Positions 1 through 64,000 of a stretch of DNA of 64,000 nt are shown here, piece after piece; positions within the stretch are counted from its first letter, which is position 1; every line of letters starts with the position of its first letter. The position numbers and the translations under genes are program-made. The DNA comes from Leptolyngbya sp. FACHB-321 (GTDB lineage Bacteria; Cyanobacteriota; Cyanobacteriia; Leptolyngbyales; Leptolyngbyaceae), in the NCBI RefSeq assembly GCF_014695975.1, contig NZ_JACJPI010000058.1, forward strand, positions 62,001 to 126,000. The letters are read 5' to 3'. The notes below the pieces were generated by a model. It made no database searches, was not told where the DNA came from, and saw only the letters and a program-made list of their open reading frames with translations.

Positions 1-3006
<3,006 letters not shown>

Positions 3007-3261
3007 TTAACGGATCGTGACTGTGTTAAATCTGACCAGAGTGCCACCTGGCAACCATCCCAAAGCCCTTGCCTTCTAGAAAAAAGCATAATCAGGACTC
3101 AAATCTAATGACGGCACAGGGTCTACCAGTTCAATATTTAGGTTAGAACGATGCGAGTCTCAAGACTCGTTGATTAAAAAGTATGTAGACTGCGATCGCT
3201 CACTGTATCGTCCGATCATAGGGGATCGAGGTCACGCTCCTGAGAAGGCACAAACGTTTTG

Positions 3262-3504
3262 TTACAAATCTTCGTTATGTGCGGCAGCATGACTGTTTGA
3301 GGCAATCACTTCATCATGAACACTGTGTAGACGAATCGGTTTAGGGCGCTCTTGCTGATCAGGGTAATGGCACTGCACGGCATCTTGCGCCAATGTTTTC
3401 AGTTCTGCAATGGTGTCAGCTTGCGTAAAAATAGATTCGCCAATCGCTCTGGCAACGTAACCACCTTCTGGATCGTCTTCTACCAAGAAAATGATTACTA
3501 TCAT
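3262..3504 (-). CDS. HicB-like small protein (DUF1902/UPF0150 type fold)
   Basis: An 80-residue protein beginning MIVIIFLVEDDPEGGYVARA, with the strand-strand-helix pattern of HicB-like antitoxin domains (a short beta hairpin, then a helix with the sequence IAELKTLAQDAVQCHY). Homologues in cyanobacteria are often labelled 2-oxoisovalerate dehydrogenase, a label not supported by the sequence: it is far too short and has no such domain. No HicA-like partner is visible next to it, so a toxin-antitoxin role is unproven. It lies between apcE and a divergently oriented orphan gene. The product is probably a stand-alone HicB-fold protein of unknown role. Confidence 0.75.
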   Translation of the reverse strand: MIVIIFLVEDDPEGGYVARAIGESIFTQADTIAELKTLAQDAVQCHYPDQQERPKPIRLHSVHDEVIASNSHAAAHNEDL

Positions 3505-3562
3505 GGCTATCCTTAGAATGCCGATTCTAGTACCCTAAACTGCAACAATCGCCAGAAAAAGC

Positions 3563-4177
3563 ATGAGCGTTAATCCTGGTTGGTTTTTGCTCCTCGTGTT
3601 GGCTGAAGATGCTCAAGTAGCAGAGAGTATCTTTGAAAAAGCTGTTCAGCAATCTCGCATATATGAGAAAGCAAAAGAATTTCTGCAAAATCGGGCTTTA
3701 GAGCCAGACTTAAATCCTAATGATTGGAGCGATTTGTGTCTTGCTTATGACCTTTTCTATCCAGATGGTTTTACTAAGATCCTGAATGACATTGCTGCTG
3801 ATCGAAGTTCAATCATGCCCGGAGACGAGCTAGAGGAGGCAACCTTAGCTCTTAAGATAACTGATCGTGAAAGTGCCACGATGATACTGTGGGTCGGCTT
3901 GGGATATGAGCAAACAAGCAGACTTCCAGGCTATTTTGGCAATATGTTTGTTCCGCCAAAGGATGTAGCTGATGTTTTGCAGACAGTGGAGCAAATTTTA
4001 GGAGAGCTAAACTCAGCTGAGTTTGATAAGAGGGCAGAGGCAGTTTATGCCTTGGGCTACTACAAAAACTTTCCTCAAACGCTTTTATCATTGCTTCTCT
4101 CTTCTTTGCGTACTGCTTTACATGAAGGAAATGGACTGTTGGCTTTAAGCTATCCACATATCGGTGATCTTCTTTAG
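3563..4177 (+). CDS. Hypothetical protein, 204 aa (faint DUF1877-like look)
   Basis: I do not recognise this protein with certainty. It is a soluble, acidic, mostly helical protein with no signal peptide and no membrane segment. The C-terminal half (about residues 120-200) has a DUF1877/YfbM-like arrangement: an aromatic-containing stretch ending in a PP(K)DVADVLQTVEQIL helix, then an acidic helical segment, then a helix with ALHEGNGLLALSY near the end. The start ATG at 3563 follows a weak purine-rich tract. It is divergent from the HicB-like gene, 58 bp apart, and precedes a 358-bp gap before the ATP synthase operon. Codon use looks more AT-rich than that of its neighbours, which may hint at acquisition, but this is an impression only. 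Confidence 0.6.
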   Translation: MSVNPGWFLLLVLAEDAQVAESIFEKAVQQSRIYEKAKEFLQNRALEPDLNPNDWSDLCLAYDLFYPDGFTKILNDIAADRSSIMPGDELEEATLALKITDRESATMILWVGLGYEQTSRLPGYFGNMFVPPKDVADVLQTVEQILGELNSAEFDKRAEAVYALGYYKNFPQTLLSLLLSSLRTALHEGNGLLALSYPHIGDLL

Positions 4178-4535
4178 TCCTGTGACTAAAGGCGATCGCT
4201 AAAGCAGGGTAGAGTTCGATGCGATATTGAAGGACACATTGATCGCCTGCTTGACTAATGCGATCAACTGAAGGTGCAGGAGCCAGTGCACTCGATCATT
4301 GCTGTGTTGGTTCAAGATGCAATCACTAAGGGAACAGCGCTTCATTTTTTAACCCTGCTTAATCTTGCGTCATTAAGTATTATTACTCCCTGCGTGATAT
4401 GATGACAGCGGTCTCTGGTGCTGCCAGTAAAAGACTGGAACTCATCACATTGAAGTCTTTACTTTAAAGACGTGCGATCGTTGAGTTTCTTTGTTGTGTC
4501 AGTATGGCTGAAACAGCGAGTTGATCCTTTTGACG
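4178..4535 (+). promoter_or_regulatory. Gene-free region upstream of the ATP synthase operon
   Basis: This 358-bp stretch holds no convincing gene. It contains a GGCGATCGCT HIP1-type octamer near 4190 and no strong inverted repeat. Since the gene on its right starts the atp operon, the operon promoter is expected here, but I cannot point to a -10 or -35 element with confidence. Confidence 0.35.
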
Positions 4536-4955
4536 ATGCAAACCACTGAAACAGGCGCACCTTCACAGCCCAGTGACAGCTCAACGAAGCCGAATGCTTC
4601 GATGCAGGAGTACTACCAACTCCAACGCGAGTTGCTGCTCACGACGCTAGTGCTGACGGGGATAATTTTCCTCACCGTTTGCTTTTTTTACCCGCTCAAC
4701 ATTGCTCTGAATTATTTACTTGGAGCGTGCACAGGTGTGGTTTACTTGAAAGTGTTGGCTAGAAACGTTGAGCAGATAGGCAATGGGAATAGCAAGGTTG
4801 GCAAATCCCAGATTGCGATCTTCATTGGGTTGATCATAGTAGCAACTCGGTTGGATCAATTGCAGGTGTTACCAATCTTTTTAGGTTTTCTTACCTATAA
4901 AGCCGCGCTCATTGTTTATATGTTTCGTCTCTTGCTACCGTCTGACTCTCGCTAA
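4536..4955 (+). CDS. atp1: ATP synthase subunit I (Atp1)
   Basis: A 139-residue membrane protein encoded first in the ATP synthase operon, as in other cyanobacteria. Subunit I is not part of the finished enzyme; it is thought to help assemble the c-ring or to support Mg2+ supply. After a polar N-terminus of about 35 residues there are roughly four hydrophobic segments, including TLVLTGIIFLTVCFF and a second following NIALNYLLGACTGVVYLKVL. I chose ATG at 4536; an in-frame TTG lies at 4521 five codons earlier. It is followed 59 bp later by the a-subunit gene. The call rests on position plus length and topology, since the family is poorly conserved. Confidence 0.88.
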   Translation: MQTTETGAPSQPSDSSTKPNASMQEYYQLQRELLLTTLVLTGIIFLTVCFFYPLNIALNYLLGACTGVVYLKVLARNVEQIGNGNSKVGKSQIAIFIGLIIVATRLDQLQVLPIFLGFLTYKAALIVYMFRLLLPSDSR

Positions 4956-5014
4956 TCAGCCGGTTCTGAAACTTTTCACCCCTTAATCTATTTGGGAAAA
5001 CCGCTCAAAGTCTA

Positions 5015-5770
5015 ATGCTAAGTTTTCTCCCAGCGCTTAACGTTTTTCCGCTTGCCAGCCTTGAGGTGGGGCACCATCTTTACTGGCAGATTGGCAACCT
5101 TAGAATCCACGGACAGGTGTTTCTGGTTTCCTGGGTCGTGATTGGGCTTTTATTGATTGCTTCGATCGCGGCAACGCGCAATGTCCAGCGTATCCCTAAA
5201 GGCATTCAAAACCTGATGGAATATGCGTTGGAGTTTGTGCGTGGCATTGCTAGAGACCAGCTTGGTGAAAAAGAGTACCGTCCCTGGGTGCCGTTTATTG
5301 GTACGCTCTTTTTATTCATTTTTGTCTCTAACTGGTCAGGTGCGTTGGTTCCCTGGAAGCTGATTCGGCTTCCCGAAGGCGAACTGGCTGCTCCTACCAA
5401 TGACATCAACACGACTGTGGCATTGGCACTGCTGGTTTCTCTAGCGTATTTCTACGCTGGCTTTAGCCGCAAGGGTTTGGGTTACTTCGCAAAGTATGTC
5501 CAGCCAACCCCTGTACTGCTGCCAATCGCAATTTTGGAAGATTTCACGAAGCCACTCTCACTCAGTTTCCGTTTGTTTGGCAACATTCTTGCGGATGAGT
5601 TGGTGGTAGCGGTCTTGGTGCTTTTGGTGCCATTGTTTGTGCCGTTACCAGTGATGCTTCTAGGTCTGTTTACCAGCGCAATCCAGGCGCTAGTGTTTGC
5701 CACACTGGCAGGTGCTTACATTCATGAAGCACTTGAAGGTCATGGAGATGAGCATGAGGAGCATGCATAG
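5015..5770 (+). CDS. atpB: ATP synthase Fo subunit a
   Basis: Subunit a (named atpI in cyanobacterial and chloroplast usage) forms the two proton half-channels against the c-ring. The 251-residue product has five to six membrane helices, the signature [19 protein letters not shown] with the essential arginine in LSFRLFGN, and a final helix [19 protein letters not shown]. It ends in a histidine/glutamate-rich tail ([15 protein letters not shown]), usual for this family in cyanobacteria. It sits between atp1 and the c-subunit gene on the same strand. Length is as expected. Confidence 0.98.
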
Positions 5771-5844
5771 CTTCGATTGCTGATCTGCTGGCGGATTGCG
5801 ATCGGTTCAGATTGCTTAGATGCGAGCGCAGGTGCGAAACCTGA

Positions 5845-6144
<300 letters not shown>

Positions 6145-6203
6145 GCGCCTTGCTTCAGTAATTTGGTTAACCAGTACGCGCCATTTGAAGTGAACGAGTG
6201 ATG

Positions 6204-6251
6204 GGTAATTGGTAACAGAGTCATTCTGTTTGTCTTTAGTTACCAGTTACC
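6204..6251. repeat. Inverted GGTAATTGGTAAC-type repeat in atpE-b' spacer
   Basis: The arms GGTAATTGGTAAC (6204-6216) and GTTACCAGTTACC (6239-6251) are complementary at 12 of 13 positions, separated by 22 nt. The arms themselves are built from 7-bp units, resembling cyanobacterial heptameric short tandem repeats. In the atp mRNA this would form a hairpin just after the c-subunit gene, where it could stabilise the upstream message or dampen read-through. Confidence 0.7.
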
Positions 6252-6324
6252 AATAACTCGACATCAATTGCGAGAAGTTACGAGAGACGCTCCATCCCAA
6301 TTCAAGAACCCCAAACTCAAGACA

Positions 6325-6747
6325 ATGTTTGATTTTGATGCCACTCTGCCACTGATGGCGGTTCAGTTTTTGGTTCTAGTTGCCCTGCTAAACGTGGTCT
6401 TTTACAAGCCATTAACAAAGGCGATCGAAGACCGTAGTGACTACATCCGCACAAATGAAACCGAAGCGCGTGAGCGGCTGGCAAAGGCTGAACATTTAGC
6501 AACGCAGTACGAACAAGAGTTGGCAACGACTCGTCGGCAATATCAACAGACGATCGCTACGGCACAAGCGGAAGCCCAAGCCCTTGCTGACCAACAAATT
6601 GCCACTGCACAGCAAGAAGCGCAAGCTCAGCGTGAGCGCGTGCAGCGTGAGCTTGATCAACAGAAGCAGGAAGCAATGAGTTCCTTAGAGCAGCAAGTTG
6701 AGTCATTGAGCCACCAGATTTTAGACAAACTTTTAGTCAGTCTTTAG
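6325..6747 (+). CDS. atpF': ATP synthase Fo subunit b'
   Basis: The b' subunit (atpG in cyanobacterial naming) pairs with b as the peripheral stalk in photosynthetic organisms. The 140-residue product starts [20 protein letters not shown], with one membrane helix followed by a long charged coiled coil rich in Glu, Gln, Ala and Arg. I chose ATG at 6325 because MFDFDATLP is the usual start of the family; the frame stays open back to a TTG at 6268, which would add 19 residues. The next gene is the b subunit. Presence of both b and b' is typical of cyanobacteria and plastids. Confidence 0.95.
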
Positions 6748-6834
6748 ACGTTGGTTGTTAATCTTTAAGCACCCTTAAAGTCTAGAGCTTAACAACTGAA
6801 CGCTGATGACTCCAGCCATTTTGGACGTAGCGAT

Positions 6835-7401
6835 ATGGATATTCTCTTAAAGTTGGCGATTGAAGCTAACGTTTTAGGCACCGAAGCGGTTGAAACAGCT
6901 GAAGCAGGTGGCTTTGGTCTCAACTTCGACATTCTTGAAACCAATTTGGTTAACCTGGCGATCGTTGCGGGTGTTTTGATCTACTTTGGGCGCGGCTTTT
7001 TAGGTAAAACCCTGAGCGCTCGTCGAACTGCGATCGAAGACGCCATTAAAGAAGCTGAGCAACGCAAGAAAGACGCAGTGAGTGCCCTAGCACAGCAACA
7101 GCAGAAGCTAGCACAAGCTCAAGGGGAAGCGGAAAAAATTCGAGCAGCAGGACAAGTAGCCGCTGCTACCGCTAAAGCAGAGATTGCTGCCAAAGCTGAA
7201 CTTGACATCCAACGGATGCGTGAAGCAGCGACCCAGGATCTCAACGCTGACCAGGCAAAAGTGATTAATGAGCTACGTCAACGAGTAGCAGCGCTAGCCA
7301 TGCAGCGTGTCGAGTCAGAGCTGCCATCGCGGCTAAATGACTCGGTGCAGCAACAATTAATCGATCGTAGCATTGCCATGCTAGTAGGAGGCGACCAGTG
7401 A
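6835..7401 (+). CDS. atpF: ATP synthase Fo subunit b
   Basis: The 188-residue b subunit is a peripheral stalk component. It has a short N-terminal extension (about 25 residues), a membrane helix around NLVNLAIVAGVLIYFG, and then a long coiled coil with RRTAIEDAIKEAEQRKKDA and many Ala, Glu and Gln residues. Its last four bases overlap the start of the delta gene (GTGA at 7398-7401), so the two are translationally coupled. Confidence 0.97.
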   Translation: MDILLKLAIEANVLGTEAVETAEAGGFGLNFDILETNLVNLAIVAGVLIYFGRGFLGKTLSARRTAIEDAIKEAEQRKKDAVSALAQQQQKLAQAQGEAEKIRAAGQVAAATAKAEIAAKAELDIQRMREAATQDLNADQAKVINELRQRVAALAMQRVESELPSRLNDSVQQQLIDRSIAMLVGGDQ

Positions 7402-7954
7402 GTGATAGCGTCATTACCAGTGAAATTTCTGCCCCCTATGCCCAGGCGCTGATGTCTCTGGCAAAAACTGAGAATTTGAGCGATCGCTTTGGTGAAGATG
7501 CCAGCAGTATCTTGAACCTCCTGAAAGAATCGCCTGATCTCGATCAGTTTTTGGCAAGCCCTGTTGTTAGTCTGGACGCCAAGAAAGCAGTTTTGCAGCA
7601 GGTTTTGGGTGACCAGGTGCATCCCCACATTCGCAACTTTCTGCTGCTGATTGTGGATCATCGTCGTATCGCTTTTTTAAGTGGCATTTTGAAGCAGTAT
7701 CAGGCATTGCTACGCGAACTAAACCAAACGGCGCTGGCTCAAATTGTTTCGACAGTGCCACTTAATGAGGCGCAGCAGCAGACAGTGCGTGAGCGAGTGA
7801 TAGCCCTCACGGGTGCCCAAAACGTTGAGATCGAAACAACGATCGATCCTGACTTAATTGGTGGTGTGATTATCAAAGTTGGCTCTCAGATCATTGATGC
7901 AAGCTTGCGCGGTCAACTCCGACGCATTTCGTTACGCTTAGGCAGCACAACTTA

Positions 7955-7955
<1 letters not shown>
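7398..7955 (+). CDS. atpH: ATP synthase F1 subunit delta
   Basis: Delta (atpD in cyanobacterial naming; the bacterial OSCP equivalent) joins the F1 head to the b/b' stalk. The 185-residue protein has the N-terminal helical bundle (ISAPYAQALMSLAKTE) and the conserved C-terminal stretch IDPDLIGGVIIKVGSQIIDASLRGQLRRI. It starts with GTG, overlapping the b-subunit stop by 4 bp, which suits coupled, near-equal synthesis. Confidence 0.97.
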
Positions 7956-9565
<1,610 letters not shown>

Positions 9566-9700
9566 AGATGAGGAGAGAGGGGTGAGGAGAAAGGTGTAAT
9601 GCCCTTACTCCTCTTTTCATCTCACTGCTTACATTGACTGCTCTAGTTTTGCTCTGGTGAGACACTCCTCACCCTTTACCCCTCATCCCTCACTTCCGAC
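9566..9700. repeat. GAGGAG/CTCCTC repeat spacer between atpA and gamma
   Basis: This 135-bp spacer carries purine-rich GATGAGGAGAGAGGGGTGAG at its left end and pyrimidine-rich CTCCTCACCCTTTACCCC followed by TCATCCCTCAC at its right end. GGGTGAGGAG and CTCCTCACCC are exact complements, so the spacer can fold as a long hairpin. The composition matches other intergenic tandem repeats in this window. Confidence 0.55.
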
Positions 9701-10651
9701 ATGGCAAATCTTAAAAGCATTCGCGATCGCATTAAGTCGGTCAAAAACACTAAAAAAATTACTGAGGCGATGCGTCTCGTTGCTGCTGCTAAAGTGCGTC
9801 GTGCTCAAGAGCAGGTCATTGCAACACGTCCCTTTGCTGATCGGCTGGCACAGGTACTTTACGGGCTGCAAGCTCGCTTACGGTTTGACGAAGCAAACCT
9901 GCCGTTGCTGAGCCGTCGCACGGTCAGGACTGTAGGTATTTTGGTTGTAACGGGCGATCGTGGTCTGTGCGGTGCCTATAACTCCAACGTGATTCGGCGG
10001 GCAGAAATCCGCGCTAAGGAACTGCAGGCGGAAGGTATCAACTACCGCTATGTGCTGGTTGGTCGCAAAGCAACGCAATACTTCCAACGACGTGATCAGC
10101 CGATCGTCGAAACCTTTGTTAATTTGGAGCAGATTCCCACTGCTTCCGAGGCATCGCAAATTGCCGATCAACTGCTGGCTCTCTTTCTCTCTGAAACGGT
10201 TGATAAAGTTGAGTTGGTGTACACACGGTTTGTCTCACTTATTAGCTCTCGTCCTGTCATTCAGACGCTTCTGCCACTTGATCCTCAGGGACTTGAGGTG
10301 CCAGACGATGAAATCTTCCGGCTTACGTCTCGTGGTGGACAGTTTCAGGTGGAGCGATCGAAAGTAGCGGCTGCTGCACCTCAGACCTTCCCTCAAGACA
10401 TGATCTTTGAGCAAGATCCGGTACAGATTTTGGATGCTTTGCTGCCGCTGTATTTAAACAACCAGTTGCTACGAGCGCTCCAAGAGTCTGCCGCTAGTGA
10501 GCTTGCTGCCCGAATGACTGCTATGAGCAATGCCAGCGACAACGCGAAGGACTTGATTAGCACGCTAACACGGGGTTACAACAAAGCTCGTCAGGCGGCA
10601 ATTACGCAAGAAATCCTGGAAGTTGTGGGTGGCGCTGAAGCCCAACGTTAA
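9701..10651 (+). CDS. atpG: ATP synthase F1 subunit gamma
   Basis: The 316-residue gamma subunit (atpC in cyanobacterial naming) is the central rotor shaft. The N-terminal coiled coil reads [20 protein letters not shown], and the C-terminal coiled coil includes [20 protein letters not shown]. Compared with about 290 residues in most bacteria, it carries the photosynthetic-type insertion around residues 195-230 (region of [16 protein letters not shown]). The two regulatory cysteines of the plant chloroplast gamma are not seen, which is normal in cyanobacteria. It is the last ATP synthase gene of the operon. Confidence 0.98.
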
Positions 10652-10766
10652 ATCGGCGGTCATTCAGACGATCGTCTCAGTGTGTGTCTAGGCACGGCTG
10701 CCCCGCGATCGTCTGAGCCATCTATCGAAAAATCAAGGAAGCGCTGTATTCTTTTGTCGATCGCTT

Positions 10767-11093
10767 ATGTCTAACACCTACACGGTTGAACTTCAGCATC
10801 AGGGTAGCACTCATACGCTTCAGGTGCCCGATGATCAAACCATTTTAGAAGCGGCTCAAGCGTCTGGGCTGGAGTTACCTAATTCTTGCAATGCAGGTAT
10901 TTGTACAACCTGTGCGGCTCAGGTGATTGAAGGCAGGGTTGATCAGCCCGATGCAATGGGGGTTAGCCCAGAATTGAGAGAACAGGGCTATGCCCTCCTT
11001 TGTGTCGCGTATCCGCGTTCTGATTTGAAGATTGAAACTGAGAAAGAAGATACGGTTTATCACCTCCAGTTTGGGCAGTTTCAACAGAAATAA
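10767..11093 (+). CDS. Plant-type [2Fe-2S] ferredoxin
   Basis: A 108-residue electron carrier with the plant-type cluster ligands: three in SCNAGICTTCAA (C-x4-C-x2-C) and the fourth in YALLCVAYP. Compared with photosynthetic PetF (about 98 residues) it has a C-terminal extension (ETEKEDTVYHLQFGQFQQ), so it is more likely one of the minor ferredoxin paralogues than the main photosystem I acceptor. It lies 115 bp after the gamma gene, beyond a spacer containing the arms CAGACGATCG and CGATCGTCTG; transcription with the atp operon is possible but not shown. Confidence 0.93.
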   Translation: MSNTYTVELQHQGSTHTLQVPDDQTILEAAQASGLELPNSCNAGICTTCAAQVIEGRVDQPDAMGVSPELREQGYALLCVAYPRSDLKIETEKEDTVYHLQFGQFQQK

Positions 11094-11173
11094 TAAGAGC
11101 TGAGAACACTAGATTTTCGTTGTATAGCAGGTTTTAAGGGAGAGTTGTACCCTAAGAATTGTCTATCAGCAGC

Positions 11174-11716
11174 ATGAAAGTAGTAACAAAACCTTCTGTC
11201 CTTTCCTTGCTGCTAATAGCAACGATTCAGACCCCAAGCATTGCAGGTGGTAGTAGCTGGAAAGTTAGCATTGAGAAAATGCAAGTACAATTTTCAACCC
11301 GAGCCGCAGTTGTTTTGAAAGCTCTTGAAGAGCGAGCTTTCGATCGTCAATGTACAAGGTTGCTGGTCGAAATAGATTACCGACCTGGTTCTCTCCGAGG
11401 TCAGTGGAAGCTACCTTCCAGTCGTGAGAATACTGCTCTTAAGGCTCACCAAGCAGCGTTAGCCTCTCTTCAGACGGAGTATAGCCGGCAATCTCCGCTT
11501 TACTTTGGGGAGATGATCGGTGGTTTAGCTCAGAAGCAGACTAACGGCTCATGGTTAGATTCTTTAATTCAATCTTTTCTACAACTATTGGGAAAAGAAG
11601 CTCCACCGTTGCTAGATTCAAGTATTCCAACTGAGTGCCGATTTACAGCCTCAGGTTTAGCAGGTTTTGACGAAGCTGATGGTGAGCAAGTTGTGTATGT
11701 ACTCAATGAGTTGTGA
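11174..11716 (+). CDS. Predicted exported protein of unknown function
   Basis: A 180-residue protein that I cannot assign to a family. The ATG at 11174 gives a classical signal peptide (MKVVTKPSVLSLLLIATIQ, then PSIAGG), suggesting export to the periplasm or beyond. The remainder is soluble with two cysteines (QCTRLL and TECRFTA) that could form a disulphide. The in-frame TTG at 11159 would add five residues before the signal peptide and is less likely. No obvious operon partner. Confidence 0.7.
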   Translation: MKVVTKPSVLSLLLIATIQTPSIAGGSSWKVSIEKMQVQFSTRAAVVLKALEERAFDRQCTRLLVEIDYRPGSLRGQWKLPSSRENTALKAHQAALASLQTEYSRQSPLYFGEMIGGLAQKQTNGSWLDSLIQSFLQLLGKEAPPLLDSSIPTECRFTASGLAGFDEADGEQVVYVLNEL

Positions 11717-11790
11717 ACGGTTACTAGACGATCGCTCCTTTTAATACCAATACGCAAAGACCATCAACCTAACAATTTTGAACGTGAATA

Positions 11791-11973
11791 GTGATTACCC
11801 AATTCATCACTGCCGAAATTAAGCTTGAGGGATCGCCTGCTGAAGTGCGTCAAGCGATCGAAGCTAAGCTGCAAACCTATGGCGATCCCTTACGCTGGGC
11901 TGTAACTGAGGTAAATATCACTACGCAAAAAGCCATCGTGGAAGCGATCGTTACAAAAAAGGATGAAGGCTAA
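11791..11973 (+). CDS. Small conserved cyanobacterial-type protein, 60 aa
   Basis: A 60-residue protein starting with GTG at 11791, with an alternating strand-helix-strand-strand pattern (FITAEIKLEG, SPAEVRQAIEAKLQTYG, LRWAVTEVNI, KAIVEAIVTK). It precedes the DUF3326 gene by 64 bp on the same strand and the pair looks like an operon. There is no recognisable domain and the function is unknown. The coding call is supported by its regular secondary-structure pattern and HIP1-rich codon use like that of neighbouring genes. Confidence 0.65.
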   Translation: MITQFITAEIKLEGSPAEVRQAIEAKLQTYGDPLRWAVTEVNITTQKAIVEAIVTKKDEG

Positions 11974-12037
11974 AGGCTAATTTTTCATCCCTCATCCTAC
12001 CGCCGAGCGGAAGCAAGCTACATTCCTTATCCTTTCT

Positions 12038-13123
12038 ATGAAACGCCCCTTTACTGTTGCCTTGATTATACCGACGGGCATTGGGGCGACGATCGGTGGT
12101 TATGCAGGCGATGCGTTACCTGTTGCACGGGCGATCGCACAGGTTGCCGATTGCCTTATTACGCATCCTAATGTTCTTAACGGCGCGCAGCTTTATTGGC
12201 AGCTTCCAAATGCACTGTATGTGGAGGGCTATGGACTCGATCAGTTTGCAGCAGGACAGTGGGGCTTGCGTCCCGTTCACCAAAACCGTATCGGGTTAAT
12301 TCTTGATCAAGGGATTGAACCAGAGTTGCGCCTGCGGCACCTTCAGGCTGCTGATGCAGCAAGAGCGACACTAGGATTAGATCTCACTGAATACATTGTT
12401 ACAGATGCGCCTCTAAACGTGAGTCTGCAAACAGCCGCATCGGGTGCAACATGGGGTACGATTCAAAACCCCGCTAGTTTGTTACGTGCAGCAGAGGCAT
12501 TGATCCAAAAAGCAGGCGCAACGGCGATCGCGGTGGTTGCCCGCTTTCCTGATGATTTTGGGGGTGATGCACTCCAACAATACCGCCATGGTCAAGGTGT
12601 TGATCCGATCGCAGGAGCCGAAGCAGTAATCAGCCATTTAGTTGTACGCACGTTTAGTATTCCCTGTGCCCATGCGCCCGCTCTTTTGCCGCTGCCGCTT
12701 GATCCTCAAGTCGCACCACGATCGGCGGCTGAAGAATTAGGCTATACCTTTTTGCCCTGTGTTTTAGTGGGCTTAAGTCGTGCGCCGCAATTTGTGACGC
12801 GATCGCATCCTACCTTCAGTCCTCAAATGGGAGACATTTGGACAGAGCAAGTAGATGCTGTCGTAGTACCTGCAACCGCTTGTGGTGGTAGCGCAGTCAT
12901 GAGCTGGAGCCAATCATCAACGATTGGAACGTCATCGCCCCGCATCATTGCAGTACAGGACAACCAGACTACTATGCAAGTGCCACCCAAAGCCTTAGGC
13001 ATGGACGCAACCTGCGTGCCCTCTTACCTGGAAGCGTTAGGTTTACTGGTGGCTCAACGGGCAGGAATCAGTGCTGCTGCGCTCAAGCCATCCCTGCGAT
13101 CGTTATCCCGTTTTAATGATTGA
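12038..13123 (+). CDS. DUF3326 domain protein
   Basis: A 361-residue protein of the DUF3326 family, found in cyanobacteria and phototrophic eukaryotes, with no known function. The N-terminus VALIIPTGIGATIGGYAGDA is characteristic. Other landmarks are TLGLDLTEYIVTDAPLNV in the middle and the glycine-rich VVPATACGGSAVMSW near residue 280. It is soluble and full length. It follows the 60-residue gene by 64 bp. The conserved glycine-rich N-terminus suggests a nucleotide- or phosphate-binding loop, but that is inference. Confidence 0.85.
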   Translation: MKRPFTVALIIPTGIGATIGGYAGDALPVARAIAQVADCLITHPNVLNGAQLYWQLPNALYVEGYGLDQFAAGQWGLRPVHQNRIGLILDQGIEPELRLRHLQAADAARATLGLDLTEYIVTDAPLNVSLQTAASGATWGTIQNPASLLRAAEALIQKAGATAIAVVARFPDDFGGDALQQYRHGQGVDPIAGAEAVISHLVVRTFSIPCAHAPALLPLPLDPQVAPRSAAEELGYTFLPCVLVGLSRAPQFVTRSHPTFSPQMGDIWTEQVDAVVVPATACGGSAVMSWSQSSTIGTSSPRIIAVQDNQTTMQVPPKALGMDATCVPSYLEALGLLVAQRAGISAAALKPSLRSLSRFND

Positions 13124-13272
13124 ATCCCTCAACAAACAGACGATGCACTTTGAGCGCAAAGCGCTAGACTTGTTGAGAAATCATGGCTCTTTCAGACCGC
13201 CGCCAACTGTATCACTAGATCAGAATGCCTAAGCTTTGAAGTGAGAGTCCGTTCTTTAGCAGCTTTTTTCCT

Positions 13273-13863
13273 GTGGCACAGTTTCCTGATCACCCCGAAG
13301 TCGAACCTTTAAGCCGGACCCAAGTACTGATTGCCATGGGCGTAACGGCAGTTGTGCTGTTAGTTGCTGCCAAACTGTGGGTTCAGTTTGGTACGGTGAT
13401 TCTGCTACCGCTGAAATGGTCGCTAATCGCCATCTCACAGGGGCTAGGTTTAGGGCTTGTCATTACACTCGCTAGTGCAGTGGTGTATCGCGTGTGGGGA
13501 GCTTATCGCCAGAGTGCTGATTATTATCTAGCACTGGTGCTGAAGCCGCTTGTCTTGCCTGATCTTATCTGGCTTGGGTTACTGCCTGCCTTGAGTGAAG
13601 AACTGCTGTTTCGTGGGGTGATGCTGCCAGCCTTTGGCTTGAACTTTGAAGCGGTAATTATCTCTAGTCTTTGTTTTGGGGTCTTGCATTTAAGTAGCCC
13701 AAAGCAATGGTCGTATGTTGCATGGGCAACGATCGTCGGTGTTTTACTCGGTTATAGCGCTCTGGTAACGCATAACCTGGTGGTGCCTGTCGTCGCACAT
13801 ATGGTAACAAATTTAATTTCTAGCAGCATTTGGAAATGGCGCGATCGCGCTGCCTCTATCTAG
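13273..13863 (+). CDS. CPBP-family intramembrane metalloprotease (CAAX protease-like)
   Basis: A 196-residue membrane protein starting with GTG at 13273. It has several hydrophobic segments and the family motifs in order: EELLFRG (the EExxxR motif) near residue 112, FGVLHLS (FxxxH) near residue 136, and a third His region in VVAHMVTNLISS near residue 178. CPBP proteins include Rce1-like proteases and bacteriocin-immunity proteins; the substrate here is unknown. It stands convergent to the MFS gene with a 36-bp gap. Confidence 0.9.
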   Translation: MAQFPDHPEVEPLSRTQVLIAMGVTAVVLLVAAKLWVQFGTVILLPLKWSLIAISQGLGLGLVITLASAVVYRVWGAYRQSADYYLALVLKPLVLPDLIWLGLLPALSEELLFRGVMLPAFGLNFEAVIISSLCFGVLHLSSPKQWSYVAWATIVGVLLGYSALVTHNLVVPVVAHMVTNLISSSIWKWRDRAASI

Positions 13864-13899
13864 CAGCCCAGCAGGGCAATCGTCACATCTATCCTTCAT

Positions 13900-15144
13900 T
13901 CAAAGCGCGTCTTGCAAAACACGTCGAGTACTTTGCCATGCCCAGATGCCAACCACGCTGACAATTGTACCCATCGCCAGCATCACTACTCTCAAGCCAA
14001 CGGCATCGGTAAGCGGTCCGGCGATTGCCAACGGCACACTTAAAGCAATATTTACAACATTGTTCTGAAAGCCAAAAACTTTGCCGCGCATTGCTTCTGG
14101 CGTTTGCCGCTGAATCAACGTCTGCATCGGCACACCGACCATTGATGCCCCAACGCCCAACAACGTACTGAGACCAAGACCTAGCCACAGTTGGTTAGTA
14201 AAAGTAAACACGGTTAAGCCCGCTGCCATAATCAGAAAGCCAATCAGCGGGAGTGGTTTGTGGTGAAACTGATCGCCCCAGTGCCCTAGTACTGCTGCAC
14301 CAAAGACCATGCCAACGCCTGCGGCAGCCAGCAAAAAGCCAAACTGAGTTGATTTCAGCCCAATTTCTTCCACTAGATCGATCGCCAGAACTGTCAGCGC
14401 TGCAAAAACCGAATACAGAATAGTCAACTGCACCATCGCGCCGCTCACTAAGCGATCCTTTCGCAAATAAGCTAGCCCTGCTTTAAAGTCACTCCAGGGG
14501 TGAGCCTGCACAATTTTAGGATCAGCACCACTTTTGCGAATTGGCAGGTAATAGAAGATAACGGCTGCCACAAGATACAGCCCGCCCAGCAAAAGCTCCT
14601 GCCCAAAGCGCCCACCCGCCTTTGCTAGATTAAGCACTGGGTCGCCGATCGCAAAGCCCACAATCAGCGAACCCATCAGCGTCGTTGTAAACAGCGCATT
14701 CGCACTCATCAAGCCTTCACGAGGCACCAAAAGCGGAATCGCTGCCTGTTCGGCTGGTGCAAAAAACTGCGTGAGGAGGGACTCTAAAAAGCCAATCACC
14801 AGAAGCACGATAAAGGCTCTGGGCAGTAGCGGTATTGCCAAGATAAGCAGACCGCGCAGCAGATTGGAAACGATGAGGATCTGTCGCTTGTCATAACGAT
14901 CGACAAAAATACCTGCCGCCGAGCCAAACAAAATTGCAGGCAAGGTAACGGCAAACATTAGCGCTGAACGGGCAGAGCTTTCTAAACCAGGCGGCGGCTG
15001 ATAGTTAACCAGTAGCGCAATGAGAAACACGAAAAAGATTTTATCGGCAACCTGCGACAAAACCTGCCCGATCCAGAGCGCTAAAAAGGAACGATTTTGC
15101 AGGAGTGTAGCGAACCCGCCATTAGCAGGACTGCTTGGAGACAT
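13900..15144 (-). CDS. MFS transporter
   Basis: A 414-residue major facilitator superfamily permease with twelve predicted membrane helices. The loop 2-3 motif appears as GIFVDRYDKRQILI and the matching second-half loop as VLGHWGDQFHHKP. The N-terminal half resembles the EntS/MFS_3 drug-and-siderophore exporter type (SFLALWIGQVLSQVADKIFFV). The substrate cannot be told from sequence. The start is ATG at 15144, and the gene is convergent with the CPBP protease gene. Confidence 0.9.
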   Translation of the reverse strand: MSPSSPANGGFATLLQNRSFLALWIGQVLSQVADKIFFVFLIALLVNYQPPPGLESSARSALMFAVTLPAILFGSAAGIFVDRYDKRQILIVSNLLRGLLILAIPLLPRAFIVLLVIGFLESLLTQFFAPAEQAAIPLLVPREGLMSANALFTTTLMGSLIVGFAIGDPVLNLAKAGGRFGQELLLGGLYLVAAVIFYYLPIRKSGADPKIVQAHPWSDFKAGLAYLRKDRLVSGAMVQLTILYSVFAALTVLAIDLVEEIGLKSTQFGFLLAAAGVGMVFGAAVLGHWGDQFHHKPLPLIGFLIMAAGLTVFTFTNQLWLGLGLSTLLGVGASMVGVPMQTLIQRQTPEAMRGKVFGFQNNVVNIALSVPLAIAGPLTDAVGLRVVMLAMGTIVSVVGIWAWQSTRRVLQDAL

Positions 15145-15342
15145 AGCGTTGTGTCTTGAAGATCGTTTAGGAACCAGCTGAGTTTCTTCCCTTATTTACG
15201 GTGCTTTAAGCAAGTGTTGTCAGCTTAAGCACACCTTAGTAGCAATAGCGTCAGTCTGGCATTAACTTTAGTGCTCTAAGTTGAGCTATTTTAGTGTTCT
15301 CACATGACAACTAGCAATATTCTTTGCTGCTTCCACAATGCC

Positions 15343-15939
15343 TTACAACAGAGCTTCATAATCACGCAGCAGGGCAGTAAGGAAAGTGGCAGCGGAAGTG
15401 CCTCTAGGCGGACTCGAAGAACCCAGCTTAACCCAGTAGCCAGCAGCTGTTTGTGGCGATCGCCATAAATCTAGATGATCCACACCAGGGTCAGCATAAA
15501 AACTGTCCTCTCCTGCGCCCAGCAAGGCTGAACTCCAGTGTGTAAACGCATCATGGCTCATACGGTGCATTGGAAAATCGCCTATTAGTGGCACACCCCA
15601 CCCATCGACTGCGATCAATGCCTTCACCACTCCACCCAGACTCCTCCACCCACAAGCCGCACTTACAGCACCTACCACTCCAGCACTGAACCCAATTAAA
15701 ATCAACGGAGTACAAAGTGCTGTATCCAGACTATAAGTGCTTAATTTTTCATGAAGAAAGCGCAAGATGTGCAGCCCTGAATAAGCAGGGTAGCGATCGG
15801 CTGGAAACACTAGCCATGATGCTGGATGTAAGCGTTCCTCGCCAGTTGTTAGCAAGCCCTCAATAAATTGCTGAGTTAACGCGCGCTCGTGGATGCCAGG
15901 GCAAACTACAACCCTTACCCTATGTCTCTTAGCGCTCAT
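15343..15939 (-). CDS. Alpha/beta-hydrolase-like protein
   Basis: A 198-residue protein with the nucleophile-elbow motif ILIGFSAGVVGAVSA around residue 85-99 and an early strand RVRVVVCPGIHE in place of the usual HG oxyanion region. A candidate acid is in LIAVDGWG and a candidate histidine in PGVDHLDLW. It is short for the superfamily, lacking much of a cap domain. The substrate is unknown; similar proteins occur in cyanobacteria without assigned roles. Confidence 0.75.
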   Translation of the reverse strand: MSAKRHRVRVVVCPGIHERALTQQFIEGLLTTGEERLHPASWLVFPADRYPAYSGLHILRFLHEKLSTYSLDTALCTPLILIGFSAGVVGAVSAACGWRSLGGVVKALIAVDGWGVPLIGDFPMHRMSHDAFTHWSSALLGAGEDSFYADPGVDHLDLWRSPQTAAGYWVKLGSSSPPRGTSAATFLTALLRDYEALL

Positions 15940-16133
15940 TACCCATCCCTCATGTGCTCTTAGCCAGCAACTTATATACCAGTTTCATCCTATCCCCCCG
16001 GAGAGGATGTTAGGCTAGTCGTGAGAGGGTTACACTTTGGCGTTATCTGATGCTTAAACAGCTAAAGATGGCAGTACCTGAGTGATTACCACTCAACCAT
16101 AGTTTTAGTCCATTTCATATTGAGGCAGTCTCA

Positions 16134-17312
16134 GTGGTCGCTACTCCTGAAAAACTCCAACCCCTAACCGATGTCTCTGTCCCTCAGGATCGAGTTGCGG
16201 TTTTGCTCATGGGCTATGGCGAAGTTGAAAGCTATGAAGACTTTGCCAACTATAACGAGCAAGCGCTTAATCTCCTAACAGCAAAATTTGCGCCTGTGCC
16301 GACGTGGATTTATCCTCCAATGGCGAAGCTGTTAGCCATGTTTGATTTGCATGAGTGGAGCCATCAGCACGACCACTTTATTTCACCTCATAACGCTATC
16401 TTTGAGCGTCAGCGGGCAGGTGTTGAACAGTATTTGCAGGAACGCTGGGGCGATCGTATCAAAGTCTTCAAGGCGTTTAACTTCTGCGCTCCCTTTCTGC
16501 CAGAGCAAGTGCTAACTGAGATTAAAGCAGAAGGGTTCGATAAGCTGCTGATTTACCCACTGCTAGTTGTCGATTCCATCTTCACAAGCGGTATTGCGGT
16601 CGAGCAGGTCAACAAGGCGCTTACGCAGCTAGCAGACGGTAACGAGCATTGGGTGAAGGGCACTCGCTACATTCCATCGTTCTACAACGAGCCTGCATAC
16701 ATTGATTTGCTGGCAGGCATGGTTGAAGACAAAATCAAAACCGATCTGGCAGTCGCACACCTGCCCTCACAAACAGGGATTGTGTTGATGAACCACGGTT
16801 GCCCTCACAAAGCGAAGGGCTTTACGTCTGGGATTGATGAGAGCCAAGCTTTGTACGATCGCGTCCGTGAAAAGTTGATTTACCGTTATCCCCTGACTTC
16901 AGTGGGCTGGCTCAACCACCAAACGCCATTGATTGAATGGACGCAACCGAACGCCGAGCTAGCAGCCAGCAACTTGATTGATCTAGGCGCAACCGCACTC
17001 GTCTTTATGCCGATCGGTTTCGCCACTGAGAACCACGAAACGCTTCTCGATGTTGATCACATCATTCACACATTGCGGCGCAAGCATCCTGAAGTCACCT
17101 ATGTGCAGATGGAATGCGTGAACGATCGTCCCGAATTCCTCCAGATGGTAGCAGACTGGGCACACCCGCAAATCGAGGCATTGCTGTCAGAGCAAGCCTT
17201 GGCAGTAAATCCCAGCCTTGCCCAGAGCCATGCTCAACATAACCACGATCATGGTCATCATCATGATCATGGTCATGGGCATCAACACGGCAATGGGCAC
17301 CATCATCATTAG
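16134..17312 (+). CDS. Ferrochelatase-like protein with C-terminal polyhistidine tail
   Basis: A 392-residue protein of the chelatase superfamily, starting with GTG at 16134. It differs from canonical cyanobacterial HemH, which begins with a GVLLLNLGGP-type motif and ends in a chlorophyll-binding-like helix; here the start is RVAVLLMGYGE and there is no such helix. The two metal-site motifs are recognisable: IVLMNHGCPHKA matches the HemH His motif, and FATENHETLLDVDH matches the SEHIETL motif. The last 27 residues contain 15 His mixed with Asp, Asn and Gly, a pattern used by Ni, Co and Zn handling proteins. Many databases call such proteins ferrochelatase. Whether it inserts iron, cobalt or nickel is open. 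A strong inverted repeat follows the gene. Confidence 0.8.
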   Translation: MVATPEKLQPLTDVSVPQDRVAVLLMGYGEVESYEDFANYNEQALNLLTAKFAPVPTWIYPPMAKLLAMFDLHEWSHQHDHFISPHNAIFERQRAGVEQYLQERWGDRIKVFKAFNFCAPFLPEQVLTEIKAEGFDKLLIYPLLVVDSIFTSGIAVEQVNKALTQLADGNEHWVKGTRYIPSFYNEPAYIDLLAGMVEDKIKTDLAVAHLPSQTGIVLMNHGCPHKAKGFTSGIDESQALYDRVREKLIYRYPLTSVGWLNHQTPLIEWTQPNAELAASNLIDLGATALVFMPIGFATENHETLLDVDHIIHTLRRKHPEVTYVQMECVNDRPEFLQMVADWAHPQIEALLSEQALAVNPSLAQSHAQHNHDHGHHHDHGHGHQHGNGHHHH

Positions 17313-17337
17313 AAGCGCCGTTCTTAGCTAGTTGTCA

Positions 17338-17378
17338 CTAATGCCGCAATCAGGAGTAGAACCCGATTGCGGCATTAG
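17338..17378. terminator. Perfect 14-bp inverted repeat, likely bidirectional terminator
   Basis: CTAATGCCGCAATC (17338-17351) and GATTGCGGCATTAG (17365-17378) are exact complements with a 13-nt loop. It lies just after the chelatase-like gene, which is convergent with the FMN reductase gene. No long T-run follows, so it may act as a stabilising hairpin rather than a classical intrinsic terminator. Confidence 0.65.
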
Positions 17379-17424
17379 CAACTTTAAAGGGCTAACCTGC
17401 AATAGAAGGCTAAACACTAAGCTA

Positions 17425-17516
17425 TAGCAGTCGAAGCGAAGGTTAGGACAGACCTAAACCTTAAAATCTTCCTTTCAGCAAGGGCTTCGATTCATCCCTC
17501 ATCCTTCTGCCATAGC
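17425..17516 (+). repeat. Dispersed about 90-bp element, copy A
   Basis: The sequence beginning TAGCAGTCGAAGCGAAGG and ending CATCCTTCTGCCATAGC is repeated, inverted, at 40921-41007. The best-conserved 37-bp segment (17425-17461 against 40971-41007) matches at 32 of 37 positions. The core contains a short palindrome, GGTTAGGACAGACCTAAACC. No coding potential. Confidence 0.7.
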
Positions 17517-17523
17517 AGCCCAC

Positions 17524-18069
17524 TTAAGCGACATCCCGTAGCTTTCGCGTATTTTCAACTAGACTCTGAGCAAACTTATCGAAGCGTTCTGATAGCTTTG
17601 CGTCTTGCAGTTTGCCGTCAGCGTCAAAGGCTTGCCATGCTTGACCGATCGCAATATGGTCAGGAATCACCCAGGTATGCACCCAGCGCAAAATCGTTCG
17701 CAGATCATTCAGTGCATTGCTGTTGGGCTGTCCACCTAAGACGCTAATGAGTCCAGCAACCTTCCCTGAAAGCTGATCAAAGCTCATTAAATCCAGCGCA
17801 TTTTTGAGCACACCGCTAACGCTACCGTGATATTCCGGTGTGGCGAGAATAAAGCCGTCTGCCTGGTGAAACGCATGGCGTAAGCGATCGACATCGGGAT
17901 AACCCGCATACTCTTTACCACCATCACAAAACGGTAGGTTGAGCGAGCGGAGATCAAGCAGTTCCACCTCTGCGCCCAGCGCTTCTAACCGTTGTGCTGC
18001 AAGCTTTAACGCCTGCTGACTATAAGAATCAGCTCGAAGGCTACCCGCAATACCGACAAACTTTACCAT
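17524..18069 (-). CDS. NADPH-dependent FMN reductase family protein
   Basis: A 181-residue flavodoxin-fold reductase. The FMN phosphate-binding loop is GIAGSLRADSYSQQAL at the N-terminus, and the conserved flavin-site motif ATPEYHGSVSGVLKNALD lies near residue 96-114. The family includes ArsH-, ChrR- and azoreductase-like quinone and metal reductases; the physiological electron acceptor cannot be deduced. It is monocistronic on the minus strand and convergent with the chelatase-like gene. Confidence 0.92.
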   Translation of the reverse strand: MVKFVGIAGSLRADSYSQQALKLAAQRLEALGAEVELLDLRSLNLPFCDGGKEYAGYPDVDRLRHAFHQADGFILATPEYHGSVSGVLKNALDLMSFDQLSGKVAGLISVLGGQPNSNALNDLRTILRWVHTWVIPDHIAIGQAWQAFDADGKLQDAKLSERFDKFAQSLVENTRKLRDVA

Positions 18070-18562
18070 AATTAAACATCCTCTTAAATGGATTTGTACG
18101 ACCGAAAGAAGTCTAACGGTAAGTGATGAAAACGCTGCTAATTACAACTCTTTCTATTAGCAAGCTTGCTATCCCAATATTCAAGTGTGTAGTTCCTTGA
18201 GCTTCCCAAGTACACCTTTAGACTAAAGCAGGTAAAGCAAACTCGTAATGACTACGATTTTATCATAGCAGTTCGTCAGTTGTGCTGCCATTGGCTCATT
18301 CGTATTGCTGGCAGGATGGCACAAGTGGTCGTTTTTCTGCTTCTAGTGTGCAAACGGCGGCTGTGACCAGGAATACTTCGTTCGCTAGGATAGAGATGGG
18401 TGAGCTAAACTGAGAAGAAGTCCCGTAACTATGTTTGCTTGGGTGGGTGCGATCGCAGCATTACAGTCACCAAGACAGCATGATCAACAACATCAATGGG
18501 TCAGCGAGCTAAAGTATTGGCGAGCTAACGCGATTGGCAAGTTAAGGTAAAAGGCGCTGTGT
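18070..18562. other. Gene-free divergent region between FMN reductase and ftsH
   Basis: This 493-bp stretch separates two divergently oriented genes and should hold both promoters. It includes one GCGATCGC octamer near 18450. I see no credible small gene, no strong hairpin and no tRNA. Confidence 0.3.
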
Positions 18563-20470
18563 ATGAAAGGTTTCTGGACAAAAGCACTGGTAAAACGATT
18601 GCCACGGCGAGGCTCTACCGCAATGGGCCTAGCTACTGCCTTCTGGGTCATTGCGCATGGCATTACGCTATCGCCAGCAGTAGCACAAAGCAACCGTGAG
18701 GCTCTAAGTTACAGTGCCCTACTGACCAAAATCGACTCTGGCGAGGTAACCCGTATTGAGGTTGACCCAACGCAACGAGTGGCTCGTGTGATGTTGGAAG
18801 GAGATAAAAAGGGCGACCCACTACGCGAAGTGGCTCTTTTTGAAAGTTATGGTGAACTTACTAAGAAAGCTTTAGCAAATAAGATTGACATTGCTGTACA
18901 GCCAACCCAGGATAACAGCGCTGTTATGGGCGTGTTGGCAAATCTACTGCTGTTTTTCTTGCTGATCGGTGGCTTACTCATGATTTTGCGCCGCTCTAGC
19001 AATGCCCCTGGTGGTCCTGGGCAGGCAATGAGCTTTGGTAAATCTCGCGCTCGCTTTCAGATGGAAGCCAAAACAGGCGTGATGTTTGATGATGTGGCGG
19101 GCATTGAAGAAGCCAAAGAAGAACTGCAAGAAGTCGTTACCTTTCTGAAAAAGCCCGAACGTTTCACCGCGATCGGCGCAAGAATTCCTAAAGGCGTACT
19201 GTTGATCGGTCCTCCTGGTACAGGTAAAACCCTGTTAGCAAAGGCGATCGCGGGTGAAGCAGGTGTGCCCTTCTTCAGCATCTCTGGCTCTGAGTTTGTC
19301 GAAATGTTCGTGGGTGTAGGTGCGTCTCGTGTCCGTGACCTGTTCAAGAAAGCGAAAGAGAATGCACCCTGTATTATCTTCATTGATGAAATTGATGCAG
19401 TGGGACGGCAACGTGGAGCCGGTATTGGTGGCGGCAACGACGAGCGGGAACAAACGCTGAACCAGTTGTTGACCGAGATGGATGGTTTTGAAGGCAACAC
19501 CGGTATCATCATCATCGCTGCGACGAACCGTGCTGATGTGTTGGATTCCGCGCTGCTACGTCCGGGTCGCTTTGACCGTCAGGTGATGGTAGATCTGCCC
19601 ACCTATAAGGGGCGGTTGGGCATTCTGGAAGTTCACGCTCGCAATAAAAAGCTGGGTCCAGATATCTCTTTGGAGACGATCGCACGCCGCACACCAGGCT
19701 TTTCAGGCGCAGAGTTGTCAAACTTACTCAATGAAGCCGCGATTCTTACGGCGCGTCGTCGTAAAGATGCGGTGACAATGTTAGAAATTGACGATGCGAT
19801 CGATCGCGTCACTATTGGTCTGACGCTAACCCCGCTGCTGGATAGTAAGAAGAAGCGACTGATTGCCTATCACGAAATCGGTCATGCGCTTTTAATGACG
19901 GTGCTTAAGAACTCTGACCCACTGAATAAAGTTACGATTATTCCGCGATCGGGTGGCATTGGTGGCTTTGCACAGCAAGCATTTAACGAAGACATGATTG
20001 ACAGCGGGCTTTATACCCGTGCCTGGATGACTGATCGCATTACGATCGCCCTGGGTGGACGTGCTGCCGAGATAGAAGTCTTCGGTGATGCTGAAGTGAC
20101 TGCTGGTGCTAGCAGCGACATCAAAGCCGTAGCAGACCTGGCGCGCGAGATGGTGACACGCTATGGCATGTCTGACTTGGGGCTAGTGGCGCTCGAAAGT
20201 GCGGGCAGCGAGGTCTTTCTAGGACGGGGTTTATCACCCCGTACAGAATACTCGGAAGAAGTATCGACCCAAATCGATCAGCAGGTGCGCGGTATTGCTG
20301 TTCATTGTTATGAAGAAGCCCGCAAGATCATTCGAGAAAATCGTACGCTGGTCGATCGTCTAGTTGAAATGCTGCTGGAGCAGGAAACCATTGAAGGCGA
20401 AGACTTCCGTAAAATTGTTACGGAATTTCGGGGAGAGCCAAGTGTTGCTACAGCAAACGCACAGGCTTAG
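18563..20470 (+). CDS. ftsH: ATP-dependent zinc metalloprotease FtsH
   Basis: FtsH is a membrane-anchored hexameric AAA+ protease; in cyanobacteria family members degrade damaged photosystem II D1 and regulatory proteins. The 635-residue protein has an N-terminal membrane segment (about 20-42), a lumenal or periplasmic domain, and a second membrane helix near 128-145 ([16 protein letters not shown]). The AAA module carries Walker A GPPGTGKT, Walker B IIFIDEID and the second region of homology [20 protein letters not shown]. The protease zinc motif is HEIGH. Which of the four cyanobacterial paralogues it represents cannot be settled from the sequence alone. The gene is followed by an inverted repeat shared with the convergent M23 peptidase gene. 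Confidence 0.97.
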
Positions 20471-20503
20471 CTGTAAAGACGTTCGAGCATAAAAGAAGGG
20501 TGT

Positions 20504-20542
20504 CTGTTAGTTGTTAGCGTTTTATCTTCTAACAACTAACAG
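20504..20542. terminator. Perfect 14-bp inverted repeat between convergent genes
   Basis: CTGTTAGTTGTTAG (20504-20517) and CTAACAACTAACAG (20529-20542) are exact complements with an 11-nt loop. The arms consist of TTAGTTG-type heptamers seen elsewhere in the window. It sits between convergent ftsH and the M23 peptidase gene and may end transcription from both sides. Confidence 0.65.
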
Positions 20543-20556
20543 ATAACTGCTAGAAA

Positions 20557-21225
20557 CTAGCCTTGATTGTAGTTAGAGTTCGCTCTTGCTCTAGCTTGTT
20601 CGGCGTACATAGCACGTAGAACTAGAGCTGGATCGACCCACTTTCCGGTGTATTTTAGACCCCAATGAAGGTGTGGTCCGGTTGTGCGTCCGGTCATACC
20701 CACACGCCCAATACGAACACCTGCTGGCACAACTTGTCCTTCCGAAAGTTGAATGCCACCGCTGCGATCGCTTAAGTAGCGTGTGCCATTTGCTGTCTCG
20801 ACGTGCCCCTTCATGTGGCAGTAGACGTGTTCCCACTCACCTGATTGAATGACGACGGATGTACCACAGGCGCTATTATCGGAAACTTGAACAATTTTAC
20901 CCGCCCACCAGTTGCGAATGTAGCTACCGTCTGGAGCCGCTAAATCTAACCCACGATGAAACTCTTGACCAGGAGCGCCATCAGGAGAGCCACGATAGCC
21001 AAAGGCTGACGTATATGCCTGGAAGTTCTCAACTGGAAAAGATGCACCACGCCAGGTGCCTCCAGTTGCCGCGACCTGGCTTGCCTTTGCTTCAGAAGCC
21101 TTTGCTGTCGTTGCCTGCTTTGTGTCCAAAGCCACTGCCCCTATTAGCCCAATGCTTGCCAACAGCAGGATCTGACCTGCTAGCGCTAATCTCTGGCTCA
21201 ACGATGGGGTTAACCGTTGTGTCAT
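20557..21225 (-). CDS. M23-family peptidase (LytM-type)
   Basis: A 222-residue exported zinc peptidase of the LytM/M23 type, expected to cut peptidoglycan cross-bridges or activate amidases. The start is ATG at 21225, nine bases after an AGGAG ribosome site; an upstream GTG frame extension to 21360 lacks support. The N-terminal hydrophobic segment ALAGQILLLASIGLIGAVAL acts as signal or anchor. Metal ligands are in the motif EFHRGLDLA (HxxxD) and in GPHLHWGLK (HxH). It is usual length for a single-domain M23 protein with no LysM or coiled-coil region. Confidence 0.93.
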   Translation of the reverse strand: MTQRLTPSLSQRLALAGQILLLASIGLIGAVALDTKQATTAKASEAKASQVAATGGTWRGASFPVENFQAYTSAFGYRGSPDGAPGQEFHRGLDLAAPDGSYIRNWWAGKIVQVSDNSACGTSVVIQSGEWEHVYCHMKGHVETANGTRYLSDRSGGIQLSEGQVVPAGVRIGRVGMTGRTTGPHLHWGLKYTGKWVDPALVLRAMYAEQARARANSNYNQG

Positions 21226-21440
21226 TTCATCACTCCTGAACTGCCGGATGAGTCTGTAGTATGGGTGCTCAAAACTGTACACGGATCGATTGCTGCTACA
21301 TTGACTTACTTCGTCGATCGTTATCCGGATGAAACTGCGGATAAGCGACAAAAAAGTCAAGCGGCGATCGGTGCAAAGATACCCGATGTATCTTACTCCA
21401 CGTTCTTGATAGATGAACTTAATTTTTTAGTAAACCGTTA

Positions 21441-22046
21441 CTATCGTTTTGTTAATCTAGCTTCTTCAACCGCGCGGTTTAATTCTGCCATTGCTGCATC
21501 GCTGCCATCCCGAACTAGATCGCTATGAACGATTTTGGCTAGACCTTTGTAAGCTGCTTCAATGACTGCCAGTGGGGCATCGGGTGAGACATAAAGTACT
21601 TTCCACCAGGGTTTACGACGGGGCGATGCTTCGACTGGCACCATCGCAGTTTTATAACCAGCCAACTCGCGCTCGATCGATGCGCACGGGTATTGTTCGG
21701 TTAGCAATCGTTTTTCGCGCAGCAGTTGTCCGATCGCACGCATGTTGCCCTGCACAGCATCAATAGCATCACAGGCAAAAATGTACGACACGCCATTGAG
21801 GGTGAAATAAACGGCAACACCCGGATCTTGTGGGAGTACGTATGGTTCGGGATAACTAAGAAACTGTTTCAACGGCTCGACATTGCAACTGATGATAATG
21901 GCTGTAGCACCAAGCAACTGGAGTTCATACAGCAAATCATCTGTGGCACGCGCAAGCGGCACCTTTGATCGCAGGGGTTGTCGCTGCTCTGCCCGTGGTC
22001 TGCCCATTGCCCACAGCAGCGGATATTCTAGCCTGGGGTCACTCAT
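21441..22046 (-). CDS. J-domain protein with degenerate HPD motif
   Basis: A protein of about 201 residues from ATG at 22046 (the frame is open to 22097). The N-terminal two-thirds match a phage/plasmid-like J-protein architecture: YPLLWAMGRPRAEQRQP at the start, then DPGVAVYFTLNGVSYIFACD and a helix QGNMRAIGQLLREKR. The C-terminal end is J-domain-like: PWWKVLYVSPDAPLAVIEAA, then KIVHSDLVRDG, where the canonical HPD tripeptide is HSD. The J domain normally stimulates DnaK ATPase and the aspartate is retained, but proline is lost, so co-chaperone activity is doubtful. Confidence 0.75.
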   Translation of the reverse strand: MSDPRLEYPLLWAMGRPRAEQRQPLRSKVPLARATDDLLYELQLLGATAIIISCNVEPLKQFLSYPEPYVLPQDPGVAVYFTLNGVSYIFACDAIDAVQGNMRAIGQLLREKRLLTEQYPCASIERELAGYKTAMVPVEASPRRKPWWKVLYVSPDAPLAVIEAAYKGLAKIVHSDLVRDGSDAAMAELNRAVEEARLTKR

Positions 22047-22175
22047 AGCCTTGTAGGTATCGGCTGCATTTCCTGGCAACGCTCTACTGCATTGCAACGC
22101 TCATCTAGGCTTTAGCTTACAGTTTAAGTTTTCTTTTGAGGCAACCGCTACAAGTACTACTAGTGGGGCTGACCG

Positions 22176-24509
22176 CTATAGGGGGAGCCAAACCGAGAAC
22201 GTACTGCCGCTGCCTAAGGTTGAGCAAACAGAGACTCGTCCGCCATGTAGTTCTGCCAATTGCTTGGTAAGGGAAAGCCCCAACCCTGACCCCTCATATT
22301 TACGATCGCTCACTACATCCAGTTGCTGAAAGGTTTGAAACAACAGGTGCTGCTTTTCCTGAGAAATGCCAATGCCTGTATCGGTTACTTCCAGCACTAG
22401 AAAGCGGGCATCTGGCTCAATAACCATCAGGGCAGTGTTGTCAGTAGAAACGGGTGGCAGAGTGTTTTGTTCTAACTCTAGCCCGGAGGCTAGGCGACTG
22501 CTGATAGTGATCTTGCCGCCTTCCGGCGTAAATTTCACTGCGTTAGACAAATAGTTCAGCAGAATTTGTACAACACGCTGCTGGTCTACCACTATAGATT
22601 CAACAGCCAGCGGTAATTGCAGAGAGATGACCTGCCGTTTTTCGATCGCGCGCACTTCCAGCATTTCGATCGCGTTCTGACATAGTTCAATGACATCAAC
22701 CGTTGACTTGTTGAGTTCCTGCTTTCCCGCTTCAATCTTGGCAAGATCAAGTAAATCATTAATCAGCTTCAGCAAATGATCCCCACTACTGTGGATCAAA
22801 GAAAGATATTGCGCCTGTTTAGCATTGAGATCACCAAAATGCTGTGTCAGCAACACCGTTGACAGACCTAAAACTGAAGTCAAGGGCGTCCGTAGCTCAT
22901 GGGAGATATTGGCAATGAAGTTAGATTTGAAGCGATTGAGTTCTTGCTCTTTGGCTAAAGACTTCAGCATCTCCTCTTCAGCCTGTTTCCGTTGGATAAA
23001 CAGCCCAAGTTCGGTGGAGGCTGCAATCAAGTCAATCAGCCGTTGGTCTTCTTGTCGGGCTTCAAACATATAGAACACAAGAATCGCAATGACATCATTG
23101 TTCGCAATCAGCGGGATGCCCAACGTTGCCTTTAGCCCTGCTGCCATTGCGGCTTCAGCACGGAGATAGGTGGATTCCAGCGAGACATCCTGGTGCCATT
23201 CGGTGCGTTTAGAAACCCAGACCCGACCCGGAAGCCCCTTGCCTGGAGGAAATGTGAAACCTTCGCTTGACTGTCTAAATTCATTTAAACGATCGGTTTT
23301 GCTGTACCAGGCAGGGCTGCATACCATCAGAGTCTTGTCTAAGTTAGGCACCCACGCCTCCCCAAATTCCCACTGCGTTGCTTCACACACTTTTTGGAGG
23401 GCTACCCGTAAAGCGGAATGAAAATCGGGAGAGTTGACGATGGCATGAGTCACCATCTTTAAAAGCTGACGATCTTGCTCTGCTTCTTTGTGATCGGTGA
23501 TATCGACGCACGAGCCAACAAAACCAGCAAAGGTTCCATCTGGCAACCAACGAGGCACACCCGTTTCTAACATCCAGCGATACTCACCATCGGCTCGTCT
23601 CAGGCGGTAGTCACTGGTGAACGGTTCGCGAGCTTTAAACGCTAAGGCATAGCGCTGGAACCAGGATGAGCGATCGTCTGGATGGATGCTCTCCTGCCAA
23701 CCATCCCCATACTCTTGAGCAAACGATCGCCCCGTAAAATCAAGCCAGGTTTGGTTATGAAAAACAGAACGCTGATCCTGACCATCAATCCAGATCAAGA
23801 CCGGAGCACTATCAGCCATGGTCCGAAACCGCTCTTCACTTTCGCGTAGTGCCGCTTCGTTATGCTGAAGCTCTCGCGTTAGATGATCTGCCTCCAACAA
23901 TTTTCGTCGTAACTCTAGCTGTGCAACGACCTGACGACCCAGCGCTTTTAATGCCTCAAGCTGGCTAGGATTAAGCTCACGTGGAACAAAATCGATGACG
24001 CACAGTGTGCCGAGCACATAACCGTCAGGCATGATTAACGGTACACCTGCGTAGAAACGGATGTAGGGTTCAGCCGTTACTAAGGGGTTTGTGTTAAAGC
24101 GCTCATCAGTTAGCGCATCCGGCACGAGCAAAATATCAGACTGCAATATTGTGTGACTACAAAAGGCAATATCACGTGCTGTCTCTGCCACCTCCGTGCC
24201 CACTTTTGCTTTGAACCATTGTCGTTGAGCATCAACCAGGCTTACCAGAGCGATCGGAGTATTGCAGATGCTAGCAGCTAAGCTCGTGAGATCATCAAAG
24301 CCAAGTTCAGGCTCAGTATCCAGAATTTGATACTGGCAAAGGCTATGCAGCCTATCGGACTCATTTTCAGGTAAGGGCGCGATCGACATGGATTTTGAAG
24401 ATGATTCAGCAAGGGGGTGACAGTGTTTTAGCAGCAACTTTTGTTCTAGCAACAAGGCTTTACGACTGGTGGTAATGAAGTGGCTTGAAGTGATACTGAC
24501 AAATGTCAC
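22176..24509 (-). CDS. GAF-PAS-GAF sensor histidine kinase
   Basis: A 777-residue soluble sensor kinase. Order of domains: GAF (about 60-200, ending near YIRFYAGVPL), a PAS domain with PAC tail (about 225-345, RFRTMADSAPVLIWIDG to GSCVDITDHKEAE), a second GAF (about 355-510), HisKA with the phosphorylated His in NISHELRTPLTSVLG, and HATPase with LLNYLSNAVKFTPEGG, DTGIGI and GSGLGLSLTK. There is no membrane helix or receiver domain. The N-terminal start is unsettled: GTG at 24509 gives the longest frame, while ATG at 24389 (MSIAPLPENESDRL) gives a start typical of such GAF kinases. No response regulator gene is adjacent, so it is an orphan kinase. Confidence 0.92.
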   Translation of the reverse strand: MTFVSITSSHFITTSRKALLLEQKLLLKHCHPLAESSSKSMSIAPLPENESDRLHSLCQYQILDTEPELGFDDLTSLAASICNTPIALVSLVDAQRQWFKAKVGTEVAETARDIAFCSHTILQSDILLVPDALTDERFNTNPLVTAEPYIRFYAGVPLIMPDGYVLGTLCVIDFVPRELNPSQLEALKALGRQVVAQLELRRKLLEADHLTRELQHNEAALRESEERFRTMADSAPVLIWIDGQDQRSVFHNQTWLDFTGRSFAQEYGDGWQESIHPDDRSSWFQRYALAFKAREPFTSDYRLRRADGEYRWMLETGVPRWLPDGTFAGFVGSCVDITDHKEAEQDRQLLKMVTHAIVNSPDFHSALRVALQKVCEATQWEFGEAWVPNLDKTLMVCSPAWYSKTDRLNEFRQSSEGFTFPPGKGLPGRVWVSKRTEWHQDVSLESTYLRAEAAMAAGLKATLGIPLIANNDVIAILVFYMFEARQEDQRLIDLIAASTELGLFIQRKQAEEEMLKSLAKEQELNRFKSNFIANISHELRTPLTSVLGLSTVLLTQHFGDLNAKQAQYLSLIHSSGDHLLKLINDLLDLAKIEAGKQELNKSTVDVIELCQNAIEMLEVRAIEKRQVISLQLPLAVESIVVDQQRVVQILLNYLSNAVKFTPEGGKITISSRLASGLELEQNTLPPVSTDNTALMVIEPDARFLVLEVTDTGIGISQEKQHLLFQTFQQLDVVSDRKYEGSGLGLSLTKQLAELHGGRVSVCSTLGSGSTFSVWLPL

Positions 24510-24692
24510 CCAAGAAGATTCTTCATCCCGAACTTAACATACTGTTACATTACCCAGATGGCTTGTAAGGAAGACAATCTGAATCATGCTCATCTCCAAA
24601 TTGAACTGTTAAGGCTGCTTTACAGAAGTGATTTAAGTCATAAAATCTGCCTAAAGACTGAGATTCTGCCTGTGTCAGAAGTAATGTCAATG

Positions 24693-24718
24693 CAAAAAGT
24701 GCTAGCCACAGCTTTCTC
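24693..24718 (+). repeat. 26-bp dispersed repeat, copy 1
   Basis: CAAAAAGTGCTAGCCACAGC followed by TTTCTC matches the reverse complement of 28020-28045 at 23 of 26 positions. It lies in a 284-bp gap between the kinase and sfsA genes where I see no supported gene. Confidence 0.4.
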
Positions 24719-24793
24719 TCCCTGCCTCACAGTATGTAAAGAGAAATTGATATAACCTCTTACTGATAAAATTGGTCGTGGCTTCTCGATCAC

Positions 24794-25513
24794 CTAAACC
24801 TTTAGTGAGGCAAGCCCCAGGTAGCGAATGCCGAGGGGAGAAACGTCAAAGCGGCAAGGAAGAACCTGTAAGCCAAGCGCGATCGCCTCCCTTAATAATT
24901 TTCCGTAGAGTGGATCCGCGCTATCCCCTGGTGCAAAAGCGGGGCAGTCATTCCGATTAATGAAATACAGCATCACTGATGTTGCCTCGGGTAAGAGTGC
25001 TGTCAGTTCGCGCAGGTGCTTTTGTCCGCGTGTCGTCACCGTATCGGGAAACAGCGCCAAGTTGCCCTGTACCCAGGTTGTGTTTTTGACTTCGATGTAA
25101 ATAGGGCGATCGCTCCCTGTCAGCAAAAAATCCACTCGGCTTTTCTTATCCTGACCATAGGGGACTTCAAAGCGGATTTCGCTGTATGCACCCAACTCTG
25201 GAATTGCCTTTGCCATAAGCGCCAGATTCACTACACGATTTGGCAAACTGGTATTCACGCCGACCCACGTTGGTACAGTATCGCAAACCTCAATTAGTTC
25301 CCACGTGTACGGCAACTTGCGGTTAGGGTTGTCGCTGGCAGACACATACACTTTATTGCCAGGAAGGTAAACACCCGTCATTGGTCCTGTATTGGGGCAA
25401 TGCGCTGTAATAACCTCACCTGTTGCCAACTCAATATCTGCAAAAAAACGCTTGTACCGTTTAAGCAAAATTCCAGGATAAAGAGTGGGGTATTGGTAAA
25501 GAAATTCAGTCAT
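24794..25513 (-). CDS. sfsA: SfsA family DNA/RNA nuclease-like protein
   Basis: A 239-residue full-length SfsA homologue. Historically named for sugar fermentation stimulation, the family has an N-terminal OB-fold and a C-terminal nuclease-like fold. Landmarks: LLKRYKRFFADIEL, ITAHCPNTGPMTGVYLPGN (conserved CPNTG), RVDFLLTGSDRPIYIEVKNTT (a PD-(D/E)XK-like D and ExK), and FPDTVTTRGQKHLREL. The cellular role in cyanobacteria is unknown. The gene is divergent from argZ, with 123 bp between. Confidence 0.95.
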   Translation of the reverse strand: MTEFLYQYPTLYPGILLKRYKRFFADIELATGEVITAHCPNTGPMTGVYLPGNKVYVSASDNPNRKLPYTWELIEVCDTVPTWVGVNTSLPNRVVNLALMAKAIPELGAYSEIRFEVPYGQDKKSRVDFLLTGSDRPIYIEVKNTTWVQGNLALFPDTVTTRGQKHLRELTALLPEATSVMLYFINRNDCPAFAPGDSADPLYGKLLREAIALGLQVLPCRFDVSPLGIRYLGLASLKV

Positions 25514-25636
25514 TATTTGCAGTGATTGTTATTGAACAGTGACGCTAGCGACGAGCCTCCCTGCTCCTGTAATACAATAGATCGTTGACCGTTCTTCGTT
25601 CTTTTTCCTGCGTCTACGCTGGCAGACATTTCTCCT

Positions 25637-27742
25637 ATGACATCTTCAATTCGCTTCCTCATGTGTGCGCCTGACCATTACGACGTGGATTATGTAATTA
25701 ATCCCTGGATGGAGGGTAATATCCACAAGTCGTCCCGCGAACGTGCTGTGGAGCAATGGCAGCAGTTGTTCCACCTCCTTAAAGACCATGCGATCGTCGA
25801 TCTGGTGCAGCCAGAGAAAGGCGTGCCCGATATGGTCTTTACGGCGAATGCAGGGTTGGTGCAGGGCAAGACGGCGGTACTCAGTCGCTTTTTTCACAAG
25901 GAGCGGCAAGGGGAAGAACCATTCTTCAAAGCATGGTTGGAAGAGCACGGGTTTACAGTGCATGAACTGCCGAAGGATCTGCCCTTTGAAGGTGCAGGCG
26001 ATGCGCTGTTCGATCGCGAGGGACGGTGGCTGTGGGCTGGCTATGGCTTCCGATCAGAACTAGATTCCCACCCGTATCTGGCGCGCTGGCTTGATATTGA
26101 AGTGCTATCGCTGCGGCTGATGGATGAGCGTTTTTATCATCTGGACACCTGCTTTTGCCCGCTAGCAGATGGCTATTTGCTGTATTATCCGCCTGCGTTT
26201 GATGCCTACTCTAATCGCTTGATTGAAATGCGAGTACCAGAGGCGAAGCGGATTGCGATCGCCGAAGAAGATGCCGTGACCTTTGCCTGCAATGCGGTCA
26301 ACATCGATCGCACGATCGTCCTTAACAAAGCCAGCGACAAACTGAAACAACGACTGGCAGAGGTCGGGTTTCGAGTACTAGAAACACCCTTAACAGAATT
26401 CTTGAAGGCAGGCGGCGCAGCGAAGTGCCTGACCTTGCGGGTCACTGAACCAGTGCAGGCAAACGTTCATGCTAGTGCCACGGTCGAAAGCCGCGTGGTT
26501 CGTATGGATGGACACCTGCTGGATGCAGGACTGATTAACCAGGCATTAGATTTAATTGTGGATGGAGGCGGCAGCTTTCAGGTGCTCAATTTCAGCCTGG
26601 GTGAGCAGCGCCAAAGCACCTCGTCTGCGGAAGTGAAAGTGACTGCGCCATCCCATGAGGTGATGGAGTCGCTCATGTCGCAGTTGATTGACTTGGGCGC
26701 ACTGCCGCCACCAGAGGATGTTTGTGACAGCATTCTAGAAACCGTGACACAAGCGGGAGTTTCGCCTGATGATTTTTACGTTACAACGATTTATCCCACT
26801 CAAGTGCGTGTCCAGTGCGAATGGGTGAAGGTACGTGGACAGCGAATGGATGCTGCGATCGTCGTGCGCGAAACACCTCATGGCTTGGATGCCTATTGCA
26901 GCCTCTTACGCGATTTGCAAGTGGGTGATCGGGTTGTAGTGGGTGTAGAAGGCATCCGCACCATCCGCAAAACCGAATCGCGCGAACAGCGCAACACTCA
27001 GGAATTTAGCTTCATGGGTGCAGGTGTCTCTAGCGAACGGCGGGTCGAACTTGTTGTGGAACAAATTGCGTGGGAACTCCGCCAAATCCGCGACCAGGGT
27101 GGCAAAGTCGTTGTCAGCGCTGGACCCGTCGTAATCCATACAGGCGGTGGCGAACATCTGGCGCATCTAGTGCGTGAAGGGTATGTGCAGGCGTTGCTGG
27201 GTGGTAATGCGATCGCCGTTCACGACATTGAGCAGTCCATGATGGGCACCTCGCTAGGTGTAGACATGAAGCGCGGCGTATCGGTACGGGGTGGGCATCG
27301 ACACCATTTGAAGGTCATTAACACGATTCGTCGCTCTGGCAGCATTGCGAAAGCGGTGGAACAGGGCGTTGTCACTAGCGGCATTCTGTATGAATGTGTG
27401 AAACACAATATCCCATTCTCGTTAGCTGGCTCGATTCGTGATGACGGACCGCTGCCAGATACACAGATGGACTTGATCAAAGCGCAAACCGACTACGCTC
27501 GCTTAATCGAGGGCGCAGACTTGATTTTGATGCTGTCGTCTATGCTGCACTCGATCGGTGTGGGCAATATGACTCCCGCGGGCGTGAAGATGGTCTGTGT
27601 GGATATCAACCCAGCCGTAGTGACGAAATTGAGCGATCGTGGCTCTGTTGAATCGGTCGGCGTAGTCACCGATGTCGGTCTCTTCCTCAGTTTGCTAGTA
27701 CAACAACTTAACAAGCTGACCAGCCCTTACCGCGTTGCCTAG
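25637..27742 (+). CDS. argZ: Arginine dihydrolase (ArgZ/AgrE type), two-domain
   Basis: This enzyme converts arginine to ornithine, CO2 and ammonia and supports nitrogen mobilisation from cyanophycin in cyanobacteria. The 701-residue length matches characterised ArgZ and AgrE (about 703-705). The N-terminal guanidine-modifying domain has all expected catalytic positions: Asn71 in FTANAG, the acidic motif FEGAGDALF near 117-125, His168 in YHLDTCF, and Cys264 in AAKCLTLRV. The C-terminal half (about 285-690) is the TIGR00300 LOR/SDH-like region with an NAD-type fold (VVSAGPVVIHTGGG). In Anabaena AgrE this half has ornithine cyclodeaminase activity producing proline; in Synechocystis ArgZ that activity was not reported, so the second reaction is uncertain here. 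A good terminator follows. Confidence 0.94.
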   Translation: MTSSIRFLMCAPDHYDVDYVINPWMEGNIHKSSRERAVEQWQQLFHLLKDHAIVDLVQPEKGVPDMVFTANAGLVQGKTAVLSRFFHKERQGEEPFFKAWLEEHGFTVHELPKDLPFEGAGDALFDREGRWLWAGYGFRSELDSHPYLARWLDIEVLSLRLMDERFYHLDTCFCPLADGYLLYYPPAFDAYSNRLIEMRVPEAKRIAIAEEDAVTFACNAVNIDRTIVLNKASDKLKQRLAEVGFRVLETPLTEFLKAGGAAKCLTLRVTEPVQANVHASATVESRVVRMDGHLLDAGLINQALDLIVDGGGSFQVLNFSLGEQRQSTSSAEVKVTAPSHEVMESLMSQLIDLGALPPPEDVCDSILETVTQAGVSPDDFYVTTIYPTQVRVQCEWVKVRGQRMDAAIVVRETPHGLDAYCSLLRDLQVGDRVVVGVEGIRTIRKTESREQRNTQEFSFMGAGVSSERRVELVVEQIAWELRQIRDQGGKVVVSAGPVVIHTGGGEHLAHLVREGYVQALLGGNAIAVHDIEQSMMGTSLGVDMKRGVSVRGGHRHHLKVINTIRRSGSIAKAVEQGVVTSGILYECVKHNIPFSLAGSIRDDGPLPDTQMDLIKAQTDYARLIEGADLILMLSSMLHSIGVGNMTPAGVKMVCVDINPAVVTKLSDRGSVESVGVVTDVGLFLSLLVQQLNKLTSPYRVA

Positions 27743-27786
27743 GCTGCTATTCCCTTACAACAAGTCTGAAATTAGAATCTGTACTT

Positions 27787-27826
27787 AAAGGAGATGCGGC
27801 TCAGCAGCGTGTCTCCTTTCATTTTT
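27787..27826 (+). terminator. Intrinsic terminator after argZ
   Basis: The 8-bp stem arms AAAGGAGA (27787-27794) and TCTCCTTT (27812-27819) are exact complements, followed by CATTTTTG. It lies 45 bp after the argZ stop. Confidence 0.8.
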
Positions 27827-28019
27827 GTGAACGAACGATTACCTTAATGTGTGATGCCTTCTGGTCTCACGTCATTGATAATGGAATCATCAACCGCTTG
27901 ATGGATCGGTGTTACAGTGCATTTTTTGATGCCTGTGGATAATACCTGTTCCCTTCCCACATGCCATAAAGTTCCCTCTGCCTGCAACTCTTATTAAGGC
28001 GGATTAAAAGGGAGTAATG

Positions 28020-28045
28020 GAGAAACCTGTAGCCAGCACTTTTTG
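28020..28045 (-). repeat. 26-bp dispersed repeat, copy 2
   Basis: The reverse complement begins CAAAAAGTGCTGGCTACAGG and then TTTCTC, matching 24693-24718 at 23 of 26 positions. The two copies are about 3.3 kb apart in opposite orientation on either side of sfsA and argZ. Confidence 0.4.
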
Positions 28046-28305
28046 AGTTGGTACAAATCCATCGTCTACATAATGGCGTGCTGCTCTACTAATGAAGCTA
28101 ACAGCAGGCAGATCTACCCTTAGACAGAGATCAGCAGCGATATGGAACCGAGTAATGCAGCCGCTAGTCAAGGACTTCGTAGCACAGCTAATGAAGTTGT
28201 CGAGCAACTCATTGACTGACTACACAATCAGGGGTGCTGAAGCTATTGGCCGTTATAACAGCAACATTTAAAACCATCTTTACGCTACAAAGCTCCCTCA
28301 CTCTT

Positions 28306-28512
28306 ATGGAAAGCCTTGCCTACCTCTACATCCTGTCTGAAGAAGCTGATCAACTAGGTCAGAAGCAGCCGCAACTTGTATCGCCACTTGCAAACGAACA
28401 ACCTGCTTCATCTTGTTGGGCATCCGGTATCGCTATGCAATCAGCAGAGACTTCAAGAGCCTGTGTAGACTGCGATCGCGATAGTCAGTCCTACCCCACC
28501 TTTTATCTCTAG
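28306..28512 (+). CDS. Possible small protein, 68 aa (weak)
   Basis: From ATG at 28306 a 68-residue frame begins MESLAYLYILSEEADQLG and ends near CDRDSQSYPTFYL. The first helix looks protein-like, but there is no clear ribosome site, no recognisable domain, and the second half has low-complexity composition. It may be chance. It is listed because the surrounding 700 bp has no other candidate. Confidence 0.22.
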   Translation: MESLAYLYILSEEADQLGQKQPQLVSPLANEQPASSCWASGIAMQSAETSRACVDCDRDSQSYPTFYL

Positions 28513-28525
28513 CTCACTGCATCCT

Positions 28526-28939
28526 TTAAGCTTTGAGGCGTTGCTGCAACTGCTTGATGATGTGCGATCGTCCTGAGATGGTTGCTGCCTTTGCTTCTAT
28601 CTCTACCAGCACTTTGGTTGCGAACAGCCCGCCTAGCGACGATCGCTTATAAACTGTGAACGAGTCGATCGTCGTTTGTTGCTCAAAGCCCAGTTCACTC
28701 AAGGTTGTTGTCAGCGTTTGAGTGAATGCCTTTGCATCGTTAACTGCGGCAGTGATGGAAACATTGCGATTAAAGTAAGCGCCCGTCAAGCCAGCCAGCA
28801 GACCAAACAAAATGCCAACCTGATACGGTGCACCTGTTGCCATCATATCGGTCTGCTGCGAAACCACAAACGCCGTAATCAGCGTCGTGACCACGAAGTA
28901 ATAGAGAAACGTGGGAATCAAACCGGGACCCGTCGTCAT
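28526..28939 (-). CDS. Small membrane protein downstream of coaBC
   Basis: A 137-residue protein with two N-terminal membrane helices (LIPTFLYYFVVTTLITAFVV and GILFGLLAGLTGAYF) and a soluble C-terminal domain of about 75 residues (LTTTLSELGFEQQTTIDSF, KVLVEIEAKAATISG). The start is ATG at 28939, 10 bp past the coaBC stop; the frame continues upstream into coaBC, but the encoded extension is an overlap artefact. The tight spacing implies one transcript with coaBC. The function is unknown and no family was recognised. Confidence 0.75.
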   Translation of the reverse strand: MTTGPGLIPTFLYYFVVTTLITAFVVSQQTDMMATGAPYQVGILFGLLAGLTGAYFNRNVSITAAVNDAKAFTQTLTTTLSELGFEQQTTIDSFTVYKRSSLGGLFATKVLVEIEAKAATISGRSHIIKQLQQRLKA

Positions 28940-28949
28940 AACGCATAAC

Positions 28950-30152
28950 CTAAATGGCGTGAATGAAAGCAAGTAGCTGATGCGCCATGTGCAGCTTACT
29001 ACAGGGTGCAACAACCTGCTTTCTGCCATTAAGGTCAAGCAATACTGCCTGGTTAGAGTCGCTACCAAAACCGCTGTTTGGTTGGTCAATCGGATTCGCC
29101 GCGATCGCGTCCAGCTTTTTCTGCTTCAGTTTCTCTAGCGCGGGTGTCACAATATCGCCAGTCTGAGCGGCGAAGCCGATCAGCTTTTGGTGGGGCTGTT
29201 TCAGTGCTGCTAGCTCTGCCACAATATCTGGAACGGGTGCCAACGGCAGAGACGAGGGAAGCGATCGTTTCGGCAATTTTTCTGAGCTATAACTGGCAGG
29301 TTTCATGTCGGCTACCGCTGCTGCCATAATCGTCCAATCGGCATTTGGGAAGCATTTCAGCAACGTCTGCTGCATTTCTTCTGCACTGGTCACCGCAAGC
29401 GTCTGCACACCTTCTAAAGCTGCGATCGACGCGTCTAATACTCCATGTACCAGCGTAACGGTCGCACCCCGATGTAGGGCTGCTTGTGCTAGCGCGATAC
29501 CCATCTTGCCGGTTGAGGGATTGCCCAGAAAGCGAACCGGATCAAGAAACTCTCGGGTGCCGCCAGCACTGATTAAAAGATGCTTACCAACTAAATCGCG
29601 CTGCCCACTGGTGTATAACAGCGACTCAATCTGGGCCAGCATTGCCACAGGTTCAGCCATGCGTCCCGTGCCCACTCGATCGCACGCCAAAATGCCTGCT
29701 CCAGGCGCAAGCGTATGCATTCGTGGCTGTGTCTGCACTGTCTGCCAGTTGCGCTGCACAGGCACTTGTTCCCACATATCCGTGTTCATCGCAGGCGCAA
29801 GCAACACGGGGCAGGTCGATGCCAGCACAGTATTGGTGAGCAAATTATCTGCCATGCCGTAGACTAGCTTTGCCAGCGTGTTCGCAGTCAGCGGTGCCAG
29901 TACCAGCAACTCTGCCCATTCGCCTAGCTCGATATGCAACGGGCGATCCTGGGCTTGCCAGAACGATGCATCTGTATAAGCTGCATGGCGGCAAAGGGTT
30001 GAAATCGTTAGTGGCGTGATGAATGCTTGGGCTGAATCCGTCAAGATGGCACGTACTGCAACGCCCTGCTTTGCCAGAGTTGAGATGACTTCACAAACTT
30101 TGTAAGCCGCAATGCCGCCGCTAATGCCGACTAAAACTCGCTTGCCTTGCAT
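28950..30152 (-). CDS. coaBC: Bifunctional phosphopantothenoylcysteine decarboxylase / phosphopantothenate-cysteine ligase
   Basis: CoaBC carries out two successive steps of coenzyme A synthesis, joining cysteine to 4'-phosphopantothenate and decarboxylating the product. The 400-residue protein starts at ATG 30152 ([18 protein letters not shown]). The CoaC flavin domain includes the active-site His in [20 protein letters not shown] and the motif [10 protein letters not shown] near residue 125. The CoaB half begins near residue 190 with [21 protein letters not shown] and includes [15 protein letters not shown]. It is full length. An in-frame TTG at 30176 would add eight residues. Confidence 0.97.
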
Positions 30153-30302
30153 AGAACATAAAAGTGGGAGCGGCAAAACTCAAAATGCCTATGCTTTCAT
30201 TCTGCACGTTGAGTTTTTAAGTGGCAGCAGTTCAACGCGATCGCCTGCCGCTGTAGGGAAATTCCACAGGACATCCCTACATAAGTCAACGTTGCATTCC
30301 CC

Positions 30303-30518
30303 TTAGGCTTCGTCGAAGGCTTCCATGTCAAGCAGGTGAAGGTAGGGTTCCACCAGTTCTGGACGTTGAAAGGCGATCTTCCGAAGCAGATGCCAGTCGT
30401 TTAGCCCTTCAAAGGCATTGACGTAATCATCTTTCTCCAGACGGACAGCAAGTTCTGCTACATCTGTCGTGGTCAACTGGGTCACATCCAAATGTTCAAC
30501 GCTTAGAGTCGCCATCAT
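30303..30518 (-). CDS. DUF2555 family small protein
   Basis: A protein of about 71 residues. The pattern VAELAVRLEKDDYVNAFEGL followed by DWHLLRKIAFQRPELVEPYLHLLD is that of DUF2555, a small helical family found essentially in cyanobacteria, with no assigned function. A GAGAGAGGTGG ribosome site precedes two adjacent ATGs (30518 and 30515). It lies between the divergently transcribed side of coaBC and the esterase gene, all on the minus strand. Confidence 0.85.
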   Translation of the reverse strand: MMATLSVEHLDVTQLTTTDVAELAVRLEKDDYVNAFEGLNDWHLLRKIAFQRPELVEPYLHLLDMEAFDEA

Positions 30519-30621
30519 TACCACCTCTCTCTTAAAATGCCCGAATCAGCTTGCTAACTCTAGGTATAAGCCCGTACTACATAGTACATTACTCGATCGA
30601 CTCCAGCCACGCTCTAGCAGT

Positions 30622-31275
30622 TTACTTATTATTAGGCAACAACTCTTCAACAAAACTTTGTATTAGCTTCAGTACGATCGGCTGAATTTCGTGCCCCATG
30701 TCAAATTCCTGATACCGCACATCTGCCCCTAAGCTTCGCAGGCTAGCAAGTGCCTGTTGAGCGGCAGCTAGTGGCACGACGGAATCTTGCTTGCCGTGTA
30801 TCATTAGCACCGGCGGGATGGCAGCTTGCGGCGGTACGATCGGCGCATGGAGATAGCCACTGAGCACCATCAAGCCTGCAAGGGGTAGCCCTAAACCAAC
30901 ATCCAACGTCATAGCACCACCTTGAGAGAAGCCGCCCAGCACAGTGTGAGAAAGCGGTACTCCGGTTGTCGTCGCCAGCTCTTTGAGCAAGTCGATCAAC
31001 AGTTGACGGCTAGTAGAAAGATCCTTACGGGTACGAAACTCAGACGTACTTTGAAAGTTGAAATGATTGGGAAAGTCGTACCACATCTTGCCGCCCGCTG
31101 AATACGGGTGCGAGAAGGGCGCATCGGGAAACACCAACTGGAAATCAGGCAAGTTAACTAACGATGCTAGAGACCAAACATCCTTAGCGCTGGCACCCCA
31201 GCCATGTAGGATGACGACCGTGCCTCGGGGTGGCTGACCGGACGCAGGAGGAATAGTAATCGCTTGCAGAGCCAT
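30622..31275 (-). CDS. Phospholipase/carboxylesterase family hydrolase
   Basis: A 217-residue alpha/beta hydrolase of the Abhydrolase_2 (acyl-protein thioesterase/carboxylesterase) type. The oxyanion motif is VVILHGWGASAKD at the N-terminus. The catalytic triad is in TVLGGFSQGGAMTLD (Ser), MIHGKQDSVVPL (Asp) and EFDMGHEIQP (His). No signal peptide, so it is cytoplasmic. The natural ester is unknown. Two residual short frames upstream on the minus strand are not supported. Confidence 0.92.
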   Translation of the reverse strand: MALQAITIPPASGQPPRGTVVILHGWGASAKDVWSLASLVNLPDFQLVFPDAPFSHPYSAGGKMWYDFPNHFNFQSTSEFRTRKDLSTSRQLLIDLLKELATTTGVPLSHTVLGGFSQGGAMTLDVGLGLPLAGLMVLSGYLHAPIVPPQAAIPPVLMIHGKQDSVVPLAAAQQALASLRSLGADVRYQEFDMGHEIQPIVLKLIQSFVEELLPNNK

Positions 31276-31465
31276 GAGTTTGTTCTTCTAGATGCTGGAA
31301 CGCCCATCGTAGCGCGAGGTGGAAGCCAAGATCCTTGTACCGTTGGAATGAGCTTTGCCCCTGCTGACCTGCCAAGAACTATGTATGTGGAGGCTAGGTG
31401 CAAGCTTCCGTTATCCAGCGCATCCTCCGGTACACTAATTTAGGGATTTACGGGAGTTGCGGCGC

Positions 31466-33031
31466 ATGGCACCACTGGCATTGCTGAGTGTATCGGATAA
31501 GACGGGATTGATTGAACTGGCACGTAGCCTGGTAGAAGAATTTGGCTTTGATCTCATCAGCAGTGGGGGCACAGCGCAGGCATTGAAAGAAGCTGGGCTG
31601 CCTGTTACCAAAGTTTCGGATTACACCGGCTCGCCCGAAATTCTAGGCGGTCGGGTGAAGACGTTACATCCTCGCATTCATGGCGGCATTTTGGCACGGC
31701 GAAATCTGGCTGAAGATGTGGCAGATCTGGAGGCGCAGCAGATGCGTCCGATCGACCTTGTTGTGGTCAACCTGTATCCCTTTGAGCAGACGATCGCCAA
31801 GCCTAACGTGTCTCTGGCAGACGCGATCGAGCAGATTGACATTGGTGGTCCTGCCATGATTCGTGCGTCTGCAAAAAATCATGCCCATGTCACGATTCTG
31901 TGTAGCCCAACCCAATACACTGACTACCTGCAAGAATTACGCCAAAACAGCGGTAGTGCATCACCTGCCTTTCGACAAAGGGCGGCGCTACGAGCATTCC
32001 AACATACGGCGCACTACGACCGGGCGATCGCGGCATATTTAGAAAGGCAGGAGGCAGAAGGCAGAGGACAGGAGGCAGAAGGCAAATTGTCTGAGACGTA
32101 TGAGCTTGCAGGAACGCAACTTCAGTCATTGCGGTATGGCGAGAACCCGCATCAGCCTGCGGCGTGGTATCAAACCGGAGCAACGACCACAGGATGGGCA
32201 GCCGCGACAAAGCTTCAAGGTAAGGAGTTGAGCTACAACAATCTGGTGGATTTGGAAGGCGCAAGACAGATCATTGCCGAGTTTACTGAAGGCGATCCGG
32301 CAGCGGCGATCGTCAAGCACACTAACCCTTGCGGCGCAGCGCTAGGGAAGACACTGGTAGAGGCATATCAAAGAGCGTTTGATGCTGATTCCACTTCAGC
32401 GTTTGGTGGCATTGTTGCGTTGAACCGTCCGATTGATGCTGAGACTGCCACTGCACTGGCTAAGACCTTTCTAGAATGTGTCGTCGCTCCTGGCTGTGAA
32501 CCAGAAGCCGAAACCATCCTCAGCGCTAAGAAAAACCTGAGAGTTTTGGTTTTACCAGACTTAAGCAGTGGACCGAAGGAAACAGTTACAGCGATCGCGG
32601 GTGGCTTTCTGGCACAAACGTCGGACGATCGCCCAGTCGAGCCTGGCCTATGGAAAATCGTTACCGAGAAACAGCCAACAGACGCGCAGCTAGAAGAACT
32701 CCTGTTTGCCTGGAAGCTTTGCAAACACGTCAAATCGAATGCCATTGTGGTAACGCGCGATCGTACGACGCTTGGAGTCGGTGCCGGACAAATGAACCGC
32801 GTTGGTTCCGTCAAAATTGCTTTGGAGCAAGCGGGCGAAAAAGCGCAGGGAGCCGTCCTTGCCAGCGATGGCTTTTTCCCGTTCGATGATTCAGTACGGA
32901 CAGCAGCGGCAGCAGGCATTAGTGCGATCGTCCAACCCGGTGGTAGCCTCCGCGACCAAGATTCCATCAACGCCGCCAACGAACTGGGGGTTGTGATGGT
33001 ACTAACGGGAATACGGCACTTTTTGCACTAG
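31466..33031 (+). CDS. purH: Bifunctional AICAR transformylase / IMP cyclohydrolase PurH
   Basis: PurH carries out the last two steps of IMP synthesis. The 521-residue protein starts at ATG 31466 (MAPLALLSVSDKTGLIELA). The IMP cyclohydrolase domain spans about 1-195, with LGGRVKTLHPRIHGGIL. The transformylase domain follows, with QSLRYGENPHQPAAW and the catalytic KHTNPCGAA motif. Between the domains is an odd Glu/Gly/Gln-rich insert (RQEAEGRGQEAEGK) of about 13 residues encoded by a tandem repeat of intergenic type, at 32046-32084. The reading frame is intact on both sides, so the enzyme is probably functional with the insert in a linker. Confidence 0.97.
   Translation: MAPLALLSVSDKTGLIELARSLVEEFGFDLISSGGTAQALKEAGLPVTKVSDYTGSPEILGGRVKTLHPRIHGGILARRNLAEDVADLEAQQMRPIDLVVVNLYPFEQTIAKPNVSLADAIEQIDIGGPAMIRASAKNHAHVTILCSPTQYTDYLQELRQNSGSASPAFRQRAALRAFQHTAHYDRAIAAYLERQEAEGRGQEAEGKLSETYELAGTQLQSLRYGENPHQPAAWYQTGATTTGWAAATKLQGKELSYNNLVDLEGARQIIAEFTEGDPAAAIVKHTNPCGAALGKTLVEAYQRAFDADSTSAFGGIVALNRPIDAETATALAKTFLECVVAPGCEPEAETILSAKKNLRVLVLPDLSSGPKETVTAIAGGFLAQTSDDRPVEPGLWKIVTEKQPTDAQLEELLFAWKLCKHVKSNAIVVTRDRTTLGVGAGQMNRVGSVKIALEQAGEKAQGAVLASDGFFPFDDSVRTAAAAGISAIVQPGGSLRDQDSINAANELGVVMVLTGIRHFLH
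32046..32084 (+). repeat. Tandem GGCAGGAGGCAGAAGGCA repeat inside purH
   Basis: Two near-copies of GGCAGGAGGCAGAAGGCA, with a spacing of about 21 bp, fill 39 bp (13 codons) within purH. The same GCAGAAGG/GGCAGAGG vocabulary occurs in the gene-free spacers at 55161-55263 and 60930-60960. It lies at the junction of the two PurH domains. Confidence 0.85.
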
Positions 33032-33066
33032 GTAAGGAGTGAAGTGAGAGGTGAGAGGGGTTTAGG

Positions 33067-33597
33067 CTACCCATCATATCGATCACTTTGGGCAGCAAGC
33101 TTAAGCACATGCGGATCAGGGATGAGATGAAAATTCTCATCCATTACGCCCAGTTGCTGCATGGCTAATCTTTTTTTGTACTTTCTGTAGCGGAGATTAC
33201 TACTGATGATGGCATTAACCTTCCTAAGAAATTCGTCGGGTTTCTGATAAAGAGTGTCAAAGTACTGCCCCCCATCCCATGCGCTTGTCCCAGGAATTAA
33301 GCTCAAGGCACAGTAGCAGACCGTATAACCGAACAAACTGCTCAAACCCAGCCCACTACCAGTACTTATAGAAACTTTCCAATACGCTTGGTCATCTGCA
33401 AAGCTCAAGCGAGTATGGCGTTCGTACAAAGTGTAAAAAACGTCGTATCTAGACCATTCTTTTCGCAAACCGTGGTAGCGCTTGAGGTCATCTAGCTCAA
33501 CAGCTCGCTCGATCGCATCAAACCACGACAGAATTTCCGTCCATTCTTTATCTGGAAACTCAGGGCTTCTGAAATACAAGGCAAGGTCGTAACTCAT
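33067..33597 (-). CDS. Hypothetical protein, about 176 aa
   Basis: I do not recognise this protein. From ATG at 33597 it begins MSYDLALYFRSPEFPDKEW, a start seen in several families of small cytoplasmic proteins of unknown role and in some immunity-type proteins. It is aromatic-rich with many Tyr and Trp, has one weakly hydrophobic patch (GLGLSSLFGYTVCYCALSL), and no signal peptide. An upstream TTG-type start at 33612 would add five residues. It is convergent with purH. Confidence 0.6.
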   Translation of the reverse strand: MSYDLALYFRSPEFPDKEWTEILSWFDAIERAVELDDLKRYHGLRKEWSRYDVFYTLYERHTRLSFADDQAYWKVSISTGSGLGLSSLFGYTVCYCALSLIPGTSAWDGGQYFDTLYQKPDEFLRKVNAIISSNLRYRKYKKRLAMQQLGVMDENFHLIPDPHVLKLAAQSDRYDG

Positions 33598-33708
33598 CAA
33601 TTCACTTAACAAACATTGTCAACCTCATTGTCTTCTGACTCCTGCCTTCTGGTTACTCCCATCCCTCTATGCTAATTTTTATGAAGTGTCCTTTGCTCTT
33701 TCTGTTCT

Positions 33709-34179
33709 ATGAGTCCTGCAATCCCCGAATCCGTTAAAGTTTGGAGTCAGTTCTTTCATCCTGCCCTAATGTGGGTCTTGTTTGCGCTAACCCTTTATGC
33801 GCTGTATCTCGGCGTTAAAGCGCGTCGTGTGCGCTACGCCGAAGGTGAAGAGAGGAAAGAACTTATCAAAGGCAAATTTAACGTCAAGCATTTTCAGGTG
33901 GGTTCGTTAGTGCTGGCGTTGATGGTAGTAGGATCGATCGGCGGGATGGTCGTCACTTATATCAACAATGGCAAGCTGTTTGTTGGCGCTCACCTGCTGG
34001 CTGGCTTGGGTATGACTGGGATGATTGCAGTTTCGGCTTCACTCTCACCCTTTATGCAGAAAGGTGCAGATTGGGCACGCTACACTCACTTTTTTTTGAA
34101 CATTGTGCTGGTTGGTCTCTTTGGCTGGCAGGCAGTGACAGGTGTGCAAATCGTGCAGCGGATTATTGGCAAGATGTAG
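33709..34179 (+). CDS. DUF4079 family membrane protein
   Basis: A 156-residue membrane protein with four predicted helices: PALMWVLFALTLYALYLGV, VGSLVLALMVVGSIGGMVV, LLAGLGMTGMIAVSASLS and FFLNIVLVGLFGWQAVTGV. Histidines near helix ends (FFHPALM, VKHFQVG, VGAHLL, YTHFFLN) give a cytochrome b561-like arrangement compatible with heme binding. DUF4079 is common in cyanobacteria and algae; its function is not established. The gene is convergent with the phosphatase-like gene, 3 bp apart. Confidence 0.85.
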   Translation: MSPAIPESVKVWSQFFHPALMWVLFALTLYALYLGVKARRVRYAEGEERKELIKGKFNVKHFQVGSLVLALMVVGSIGGMVVTYINNGKLFVGAHLLAGLGMTGMIAVSASLSPFMQKGADWARYTHFFLNIVLVGLFGWQAVTGVQIVQRIIGKM

Positions 34180-34182
34180 TCT

Positions 34183-34818
34183 TTAGGGCGGTGGAAGTTG
34201 CCCAACGACCTCGATCGTTTGTCCCTTTGCACGCAGCACAATAGACTCTCCCGAATCAGGCACGCGGTTTGTCAAGGCGGTGATGTTGACTTGATGGGTC
34301 ACTAAAATTGTCACGCCTTGAGTGGTACGACTTGCCAAAATCAGGCGACGTACCGCTTCTGTTTGTTGTTTTTTGGTGCTGGCATTGTTAAAAAAGGAAT
34401 TGAGCGGCGGGAAGGCTTGAACGGGCTTGAGGTTGAGCAGTTTTGCCGTTTCCAGACAGCGACACCACTGGCTCGATCGCACGCTAGCAATGGGAATCTT
34501 ACGATCGCGAAACGCCTTCCCAATCCGTTCTGCTTGCTGCCGTCCAGTTGCCGACAAATTGCGCTGCGTCGAGCAATCATTGAGCCGAAAGTTGCTGGGA
34601 TCACCAACGCCGGGTGCAAGGGCATGACGCATCATCACCACATAGCCATCACCGCTCTGGAGTTGCGTCCAGAGAGAAGACGTTTGGGTTTGACGGACAG
34701 GGGCAGCATTGGAGCGCTCATCAGAACGAGTAACGCAAGCACTAGCCCACGCTGTAGCAACACTGATCGCTAAAATAAGCAGGACTCGCTTCGTGTAGAC
34801 AGGCTGTTTGGGCTGCAT
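34183..34818 (-). CDS. Histidine phosphatase superfamily protein, exported
   Basis: A 211-residue member of the phosphoglycerate-mutase-like phosphatase superfamily. The catalytic phospho-histidine is in VVMMRHALAPG near residue 64, a variant RHA instead of RHG. Further motifs are LSATGRQQAERIGKAFRD, SSQWCRCLETAKLL and the second catalytic His in ILVTHQVNITALT. A hydrophobic N-terminal segment (VLLILAISVATAWASAC) suggests export and, less surely, lipid attachment at the Cys of WASAC. Substrate unknown. It is divergent from the DNA glycosylase gene, 34 bp apart. Confidence 0.88.
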   Translation of the reverse strand: MQPKQPVYTKRVLLILAISVATAWASACVTRSDERSNAAPVRQTQTSSLWTQLQSGDGYVVMMRHALAPGVGDPSNFRLNDCSTQRNLSATGRQQAERIGKAFRDRKIPIASVRSSQWCRCLETAKLLNLKPVQAFPPLNSFFNNASTKKQQTEAVRRLILASRTTQGVTILVTHQVNITALTNRVPDSGESIVLRAKGQTIEVVGQLPPP

Positions 34819-34852
34819 GAAGGATGACTGAACGTGAGCTTTAATTCCGCCG

Positions 34853-35518
34853 ATGACTACATCTCAATTAGAAGAGTCGATCGACTACTCAGTAGCGATC
34901 GCCGCTCTTACCCAAGCTGATCCTATTTTGGCAACTCTCATTGAGCAAGTGGGTGCCTGCACCTTAAATCTGGGACGGCAAAAGGGCGATTTGCTGTATT
35001 GCCTTTGCGAATCAATCCTTTACCAACAGTTGTCCGGCAAAGCTGCTGCTGCAATCCATCGTCGCTTTCTAGCACTTTACCCTCACCAGGGGTTCCCAAC
35101 TGCCGCTGAGCTGCTCAATACGCCGGATGAGGACTTGCGAAGTGCAGGTATCTCACGTCCCAAAATTGTGTATCTGAAAGATCTGGCGCAAAAAACGCTG
35201 GATGGACTGCCCACAATGGCTGAGTTGGACGCGATGGACGATGAGGCGATCGTGCAAACGCTCATCCCCATTAAAGGTGTGGGACGCTGGACAGTGCAAA
35301 TGTTGCTCATCTTTCGGCTGCATCGTTGGGATGTGCTGCCTGTTGATGATCTCGGCATTCGCTCTGGCATTCGTCGCGCCTATGGTTTAGCAGAGTTACC
35401 GAATAAGAAAACCGTTGAGCGCATTGGACAACCGTGGCGACCCTACCGTACGATCGCCTCCTGGTATCTCTGGCGCAGCCTAGATATCACTACGCCTGCA
35501 AGTACAGCCAAGCCCTAA
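34853..35518 (+). CDS. DNA-3-methyladenine glycosylase-like HhH-GPD protein
   Basis: A 221-residue base-excision repair glycosylase, cytoplasmic, of the AlkA/MAG1 class. It has the helix-hairpin-helix LIPIKGVGRWTVQMLLIF at about 142-160 and the following catalytic Asp in DVLPVDDLGIRSGI. The region LCESILYQQLSGKAAAAIHRRF matches the helical family core. It lacks the N-terminal TATA-binding-like domain of E. coli AlkA, which fits the shorter bacterial and yeast MAG type. Expected to remove alkylated purines. Confidence 0.9.
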   Translation: MTTSQLEESIDYSVAIAALTQADPILATLIEQVGACTLNLGRQKGDLLYCLCESILYQQLSGKAAAAIHRRFLALYPHQGFPTAAELLNTPDEDLRSAGISRPKIVYLKDLAQKTLDGLPTMAELDAMDDEAIVQTLIPIKGVGRWTVQMLLIFRLHRWDVLPVDDLGIRSGIRRAYGLAELPNKKTVERIGQPWRPYRTIASWYLWRSLDITTPASTAKP

Positions 35519-35537
35519 GCCAGAAGACCAAACGTCT

Positions 35538-36098
35538 TTAACGGCTGGCTTTACAGGTAGACAAAAGACGTCGATCGCCTGCACTAAGCTGCTTGATGGG
35601 ATAGTAGCCCTTTAAACTAATAGGCGTAACGTTGGGCTGTGTGAAGGATGCAGAAGTACCACTGCTTTGAAGGGCAACCGCATAGGGATAGCTGGCTTGC
35701 TCGTAGCTATTAACGACAGTGAGCGCCAACTGTTGCGCCTGAAGCGTCCCATGCACACAATCAAAGGACGATCGAGGCATATAAAACGCGCCTGTCACGT
35801 TGCCTTTGTTCACTTCAAAGACTAAATAGGTTGCACCTAATTGTCCTGCTTTAGGAGCCTGACCGTAGAGATAGGTGCCATTGGGCATCGAGTTAGTCGC
35901 CGCACGAGAAACCGCTACAACATTTGCAGGCAGAGCTTTGGTGGCAGGAATTTCACTGCTATGGGTCAATCCCTGTCCCTGCGTTACTAAGCTAATGGCA
36001 CAAGTAAGTACAACGCCGGTCAGCAATTTCTCAAAGGGGCGTAAGGCGGTTTTAGGGACGAGGGCGATCGATGCAACGACGGTAGATTGAACTGACAT
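35538..36098 (-). CDS. Cyanobacterial conserved exported protein
   Basis: A 186-residue protein starting at ATG 36098, with an N-terminal hydrophobic segment (LLTGVVLTCAISLVTQG) suggesting export. The mature part has MPNGTYLYGQAP, then ATYLVFEVNKGNVTGAFYMP and SSFDCVHGTL, a pattern of strands typical of small beta-rich proteins found in cyanobacteria. Two Cys (FDCVHG and LSTCKASR) could pair. Function unknown. The in-frame extension upstream to 36185 is not supported. Confidence 0.75.
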   Translation of the reverse strand: MSVQSTVVASIALVPKTALRPFEKLLTGVVLTCAISLVTQGQGLTHSSEIPATKALPANVVAVSRAATNSMPNGTYLYGQAPKAGQLGATYLVFEVNKGNVTGAFYMPRSSFDCVHGTLQAQQLALTVVNSYEQASYPYAVALQSSGTSASFTQPNVTPISLKGYYPIKQLSAGDRRLLSTCKASR

Positions 36099-36494
36099 AG
36101 TTTTTCGGGGGCTTGCAATACAAGTAATATCGAGCTTTTCAGAGAATGAACAGGTGATACAGTCAGCGAATATGCGTGATCTCAACTAGACGATCGTGTG
36201 ATCGAAACTATGATGAAGTGTGATGTAGATTACAAGGACAGATTACAGAGGTTGTTTCAATGTCCCTGAGCCTGCCCTGATGACTTGCCTAGAGTGCTGC
36301 TGGAGGCATTGGAACGTAGGGAAATGGACAAAGGAATGTGGCTGTAATGCAAAAAAAAGCAGGGTAAGCGTGGTGCCTATCCTGCTTGAAGCGAACTTGG
36401 TTCGCTTAGATTGCGTTAGTAGAGAGTGATGATTAACTCACCATAGTTAGATGTGACAGCTAGATGTAACAGCGCTTGAAGTGCAATGCTGGTT
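36099..36494. other. Gene-free region between exported protein and hspA
   Basis: This 396-bp stretch contains the minus-strand terminator for hspA at 36351-36387, a small hairpin AAGCGAACTTGGTTCGCTT at 36389-36407 and the likely promoter of the exported-protein gene. I see no supported gene. Confidence 0.5.
36351..36387 (-). terminator. Intrinsic terminator downstream of hspA
   Basis: On the minus strand, stem arms AAGCAGG and CCTGCTT (extended inward by TA pairs and a wobble) are followed by eight T residues. It lies 108 bp after the hspA stop on the same strand. Confidence 0.8.
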
Positions 36495-36971
36495 TTAGTT
36501 GCGACCGCTAGCTTCAAGAGTTGCGGCGGGCTGTTCAGCACCCGTCAGGTTGATCTTGACCGCCTTATTATGGACTTCTTCAACCTTTGGCAGTGTGAGG
36601 CTCAAAACTCCATCCTTGTAGTTAGCCTCAACGCGATCGTTCTGCACTGCAACGGGTAGCGGAATCACACGCTGGAATTTGCCATAACGGAACTCGGTGC
36701 GGAAGAAGCCATCCTTCTCAGTCTTTTCCTCATGACGGTGTTCACCAGAAAGGGAAACCGCTTCTTTCGTTACCTGAATATCCAGGTCTTTGGCTTCCAT
36801 ACCAGGTAATTGTGCCCGCAACAATAGTGCTTCGCCAGTGTCTTTTAGCTCCACAGCGGGAGTCCAGGACGCTTCGCTATTAGTGGTTTGTGTCAGTTCA
36901 TCGAACACATTGTCCATCTGACGACGCAGGGATTCAATTTCACGCCAGGGTTGCCAGTAACGAACTAACAT
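36495..36971 (-). CDS. hspA: Hsp20-family small heat-shock protein
   Basis: An ATP-independent chaperone that binds unfolding proteins and, in cyanobacteria, protects thylakoids under heat and light stress. The 158-residue protein starts at ATG 36971 with a strong AAAAGGAG site about 9 bp upstream; the frame upstream to 37148 is artefactual. MLVRYWQPWREIESLRRQMD is the typical N-terminal arm. The alpha-crystallin domain spans about 45-140 (WTPAVELKDTGEALLLRAQL, FFRTEFRYGKFQRVIPLP, and the conserved ANYKDGVLSLTLPK). The C-terminal tail has a short V-K-I anchor (KAVKINLTG). Confidence 0.96.
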   Translation of the reverse strand: MLVRYWQPWREIESLRRQMDNVFDELTQTTNSEASWTPAVELKDTGEALLLRAQLPGMEAKDLDIQVTKEAVSLSGEHRHEEKTEKDGFFRTEFRYGKFQRVIPLPVAVQNDRVEANYKDGVLSLTLPKVEEVHNKAVKINLTGAEQPAATLEASGRN

Positions 36972-37232
36972 ATGTCTATCTCCTTTTGGATCAAGATTGA
37001 AATCGACTCTTTTATAGTGCCGCGATCGCGCCTGAAACGCAGTCAGGTAAACCGTACCGGGGATGTTCAGGTTGCCCAACCAGATAGAAGGTAAAAGGTA
37101 GAAGGAGTTTCGAGTTTTTCCCTGCTTTTCCCACTCCCTACTCCCCACCCCCTACCCCCCACTCCCCGACTGCTATCTACCGCCCCGCTATGGGCATTGT
37201 TATTGTAGAGACACGCTTTCAGGAAAGTGCCA

Positions 37233-38903
37233 ATGGTACAGCCGGATGCTTACCAGCAGTTGTTCGATCGCCTCAGAGCAGCGGTCGGTTTGCTAGAACT
37301 CGATCGCAACTCCCAGCTTCAGCGAGACGTATCAGCCGTGTGCGATCAGTGTGTGCGGTCTAGCTATCGAGTGGCGGTCTTTGGTCCGTTCAACTATGGC
37401 AAATCGACATTGCTGAATGCGCTGTTGGGTGAGCGGGCATTGCCGATCGACCTGATTCCCACTACAGGCGCAGCAATTACAGTGCGCTACGGTGAGAGTC
37501 TGCAAACGTGTATTCGGCTCACTGATGGCGCTGTCATTAACGAACCCGGGACAGAGGTACTCAAGCGCTTTGCCATTCTGGATGACGATCGCCGGATGCG
37601 TCAGGATGTTGCGTCTGTAGAAGTGCTGTGTCCCCATCCCTTTCTGCAAACGGGCGTGGAACTGATGGATCTGCCGGGGACGAACGATCGCGACGAGCAA
37701 GATGCGCTGGTGAAAGATCAACTGCTGAGTGCCGATCTAGTCGTGCAGGTGCTGGATGGACGCAAGCTAATGACGCTGGGCGAACGGGAGCACTTGCGCG
37801 ATTGGTTGCTCGATCGCGGCATTGAAACCGTTGTGTTTGTGGTCAATTTTCTGAATTTGCTAGAACCAGACGAGCAGAAGCAGGTTTACAATCGCCTGCG
37901 CTTTGTGGCAGAAAGTTTTCGCTCCAGGTTGCCACCTGGTATCAGCAATCTTTATCGCGTGGATGCGCTGCCAGCACTAAGAGCTAGACTGAAGGGCGAT
38001 ATGGCAGCGGCGCAAACAGCAGGTTTACCCACGTTTGAATCAGCCCTGCAGACGATCGTCCAGGCGCAGCAAGAGCAAACGGAAATACGGTTGCCACGGG
38101 TAACAGCGATCGCCCACGTGGTTGCACAAGCGCTGCAAGCAAAAGTCGATGAGGTGACGGCGGTATTGCAAACTGCGGCTAACAAGCGCCAGCAAAAGCA
38201 TGAGATTCAGCAAAAGGCATCGCGGTTGCTTGAAACGGGCTTTGCGAAGAGTGCAGCAGACTTTAGCGACTGGTTAGCCCTCACTAATTTACTCGATCGC
38301 TACCAGGACGACGCGGCACAAGCACTGCAAAACGGGCAGTTCCAAACTTGGGAAACGGGCGCGTTCAAAACCGCGGCGATCGACCACCAGCAGGCAGTAG
38401 CAAAGTGGGTGCAGCAAGCGTGCGAGTTTTTTGAGCGATCGCGTCCTCACCAATTGCTGGTCGCGTTTCCACCCGCACCGTCGGTCGAGGTTGCCCCAGA
38501 GTCTTCAACGCCAGCCAGTCCCTCTAAAACGGGCGATTTGACACCGACCGCGATCGCTACGGGTATCGGATGGGTGCTGGGTGGTCCCGTTGGCGGTGCT
38601 GTATTGGGTAGTGCCTCTTACCTGCTCAACAAATCGCTCAATGTAGGCAAACCAACACCGCCGCCTGTTTCGACTGCACCTACAACCTATGCGTACCTGG
38701 AAGCAGCAAGAGATTATCTGGTCAACTTCAGCAGCCTGAACCTGGCAGCATTACAGCGCTATGAGGCGATCGCAGCACCAGTCCTTCGCTTTGATGCCGC
38801 ACAAGAGCCGATCGCCCTGACCCATCAGCACCATCAGCTAGAGTTGTTGCAAAACACCCTAGCTAACTTGCAGGGCGCGATCGAGCAGGTTTCGGTCAAC
38901 TAA
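37233..38903 (+). CDS. Bacterial dynamin-like GTPase
   Basis: A protein of about 556 residues with an N-terminal dynamin-type GTPase domain: G1 GPFNYGKSTLLNALLGE near residue 50, G2 threonine in LIPTTGAAITVRYG, G3 ELMDLPGTNDRDEQD. A canonical G4 (T/NKxD) is not obvious; VVFVVNFLNLLEPDEQKQ occupies the position. The middle and C-terminal part is helical with Gln-rich coiled coils, and a Gly-rich hydrophobic stretch (IATGIGWVLGGPVGGAVLG) near 440-460 may insert in membrane as a paddle. Start ATG 37233 has AGGAAA eight bases upstream; GTG 37227 is two codons earlier. Related cyanobacterial proteins are thought to remodel membranes. Confidence 0.85.
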   Translation: MVQPDAYQQLFDRLRAAVGLLELDRNSQLQRDVSAVCDQCVRSSYRVAVFGPFNYGKSTLLNALLGERALPIDLIPTTGAAITVRYGESLQTCIRLTDGAVINEPGTEVLKRFAILDDDRRMRQDVASVEVLCPHPFLQTGVELMDLPGTNDRDEQDALVKDQLLSADLVVQVLDGRKLMTLGEREHLRDWLLDRGIETVVFVVNFLNLLEPDEQKQVYNRLRFVAESFRSRLPPGISNLYRVDALPALRARLKGDMAAAQTAGLPTFESALQTIVQAQQEQTEIRLPRVTAIAHVVAQALQAKVDEVTAVLQTAANKRQQKHEIQQKASRLLETGFAKSAADFSDWLALTNLLDRYQDDAAQALQNGQFQTWETGAFKTAAIDHQQAVAKWVQQACEFFERSRPHQLLVAFPPAPSVEVAPESSTPASPSKTGDLTPTAIATGIGWVLGGPVGGAVLGSASYLLNKSLNVGKPTPPPVSTAPTTYAYLEAARDYLVNFSSLNLAALQRYEAIAAPVLRFDAAQEPIALTHQHHQLELLQNTLANLQGAIEQVSVN

Positions 38904-39047
38904 AGCAAACCCGACTCCCACCTTAACATTGCTCAGAAACGTCTTGTTGGTTATGAGAATATGGCAGAAGTCGAAACGCTAATTGCTCATTACTGAATCA
39001 ACTCAAGCTAAATCAACTCCTCTCTCCTCACCCCTTAACCCTCACCC

Positions 39048-40619
39048 GTGCAAAGCTACCCCTCCCAACTCAATATTCCAGAAACGCTTGCGACGGCTAC
39101 GGCTCATCATCAAGCCGGACGGTTGCCCCAGGCAGAACAGCTTTATCGTCAGATTTTACAGCAGCAGCCCCAACAGGTTGACGCGCTGAATCTGCTAGGT
39201 GTGATTGCCTGCCAAAAAGGTGGGCTAGACGAGGGCATTACCCTCTATCGGCAAGCATTAGCGTTGCGTCCAGGCTATGTCAGTGCGCGCGAAAATCTTA
39301 GCGTTGCCCTTTGGAAACGGGGCAAACAACTGATTGAAGAGGCGATCGATTCTTACAGTCAAATCATCACCTTTCAGCCCGAAAACCAGCAGGCTTACCA
39401 TAATCTAGGCAGCATTCTGGTTGAGCAAGGCAAGCTGGACGAAGCTTTGAGTTACTACCTGCAAGCCGTATCCGTTCAGCCTGATGATGCGGTGGCACTC
39501 AATACGATCGGCACCCTTTTGCAACAGCAAGGCAAGACGTCTGCCGCGATCGCCTATCACCGTCGAGCACTGGCAATACGACCCCATTATCCTGACGCCC
39601 TTAATAGTTTAGGTACGGCACTGCAAGAAGATGGCAATACCCAGGAAGCCTTATCGTGCTTCAATCAGGCTCTAGCGCTAAACCCAACGGATGCGAATGC
39701 TCGCTATAACCGATCGCTTATCTTGTTGACCGAAGGTGACTATCAGCAGGGGTTTCCAGAGTACGAGTGGCGCTTAAAAACGCGCGAATTTCCGCCTTGC
39801 CCCTTCCGGCAGCCTCTCTGGGACGGGTCTGATCTCACAGGACGCACGATTCTGCTTCATGCGGAGCAAGGCTTAGGCGATACGCTTCAATTTATTCGGT
39901 ATGCTGCGCTCGTAAAGCAGCGGGGGGCGCGCATTGTGCTGACCTGTCATCAGCCCTTGATGCGCCTCTTGTCAACAATGCCCGGTATTAATCAGCTAGT
40001 GCCGCTTGGCTATCCCCCACCCAATTTTGACGTTTATGCCCCGCTCATGAGCCTACCGGGCATTTTGGGTACAACGCTAGAGAATGTGCCTGCACCAATA
40101 CCCTATTTGCAACCGCCTCAGTCTGCTTTGCAACTAGCAGCACCTGCAACAGCACGGCTGAAAGTTGGCATCGTCTGGTCTGGTGGGCATTTGTATAAAA
40201 AAAATCAGAGCCGCTCTTGTCCGTTGGTTCATTTTCAACCGTTGCTGCAATTGCCTGACATCGCTTACTACAGTTTGCAAAAAGGCATTGCTCAAACGCA
40301 TTTGTCAGAATTGGGTTGGGAGTCTCAAGTACAGGATTTGAGCAATCGGCTCAATGATATGGCAGAGACCGCTGCGGCGATCGCTCAGTTGGATCTGGTT
40401 ATTACAGTCGATACATCGATCGCTCATCTAGCTGGTGCCCTTGGTAAACCAGTATGGGTCTTGCTCACCTTGCAACCCGATTGGCGCTGGATGTTACACC
40501 GCGAAGATACCCCCTGGTATCCTACAATGCGTTTGTTCCGTCAATCTAAACTAAATGACTGGCAAGGTGTACTCGATCGCGTCGTGCACGCATTGAAGTC
40601 ACTTCCTGTAAACAATTAA
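39048..40619 (+). CDS. TPR protein with C-terminal glycosyltransferase-like domain
   Basis: A 523-residue protein starting with GTG at 39048. The N-terminal half (about 10-225) consists of six tetratricopeptide repeats, for example AEQLYRQILQQQPQQVDALN and EALSCFNQALALNPTDANAR. The C-terminal half (about 255-515) resembles the GT9/heptosyltransferase-type fold found in TPR glycosyltransferase proteins: ILLHAEQGLGDTLQFIRYAA, LKVGIVWSGG and ITVDTSIAHLAGALGKPVWV. It may glycosylate a protein or cell-surface polymer; partner and substrate are unknown. It is cytoplasmic with no signal peptide. Confidence 0.88.
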   Translation: MQSYPSQLNIPETLATATAHHQAGRLPQAEQLYRQILQQQPQQVDALNLLGVIACQKGGLDEGITLYRQALALRPGYVSARENLSVALWKRGKQLIEEAIDSYSQIITFQPENQQAYHNLGSILVEQGKLDEALSYYLQAVSVQPDDAVALNTIGTLLQQQGKTSAAIAYHRRALAIRPHYPDALNSLGTALQEDGNTQEALSCFNQALALNPTDANARYNRSLILLTEGDYQQGFPEYEWRLKTREFPPCPFRQPLWDGSDLTGRTILLHAEQGLGDTLQFIRYAALVKQRGARIVLTCHQPLMRLLSTMPGINQLVPLGYPPPNFDVYAPLMSLPGILGTTLENVPAPIPYLQPPQSALQLAAPATARLKVGIVWSGGHLYKKNQSRSCPLVHFQPLLQLPDIAYYSLQKGIAQTHLSELGWESQVQDLSNRLNDMAETAAAIAQLDLVITVDTSIAHLAGALGKPVWVLLTLQPDWRWMLHREDTPWYPTMRLFRQSKLNDWQGVLDRVVHALKSLPVNN

Positions 40620-40649
40620 GTACGTAGGTGTAATCATTTACAAGCTGCA

Positions 40650-40790
40650 TTTCGACTTCGCGTTCAACGTTTCGGCTGAGCGCCCTTCAGCTTGAGCGCT
40701 CAGGTCAAAAGCTCAGGTCGAAAGCGCACGCCGAAGTCTCAAGACTCCCAGTCCTGTTTGTGGGCAGGTTGAGCACAGTCGAAACTCGAT
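40650..40790. repeat. TTTCGACTTCG / GTCGAAAC complex intergenic repeat
   Basis: TTTCGACTTCG at 40650-40660 is opposed by AGGTCGAAAG (about 40714) and AGTCGAAACT (about 40777), and GCTCAGGTCAAAAGC/GCTCAGGTCGAAAGC occur as a direct repeat. The arrangement resembles palindromic REP-like intergenic elements found in many cyanobacteria. Confidence 0.55.
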
Positions 40791-40920
40791 CTCTAAGTAG
40801 TGCTTAATTTAACCCTCCTACTTAAAGCTTCTATTTGCTTAGGAAGTATGAGCGACAGTACGAAGCTGTAGAGAGCTAGCAGTCAAGCAACAAGCTTAGT
40901 TGCGTCTGGTGAAGCAAAGG

Positions 40921-41007
40921 CATAGCAAAAGGATGAAGGCTAAATAGAAGCCTTGTTTAAAGGAAGTTTCAGGTTTGTGTCTGCCCTAACGTTCTCTTCG
41001 ACTGCTA
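40921..41007 (-). repeat. Dispersed about 90-bp element, copy B
   Basis: Reverse-complement copy of the element at 17425-17516: the 37-bp core AGGTTTGTGTCTGCCCTAAC through CTTCGACTGCTA differs at five positions, and the flank with CTTCCTTT, CAAGG, CTTC and CATCCTT also matches with small indels. A third partial copy is at 58807-58852. Confidence 0.7.
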
Positions 41008-41026
41008 CAAGTGAAGCCATACAGCC

Positions 41027-41053
41027 AAAAAAAAGGGGCAAAACTGCCCCCTT
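41027..41053 (-). terminator. Strong intrinsic terminator, minus strand
   Basis: Stem AAG-GGGGCA / TGCCCC-TT with a GTTT loop, followed by eight T residues on the minus strand. It is about 300 bp past the nearest minus-strand stop codon (41349), which suggests an extra transcript or a long 3' UTR. Confidence 0.85.
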
Positions 41054-41167
41054 AGCCTCTCATGATAGATTGTGAAAACATTTCCGCGAGCCATAGCTAC
41101 TGACAGGGCATCTTATCAAGTCCTGTCTTCTCAGTAGGTTTACCGTTCGCCTGAATTACTTTCTACA
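41027..41167 (-). ncRNA. Candidate structured small RNA with intrinsic terminator
   Basis: On the minus strand a TATACT -10-like box (41174-41179) precedes about 140 nt lacking a credible frame. It contains a compound hairpin at 41097-41137: CTACT pairs with AGTAG and, after a 5-nt bulge, GACAGG pairs with CCTGTC. It ends at a GC-rich terminator (AAGGGGGCAGTTTTGCCCC followed by eight T). The alternative is that it is only the 3' UTR of the aminotransferase gene, whose stop is about 180 bp upstream. I could not match it to tmRNA, RNase P RNA or SRP RNA; a 6S-like or photosynthesis-regulatory sRNA remains possible but unproven. Confidence 0.45.
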
Positions 41168-41348
41168 TTTTCAAGTATAAACCCGGATGCGCTTGAATTG
41201 GTAAAGTCAGGGTTCAATCTAGTGAAGTTTAGATGAAGACAAACAGGTTGAAAGCCAGCGTTATAGCGGTTTTTACTTACTGCGGCACCTACTGACGCCA
41301 TGCTTCCCTAATCACCTATACCTTGCTCTATGAGGAACCGCTGCTTTA

Positions 41349-42533
41349 TCAGTGGGAATGCAAGAAGTCAGCGATTCTAGCCACGGCTGTCTCTAAAATG
41401 GCGGGTTCGTGAACCAGAGCAAACCGCACGTATCCTTCACCAGACTTACCAAAGCCAGCACCAGGCGAGACGGCTACACCCGTCGCTTCGACTAGCTGGG
41501 TACAAAAATGGACGGATTGCGTTGCCCAGGGTTCCGGCAGTTTTGCCCAAACGTACATCGTGGCGGCTGGTGAGGGCACCTCCCAACCAATCTGATGCAG
41601 TGCGTCTACAAATGCATCACGACGCTGACGAAAGATTTTGACACTTGCCTCAACGTTCGCTTGTGTTCCCGTTAAGGCGGCGATCGCCCCATTTAAAATC
41701 CCTCGATACTGGTTAAAGTCAACCACCGTCTTGACCTGTCGCAGCGCCCGAATAAGAGCCGCATTGCCGATCGCATACCCCACCCGAAATCCGCCCATGT
41801 TGTAGGACTTGGACATGGTAAAAAACTCGATCGAAACCGTCTTATCAGGATCGGCTTGCAGTATAGAGGGTGGCTGAACCCCGTCAAACACGAAATCTGC
41901 ATACGGAAAGTCATGTACCAGCACTAAATTATGCTGCTGACAAAAGGCGACCGCAGACAGAAAGAAAGACAAGGGCGCGATCGCGGTCGTGGGATTGTGA
42001 GGATAGCTCAATACCATCAGGCGTGCTTGCGCCAGGACAGGGGCAGGGATATCCTCAAACGCAGGTAGAAAATCGCGATCGATGTGCAGTGGCATGGGAT
42101 AGATCTGCCCACCTGCTAAATAAACGCCGCCTGCATGAGACGGGTAGCCAGGATCTTGCAGTAACGCAAAATCACCTGGATTTAGAATCGCCAAAGGCAA
42201 ATGTGCAGTGCCTTCTTGAGAACCGATCAGCGACAAAACTTCTGTTTCTGGATCAACGGCAACGCCAAACTTCTGGGTGTACCAGGTAGCTGCCGCTTGC
42301 CGAAACGCCCGTGTACCGTGGTACAGGAGATAGCCGTGTGTTTCTGGGTCAGGCAAGGAACGAGCGATCGCATCCAGCACAGACGCATCAGCAGGCAAGT
42401 CAGACGATCCTAAGGAAAGGTCAATCAAAGTCTGCCCTGCTGCTCTAGCTCTAGCTTTTGCCTGATCCATATCGGCAAACACATTGGACTGTAGCGATTT
42501 AAGGCGGTTAGCAAATTGCATGGCAGTTAGCAT
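41349..42533 (-). CDS. Class I/II PLP aminotransferase (LL-diaminopimelate/aspartate aminotransferase-like)
   Basis: A fold-type I PLP enzyme of 394 residues from ATG 42533, or 390 from ATG 42521 (MQFANRLKSLQSNVFADMD). The cofactor lysine is in FTMSKSYNMGGFRVGYA near residue 245. Other family marks are LSLGSSDLPAD, DPGYPSHAGGVYLAGG, SYPHNPTTAI (the Asn that contacts PLP) and the C-terminal Arg in GYVRFALVHEP. It is most like the DapL-related/aspartate aminotransferase group; the amino donor and acceptor cannot be fixed by sequence. Its downstream region carries the candidate small RNA. Confidence 0.88.
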   Translation of the reverse strand: MLTAMQFANRLKSLQSNVFADMDQAKARARAAGQTLIDLSLGSSDLPADASVLDAIARSLPDPETHGYLLYHGTRAFRQAAATWYTQKFGVAVDPETEVLSLIGSQEGTAHLPLAILNPGDFALLQDPGYPSHAGGVYLAGGQIYPMPLHIDRDFLPAFEDIPAPVLAQARLMVLSYPHNPTTAIAPLSFFLSAVAFCQQHNLVLVHDFPYADFVFDGVQPPSILQADPDKTVSIEFFTMSKSYNMGGFRVGYAIGNAALIRALRQVKTVVDFNQYRGILNGAIAALTGTQANVEASVKIFRQRRDAFVDALHQIGWEVPSPAATMYVWAKLPEPWATQSVHFCTQLVEATGVAVSPGAGFGKSGEGYVRFALVHEPAILETAVARIADFLHSH

Positions 42534-42842
42534 TGAGCCGTCAAGCTTGGGCGTACTCCGTTAGGTTACACCTGGCGATCGACTTAAAGAAGTGTTGTCA
42601 ACTGAGAAACTTCAGTCTATCGTTTTGGGCTAGCTGCTATAGGCTTCGCAAACAAAAAGATAGCTGTTGTGGCGTGTGCCAGCCCTTTGGCTCACGGCTT
42701 AAAACGCTGCCGAGAAGACTTGTACTGTTCTAACGCTTGGGGCAAGACACTAATGCTTTCATCCTTTGCTTCGACCAAGCACGTCAGCAAAGCCATACCG
42801 CTTCAGTTCATATAGCTAGCTCATTGGATTGTCAGCCTAAAA
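42534..42842. other. Gene-free region upstream of the aminotransferase
   Basis: A 309-bp stretch; short plus-strand frames at 42533-42733 and 42737-42928 have no protein-like features and the second overlaps the SRPBCC gene. I see no hairpin or repeat of note. It should contain the aminotransferase promoter. Confidence 0.3.
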
Positions 42843-43292
42843 TCACAGATTCGCTTTTGCTTGGAGCGCATATTGCCGAAACCGCTCTAAATCTGCGTGC
42901 AGCGTTGATTCCACCACTCGCCCAATGAAGAGATTATCAAGGAGTTGACCGAGAAAGCCAGGAATCGCGTAGCCGACGGACATTTTGACGATGCTGCCTT
43001 TATCACCGCGATCGTAAAAGCGAATCGCACCCCGGTTAGGCAACCCATCGACTGATTCCCATTGAATAATTTGATTCTGCACCACCTTCGCAATGCGAGA
43101 GAGCCAGGTAAACTCCAAACCTCCCGTTGCCAGCTTCCAGCGCGACAGTTCAGGCTGGTCTTCAAGGACTTTGACAGAATCAATCCACTTCATCCATCGG
43201 GGCATTTGCTCCAGGTCAGACCAAAGACCCCAGACAACTTCGATCGGGGCATCAACTTCTACTTGGACGCTGTGTTCGAGCCAGTTGGACAT
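42843..43292 (-). CDS. SRPBCC (START-like) family protein downstream of zeta-carotene desaturase
   Basis: A 149-residue protein of the polyketide cyclase/START-like fold, which makes a hydrophobic ligand pocket. Visible signature: HSVQVEVDAPIEVVWGLWSD at the N-terminus, MPRWMKWIDSVKVLED, then SVGYAIPGFLGQLLDNLFIG and a long C-terminal helix with ESTLHADLERFRQYA. It lies 89 bp downstream of the zeta-carotene desaturase gene on the same strand, an arrangement common in cyanobacteria, so a link to carotenoid or lipid handling is plausible. No direct function is known. Confidence 0.88.
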   Translation of the reverse strand: MSNWLEHSVQVEVDAPIEVVWGLWSDLEQMPRWMKWIDSVKVLEDQPELSRWKLATGGLEFTWLSRIAKVVQNQIIQWESVDGLPNRGAIRFYDRGDKGSIVKMSVGYAIPGFLGQLLDNLFIGRVVESTLHADLERFRQYALQAKANL

Positions 43293-43299
43293 GAGGGAA

Positions 43300-43327
43300 A
43301 AGTTATGAGTTTTGAGTTTTGAGTTGA
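43300..43327 (+). repeat. GAGTTTT heptamer tandem repeat
   Basis: Three to four units of about 7 bp (AAGTTAT, GAGTTTT, GAGTTTT, GAGTTGA) occupy the spacer between the SRPBCC gene and the carotene desaturase gene. A clear example of the heptameric intergenic repeats of this genome. Confidence 0.7.
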
Positions 43328-43381
43328 TTTGACTACTGGCAATACTTTCAGCCTTTAGCGTTTAGCCTTTCTGTCTCTTCC

Positions 43382-44851
43382 CTAGTAGTTAAACAATCCC
43401 ATGCCTTGAACCTTGTGCCCTGTTGGTTCCAGAATCGCTTGTGCGGCTTGTCTACCAGAGATGGTTGCTCCTTCCATGCTATCGATATAATCTTGCTGAG
43501 TGTAACTGCCCGCAAGGAAGAAGTTAGCGATCGGCGTTTTTTGTGCAGGACGATACGGATCCATGCCGGGAGCCTCGCGATAGAGGGATTGGGCAAGTTT
43601 AACAACACTGTACCAGGTCATCTTGAGGTCGCGGGAGGAAGGGAAAAGGTCGTGGACTTGTTTAAGGACGTGTTGCGCGATCGCCTCATTGCTCTGTTTG
43701 ATAAATGGATCGCCCGGAGTTAGCACCAGTTGCAGTAGAGAACCTTCTCCTTCGCGGTAGTAATTGCTGGGGCTTGTCAGCGCCATATCAGCAAAGCAAG
43801 AAAAGTCAGCATCGGGCGTGTAGAGCAGGTTATCAATGCCAGTAGCGTGATCCAGTTGTTTGCGTTGCGCGGAGTCATGCAGCTCTGTTACCCAGCCATC
43901 AAAGCGAAGCTGCACAGTCGCCACAGGAACCGCATCCAGCTTGTAGATATTGTCGAACTCTTTCCAGGTACGCCATTCGGTAGGCAAAAGTCGTTGAATA
44001 CCGGGGATATCGCAGGCGGCGAGGTAGGCATCAGCCGCGATCGTCTCTTCAGTGTCATCTTTGGTAACGACTAAGCCTGTGACGTGGGTTTGATCGCCTT
44101 CGCCTTCAAAGAGAACCTGACGAATACGGCGGCGAGTATGGATCTTGGTGCCGCGGGCTTCCAGGTAGTCCACGATCGGCTTGTGCAGATACTCGTGGGG
44201 CGACCCTTCTAACATTCGCAGCACTGAGGCTTCTGTCTTAGCAGCAAAGAACTGAAAGATAGTGAGCATACAGCGAGCAGAGATATTTTCGGTGTCAATG
44301 AAACCGAGGGCATAGGCGATCGGGTTCCACATCCGCTTCAGACTACCGTTCGAGCCACCTTGCTTGCGAAACCAGTCGGCAAAGCTGATACCATCCAAGT
44401 TGCGAATGCTTTTCATGGCACCGTCAAAGTCTACCAAGCCACGCACAATAGGGCTGGTGCCAAGGGCGATCGCGTTCTGCACTTTATCCTGCACCGAAAG
44501 CTGGGAGGTCGTGAAGAATGCCTTCAAACCATTAAAGGGCGCACCGGTGATGAAGCGAAAATCCAGCATCCCGGTTTGTCCACCGCGGTTAATGAAGGTA
44601 TGGGTGTGTTCCTTGAGCAGCAAACTCTCAAAGGCTCCCACCTTTTTCATTAGGTCAAACAGGTTGTAGTAGCAGCCAAAAAAGACGTGCAGACCCATTT
44701 CTAAATGGTTGCCGTCTGCATCAACCCAACTGCCTACCTTGCCACCCACAAACGGACGAGACTCAAAAATTTCCACTTCATGTCCGGCATCGGCTAACTC
44801 AACGGCTGCTGCCAAACCTGCCAGTCCCGCGCCCACGATCGCAACTCGCAT
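43382..44851 (-). CDS. crtQ: Zeta-carotene desaturase
   Basis: The FAD-dependent plant-type desaturase (also zds) turns 9,9'-di-cis-zeta-carotene into prolycopene via neurosporene, using plastoquinone. The 489-residue protein starts at ATG 44851 with the dinucleotide loop [20 protein letters not shown]; the GTG at 44878 is nine codons upstream and less likely. Other landmarks: [32 protein letters not shown] and the C-terminal FAD motif [20 protein letters not shown]. It is essential for coloured carotenoids that protect the photosystems. It forms an apparent operon with the SRPBCC gene. Confidence 0.96.
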
Positions 44852-45017
44852 TCTGTCTTCTCGCTTAGATTGCTTCACATATTGTAAAGGAATGTGCGGG
44901 TAGATGAGCGGCAGGCGCTTACTGCAACTGATTCACCCATTGGCGAAATTGGCGTATCAGGCTCGTCATTCTTAGCATTCGACCGTCGTCAACACCTGAT
45001 GCAATGGAGCGATCGCC

Positions 45018-45593
45018 TTACTGAATGAGAGTTTTTTCAATGCGACGATCGGGGATGAGCCAAAAGATTGCGATCACAGTGTAGATTAAGCAGGCAACCC
45101 ACGCATTGACAAAAGCCAGTGGAATAGCCACCGCATAAAGGATGACCGAAATCTTACCTTTAAAGTCCTCCCTGATAGCCGTCCCCAAAGTAGAATCCTT
45201 ACCGTGGCTAGCAATGAGGACGCGGGTCAAAATAAAGTAAGCGATCGCGGCAAACATGAGCACCACACCATAGACTGCAACGGGGATGGCAGCAAAGGCG
45301 TTCTCGCCCATCCAACCAGTCATAAACGGAAAGAGTGACAACCAGAATAACAAATGCAAATTCGCCCAGAGAACACTGCCTTTTACAGAGTGAACTGCCT
45401 GAAATAGGTGGTGATGATTGTTCCAGTAGATGCCGATATAGACATAACTGAGAACATAGCTCAAAAAGATTGGAATCAGCGGACGTAGCTCTGACAGATC
45501 GGCTTTATGCGGCACCTTCATTTCCAGCACCATGATCGTGATGATGATAGCAAGGACACCATCGCTGAATGCTTCTAACCTGCCTTTTCCCAT
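45018..45593 (-). CDS. TMEM175-family potassium channel-like protein
   Basis: A 191-residue membrane protein with six predicted helices and the TMEM175 signature RLEAFSDGVLAIIITIMVLE in helix 1, where FSD is the selectivity/gate motif. Bacterial TMEM175 proteins assemble as tetramers and conduct potassium. The start is ATG 45593 (MGKGRLEAFSDG); the 33-residue upstream extension to 45692 is not protein-like. Other landmarks: YIGIYWNNHHHLFQAV and NLHLLFWLSLFPFMTGWMG. No neighbour suggests a specific regulatory role. Confidence 0.92.
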   Translation of the reverse strand: MGKGRLEAFSDGVLAIIITIMVLEMKVPHKADLSELRPLIPIFLSYVLSYVYIGIYWNNHHHLFQAVHSVKGSVLWANLHLLFWLSLFPFMTGWMGENAFAAIPVAVYGVVLMFAAIAYFILTRVLIASHGKDSTLGTAIREDFKGKISVILYAVAIPLAFVNAWVACLIYTVIAIFWLIPDRRIEKTLIQ

Positions 45594-46019
45594 AGTATTG
45601 ATGCTCCTTTTTGTGCTTTCACACGTTGAAAATAGGCTGTCGGTTCGACCCCAAAAAGCTCTATGTTTTGCAGCGCTCGCCGTCAGAGACACAACAATAG
45701 CTCTGATGCAATGGTAGAAGGTAAGGGGCTTATCGTAATGTTCCCGCGTTACCCGTGATCAAAAACTGCATGACGCAGTCTAGTCTGGTCATCCGAAAAC
45801 AGTTATGACACTGCGTTGTGTCAATTGTCTTCATGCTTAAAGTGAACCCAGTATAAAGCCCTGTTGATTCACTTCCTAGCCACAAGCAGAATTTACCTAC
45901 GACTGACCGTTCTACCAGGCACATTGATCGACCTGTGTGCTGCTTCGATCGACATGGCGAAGTTGGGCATTCTGAAGCAATGACTTCTACAGAAGCGTGT
46001 CATCAGGGAAGCATCAAGC
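45594..46019. other. Divergent gene-free region between TMEM175 and recQ
   Basis: This 426-bp stretch separates divergent genes and should hold both promoters. I noticed two small hairpins (ACTGC-ATGAC-GCAGT near 45767 and GACAC-TGCGTT-GTGTC near 45807) but no supported gene or RNA. Confidence 0.3.
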
Positions 46020-47468
46020 ATGAATCATCCGACTGTGTCTGTGCGTGAAACCATTCGCGCGAAGCTGAAACAGATTTGGGGGTATGACGATTTTCGATCA
46101 CCTCAGGGAGAAATTGTCCAGTGCTTGCTGGAGCAACGGGACGCGCTGATCATCATGCCGACTGGCGGGGGGAAATCCCTCTGTTTTCAGCTTCCAGCGT
46201 TGATGCAAACTGGGTTGACGATCGTTGTGTCGCCATTGGTGGCGCTGATGGAAAACCAGGTGCAGGAACTTCGCCAACGCCGTTTGCCTGCCGCCTTGCT
46301 GCATAGTGAAGTGTCCAAACAACAGCGCCGACAAACGTTGTGGGCATTAGAAAACCAAAGTCTGCGGTTGCTCTACCTTTCGCCTGAAACGCTGCTGAGT
46401 GAGGCTGTCTGGGAGCGGTTATGTCAGCCCAATCTCAAAATTAACGGACTCATTTTGGACGAGGCTCACTGCTTGGTCCAGTGGGGCGATACATTTCGTC
46501 CAGCGTATTATCGGTTGGGTATAGTGCGTCCAGCCTTACTGAAGTGTAAGCCAGAGGGGACAAAGATTGCGATCGCTGCCTTCACTGCCACTGCCAACCC
46601 TGACGCTCAGCAAACGATTCAGCGAGTGCTGCAACTCCAACAGCCAGAAGTCTTTCGGCTCAATCCCTACCGCACCAATTTGCACCTCAATGTGCAGGTA
46701 GTTTGGACACCCAGGCAGCGACGGCAGCAAATGCTGAAGTTTATTCAAGCGCAGCTAGGGCAAGCGGGATTAGTGTATGTCCGCACTCGTCGCGATAGTG
46801 AAACTCTGGCAGAGTGGCTGTCGCAGCAAGGTTTTCAGACGGCAGCCTATCATGCAGGGCTGAGTGCTGATGAGCGTCGGCAGCTTGAAAAAGCCTGGTT
46901 AGGTGGCACAATACAGTTCGTTATCTGCACCTGCGCCTTTGGCATGGGGATTGACAAACCAGATTGCCGTTGGGTCGTGCATTTTCACTCGCCGCTGCTG
47001 CTATCAGAGTATGTGCAGGAAGTCGGACGAGCCGGACGGGACGGAAAACCTGCTACAGCTCTGACGCTCATCAGCGAGACAACAGGCTGGCTTGATCCAG
47101 AAGACAAACAGCGACGACAGTTTTTTGTCGAACAGGCACAAAAGCAGCAGCGATCAGCGCAGGCACTTAGCCACAAATTGCCAACTCAAGGGGATGTCGC
47201 TAGCGTTAGCAGACAATTTAAGGATGGCGCGATCGCCCTCTCTCTGCTCAACAGCACCGGACACCTGGAATGGTCTGATCCGTTCCATTACGTGATGAAG
47301 TCTGGAAACGTTGATCGCACAGGACAATCAAATACTCAGGCTGCCAAACAGATGACCGAGTACCTTAAAACGCGAGACTGTCGTTGGCGCTTTTTGCTTA
47401 GTGCGTTTGGGTTTGAGGCAGACGCATTGAACTTACGCTGTGGGCACTGTGATAACTGCCGCCACTAG
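46020..47468 (+). CDS. recQ: RecQ-family ATP-dependent DNA helicase
   Basis: A 482-residue superfamily 2 helicase, 3'-5' polarity by family. Motifs in order: RSPQGEIVQCLLEQRDALII (motif 0), MPTGGGKSLCFQLP (Walker A), VVSPLVALMENQVQ, LILDEAHCLVQWG (DEAH), AFTATANPDAQ, and the C-terminal helicase motifs VYVRTRRDSETLAEWL and QEVGRAGRDGKP. The RecQ-Ct zinc site is present at the extreme C-terminus (RCGHCDNC). The HRDC domain of longer RecQ proteins is missing, as in many cyanobacterial short RecQ forms. It stands convergent with rph. Confidence 0.94.
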   Translation: MNHPTVSVRETIRAKLKQIWGYDDFRSPQGEIVQCLLEQRDALIIMPTGGGKSLCFQLPALMQTGLTIVVSPLVALMENQVQELRQRRLPAALLHSEVSKQQRRQTLWALENQSLRLLYLSPETLLSEAVWERLCQPNLKINGLILDEAHCLVQWGDTFRPAYYRLGIVRPALLKCKPEGTKIAIAAFTATANPDAQQTIQRVLQLQQPEVFRLNPYRTNLHLNVQVVWTPRQRRQQMLKFIQAQLGQAGLVYVRTRRDSETLAEWLSQQGFQTAAYHAGLSADERRQLEKAWLGGTIQFVICTCAFGMGIDKPDCRWVVHFHSPLLLSEYVQEVGRAGRDGKPATALTLISETTGWLDPEDKQRRQFFVEQAQKQQRSAQALSHKLPTQGDVASVSRQFKDGAIALSLLNSTGHLEWSDPFHYVMKSGNVDRTGQSNTQAAKQMTEYLKTRDCRWRFLLSAFGFEADALNLRCGHCDNCRH

Positions 47469-47605
47469 AGCCTGGGGGCTGAGAATAAAACTAAACGTCA
47501 GTTCGACCGATCGAGGAAGCCAAGAAGTAAGCTAGAACTCTCTTTGCCGTCTTTCAAACCTCAGCGATCGTCGTTTAATCGTCACGACAACAAGCCTGCT
47601 AGAGG

Positions 47606-48319
47606 CTAAAACGCGCGAAGCTGTGCGTCTAGCAACTCCTGAATGCCCTTTTCAGCAGTGTCCAGAATGCGGTTGAGTTGGGCACGGCTAAAGCTACCTG
47701 TTTCGGCAGTGCCTTGAATTTCGATCAATTCCAGCTTTTCGTTCATTACCACATTGCAGTCAAGCTCGGCGGCGACATCTTCGGGATAGTTGAGGTCGAG
47801 TAAGGGTTGGTCATCAATCAATCCCACAGAAACCGCAGCCACTTGATGGATGATGGGCGATCGCGCCAGTTCCCCCTTTGCCACCAGTTGATCCAGTGCA
47901 TCCTTCAGCGCCACAAAGCCGCCCGTGATGGACGTGGTGCGTGTACCAGCATCCGCTTGCAGCACATCGGCATCAACGACGATCGTGCGTTCGCCCAGCA
48001 GTGCCATATCCAGGGTCGATCGCAAACTGCGCCCAATCAATCGTTGAATCTCCTGCGTCCGACCAGAGAGCTTCATGAGTTCTCGCTCCTGGCGATCTGG
48101 CGTGGCACCGGGCAGCATACGATATTCTGCCGTTAGCCAGCCCTGCCCCTTACCTTCCAAAAATCTGGGCACTTTCGGCTGAATGGAGACATTACAAAGC
48201 ACCTGCGTATCACCACATTTTGCTAACACCGATGCTGCTGCAAAGCGCGTAAAGTTGCGCTCAAAGCTCACCGGGCGCAACTGATTCGATCGTCGACCAT
48301 CTGGACGCTGCCAAGCCAT
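47606..48319 (-). CDS. rph: Ribonuclease PH
   Basis: A 237-residue phosphorolytic 3'-5' exoribonuclease trimming tRNA precursors. Family marks: [20 protein letters not shown] at the start, [19 protein letters not shown] with the RNA-binding arginine, and [20 protein letters not shown] with phosphate-binding TGTRTT-like ADAGTRT. Full length. It lies 69 bp downstream of adk on the same strand, so the two are likely in one short operon. ATG at 48319 is the natural start. Confidence 0.97.
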
Positions 48320-48388
48320 ACGTTTGCCTCAAATCCCCTTGCTCAGGATACAGGGGTTAGAGCTAGGGGGCTAGGGGCACGACTGTTC

Positions 48389-48943
48389 TTACTGCGGCTT
48401 GAGCTGTTGCACGATTGCTTGCTGTACCTGAGCGATCGCCTGATTGCCATCGACCTTGAGTAGGCGATCGCGCATAGCGTAGTACTCCAGCAGTGGCGTA
48501 GTGCACTCATGAAAGAGAGTGATGCGCCGCTGAATTGCTTCTAAGGTATCGTCAGTTCTGGCTCTTGTCAGCGAACGACTGACCAAAACCGAGTCGGGAA
48601 CCTGAAGTAAAATCGCAAAATCCAACTGCTGGTCAAGTGTATCGAGCAGAAAATCAAGCTCCTCTGCCTGAAACGCCGTGCGAGGATAGCCTTCGAGCAG
48701 CCAGCCTTGCACCACATCTGGTTGCAATAAGCGCTGTCGAATGAGGTCAATCATGCTGTTATCGGAGACCAATTCACCCTGCTCAACTTGCGTTTGCACC
48801 TGCTTGCCCAGTTCCGTTTGAGCTGCGATCGCGCTTCGCAGAATATCGCCAGTTGAAATCCCAGTGATGCCTAACGATTGACACAGTTGCTCTGCTTGCG
48901 TTCCTTTTCCGGCTCCTGGTCCTCCCAAAATAACGAGTTTCAT
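48389..48943 (-). CDS. adk: Adenylate kinase
   Basis: A 184-residue kinase that interconverts ATP and AMP with two ADP. The P-loop is ILGGPGAGKGTQAEQL, the AMP-site motif is GISTGDILRSAIAA, and WLLEGYPRTAFQAEELD carries the other AMP motif. The LID is of the short type (about 11 residues around TRARTDDTLEAIQRR) with no zinc cysteines. It is an upstream partner of rph. A second adk elsewhere is common in cyanobacteria; this one is shorter than the ribosomal-operon form. Confidence 0.93.
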   Translation of the reverse strand: MKLVILGGPGAGKGTQAEQLCQSLGITGISTGDILRSAIAAQTELGKQVQTQVEQGELVSDNSMIDLIRQRLLQPDVVQGWLLEGYPRTAFQAEELDFLLDTLDQQLDFAILLQVPDSVLVSRSLTRARTDDTLEAIQRRITLFHECTTPLLEYYAMRDRLLKVDGNQAIAQVQQAIVQQLKPQ

Positions 48944-49155
48944 GGCTGACGGCTCCTGCTGCTTGGCTCAAGGCTATTTTGCACCATTTCTCATGACACC
49001 ACTGCACGATCGTATGATTAGTACCTTATGCTTGACGGACTATTACATATAGTGTTTGATGTGGGAGAAACCCTGCAAATCACGCTAGATTCTGAGTACT
49101 TCAAAAAGTTTAAGACTAACGCTGATACTAGTTAATCGTTACCTGGATATAGCTT

Positions 49156-49692
49156 ATGGTTTCACAGATCGAAACCCCCTCGATCGATGTCGGTCATCAA
49201 CTCACCCATCGGGTTGAAGGGCTGGTACAGGTTTTTACGTGTTCGCATCGCAGCTTTTTTACCAACGTGATGGCGCAGGCGTTGCGGATTGCTGGACAGG
49301 GCACACCCGTATTGGTCGTGCAGTTTCTCAAGGGTGGTATTGGTCAAGGCTACGAGCATCCGGTGCAATTGGGTCAAAACCTGGACTGGATTCGCTGCAA
49401 TTTGCCGCGCTGTATTGATACGCCCCAGTTGGATGAAGAGGAGACGCGATCGCTGTTGGAGCTGTGGGAGTATACGCAGGCGATCGTCCTGGAAGGTAAA
49501 TACGAACTGGTAGTGCTGGATGAACTGAGTTTGGCAGTCAATTTTGGGCTGATTGCTGATACAGAGGTGCTATCACTCCTGCAACAGCGTCCGCGTCACG
49601 TGGATATTATCCTTACGGGACCAGAAATGCCGCGATCGCTCCTTGACGTAGCGGATCAAATCACCGAACTCCGGCGTAGCCATCAGCCTTAG
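49156..49692 (+). CDS. CobO/CobA-like P-loop-family protein lacking Walker A
   Basis: A 178-residue protein similar over its whole length to ATP:corrinoid adenosyltransferase (CobO/BtuR): QALRIAGQGTPVLVVQFLKG, LELWEYTQAIVLEGKYELVV, DELSLAVNFGLI and VDIILTGPEMPRSLLDVADQ. The position of the GDGKGKTTA Walker A motif is occupied by FTCSHRSFFTN, so normal ATP binding is unlikely. Cyanobacterial relatives keep the same substitution by my recollection, which points to a conserved new role rather than recent decay. It lies 68 bp upstream of dcd on the same strand. Confidence 0.8.
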   Translation: MVSQIETPSIDVGHQLTHRVEGLVQVFTCSHRSFFTNVMAQALRIAGQGTPVLVVQFLKGGIGQGYEHPVQLGQNLDWIRCNLPRCIDTPQLDEEETRSLLELWEYTQAIVLEGKYELVVLDELSLAVNFGLIADTEVLSLLQQRPRHVDIILTGPEMPRSLLDVADQITELRRSHQP

Positions 49693-49759
49693 CCTTTAGC
49701 GTTCAGCTATCAGCTTTACAAAGATAGTCATCACTCAGAGCCATCAAACCTAACCAGTC

Positions 49760-50341
49760 ATGATTAAAAACGACACTTGGATTACACAAATGGCTGAACA
49801 GGGAATGATTAGTCCCTTTGAGCCACAATTAGTTAGAAAAGTCGATGGCTTGCCAGTTATTTCCTACGGGTTGAGCAGCTACGGTTACGACCTGAGACTT
49901 TCACCCTCTGAGTTTCGGATTTTTAAGCACATCCCTGGCACAGTGGTTGACCCCAAAAACTTTAACCCTGCCAATCTAGAACCCGCCCAACTCCATGCAG
50001 GTGAGGACGGACATCACTTTATTTTGCCTGCCCATTCTTACGGCTTAGGGGTGGCGCTAGAAAAGCTGGAAGTGCCTGAAAACGTGACGGTGGTTTGCAT
50101 TGGTAAGAGTACCTATGCTCGTTGCGGCATTATTGCGAACTTAACGCCTGCCGAGGCTGGTTGGCGCGGTTATTTGACACTAGAATTTTCCAACTCGTCT
50201 AGCGCTGATTGCCGCATTTATGCAGGCGAAGGTGTTGTTCAATTGCTCTTTTTGGAAGGAGCGCCCTGCGCTGTAAGCTACGAAACTCGACGCGGCAAGT
50301 ATCAAGATCAGCCAGAGAAGGTGACGCTAGCAAGGGTGTGA
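49760..50341 (+). CDS. dcd: dCTP deaminase
   Basis: A 193-residue enzyme that makes dUTP from dCTP for thymidylate synthesis. Family marks: ISYGLSSYGYDLRLSPSEF at the N-terminus, GKSTYARCGI (substrate-contacting KSTYAR), NLTPAEAGWRGYLTLEFSN with catalytic Glu, and AGEGVVQLLFLE. This is the standard trimeric monofunctional type and full length. It likely shares a transcript with the upstream CobO-like gene. Confidence 0.96.
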   Translation: MIKNDTWITQMAEQGMISPFEPQLVRKVDGLPVISYGLSSYGYDLRLSPSEFRIFKHIPGTVVDPKNFNPANLEPAQLHAGEDGHHFILPAHSYGLGVALEKLEVPENVTVVCIGKSTYARCGIIANLTPAEAGWRGYLTLEFSNSSSADCRIYAGEGVVQLLFLEGAPCAVSYETRRGKYQDQPEKVTLARV

Positions 50342-50342
50342 T

Positions 50343-50460
50343 AGCGGTCAGCAGTCAGCGGTCAGCTTTTACCTTTCATCTTCTGATTCGTGGTTTCTGA
50401 CTCCTGGCTTCTGTTTTCTGACTCCTTCTAAAAACTAACAACCAACCGCTAGCAACTACG
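50343..50460. repeat. Heptamer repeats (AGCGGTC and CTAACAAC families)
   Basis: Three exact 7-bp units AGCGGTC, AGCAGTC, AGCGGTC occupy 50343-50363, followed by TTCTGACTCCTGGCTTCTG-type units and by CTAAAAACTAACAACCAACC near 50430-50450. This fills the whole gap between dcd and the flavoprotein gene. Confidence 0.75.
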
Positions 50461-50462
50461 CC

Positions 50463-51947
50463 TCAGTTTACCGATCGCCGCCAGTTGAAAAAGCCTTCCA
50501 GAAAATCCTGCAATCTAGTGTTTCTCTGCAATCGAAGGCGCTGCCATTCGGCGGCAGTTTGTTGAAGGATTACGGCGAGAGACGATGACGGTAACACGAG
50601 AGCAGCGATCGCCTGAATTTTGAGTTTTTGCTGCATAGCAAGGGCGATCGTGCTAATTAGTTCTTCCGCTTGCCAACCAACGATGTGTGCGCCCAGAAGT
50701 TCGCCATTGCGATGCACCAGCAGTTTGCAAAAGCCGGTTGTTTCATCTTGAAGTTGGGCTTTAGCCAGCGTTTTGAAGGGTTGGCGGAGGATGGTTACGT
50801 CATTGCCATAGCGTTGAACGGCAGCGGTTTCGGTTTGTCCCACTCGTGCTAAAGGTGGGTGGGTGGCAACAACGCTGAGAATAGGGCGATCGGTGACTTT
50901 GGCGATCGGCAGAAACAGCGCATTTTTGAGGGCGACTTTAGCGTCAGCGAGCGCAATGTGCGGAGTATCGTAACCAGCAATCCGTCCCCGACAGGCGTAG
51001 ATGCAAGGATTGGTGGTTTGTAGTTTCGCATTGACCAGAATGCCTGAGGATGACTGTTTGACGTTTGCGGCTGGCAGATTGAGGCTGGTTTGGTCAAACG
51101 GTGGTGTCATAGCCAGGATGATTTCGTCCGTTTCGATCGCCCGATTGCCTGCCTGTACCCATTTTTTACCGTCAATTTCTCGTACCTGGCTCACACTCGT
51201 TCCCGTTAAAACCTCTACGCCTTCTGCTTCTAGCTGCGCCTGAATCAAAAAGGCGGCTTCGGCATCTTCGTGCGGGAGCAATTGGGCATCCGGCACAATG
51301 AGCATGACCGATCGTCCAAGCCGCACCAGGCTTTGCGCCAATTCAACGCCGATCGCTTCCCTGCCAATGATGACGAGTTGACGAGATGCCAGTGAAGGCA
51401 GTTTTTGTAAAACCACATCAGCCGTCAAGTAGCCAACAGTGGTCAGTCCATCAATCGCTGCAAGCGGCGGTAGCACTGTTCCAACCCCTGTTGGCTCGGT
51501 TTGGAAGCTGACACGAAGAGAATCGATCGCCAAAAGGTAAGCACACGATCGCAGCGATCGACCATTAACCAGCAAGCCGAGTTGGGGTTTGCGATGAAAC
51601 TCACCAAAGCCAGCAATCACCTCGATTCCCATAGCAGAGAGGACAGCGGGAGAATGCATTTCAGTGCTGGCAGTCTTTGCCGCAACCGACCAGCGTTTTG
51701 CTTGCGTCCACACTGTTGCTTCAGACGGAAGCGTTGCCTCTATCGTCTCAAGACCTAGCTGTACCCCTCGCTGTAACTGTCTAAGCGTTTGCCCCATAGC
51801 ACTTAGCACGTGAGCATCGCTTATCTTACTAGTAGCACAGCCCTGATCCACCAGCACTACACGGGCTTTGAGCTGAGCCGCCGCGATCGCTGCCTGAATG
51901 CCAGCCGCACTACCACCAATAACAACCAGATCGTAATCAACAGGCAT
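50463..51947 (-). CDS. Pyridine nucleotide-disulphide oxidoreductase-like flavoprotein without redox disulphide
   Basis: A 494-residue protein of the lipoamide dehydrogenase/mercuric reductase fold. The FAD loop is DLVVIGGSAAGIQAAIAAAQ, the NAD(P) loop LVIIGREAIGVELAQSL near 190, and the dimerisation domain starts near 340 (TDRPILSVVATHPPLARVGQ). The usual active-site pair CVNxGCxPSK is reduced to VDQGCATSKIS with a single Cys, and the C-terminal catalytic His-Glu motif is replaced by VLPSSSLAVILQQ. So it cannot use the standard dithiol chemistry. It may be a flavin reductase or a quinone or structural relative. Confidence 0.85.
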   Translation of the reverse strand: MPVDYDLVVIGGSAAGIQAAIAAAQLKARVVLVDQGCATSKISDAHVLSAMGQTLRQLQRGVQLGLETIEATLPSEATVWTQAKRWSVAAKTASTEMHSPAVLSAMGIEVIAGFGEFHRKPQLGLLVNGRSLRSCAYLLAIDSLRVSFQTEPTGVGTVLPPLAAIDGLTTVGYLTADVVLQKLPSLASRQLVIIGREAIGVELAQSLVRLGRSVMLIVPDAQLLPHEDAEAAFLIQAQLEAEGVEVLTGTSVSQVREIDGKKWVQAGNRAIETDEIILAMTPPFDQTSLNLPAANVKQSSSGILVNAKLQTTNPCIYACRGRIAGYDTPHIALADAKVALKNALFLPIAKVTDRPILSVVATHPPLARVGQTETAAVQRYGNDVTILRQPFKTLAKAQLQDETTGFCKLLVHRNGELLGAHIVGWQAEELISTIALAMQQKLKIQAIAALVLPSSSLAVILQQTAAEWQRLRLQRNTRLQDFLEGFFNWRRSVN

Positions 51948-52021
51948 AAAGGGAGAGAAGAAAGGGGGCAGAAGTTGAAACTATGAAGGCACACAACTTA
52001 ACACTAACCCTACTTTCCCTT

Positions 52022-53149
52022 TCAGAGGATGCAACTTAAGCCGTCTATTAACCGCTGGTTTTCAGCCTCAGTGCGAATGGCGACACGGAAATAGCGATCG
52101 CCTAGTGATGGAAAACTCAAACAATCCCGAATCAGGATCTGGTGTCGCTTCAAAAGTTCCATTTGCAGTTGCACGACCGATCGATCCGACTCGACCAGCA
52201 AAAAATTCGCTGCACCAGGAGACGGCTGTAACCCCGGCAAGCTAGCTAAACCGTGAAACAACCGAGGCTTTGCTGCCGCCAGCCACTCCCACGTCTGCTG
52301 CTGAAATGCGGTGTCTTGCACCATCACTGCACCTGCTGCTGCTGCTAGTGCATTCACAGACCAGGGGTCGCGCCACTCTTGCCAACGCTTGAGCCGATCG
52401 GGATGGGCGACCGCGTAGCCCAACCGCAGCCCCGGCAGGCTGTAAAACTTCGTGAGCGATCGCAATACCACCAAATTTGGTTGCTCCAAAACCAGATCAA
52501 TCACGCTCTGCTGCTTGTCTGGTGGCAAGAAGTCCATAAATGCTTCATCTACTACCACCAGCGCGTAATCATGCAAATGCGGCTGCAAGCAGTGCTTTGT
52601 TAAAAGGCTCCCAGTCGGGTTATGCGGATTGTTGAGCAATAGCCCAAGCGCTTGACCATTCAATCGCTGCTTACCGGCTTCGAGCGGCAAAGCCTGTTCA
52701 AAATTCCAATGGCGATCGTCCTGAGGTGCTAACGGACGTGCCAAGACGTGAGCGTTGAAGGCTTTAAGCGCTCGCTGATAGTCACTAAAGGCAGGCGTAA
52801 ACAGGCAAGTAGCGTCCAACGCCGCTAAATCACGACACGCCCAGGTCAACAGTTCAGCCGCACCATTACCAGGAAGAATATACTCTGGTGGCATGTGATG
52901 GAATGCACCGAGCGCTGATCGCAACGCACTATATTGAGGGTCAGGGTACGCCTTCAGGTCGCCCAAGTGCGCTTGAATGGCAGCGATCGCAGATTCTGGG
53001 GGACCTAGCGGATTAATACTGGCAGAAAAATCAAGAATGGCAGAGGGGGAACAGTGAGCAAGCGATGCTGCCCAAACTAAATTTCCCCCATGCTGCGGAC
53101 GGTCAGGCAAAGGCGCAATCGCCGAATCGTTATTGCTTTTCAGGAGCAA
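52022..53149 (-). CDS. cobD: CobD-like threonine-phosphate decarboxylase (PLP enzyme)
   Basis: A PLP enzyme of about 375 residues, like CobD, which supplies 1-aminopropan-2-ol phosphate for cobalamin. Motifs: RPQHGGNLVWAASLAHCSP at the N-terminus, LDFSASINPLGPPESAI, LLNNPHNPTGSLL, VVVDEAFMDFL and the lysine site VLRSLTKFYSLPGLRLGYA. Paralogy with HisC makes the substrate less certain. No ATG precedes the conserved region. The best start is TTG 53149 with GGGAG just before it, overlapping the HU gene by 20 bp; TTG 53110 is an alternative. The open frame to 53281 lies within HU and is not expected to be translated. Confidence 0.82.
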   Translation of the reverse strand: MLLKSNNDSAIAPLPDRPQHGGNLVWAASLAHCSPSAILDFSASINPLGPPESAIAAIQAHLGDLKAYPDPQYSALRSALGAFHHMPPEYILPGNGAAELLTWACRDLAALDATCLFTPAFSDYQRALKAFNAHVLARPLAPQDDRHWNFEQALPLEAGKQRLNGQALGLLLNNPHNPTGSLLTKHCLQPHLHDYALVVVDEAFMDFLPPDKQQSVIDLVLEQPNLVVLRSLTKFYSLPGLRLGYAVAHPDRLKRWQEWRDPWSVNALAAAAGAVMVQDTAFQQQTWEWLAAAKPRLFHGLASLPGLQPSPGAANFLLVESDRSVVQLQMELLKRHQILIRDCLSFPSLGDRYFRVAIRTEAENQRLIDGLSCIL

Positions 53150-53414
53150 CCTTCTCCCTAAACAGCTTTCCGGCTGAAAATGCTGGCACCTTCGTCGCAG
53201 GAATATCCATCTTGTCACCCGTTTTGGGGTTACGTCCCTCGCGGGCTTTGCGCTCCCGTGGCTCAAAGGAACCAAAGCCAACGAGCGTTACTTTGTCACC
53301 CTCGCTCACGGCTTCGACGATCGCTTCCAAAGCAGCCGTCAGCACCGCATCAGCCTGCTTTTTCGTCACGCTGGCTTTATCTGCCACAGCATCCACCAAC
53401 TCTCCCTTATTCAT
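53130..53414 (-). CDS. hup: HU family DNA-binding protein
   Basis: A 94-residue nucleoid protein. MNKGELVDAVADKASVTKKQ is the standard helical N-terminus and GFGSFEPRERKAREGRNPKT the beta-arm region, with the intercalating proline in GDKMDIPATKVPAFSAG. A good site (AGGAGAACCT) precedes ATG 53414. It is immediately followed by the CobD-like gene, overlapping if the TTG start is used, an unusual pairing of a highly expressed gene with a biosynthetic enzyme. Confidence 0.97.
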   Translation of the reverse strand: MNKGELVDAVADKASVTKKQADAVLTAALEAIVEAVSEGDKVTLVGFGSFEPRERKAREGRNPKTGDKMDIPATKVPAFSAGKLFREKVAPEKQ

Positions 53415-53840
53415 AGGTTCTCCTTAGTTTTTTAGGGCATAACGCAGTGTTTATCGGGGTTTCGAGCGAAATCCAGCAATTAAAGATTCTGCTTGAATTT
53501 CTATAAAACGGCTGAAACACCGACGCACTCGAACTTTTAATGCCTTATTCTAAAGCGATCCATTCGCTCTGGATCGGCGAAACCTTTAAGATATGTGGCT
53601 TTTGAGACTTTTTTGCTAATTCCAGACACCCGCAGCTATAAGAAAGCCATATAGATAAAGGCTTTGGGGCGTGGATAGCGGCTAGCAACAAGAGGCTAGG
53701 GAAGCAGAGGCGGAAGGCAAAGCTGAACTACTGAACTGCTGCTAAAGCCACATAAGCCGTGCTCTGCCTCATTCACTGGTAACGCAGGGCAAGGCAAAAC
53801 TCAAAACCTTTCCTACCCCTTACTCCTTACCCTTCATTGC
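53415..53840. other. Gene-free region between hup and trx
   Basis: A 426-bp stretch on which both flanking genes are minus-strand, so it should hold the hup promoter and the end of whatever follows trx on the other side. It carries AT-rich sequence near hup and a purine-rich heptamer-type repeat (GAGGCTAGGGAAGCAGAGGC) near 53690. I see no gene. Confidence 0.35.
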
Positions 53841-54158
53841 CTACACCAGCGCTTTCAGCCGTTGAATTAATTGCTCCGCAGGCACAACGCCTTCAATGCG
53901 CTCTACAGGTTGCCCCTGCTTAAACAGCACCAACGTTGGCAGCGCATGAATTTGGTGCTCTGATGCTAATTGAGGGTACTTTTCTGTATCAATCTTGATG
54001 ACCTTTACCTGATGCTTCATTTGAGCATTTACTTGCTCTAAAATGCCTGCCATCATTTGACAAGGACCGCACCAGGTTGCATAAAAATCTACCAAAACGG
54101 GCAATTCTGAGCCAGAAAGCAACTCCTCAAAGCTATCAAACTGCTTGTTTACTGCCAT
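53841..54158 (-). CDS. trxA: Thioredoxin
   Basis: A 105-residue thioredoxin with the redox motif FYATWCGPCQMMAGIL and the cis-proline loop HQIHALPTLVLFKQGQ. It is cytosolic and reduces disulphides of target enzymes, in cyanobacteria with electrons from ferredoxin or NADPH. Several paralogues are usual; it is of the m/x-type length but I cannot assign the type. The start is ATG 54158. It is divergent from fabG across a repeat-filled gap. Confidence 0.96.
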   Translation of the reverse strand: MAVNKQFDSFEELLSGSELPVLVDFYATWCGPCQMMAGILEQVNAQMKHQVKVIKIDTEKYPQLASEHQIHALPTLVLFKQGQPVERIEGVVPAEQLIQRLKALV

Positions 54159-54253
54159 TATTCAAATTCTCCAAGTGCCACTCTTCTATCCTAATCCTGC
54201 TAACACCGATCGCCCCTCATCCCGTCGGCTCGCTCCCCCTTCTTTTGTTTCCC

Positions 54254-54302
54254 CTGCCCCCTCTGCCCTTTGCCCTTTGCCCTCTGCCTCGTCTGCCCTC
54301 CT
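54254..54302. repeat. CCTTTGC/CCTCTGC heptamer tandem repeat
   Basis: Units such as CCTCTGC, CCTTTGC, CCTTTGC, CCTCTGC follow one another with a 7-bp period in the trx-fabG gap, framed by further C-rich units. It is the clearest tandem array of this kind in the window. Confidence 0.85.
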
Positions 54303-54375
54303 TGTTTACTCCCGCTCGGCTAAGCCCTTACGTCGAAGCCTACTCCCTACTCCCCCTTTCCTCTATGATCATTGA

Positions 54376-55160
<785 letters not shown>

Positions 55161-55161
<1 letters not shown>

Positions 55162-55263
55162 GGGGCAGAGAGCAGAAGAAGGCTGAGGGCAGAGGGCAGA
55201 AGTAAAGAAGAAGGCTAAAGGATGAAGGCTAAAAGCTGACCGCTGACGGCTGAAAGCTAAAAA
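55161..55263. repeat. GGCAGAG/GAAGGCT repeat array between fabG and oxidoreductase
   Basis: The gap between convergent fabG and the oxidoreductase gene is filled with units such as GGGGGCAGAGAGCAGAAG, GAGGGCAGAGGGCAGAAG and GAAGGCTAAAGGATGAAGGC, and CTGACCGCTGACGGCTGAAAG. The same vocabulary forms the in-frame insert in purH. Confidence 0.8.
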
Positions 55264-55268
55264 ATTGC

Positions 55269-56282
55269 TCAAATGCTGATCACGACTTTGCCAAAGTGTG
55301 CGCCGCTTTCTAGATAGCGCATGGCTTCCTTCGCAGCAGAGAAGGGAAACGTCCGATCGATAACGGGTTGCATTTTGTGCAACGCGATCGCCCGATTCAT
55401 TGTCTCAAACAAATCGCGGGAGCCAACATAGATGCCTTGAACGCGGACGTGTTTATGCAGAATAGCGCTGGTTTGAACGTCTCCAGCCGTGCCCGTTAGC
55501 ACGCCAATTAAAGCAATTCTGCCCCCATAACGAACGGCTCTCAACGACTGAGACAAGGTGTTTGAGCCACCCACCTCAATCACATGATCAACGCCTCTGT
55601 GGTCTGTCAGTGCCCAGACCGCTTCCTCCCAGTGGGGTGTCGTTTTGTAATTAATGCCAACAGCGGCTCCCAATTGCTTTGCCCGCTCCAGTTTGGCATC
55701 GCTGCTACTGGTAATGATGACCGTTGCCCCCATCATCCTGGCAAATTGCAGTGCAAAGAGTGAGACCCCGCCCGTGCCTTGCAGTAAAACGGTGTCGCCC
55801 GCTTTTAGTTGCCCTTCAGCTACCAGCGCATTCCAGGCAGTAACCGCCGCGCACGGTAACGTTGCGGCTTCCTCATAGGAAAGATGAGCGGGAATTTTAA
55901 CGATGCCTTGCTCACTAAACACCACGTATTCTGCCAGCACGCCATCGATCGCCCCACCCAGCGCGGATTTTGCTTTTTCTGAGGTCAGTTCGCCTGCCAG
56001 AAACGTTTGCATAAAGGCTCCTGCTACGCGATCGCCAATCTGTACACGGTTCACGCCCGACCCTACGGCAACGACTTCGCCTGCACCATCCGAAAGCGGC
56101 ACGATCGGCTGTATCGCTTGGGAACCGTACGCTCCCTTTATCACCAGTAAATCCCGATAGTTCAATGAGGCAGCGTGCATCTTCACTAAAACTTGCCCTA
56201 CTTGCGGCTGCGGATTAGGTCGCTCTACTAGAGTTAGTGCCTCTAATCCCGGCTGATCATTACGTAATTCATACGCTTGCAT
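55269..56282 (-). CDS. Zinc-type NAD(P)-dependent alcohol dehydrogenase/quinone oxidoreductase family protein
   Basis: A 337-residue medium-chain dehydrogenase/reductase. The N-terminal catalytic domain includes ASLNYRDLLVIKGAYG and SDGAGEVVAVGSGV, and the nucleotide-binding motif is LLQGTGGVSLFALQFARMMG. Catalytic-zinc cysteines of classical alcohol dehydrogenases are absent at their usual places (NYRD replaces CHTD), so it belongs to the zinc-independent quinone-oxidoreductase-like group. The gene is divergent from an HxlR regulator, which commonly controls such enzymes in response to quinones or electrophiles. Confidence 0.88.
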   Translation of the reverse strand: MQAYELRNDQPGLEALTLVERPNPQPQVGQVLVKMHAASLNYRDLLVIKGAYGSQAIQPIVPLSDGAGEVVAVGSGVNRVQIGDRVAGAFMQTFLAGELTSEKAKSALGGAIDGVLAEYVVFSEQGIVKIPAHLSYEEAATLPCAAVTAWNALVAEGQLKAGDTVLLQGTGGVSLFALQFARMMGATVIITSSSDAKLERAKQLGAAVGINYKTTPHWEEAVWALTDHRGVDHVIEVGGSNTLSQSLRAVRYGGRIALIGVLTGTAGDVQTSAILHKHVRVQGIYVGSRDLFETMNRAIALHKMQPVIDRTFPFSAAKEAMRYLESGAHFGKVVISI

Positions 56283-56397
56283 AGAAATCTCCTAATAAGG
56301 GTAAGGGAGGGGGAAAGCAGGGGACGCAGGGAAAGCGGGAGGAGCAAGGGAAGATTTAAGTTTTATGCTTTGCATTTTGAGTAGAGAGAGATTTGAT

Positions 56398-56445
56398 TGC
56401 TCCTCTGCCTCCCCTGCTCCCTCTGCCCCTTCCGCCCCTTAGTCC
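56398..56445. repeat. CTCTGCC / CCCCTGC heptamer-type repeat
   Basis: Units CTCTGCC, TCCCCTG, CTCCCTCTGCCCCTTCCGCC succeed one another in the gap between the oxidoreductase and the HxlR regulator. A complementary purine-rich tract (GGAAAGCAGGGGACGCAGGG) is at 56311-56330, so the two can form a long hairpin. Confidence 0.7.
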
Positions 56446-56507
56446 TCCGAACACCTTGATTTTGGAGGTTTGCCTACATTTTGCCAAGTACGCACATTTT
56501 TGTAGAG

Positions 56508-56522
56508 TACTATCAAAAAGTA
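56508..56522. promoter_or_regulatory. TACT-N7-AGTA palindrome, candidate HxlR operator
   Basis: TACTATCAAAAAGTA is a 15-bp site with TACT and AGTA exactly opposed over 7 nt, the spacing I recall for YodB/HxlR-type operators. It is 18 bp before the regulator start codon; an overlapping AGTAC...GTACT pair lies at 56487-56511. Autoregulation is likely. Confidence 0.6.
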
Positions 56523-56540
56523 TCCTGTCTGAGAACTGCT

Positions 56541-56924
56541 ATGCGAAAACGACAGAACGTTTGCCGCTACGGATGTGCGGTAGAAGCTACTCTGGATGTC
56601 ATTGGCGGACGCTGGAAAGGTGTGATTCTTTTTCACCTTTTAGAAGGCACAAAGCGTTTTAATGAACTCCATCGGCTGATTGATGGTTGCACTCAGCGTA
56701 TGTTGACGCTGCAACTGCGAGAGCTAGAGCAGGATGGCGTAGTCTTGCGGACTGTTTATGCTGAGGTGCCGCCAAAAGTTGAGTATTCACTCACTGAATT
56801 TGGTCGTAGCCTGGAGCCAATTTTGCTGTTGATGCGGACATGGGGTGAGCAATATACCAGCCAGTTGACCCAGCAGAAGCAAGTCCATGCGGTCGATCGC
56901 GCCTCGGCAGACACCACCGCTTGA
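56541..56924 (+). CDS. HxlR-family transcriptional regulator
   Basis: A 127-residue winged-helix repressor starting at ATG 56541 ([20 protein letters not shown]). HxlR marks are [20 protein letters not shown], the recognition helix region [19 protein letters not shown] and the wing with [16 protein letters not shown]. Cys residues at the N-terminus ([10 protein letters not shown]) match the redox-sensing Cys of YodB/QorR regulators, suggesting response to quinones or oxidants. The natural target is the divergent oxidoreductase gene. The frame upstream to 56481 is not supported. Confidence 0.92.
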
Positions 56925-56956
56925 CTCAAAAATCTAACTCGCAACGGAATTCCTGA

Positions 56957-58690
<1,734 letters not shown>

Positions 58691-58728
58691 TCCAACCGCG
58701 CTAGATCCATCCCTTTAGGATTCTTTAG

Positions 58729-58757
58729 AGCAGCTTGTTAACGACAGGCTGCTTTTT
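58729..58757 (+). terminator. Intrinsic terminator after groEL
   Basis: AGCAGC (58729-58734) pairs with GCTGCT (58748-58753), followed by TTTTT. It lies 39 bp after the groEL stop. Confidence 0.8.
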
Positions 58758-58806
58758 TGCTGGCGATCGCTTAGCCCGCTTACAGACGGTTCATTTGTAT
58801 CTACCA

Positions 58807-58852
58807 GAGCTTCTATTCCTCCCTCATCCTTTATCCTTCATCCTTTTGCCAT
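58807..58852 (+). repeat. Partial copy C of the dispersed element with CATCCTT heptamers
   Basis: The tract GAGCTTCTATTCCTCCCTCA followed by TCCTTTATCCTTCATCCTTTTGCCAT parallels the right end of copy A (17484-17516). CATCCTT/TATCCTT repeats with 7-bp period here. Confidence 0.5.
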
Positions 58853-58974
58853 AACCCCTAAGCTCCCAAAACCGTTACTAAGCAACCTGACAAATGCTGT
58901 AAGACCATCATTTATCGAGCAAAGTTGATTAAATAGGGAAGACACTCAGTCAACTCGTTACGAGGAACTACTAG

Positions 58975-60183
58975 ATGGTCGAGCATCGCTTTTCTACTAC
59001 TACCCTGCCATCAGTTCATACGTCATCCGATGACGATTCCCACTTCGACTATTTCTACGACACTCCAGGCAGTATGCCGGGAACGCTCAACATCGAAGCG
59101 GATGCGTCTCCGCCTGTCATTGTGCTGATCGACTATAACGAAGCACTAGCGACTCGGCTAGAAGTTGAAACGCCCGAAGACTGCATTCCCTACCTGGATA
59201 CTGAATCTGTCTCCTGGGTGGATGTAAAAGGTCTGGGTAGCGAAGATGTGCTGCGCCGTTTGGGAAATGTGTTTAACCTTCATCCACTTGTGCTTGAAGA
59301 TATTGTTAATGTTCCACAGCGTCCCAAAATCGAGGATTATGACGATCAACTGCTGGTTATTGCGCGCATGGTGACGCTGAAGTCATCTGGCAATGGTTTT
59401 ATTAGTGAACAAGTCAGTCTCATCTTGGGTCGGCACTACCTGTTGACGGTGCAGGAAGAACCAGAATACGACTGCTTTGGTCCCATTCGTGAGCGTATTC
59501 GTACTGGCAAAGGTAACATCCGCAAGCAAGGCGCAGACTATCTGGCTTATAGTCTGCTGGACTCGATTATTGATGGCTTCTTCCCGGTTTTGGAAGAATA
59601 TGGCGAGCAGATTGAAGCACTGGAAAATGAAGTGGTCGAGAGTCCGTCGCGTCAAACTCTAGAAAAAATTCACACCGTTAAACGCGAATTATTAGGCTTG
59701 CGACGTGCCATCTGGCCCCAGCGTGATGCTATTAATGCACTCATTCGTGATGGCAGTGATTTAATTAGTCCCGATGTACATATCTATCTTCGCGATTGTT
59801 ACGACCATGCCATTCAGGTGCTTGATATGGTAGAAACCTATCGTGAGTTGGCAGCCAGTTTGATGGATGTGTATCTCTCGTCAGTTAGCAATAAGATGAA
59901 CGAAATTATGAAGCTGCTAACCGTGATTTCATCTATCTTTATTCCGCTTACGTTTATTGCCGGGATTTACGGCATGAATTTTAACACTGAAAAATCACCA
60001 GTGAATATGCCTGAACTCAATTGGTATTGGGGTTACCCGCTAGTCATGGTATTAATGGCACTGATTGGTGTGAGTATGCTCTTCCTTTTCTGGCGGCGAG
60101 GATGGTTTGAGAATTTCTCGACGGTCAGCGCTAAAAGCAGCACTGCTGAACAAAAACAGCTTCATTCTTCAATGCGCCGATGA
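58975..60183 (+). CDS. corA: CorA-family magnesium/cobalt transporter
   Basis: A 402-residue pentameric metal-ion channel. A long cytosolic N-terminal funnel (about 1-330) includes WVDVKGLGSEDVLRRLG and HPLVLEDIVNVPQRPKIEDY. Two C-terminal membrane helices follow, the first ending in the strictly conserved selectivity motif IYGMNF, and the second in MVLMALIGVSMLFLFWRRG. Metal ions expected are Mg2+ and possibly Co2+ or Ni2+. ATG 58975 has CGAGGAAC upstream. The last four bases (ATGA) overlap the next gene's start. Confidence 0.96.
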   Translation: MVEHRFSTTTLPSVHTSSDDDSHFDYFYDTPGSMPGTLNIEADASPPVIVLIDYNEALATRLEVETPEDCIPYLDTESVSWVDVKGLGSEDVLRRLGNVFNLHPLVLEDIVNVPQRPKIEDYDDQLLVIARMVTLKSSGNGFISEQVSLILGRHYLLTVQEEPEYDCFGPIRERIRTGKGNIRKQGADYLAYSLLDSIIDGFFPVLEEYGEQIEALENEVVESPSRQTLEKIHTVKRELLGLRRAIWPQRDAINALIRDGSDLISPDVHIYLRDCYDHAIQVLDMVETYRELAASLMDVYLSSVSNKMNEIMKLLTVISSIFIPLTFIAGIYGMNFNTEKSPVNMPELNWYWGYPLVMVLMALIGVSMLFLFWRRGWFENFSTVSAKSSTAEQKQLHSSMRR

Positions 60184-60926
60184 ACCCTGTTGATCCGATT
60201 ATTCTGACAGCTTATGTGCTGTGTATTGCCTATTTTCTGTACCTGATTGTTGATGCCTTCAACGATGAGTTTACGATTCATTTAGATGCAGATTTTCTCA
60301 GGCAACAGTTAGAGAATCAGAACCTAGAGGGCTTAATTGACATCAGCTTCAAATTTGATAGCCGTTATGAGTTTGACAAGCTTAAGCAACTGGCGATTAG
60401 CATCAAAAATCAAGCAGCTTATGAACCCGTTGATGATAAACCGCACGGCATTTCGCTCTATGTGGATTGGGATTACTGTGCCTTCACGGATCTAGATGGT
60501 CGATCGCGCCGGGTCACCCGTTTAATGCCTGGTACCACTGTAGATCTCTTTCAAAATCAAGTGTTTAGCACGATTACGCCTAACAGTACACTTAAGGAAA
60601 CTATCACGGCTGAAGATTTACTCCAGCGAAAAGGCGAACGAAAGGCAGACAAGCTTGATAGTACGTCTCCAGCAAACCTGGAAATTGAGGTGACCAAACC
60701 CCTGATCGACTTATCAAAGCCAGGTATAAAGGCACCTGCTAAGGCAAAAGAACGATACGCGCGGTTTATGCAACGCTATACCGATCTGACCTTCTTCCTC
60801 GAACTGGCATTTCGCATTGTGGGTCCGCATGGAACGGTCAGTGGCGATCGTGTCTATATACTCTGCAAATTCGTCATGCACAAGCTCCCCTGGACAGCAG
60901 GGCTGCCATGGAATCCAAAGTCTTAG
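60180..60926 (+). CDS. Unknown membrane-anchored protein coupled to CorA
   Basis: A 248-residue protein whose ATGA start overlaps the corA stop, which implies coupled translation. It has one N-terminal membrane helix (IILTAYVLCIAYFLYLIVDA), then a soluble domain containing a beta-rich part (about 60-130: LIDISFKFDSRYEFDKLKQL, YVDWDYCAFTDLDGRSRRVT) and a basic helical C-terminal part (AKERYARFMQRYTDLTFFLE). I do not recognise a family. The context suggests an accessory factor for the CorA channel or a protein needed in the same stoichiometry. Confidence 0.75.
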   Translation: MNPVDPIILTAYVLCIAYFLYLIVDAFNDEFTIHLDADFLRQQLENQNLEGLIDISFKFDSRYEFDKLKQLAISIKNQAAYEPVDDKPHGISLYVDWDYCAFTDLDGRSRRVTRLMPGTTVDLFQNQVFSTITPNSTLKETITAEDLLQRKGERKADKLDSTSPANLEIEVTKPLIDLSKPGIKAPAKAKERYARFMQRYTDLTFFLELAFRIVGPHGTVSGDRVYILCKFVMHKLPWTAGLPWNPKS

Positions 60927-61227
60927 GCAGCGGAGCAGAGCAGAAGAGGGGCAGAGGATGTCAAATAATGTAAGGTAGCGCTCTTACTTTGTTAAAAGAG
61001 GCAAGGGCTGAACAACGTTTGTGCTTACTTTAAGCCCTTTAGATAGCTGATCACCGATCCTTTCTCCATAGAAATACAGACATCAAAAAAAATGATGGAG
61101 GAAGATCCGCAATCTTCACAGGGGGTTTTAGGCGTAATTTTGGCATGGTTGTAGTGGCAAATCACCAAGCAGCGCCTTGCTTGCCTGTCGTGGGTGTTGC
61201 CCGCCCTTGCTACCTGGAATTTTTCTT

Positions 61228-61407
61228 ATGTTTTCCTTACAACACGCAAAGCTTTACTTCCCATTCCGACAATTTCTGACCCAGCCAGTCTTTGACTCCA
61301 GGTTTAAGGTTGTACTTAACCCGCGTCACTTTTACCGTTTGCATCAAATTGCACTGTTCGAGCGTTGTCTGGTTCAAGAATGTTCCTCAAAAGATAAACG
61401 CTACTAA
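61228..61407 (+). CDS. Possible small basic protein, 59 aa
   Basis: From ATG 61228 a 59-residue frame encodes MFSLQHAKLYFPFRQFLTQP and ends in ERCLVQECSSKDKRY. Composition is protein-like (aromatic and basic) and the terminator at 61435 lies 28 bp past the stop, as expected for a real transcript. Against it: only a weak ribosome site, and no recognised family. An alternative reading is a non-coding RNA in the same place. Confidence 0.35.
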   Translation: MFSLQHAKLYFPFRQFLTQPVFDSRFKVVLNPRHFYRLHQIALFERCLVQECSSKDKRY

Positions 61408-61434
61408 AGCGGTAATGTCTAGATTTATATGTTG

Positions 61435-61465
61435 ACGGCAGGGCGATTGCTCTGCCGTTTTGTTT
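61435..61465 (+). terminator. Strong intrinsic terminator
   Basis: ACGGCAGGGC and GCTCTGCCGT form a 10-bp stem (one G-T wobble) with a GATT loop, followed by TTTGTTT. It implies a plus-strand transcript ending here, upstream of the HTH protein gene. Confidence 0.85.
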
Positions 61466-61640
61466 GGAAAAGTGTCCTATCCATCCGGAGAATGGATGAA
61501 GCCCCCGAATGAAGATATGAAGATAGTTTAGCCAACTAAATGTAAACGCAGGTTAGGCGCTGGTGCGATCGCCGCTGCCGCCACAGTTGCTTTGGGGTGT
61601 GCTATTGAGTGCTTAATGTTTTAACTAGGGGAGGCGATTG

Positions 61641-62756
61641 ATGCTAGCACACGAGTCTACTTACTATGTGGGTGTTCCTGGAGGCAATGCCGAGATGTCT
61701 CTGAATGGACTGCGAGCCATTTTGGGTCAGGTAGAGACGGAGCTTTATCAAAGTGAAATTTATGGGCAGATGCTCTCAAGCATCAAGGCATTGCCAGAGG
61801 ATCTAACGAGGCAAGTGCAGTGCATGGTGCGGGCAGTCGGTAGAGAAGCGATTCGACTGGCGTTACGTAAGCTGGTGCGAAAGAAACCGGCAGGGCTTAT
61901 GCCATCAGGCGGTCAAGGCTTTAGCGGCTCAACGTTATCAGTGGCTGCACCCAAACTCCAACAACCACCTGCACCGCCACCACCGAACGCTAGCCTTAAT
62001 GAGGTAGCTATGACCGCGCCCGCTCACAACCACCCTCCGACCACTGTACTTGCTGCACCTTCAGATAGCCCTCCAACCCACCTCCTGAATGGGCATATTA
62101 CCGTTTACCCACCGCCAGCGATGCCGACAACAAAGCAACTCAGAGCCAATATGCCTAAAAAGCGTAGCAAAAAAGAGTTGGCAGCACAGTCAGCGCTACA
62201 AGCACGCGAGGCTTGCCTGCGAGAATTGGGTCAAGTGATCCGGCAGGCGCGGCAAGAAAAAGCCTGGTCTCCGTACCATCTCCATATGAAGACCCAAATT
62301 CCCGTTCATCAATTAGAAGCGTTGGAAATGGGGCGTATCGATCGACTACCAGAGGACATTTATCTGCGTGGCTTTATTCGCCAGATTGGTAATACTTTGG
62401 GTTTGGATGGCAACCACCTGGCAGCATCGTTACCGGAGATCGAGACTGCAACAGCTGTTATACCGTCATGGCAACAGCCAAAAACGCACGTTGGGTTACG
62501 CTTGGACTCGATGCACATCTATGTAGGGTATGCAGCCCTTATGGCTAGCGGCATCGCCTGGGTTTCGCAGCAAGCCGCCCCCCCGCAGGTAAATTCAGCA
62601 CCAATGCCACCACCAGTAACAGTCGAGCCGTCAACGGCTCCTGCTCAAGCGGCAACTGCTAAGGCTAGCCAGAAAAATGTATCAACGCTCAGTGGCAAGC
62701 AGAGTACGGCAATGCCAAGCAATATGTCACCACCCGAACGTAGCCCTGTGCGGTAA
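61641..62756 (+). CDS. RodZ-like helix-turn-helix membrane protein
   Basis: A 371-residue protein with ATG 61641 after a strong GGGGAGG site. The N-terminal helical domain (about 15-85: GLRAILGQVETELYQSEIYG) is followed by a Pro-rich linker, then an XRE-type helix-turn-helix at about 195-260 (CLRELGQVIRQARQEKAWSP, LHMKTQIPVHQLEALEMG, YLRGFIRQIGNTLGLDGNHL) resembling the RodZ cytoplasmic domain. One membrane segment (IYVGYAALMASGIAWVS) near 292 precedes a Pro/Ala-rich exposed tail. RodZ anchors MreB; the unusual N-terminal domain is extra. The precise role is open. Confidence 0.8.
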   Translation: MLAHESTYYVGVPGGNAEMSLNGLRAILGQVETELYQSEIYGQMLSSIKALPEDLTRQVQCMVRAVGREAIRLALRKLVRKKPAGLMPSGGQGFSGSTLSVAAPKLQQPPAPPPPNASLNEVAMTAPAHNHPPTTVLAAPSDSPPTHLLNGHITVYPPPAMPTTKQLRANMPKKRSKKELAAQSALQAREACLRELGQVIRQARQEKAWSPYHLHMKTQIPVHQLEALEMGRIDRLPEDIYLRGFIRQIGNTLGLDGNHLAASLPEIETATAVIPSWQQPKTHVGLRLDSMHIYVGYAALMASGIAWVSQQAAPPQVNSAPMPPPVTVEPSTAPAQAATAKASQKNVSTLSGKQSTAMPSNMSPPERSPVR

Positions 62757-62843
62757 AAACTGGGTTGCAGCCGCTAGAGCTACTGCCTTCTAACGTTTGC
62801 CTGATAGGATGGACGATAGGTTGTTTCACTAACGGCATCAAAC

Positions 62844-63782
62844 GTGGTTGTTAAGCCAGAGTGGTTACGGGTAAAAGCGCCGCAGTGGGAGCGGGTCGGT
62901 AACGTTAAGGAAATCTTGCGTGATTTGGGGCTGAACACAGTTTGTGAAGAGGCATCCTGTCCCAATATTGGCGAGTGCTTTAACAGCGGCACTGCCACCT
63001 TCCTGATTATGGGACCTGCTTGCACCCGTGCTTGCCCCTACTGCGATATTGACTTTGAGAAAAAGCCAAAACCGCTTGACCCGGCAGAACCAGAGCAATT
63101 GGCAGAAGCAGTGCGTCGAATGCGGTTGAACCATGTGGTGGTTACATCGGTTAATCGGGATGATTTGCCCGATGGTGGCGCAGCTCAGTTTGATCGCTGT
63201 ATCCGTGCTATCCGTGCAGCGTCACCAGGAACCACGATCGAAGTGCTGATCCCTGACCTCTGCGGCAACTGGGATGCGTTAGCAACCATCTTGCAAGCAA
63301 ACCCAGATGTGTTAAACCACAACACCGAGACGATCGCGCGCTTGTATCGTCGGGTGCGCCCACAAGGTAGCTATCAGCGATCGCTCGAACTCTTGCAGCA
63401 TACTCGTGCTTTCGCTCCCTGGGTTTACACCAAGACGGGCATTATGGTGGGCTTGGGCGAAACCGATGCTGAAGTGCGGCAGGTGATGGATGATCTGCGA
63501 TCAGTCGATTGTGACATTCTGACGATCGGGCAATACCTCCAGCCCAGCCAAAAACATCTCGGTGTTGTAGAGTTTGTGCGACCGGAGCAGTTCAACGCTT
63601 GGAGAATTTATGGTGAATCGCTGGGCTTCTTGCAAGTAGTCGCTTCGCCGCTTACGCGCAGTTCCTACCATGCCGAGCAAGTCAGAGCGCTAATGGAACG
63701 GTTTCCACGGGAAAGAGGCGATCGGCTTCAAGCGGTTAGCCCACCGCAGTCTGCGATCAAACCATCGCACGCTGAGAGCTGA
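62844..63782 (+). CDS. lipA: Lipoyl synthase
   Basis: A 312-residue radical SAM enzyme that inserts two sulphur atoms into octanoyl groups of lipoyl-dependent proteins. The auxiliary cluster motif is [12 protein letters not shown] (C-x4-C-x5-C), and the radical SAM motif is [13 protein letters not shown] with C-x3-C-x2-C. The sixth ligand serine is in the C-terminal RSSYHAEQV. The start codon is GTG 62844. Cyanobacteria often carry two lipA genes; this is a standard full-length version. gpsA follows 12 bp after the stop. Confidence 0.96.
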
Positions 63783-63794
63783 TCGCCTTAGCTT

Positions 63795-64000
63795 ATGTCA
63801 CAACGTACGATCGTTATTCTAGGTGCTGGAGCCTGGGGCATCACGTTAGCGGGATTGGCAGCCGCAAAAGGGCACAGTGTACATCTGTGGTCACGCCAAC
63901 AGGGTGACTTGCAAACTGTTCTCGGTGACGCTGATCTTGTCATCTCGGCTGTCTCTATGAAGGGAGTGAGTGCAGTAGTCGAGCAAGTGGGGCAGGTGGC
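63795..64000 (+). CDS. gpsA: Glycerol-3-phosphate dehydrogenase [NAD(P)+], 3' end outside window
   Basis: The first 68 codons of a GpsA protein that makes sn-glycerol 3-phosphate for membrane lipids. The nucleotide-binding loop is VILGAGAWGITLAGLAAAKG, followed by VHLWSRQQG and DADLVISAVSMKGVSAVVEQ. Compared with longer GpsA proteins there are about 30 residues fewer between the WSR and DADLV motifs, which I recall as typical of cyanobacterial GpsA. It follows lipA by 12 bp and probably shares its transcript. Confidence 0.9.
   Translation, partial: MSQRTIVILGAGAWGITLAGLAAAKGHSVHLWSRQQGDLQTVLGDADLVISAVSMKGVSAVVEQVGQV

Follow-up and report, generated by a model that had tools for sequence, protein, structure and literature searches.

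The window analysed here, a stretch of 64,000 nucleotides from Leptolyngbya sp. FACHB-321, contains a gene whose product database models name ferrochelatase, and the question it raises is whether this protein serves haem synthesis or handles another metal. The gene (16134 to 17312, forward strand) starts with GTG and encodes a chelatase-fold protein of 392 residues, with its closest named relatives in Tildeniella nuda (94%) and Stenomitos (93%). A sequence-only reading had pointed to 15 histidines among the final 27 residues, and these are indeed found at residues 366–392 (17229 to 17309, forward strand). It had also described the chelatase motifs NHGCP and ENHETL in a core differing from canonical HemH, and both are present on the same strand, at residues 220–224 (16791 to 16805) and 299–304 (17028 to 17045). 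Its main suggestion was that the label may hide a cobalt or nickel chelatase or a metal chaperone.

Relation to HemH and other chelatases

The genome to which the window belongs (6.7 Mb, 97% complete) carries two PF00762 genes, and the other one, for which the same reading had advised a search, encodes a canonical HemH of 387 residues with a CAB-like C-terminus. The PF00762 (HemH) model assigns 410 bits to this protein and 131.9 bits to the window chelatase, well over the gathering score of 27, whereas the cut-off of the HemH equivalog model TIGR00109 (124.6 bits) is missed by the window chelatase with 88 bits and passed by the canonical HemH with 418. The window chelatase has no match to Chloroa_b-bind (the CAB domain); the canonical HemH matches it weakly, with 17.8 bits under a cut-off of 22.3. 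Cyanobacterial genomes commonly have two PF00762 copies, some of the second ones being HemH duplicates. Two HemH copies in L281 and L282 (genomes G193 and G282), with open frames of 366 and 340 residues and seemingly without a CAB end, fall inside HemH.

In a maximum-likelihood tree of 54 rows, rooted at the midpoint, with several long HemH end branches and with the HemH of G107 (L283) left out, the 33 window-type rows form a clade at the end of a very long stem; its separation from the 21 HemH rows, among them that of E. coli, is supported at 100/100. The window chelatase therefore lies outside the HemH group, and the difference from canonical HemH that had been proposed is borne out by both the domain scores and the tree. 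We have little doubt that the window-type proteins form a separate family, distinct from HemH. Because a second, canonical hemH exists and the window chelatase lies outside the HemH group, the label hides something else.

Window-type chelatases occur in 93 of 145 cyanobacterial genomes of the class (protein search, E <= 1e-60), with no row of the small-genome family f19 among the matches. A set in which 84,980 prokaryote species are each represented by a single genome contains 445 stretches with a gene for a relative, and the titles of the best 80 of these 445 name cyanobacteria. A survey of 2021 (J Biol Chem, PMC8529089) reports that some cyanobacterial ferrochelatases have a His-rich C-terminus to the exclusion of the CAB domain, and calls the CAB-less set not identified or studied before. 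With their His-rich C-terminus and lack of a CAB domain, its proteins are very likely the same as those of the window type. The survey files them as ferrochelatases, and the parts of it considered here do not mention a second clade beside CAB-HemH, the operator or the hydrolase.

In the alignment, His221 of NHGCP and Glu302 of ENHETL occupy the places of the catalytic histidine and glutamate of HemH, and both are invariant in 39 close relatives with a mean column identity of 75%; the catalytic glutamate of human ferrochelatase we take to be E343. The catalytic histidine of the human enzyme is given as H263 (PMC8529089). The window chelatase has three cysteines, Cys118, Cys223 and Cys328, which are likewise invariant in the 39 relatives. 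Compared with HemH, the clade rows shown have lost the GGGSP loop and carry Asn116 for the arginine of GMRYW; this residue opens the motif NFC (residues 116–118, 16479 to 16487, forward strand), which ends in Cys118. In addition, YPHFS has become LVVDS and SEHIETL has become TENHETL, with Asn300 in the place of its histidine.

These features bear on the view that the protein is a second true iron chelatase, a HemH isozyme which would make haem under special conditions and whose tail would store or deliver iron. The retained catalytic-type residues, the PF00762 score and the classification in the 2021 survey (PMC8529089) speak for it; the changes in GMRYW, GGGSP and YPHFS, the score below the HemH equivalog cut-off and the very long branch to HemH speak against it, and on the whole evidence, including that given below, we regard it as unlikely.

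A structural model was built from the alignment of close relatives (mean pLDDT 72), covering the body of the protein without the tail and the N-terminus. Human ferrochelatase is its best match (VIA Z 27.5, rmsd 3.6, 321 aligned), followed by the CbiX/CbiK/SirB group with Z of about 17–19 (SirB 19.4, CbiK 18.3). By sequence and fold rank together, the window chelatase appears nearer to HemH than to CbiX, CbiK or CfbA. This counts against a cobaltochelatase or sirohydrochlorin chelatase that would replace CbiX or CbiK in cobalamin synthesis. Such a role could be needed, because besides hemH the window genome yielded a single PF01903 gene; it is of the two-domain CbiX/SirB type and neighbours a gene for a cobA-like methyltransferase (cobA named by eye). 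The role would also fit the His-rich regions of long CbiX proteins (PMC5816740), a stray dyad beside cbiM in genome G008 (see below) and the weak pass of the PF01903 (CbiX) cut-off, with 27 against 22 bits. However, this pass is not discriminating since canonical HemH passes too, with 31.9 bits; Trichodesmium has window-type proteins (L053, L076) as well as a reported CbiX with its own MXCXXC and His-rich region (PMC5816740), and the lack of f19 rows among the matches is a further argument against it. We consider the cobalamin role very unlikely.

The histidine tail and the pocket cysteine

A His-rich C-terminus is found in 80 of 80 close relatives from other genomes (the best 80 of 445), with 8 to 24 histidines in the last 45 residues, except for L041, which is cut by the contig end and shows five. 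The residue order within the tail is not conserved, only its composition. The tail is thus no chance run but a feature under selection. Among 40 further loci, all 26 homologues of more than 65% identity have it, one of them being split into two open reading frames, and so do four of the 14 homologues at 45–57% identity, the other 10 being tail-less; in more distant relatives the tail is down to six or seven histidines.

The presence of the tail is associated with Cys223. NHGCP occurs in 108 of the 118 proteins with a readable motif, and 107 of these 108 are tailed, against one of the 10 with another motif (L123). This table comprises 118 of 120 rows, L149 (IHGCP, tailed) and L137 (gene split by a stop) having been left out, and these figures, like those on dyad and regulator and on gene co-occurrence given below, come from genes of shared ancestry and ignore phylogeny; the tail may have been lost in perhaps only about three events. 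That a cysteine beside the catalytic-type histidine accompanies the His tail is a further point against a second iron chelatase. In L137 (4957-6366, genome G296) the chelatase gene consists of two open reading frames in one frame with a stop between them, the tail being on the second.

The tail could also be read as the functional part of a metal buffer, chaperone or sensor, with the chelatase fold serving as a platform for docking that has no turnover, and with Ni(II), Zn(II) or Co(II) bound by the tail, comparable to the metal-binding tails of HypB and SlyD. Conservation of composition alone is what would be expected of such a sponge, and the distant tail-less relative in L126 lacks the catalytic-type histidine (TYGSP). 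On the other hand, this histidine and the glutamate are invariant in the 39 close relatives despite a mean column identity of 75%, and the core persists in 10 homologues that have no tail, so that a buffer or chaperone seems an improbable explanation. A true chelatase is predicted with modest confidence over a buffer.

The homologue in L126 (4909-5922, 45% identity) lies beside a copper-type P-ATPase gene (6318-8825), with a DUF156 regulator just beyond, near 8906-9142. In L124 (4972-6818), L125 (197-2043) and L119 (4910-6929) the gene that follows a tail-less homologue with VHGGP, on its strand, encodes a ZIP-like transporter, which in L124, the one scored, reaches 30.6 bits with PF02535, under the cut-off of 35.1.

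The upstream dyad and its candidate regulator

Upstream of the chelatase gene lies a candidate operator, a 22-bp near-palindromic G-tract dyad (15987 to 16008) with the core ATCCCC-N5-GAGGAT at 15992-16008. It runs into a predicted extended -10 promoter on the forward strand (16008 to 16017), TG-N-TAGGCT-A with the hexamer at 16011-16016. A dyad ATCCCC-N5-GGGGAT followed by TGNTANNCTA recurs upstream of chelatase genes across the class: a score of at least 12 of 16 is reached by 126 of 150 upstream regions (134 distinct) and by none of 150 single-base shuffles, and in an enlarged set 105 distinct dyad sites score at least 13, with TGNTANNCTA conserved among them. We interpret the conserved TGNTANNCT as an extended -10 promoter, and the dyad just upstream of it would be well placed for a repressor to block the polymerase.

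The position of the dyad is nearly exclusive to this gene. When up to one mismatch was allowed, 140 genomes of the class yielded 34 sites, distributed over 33 genomes; 33 of these sites precede a chelatase gene, and the reversed pattern gave none in the same genomes. In the window genome a single site was found, before the chelatase gene; the exact pattern gave no match there because this site is one base off. The dyad is kept, with scores of 13–14, in four of the 10 tail-less homologues (L117, L118, L120 and L121 of the deep clade), from which it follows that tail and regulation are separable. In several f7 genomes (upstream of L129, L131, L133-L136 and L147) the dyad is apparently extended or altered, and some f7 dyads are near-perfect palindromes of the form TATCCTATCC-N4-GGATAGGATA.

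The only stray near-exact dyad in the 140 genomes (L184:5038-5063, G008) lies between a ferritin-like gene and cbiM, a cobalt/nickel transporter gene. Its place before a ferritin-like gene would fit an iron role of the chelatase. As a common dyad target, ferritin was rejected: among 30 genomes examined (of 37 matching) the dyad was present in one, again G008, which is represented by both L184 and L186. Upstream of the chelatase, Fur/Zur-like patterns and an NtcA site were tried as well and were not enriched over shuffles, the former result speaking against iron. A MerR-type activator is less likely, since the six bases before the dyad, at the place of a -35 box with 19-base spacing, hold no conserved hexamer.

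One DUF156 (CsoR/RcnR-family) regulator was found in the window genome, with InrS of Synechocystis as its best solved relative (5fmn, 157 bits; the next at 81). Compared with the InrS ligand set (PMC7055735), the N-terminal histidine and the C-H-C positions are of InrS type in all 31 regulators considered, namely that of the window genome and the best-scoring 30 of the class. The dyad (score at least 12) is present in 64 of 84 chelatase loci of regulator-bearing genomes versus one of seven in regulator-less ones (Fisher 0.002, kinship ignored). This table leaves out three loci from genomes outside the 140, and G325 and G353 count twice. The regulator-less exception with a dyad is G293, a draft in 1150 contigs, and only G002 and G039 are clean regulator-less cases, because the other four dyad-less loci belong to divergent tail-less homologues. 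Of the loci with a regulator, 20 of 84 lack a scored dyad, which in G027 sits further upstream; a chelatase is missing from 15 of the 98 regulator-bearing genomes. No exact-form dyad was found near inrS in 31 loci.

In its sequence layout the dyad resembles CsoR/RcnR-family operators. The CsoR type 2 consensus of Streptomyces is TACCCC-N5-GGGGTA, the TAC/GTA inverted repeat being needed by CsoR of S. lividans (PMC3902906). The window dyad shares with it two G/C tracts, the N5 spacer and the location at a promoter, but its outer bases are ATC/GAT, and since the repeat needed by S. lividans CsoR is absent, the identity of the regulator remains that of a candidate. InrS represses the nickel exporter gene nrsD, and its DNA binding is impaired by Ni(II), in vitro also by copper and zinc (PMC4235346); control of further genes by InrS was suggested in a study of Synechocystis (PMC4182526). 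Taken together, these observations make InrS-type control of the chelatase gene fairly likely. Such control would entail nickel as a likely part, and the conserved switch probably responds to this metal. The binding of zinc and copper by InrS counts against a nickel-specific reading.

Proposed function, partner gene and known systems

Divergent to the chelatase gene, on the reverse strand (15343 to 15939), lies the gene for a predicted small alpha/beta serine hydrolase of 198 residues with the nucleophile motif GFSAG. The window protein has no match in Pfam or NCBIfam, and eight of 41 aligned members match Thioesterase weakly. Its model (mean pLDDT 94) is that of a minimal alpha/beta hydrolase (TesA Z 15.8, B. 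subtilis lipase 14.4), and Ser85 in GFSAG, Asp112 and His155 are invariant. Among the 140 genomes the hydrolase is found in 84 of 90 with the chelatase and in none of 50 without it (E <= 1e-12, kinship ignored), often not adjacent. Of the six chelatase genomes without it, three are 62–79% complete, two have the divergent tail-less form, and the last is G374. Where the hydrolase gene is displaced from the chelatase, the dyad reaches a score of 12 upstream of it in 0 of 20 cases, a control that also led us to reject its membership in the dyad regulon.

Other neighbours (FMN reductase, FtsH, an aldo/keto reductase, an ilvB-like gene and an MFS transporter, names partly by eye) recur in part of the set and look like local synteny. 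A DUF3326 protein (567 bits) is encoded at 12038-13123 on the forward strand, and Rfam gave no match within the window.

The suggestion that the label conceals a cobalt or nickel chelatase or a metal chaperone is partly supported: the protein does not belong to HemH, and a metal other than iron has indirect support from the His tail, the active-site cysteine accompanying it and the CsoR/RcnR-like operator, mostly missing where the regulator is missing. Behind the standard annotation there is probably a metal function of another kind. We tentatively propose, at a little short of an even chance, that the protein is an ancient second chelatase-fold enzyme of class II for Ni(II), regulated by InrS, accompanied by a co-inherited hydrolase and distinct from the haem ferrochelatase of the cell. 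For nickel as the main metal we see the balance as about even, and cobalt or zinc is less likely.

According to this proposal, the gene would have an extended -10 promoter of its own, controlled by the G-tract operator. The nickel sensor InrS is the most likely protein to bind this operator, and the chelatase would accordingly be produced in response to an excess of Ni(II) in the cytosol. The His tail would collect the metal and pass it to a remodelled pocket in which His221, Cys223, Glu302 and the asparagine replacing the arginine of GMRYW would suit a softer divalent ion. The metal may then be inserted into a tetrapyrrole or held, providing a nickel sink or a cofactor, and the serine hydrolase might act in the same pathway, perhaps on a tetrapyrrole ester. 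A full nickel-tetrapyrrole pathway in cyanobacteria, in which a nickel chelatase induced through InrS would act with a dedicated esterase to yield a Ni-chlorin or Ni-porphyrin as sink or cofactor, is a speculation that we hold to be quite improbable.

If the metal is nickel, haem-pathway annotations are off by one gene in the 93 genomes in which this protein is named ferrochelatase, InrS acquires a widespread target in addition to the nickel exporter, and the existence of a nickel chelatase other than that of the F430 pathway, the known case, can be put to a direct test. Chelatase and hydrolase, being closely co-inherited, form a two-gene unit. The complete pathway, if true, would provide a candidate enzyme for the formation of nickel chlorins such as tunichlorin, for which we know of no enzyme of nickel insertion. 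Tunichlorin comes from a tunicate with a cyanobacterial symbiont, the chlorin being credited to the cyanobacterium and the nickel to the tunicate (PMC8074062). Among the open-access papers listed by our searches we came across no account of the separate clade, of the operator or of the hydrolase as its partner, and no further work on these proteins, on a link to InrS or nickel, or on a second cyanobacterial ferrochelatase; PMC4192464 and PMC7689651 mention ferrochelatase and InrS and, in the portions available to us, do not link the two.

Among known systems, CbiX-L, SirB, CbiK and CfbA share with the window chelatase the chelatase superfamily and the weak PF01903 match and, in the case of long CbiX, a His-rich region (PMC5816740). 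The window protein differs from them by its lower fold score, by the absence of the MXCXXC Fe-S motif of CbiX-L, none of its three cysteines lying in such a motif, and by the absence of a CfbA model among its NCBIfam matches up to E 1. It differs from HemH and CpfC by an identity of 16–20% to the solved ones, by its altered GMRYW arginine, GGGSP and YPHFS, by its three clade cysteines, the His tail and the missing CAB domain, and by an operator and a clade of its own, yet it has the same fold over about 320 residues and keeps the catalytic-type histidine and glutamate as well as the tryptophan preceding QP of the substrate face.
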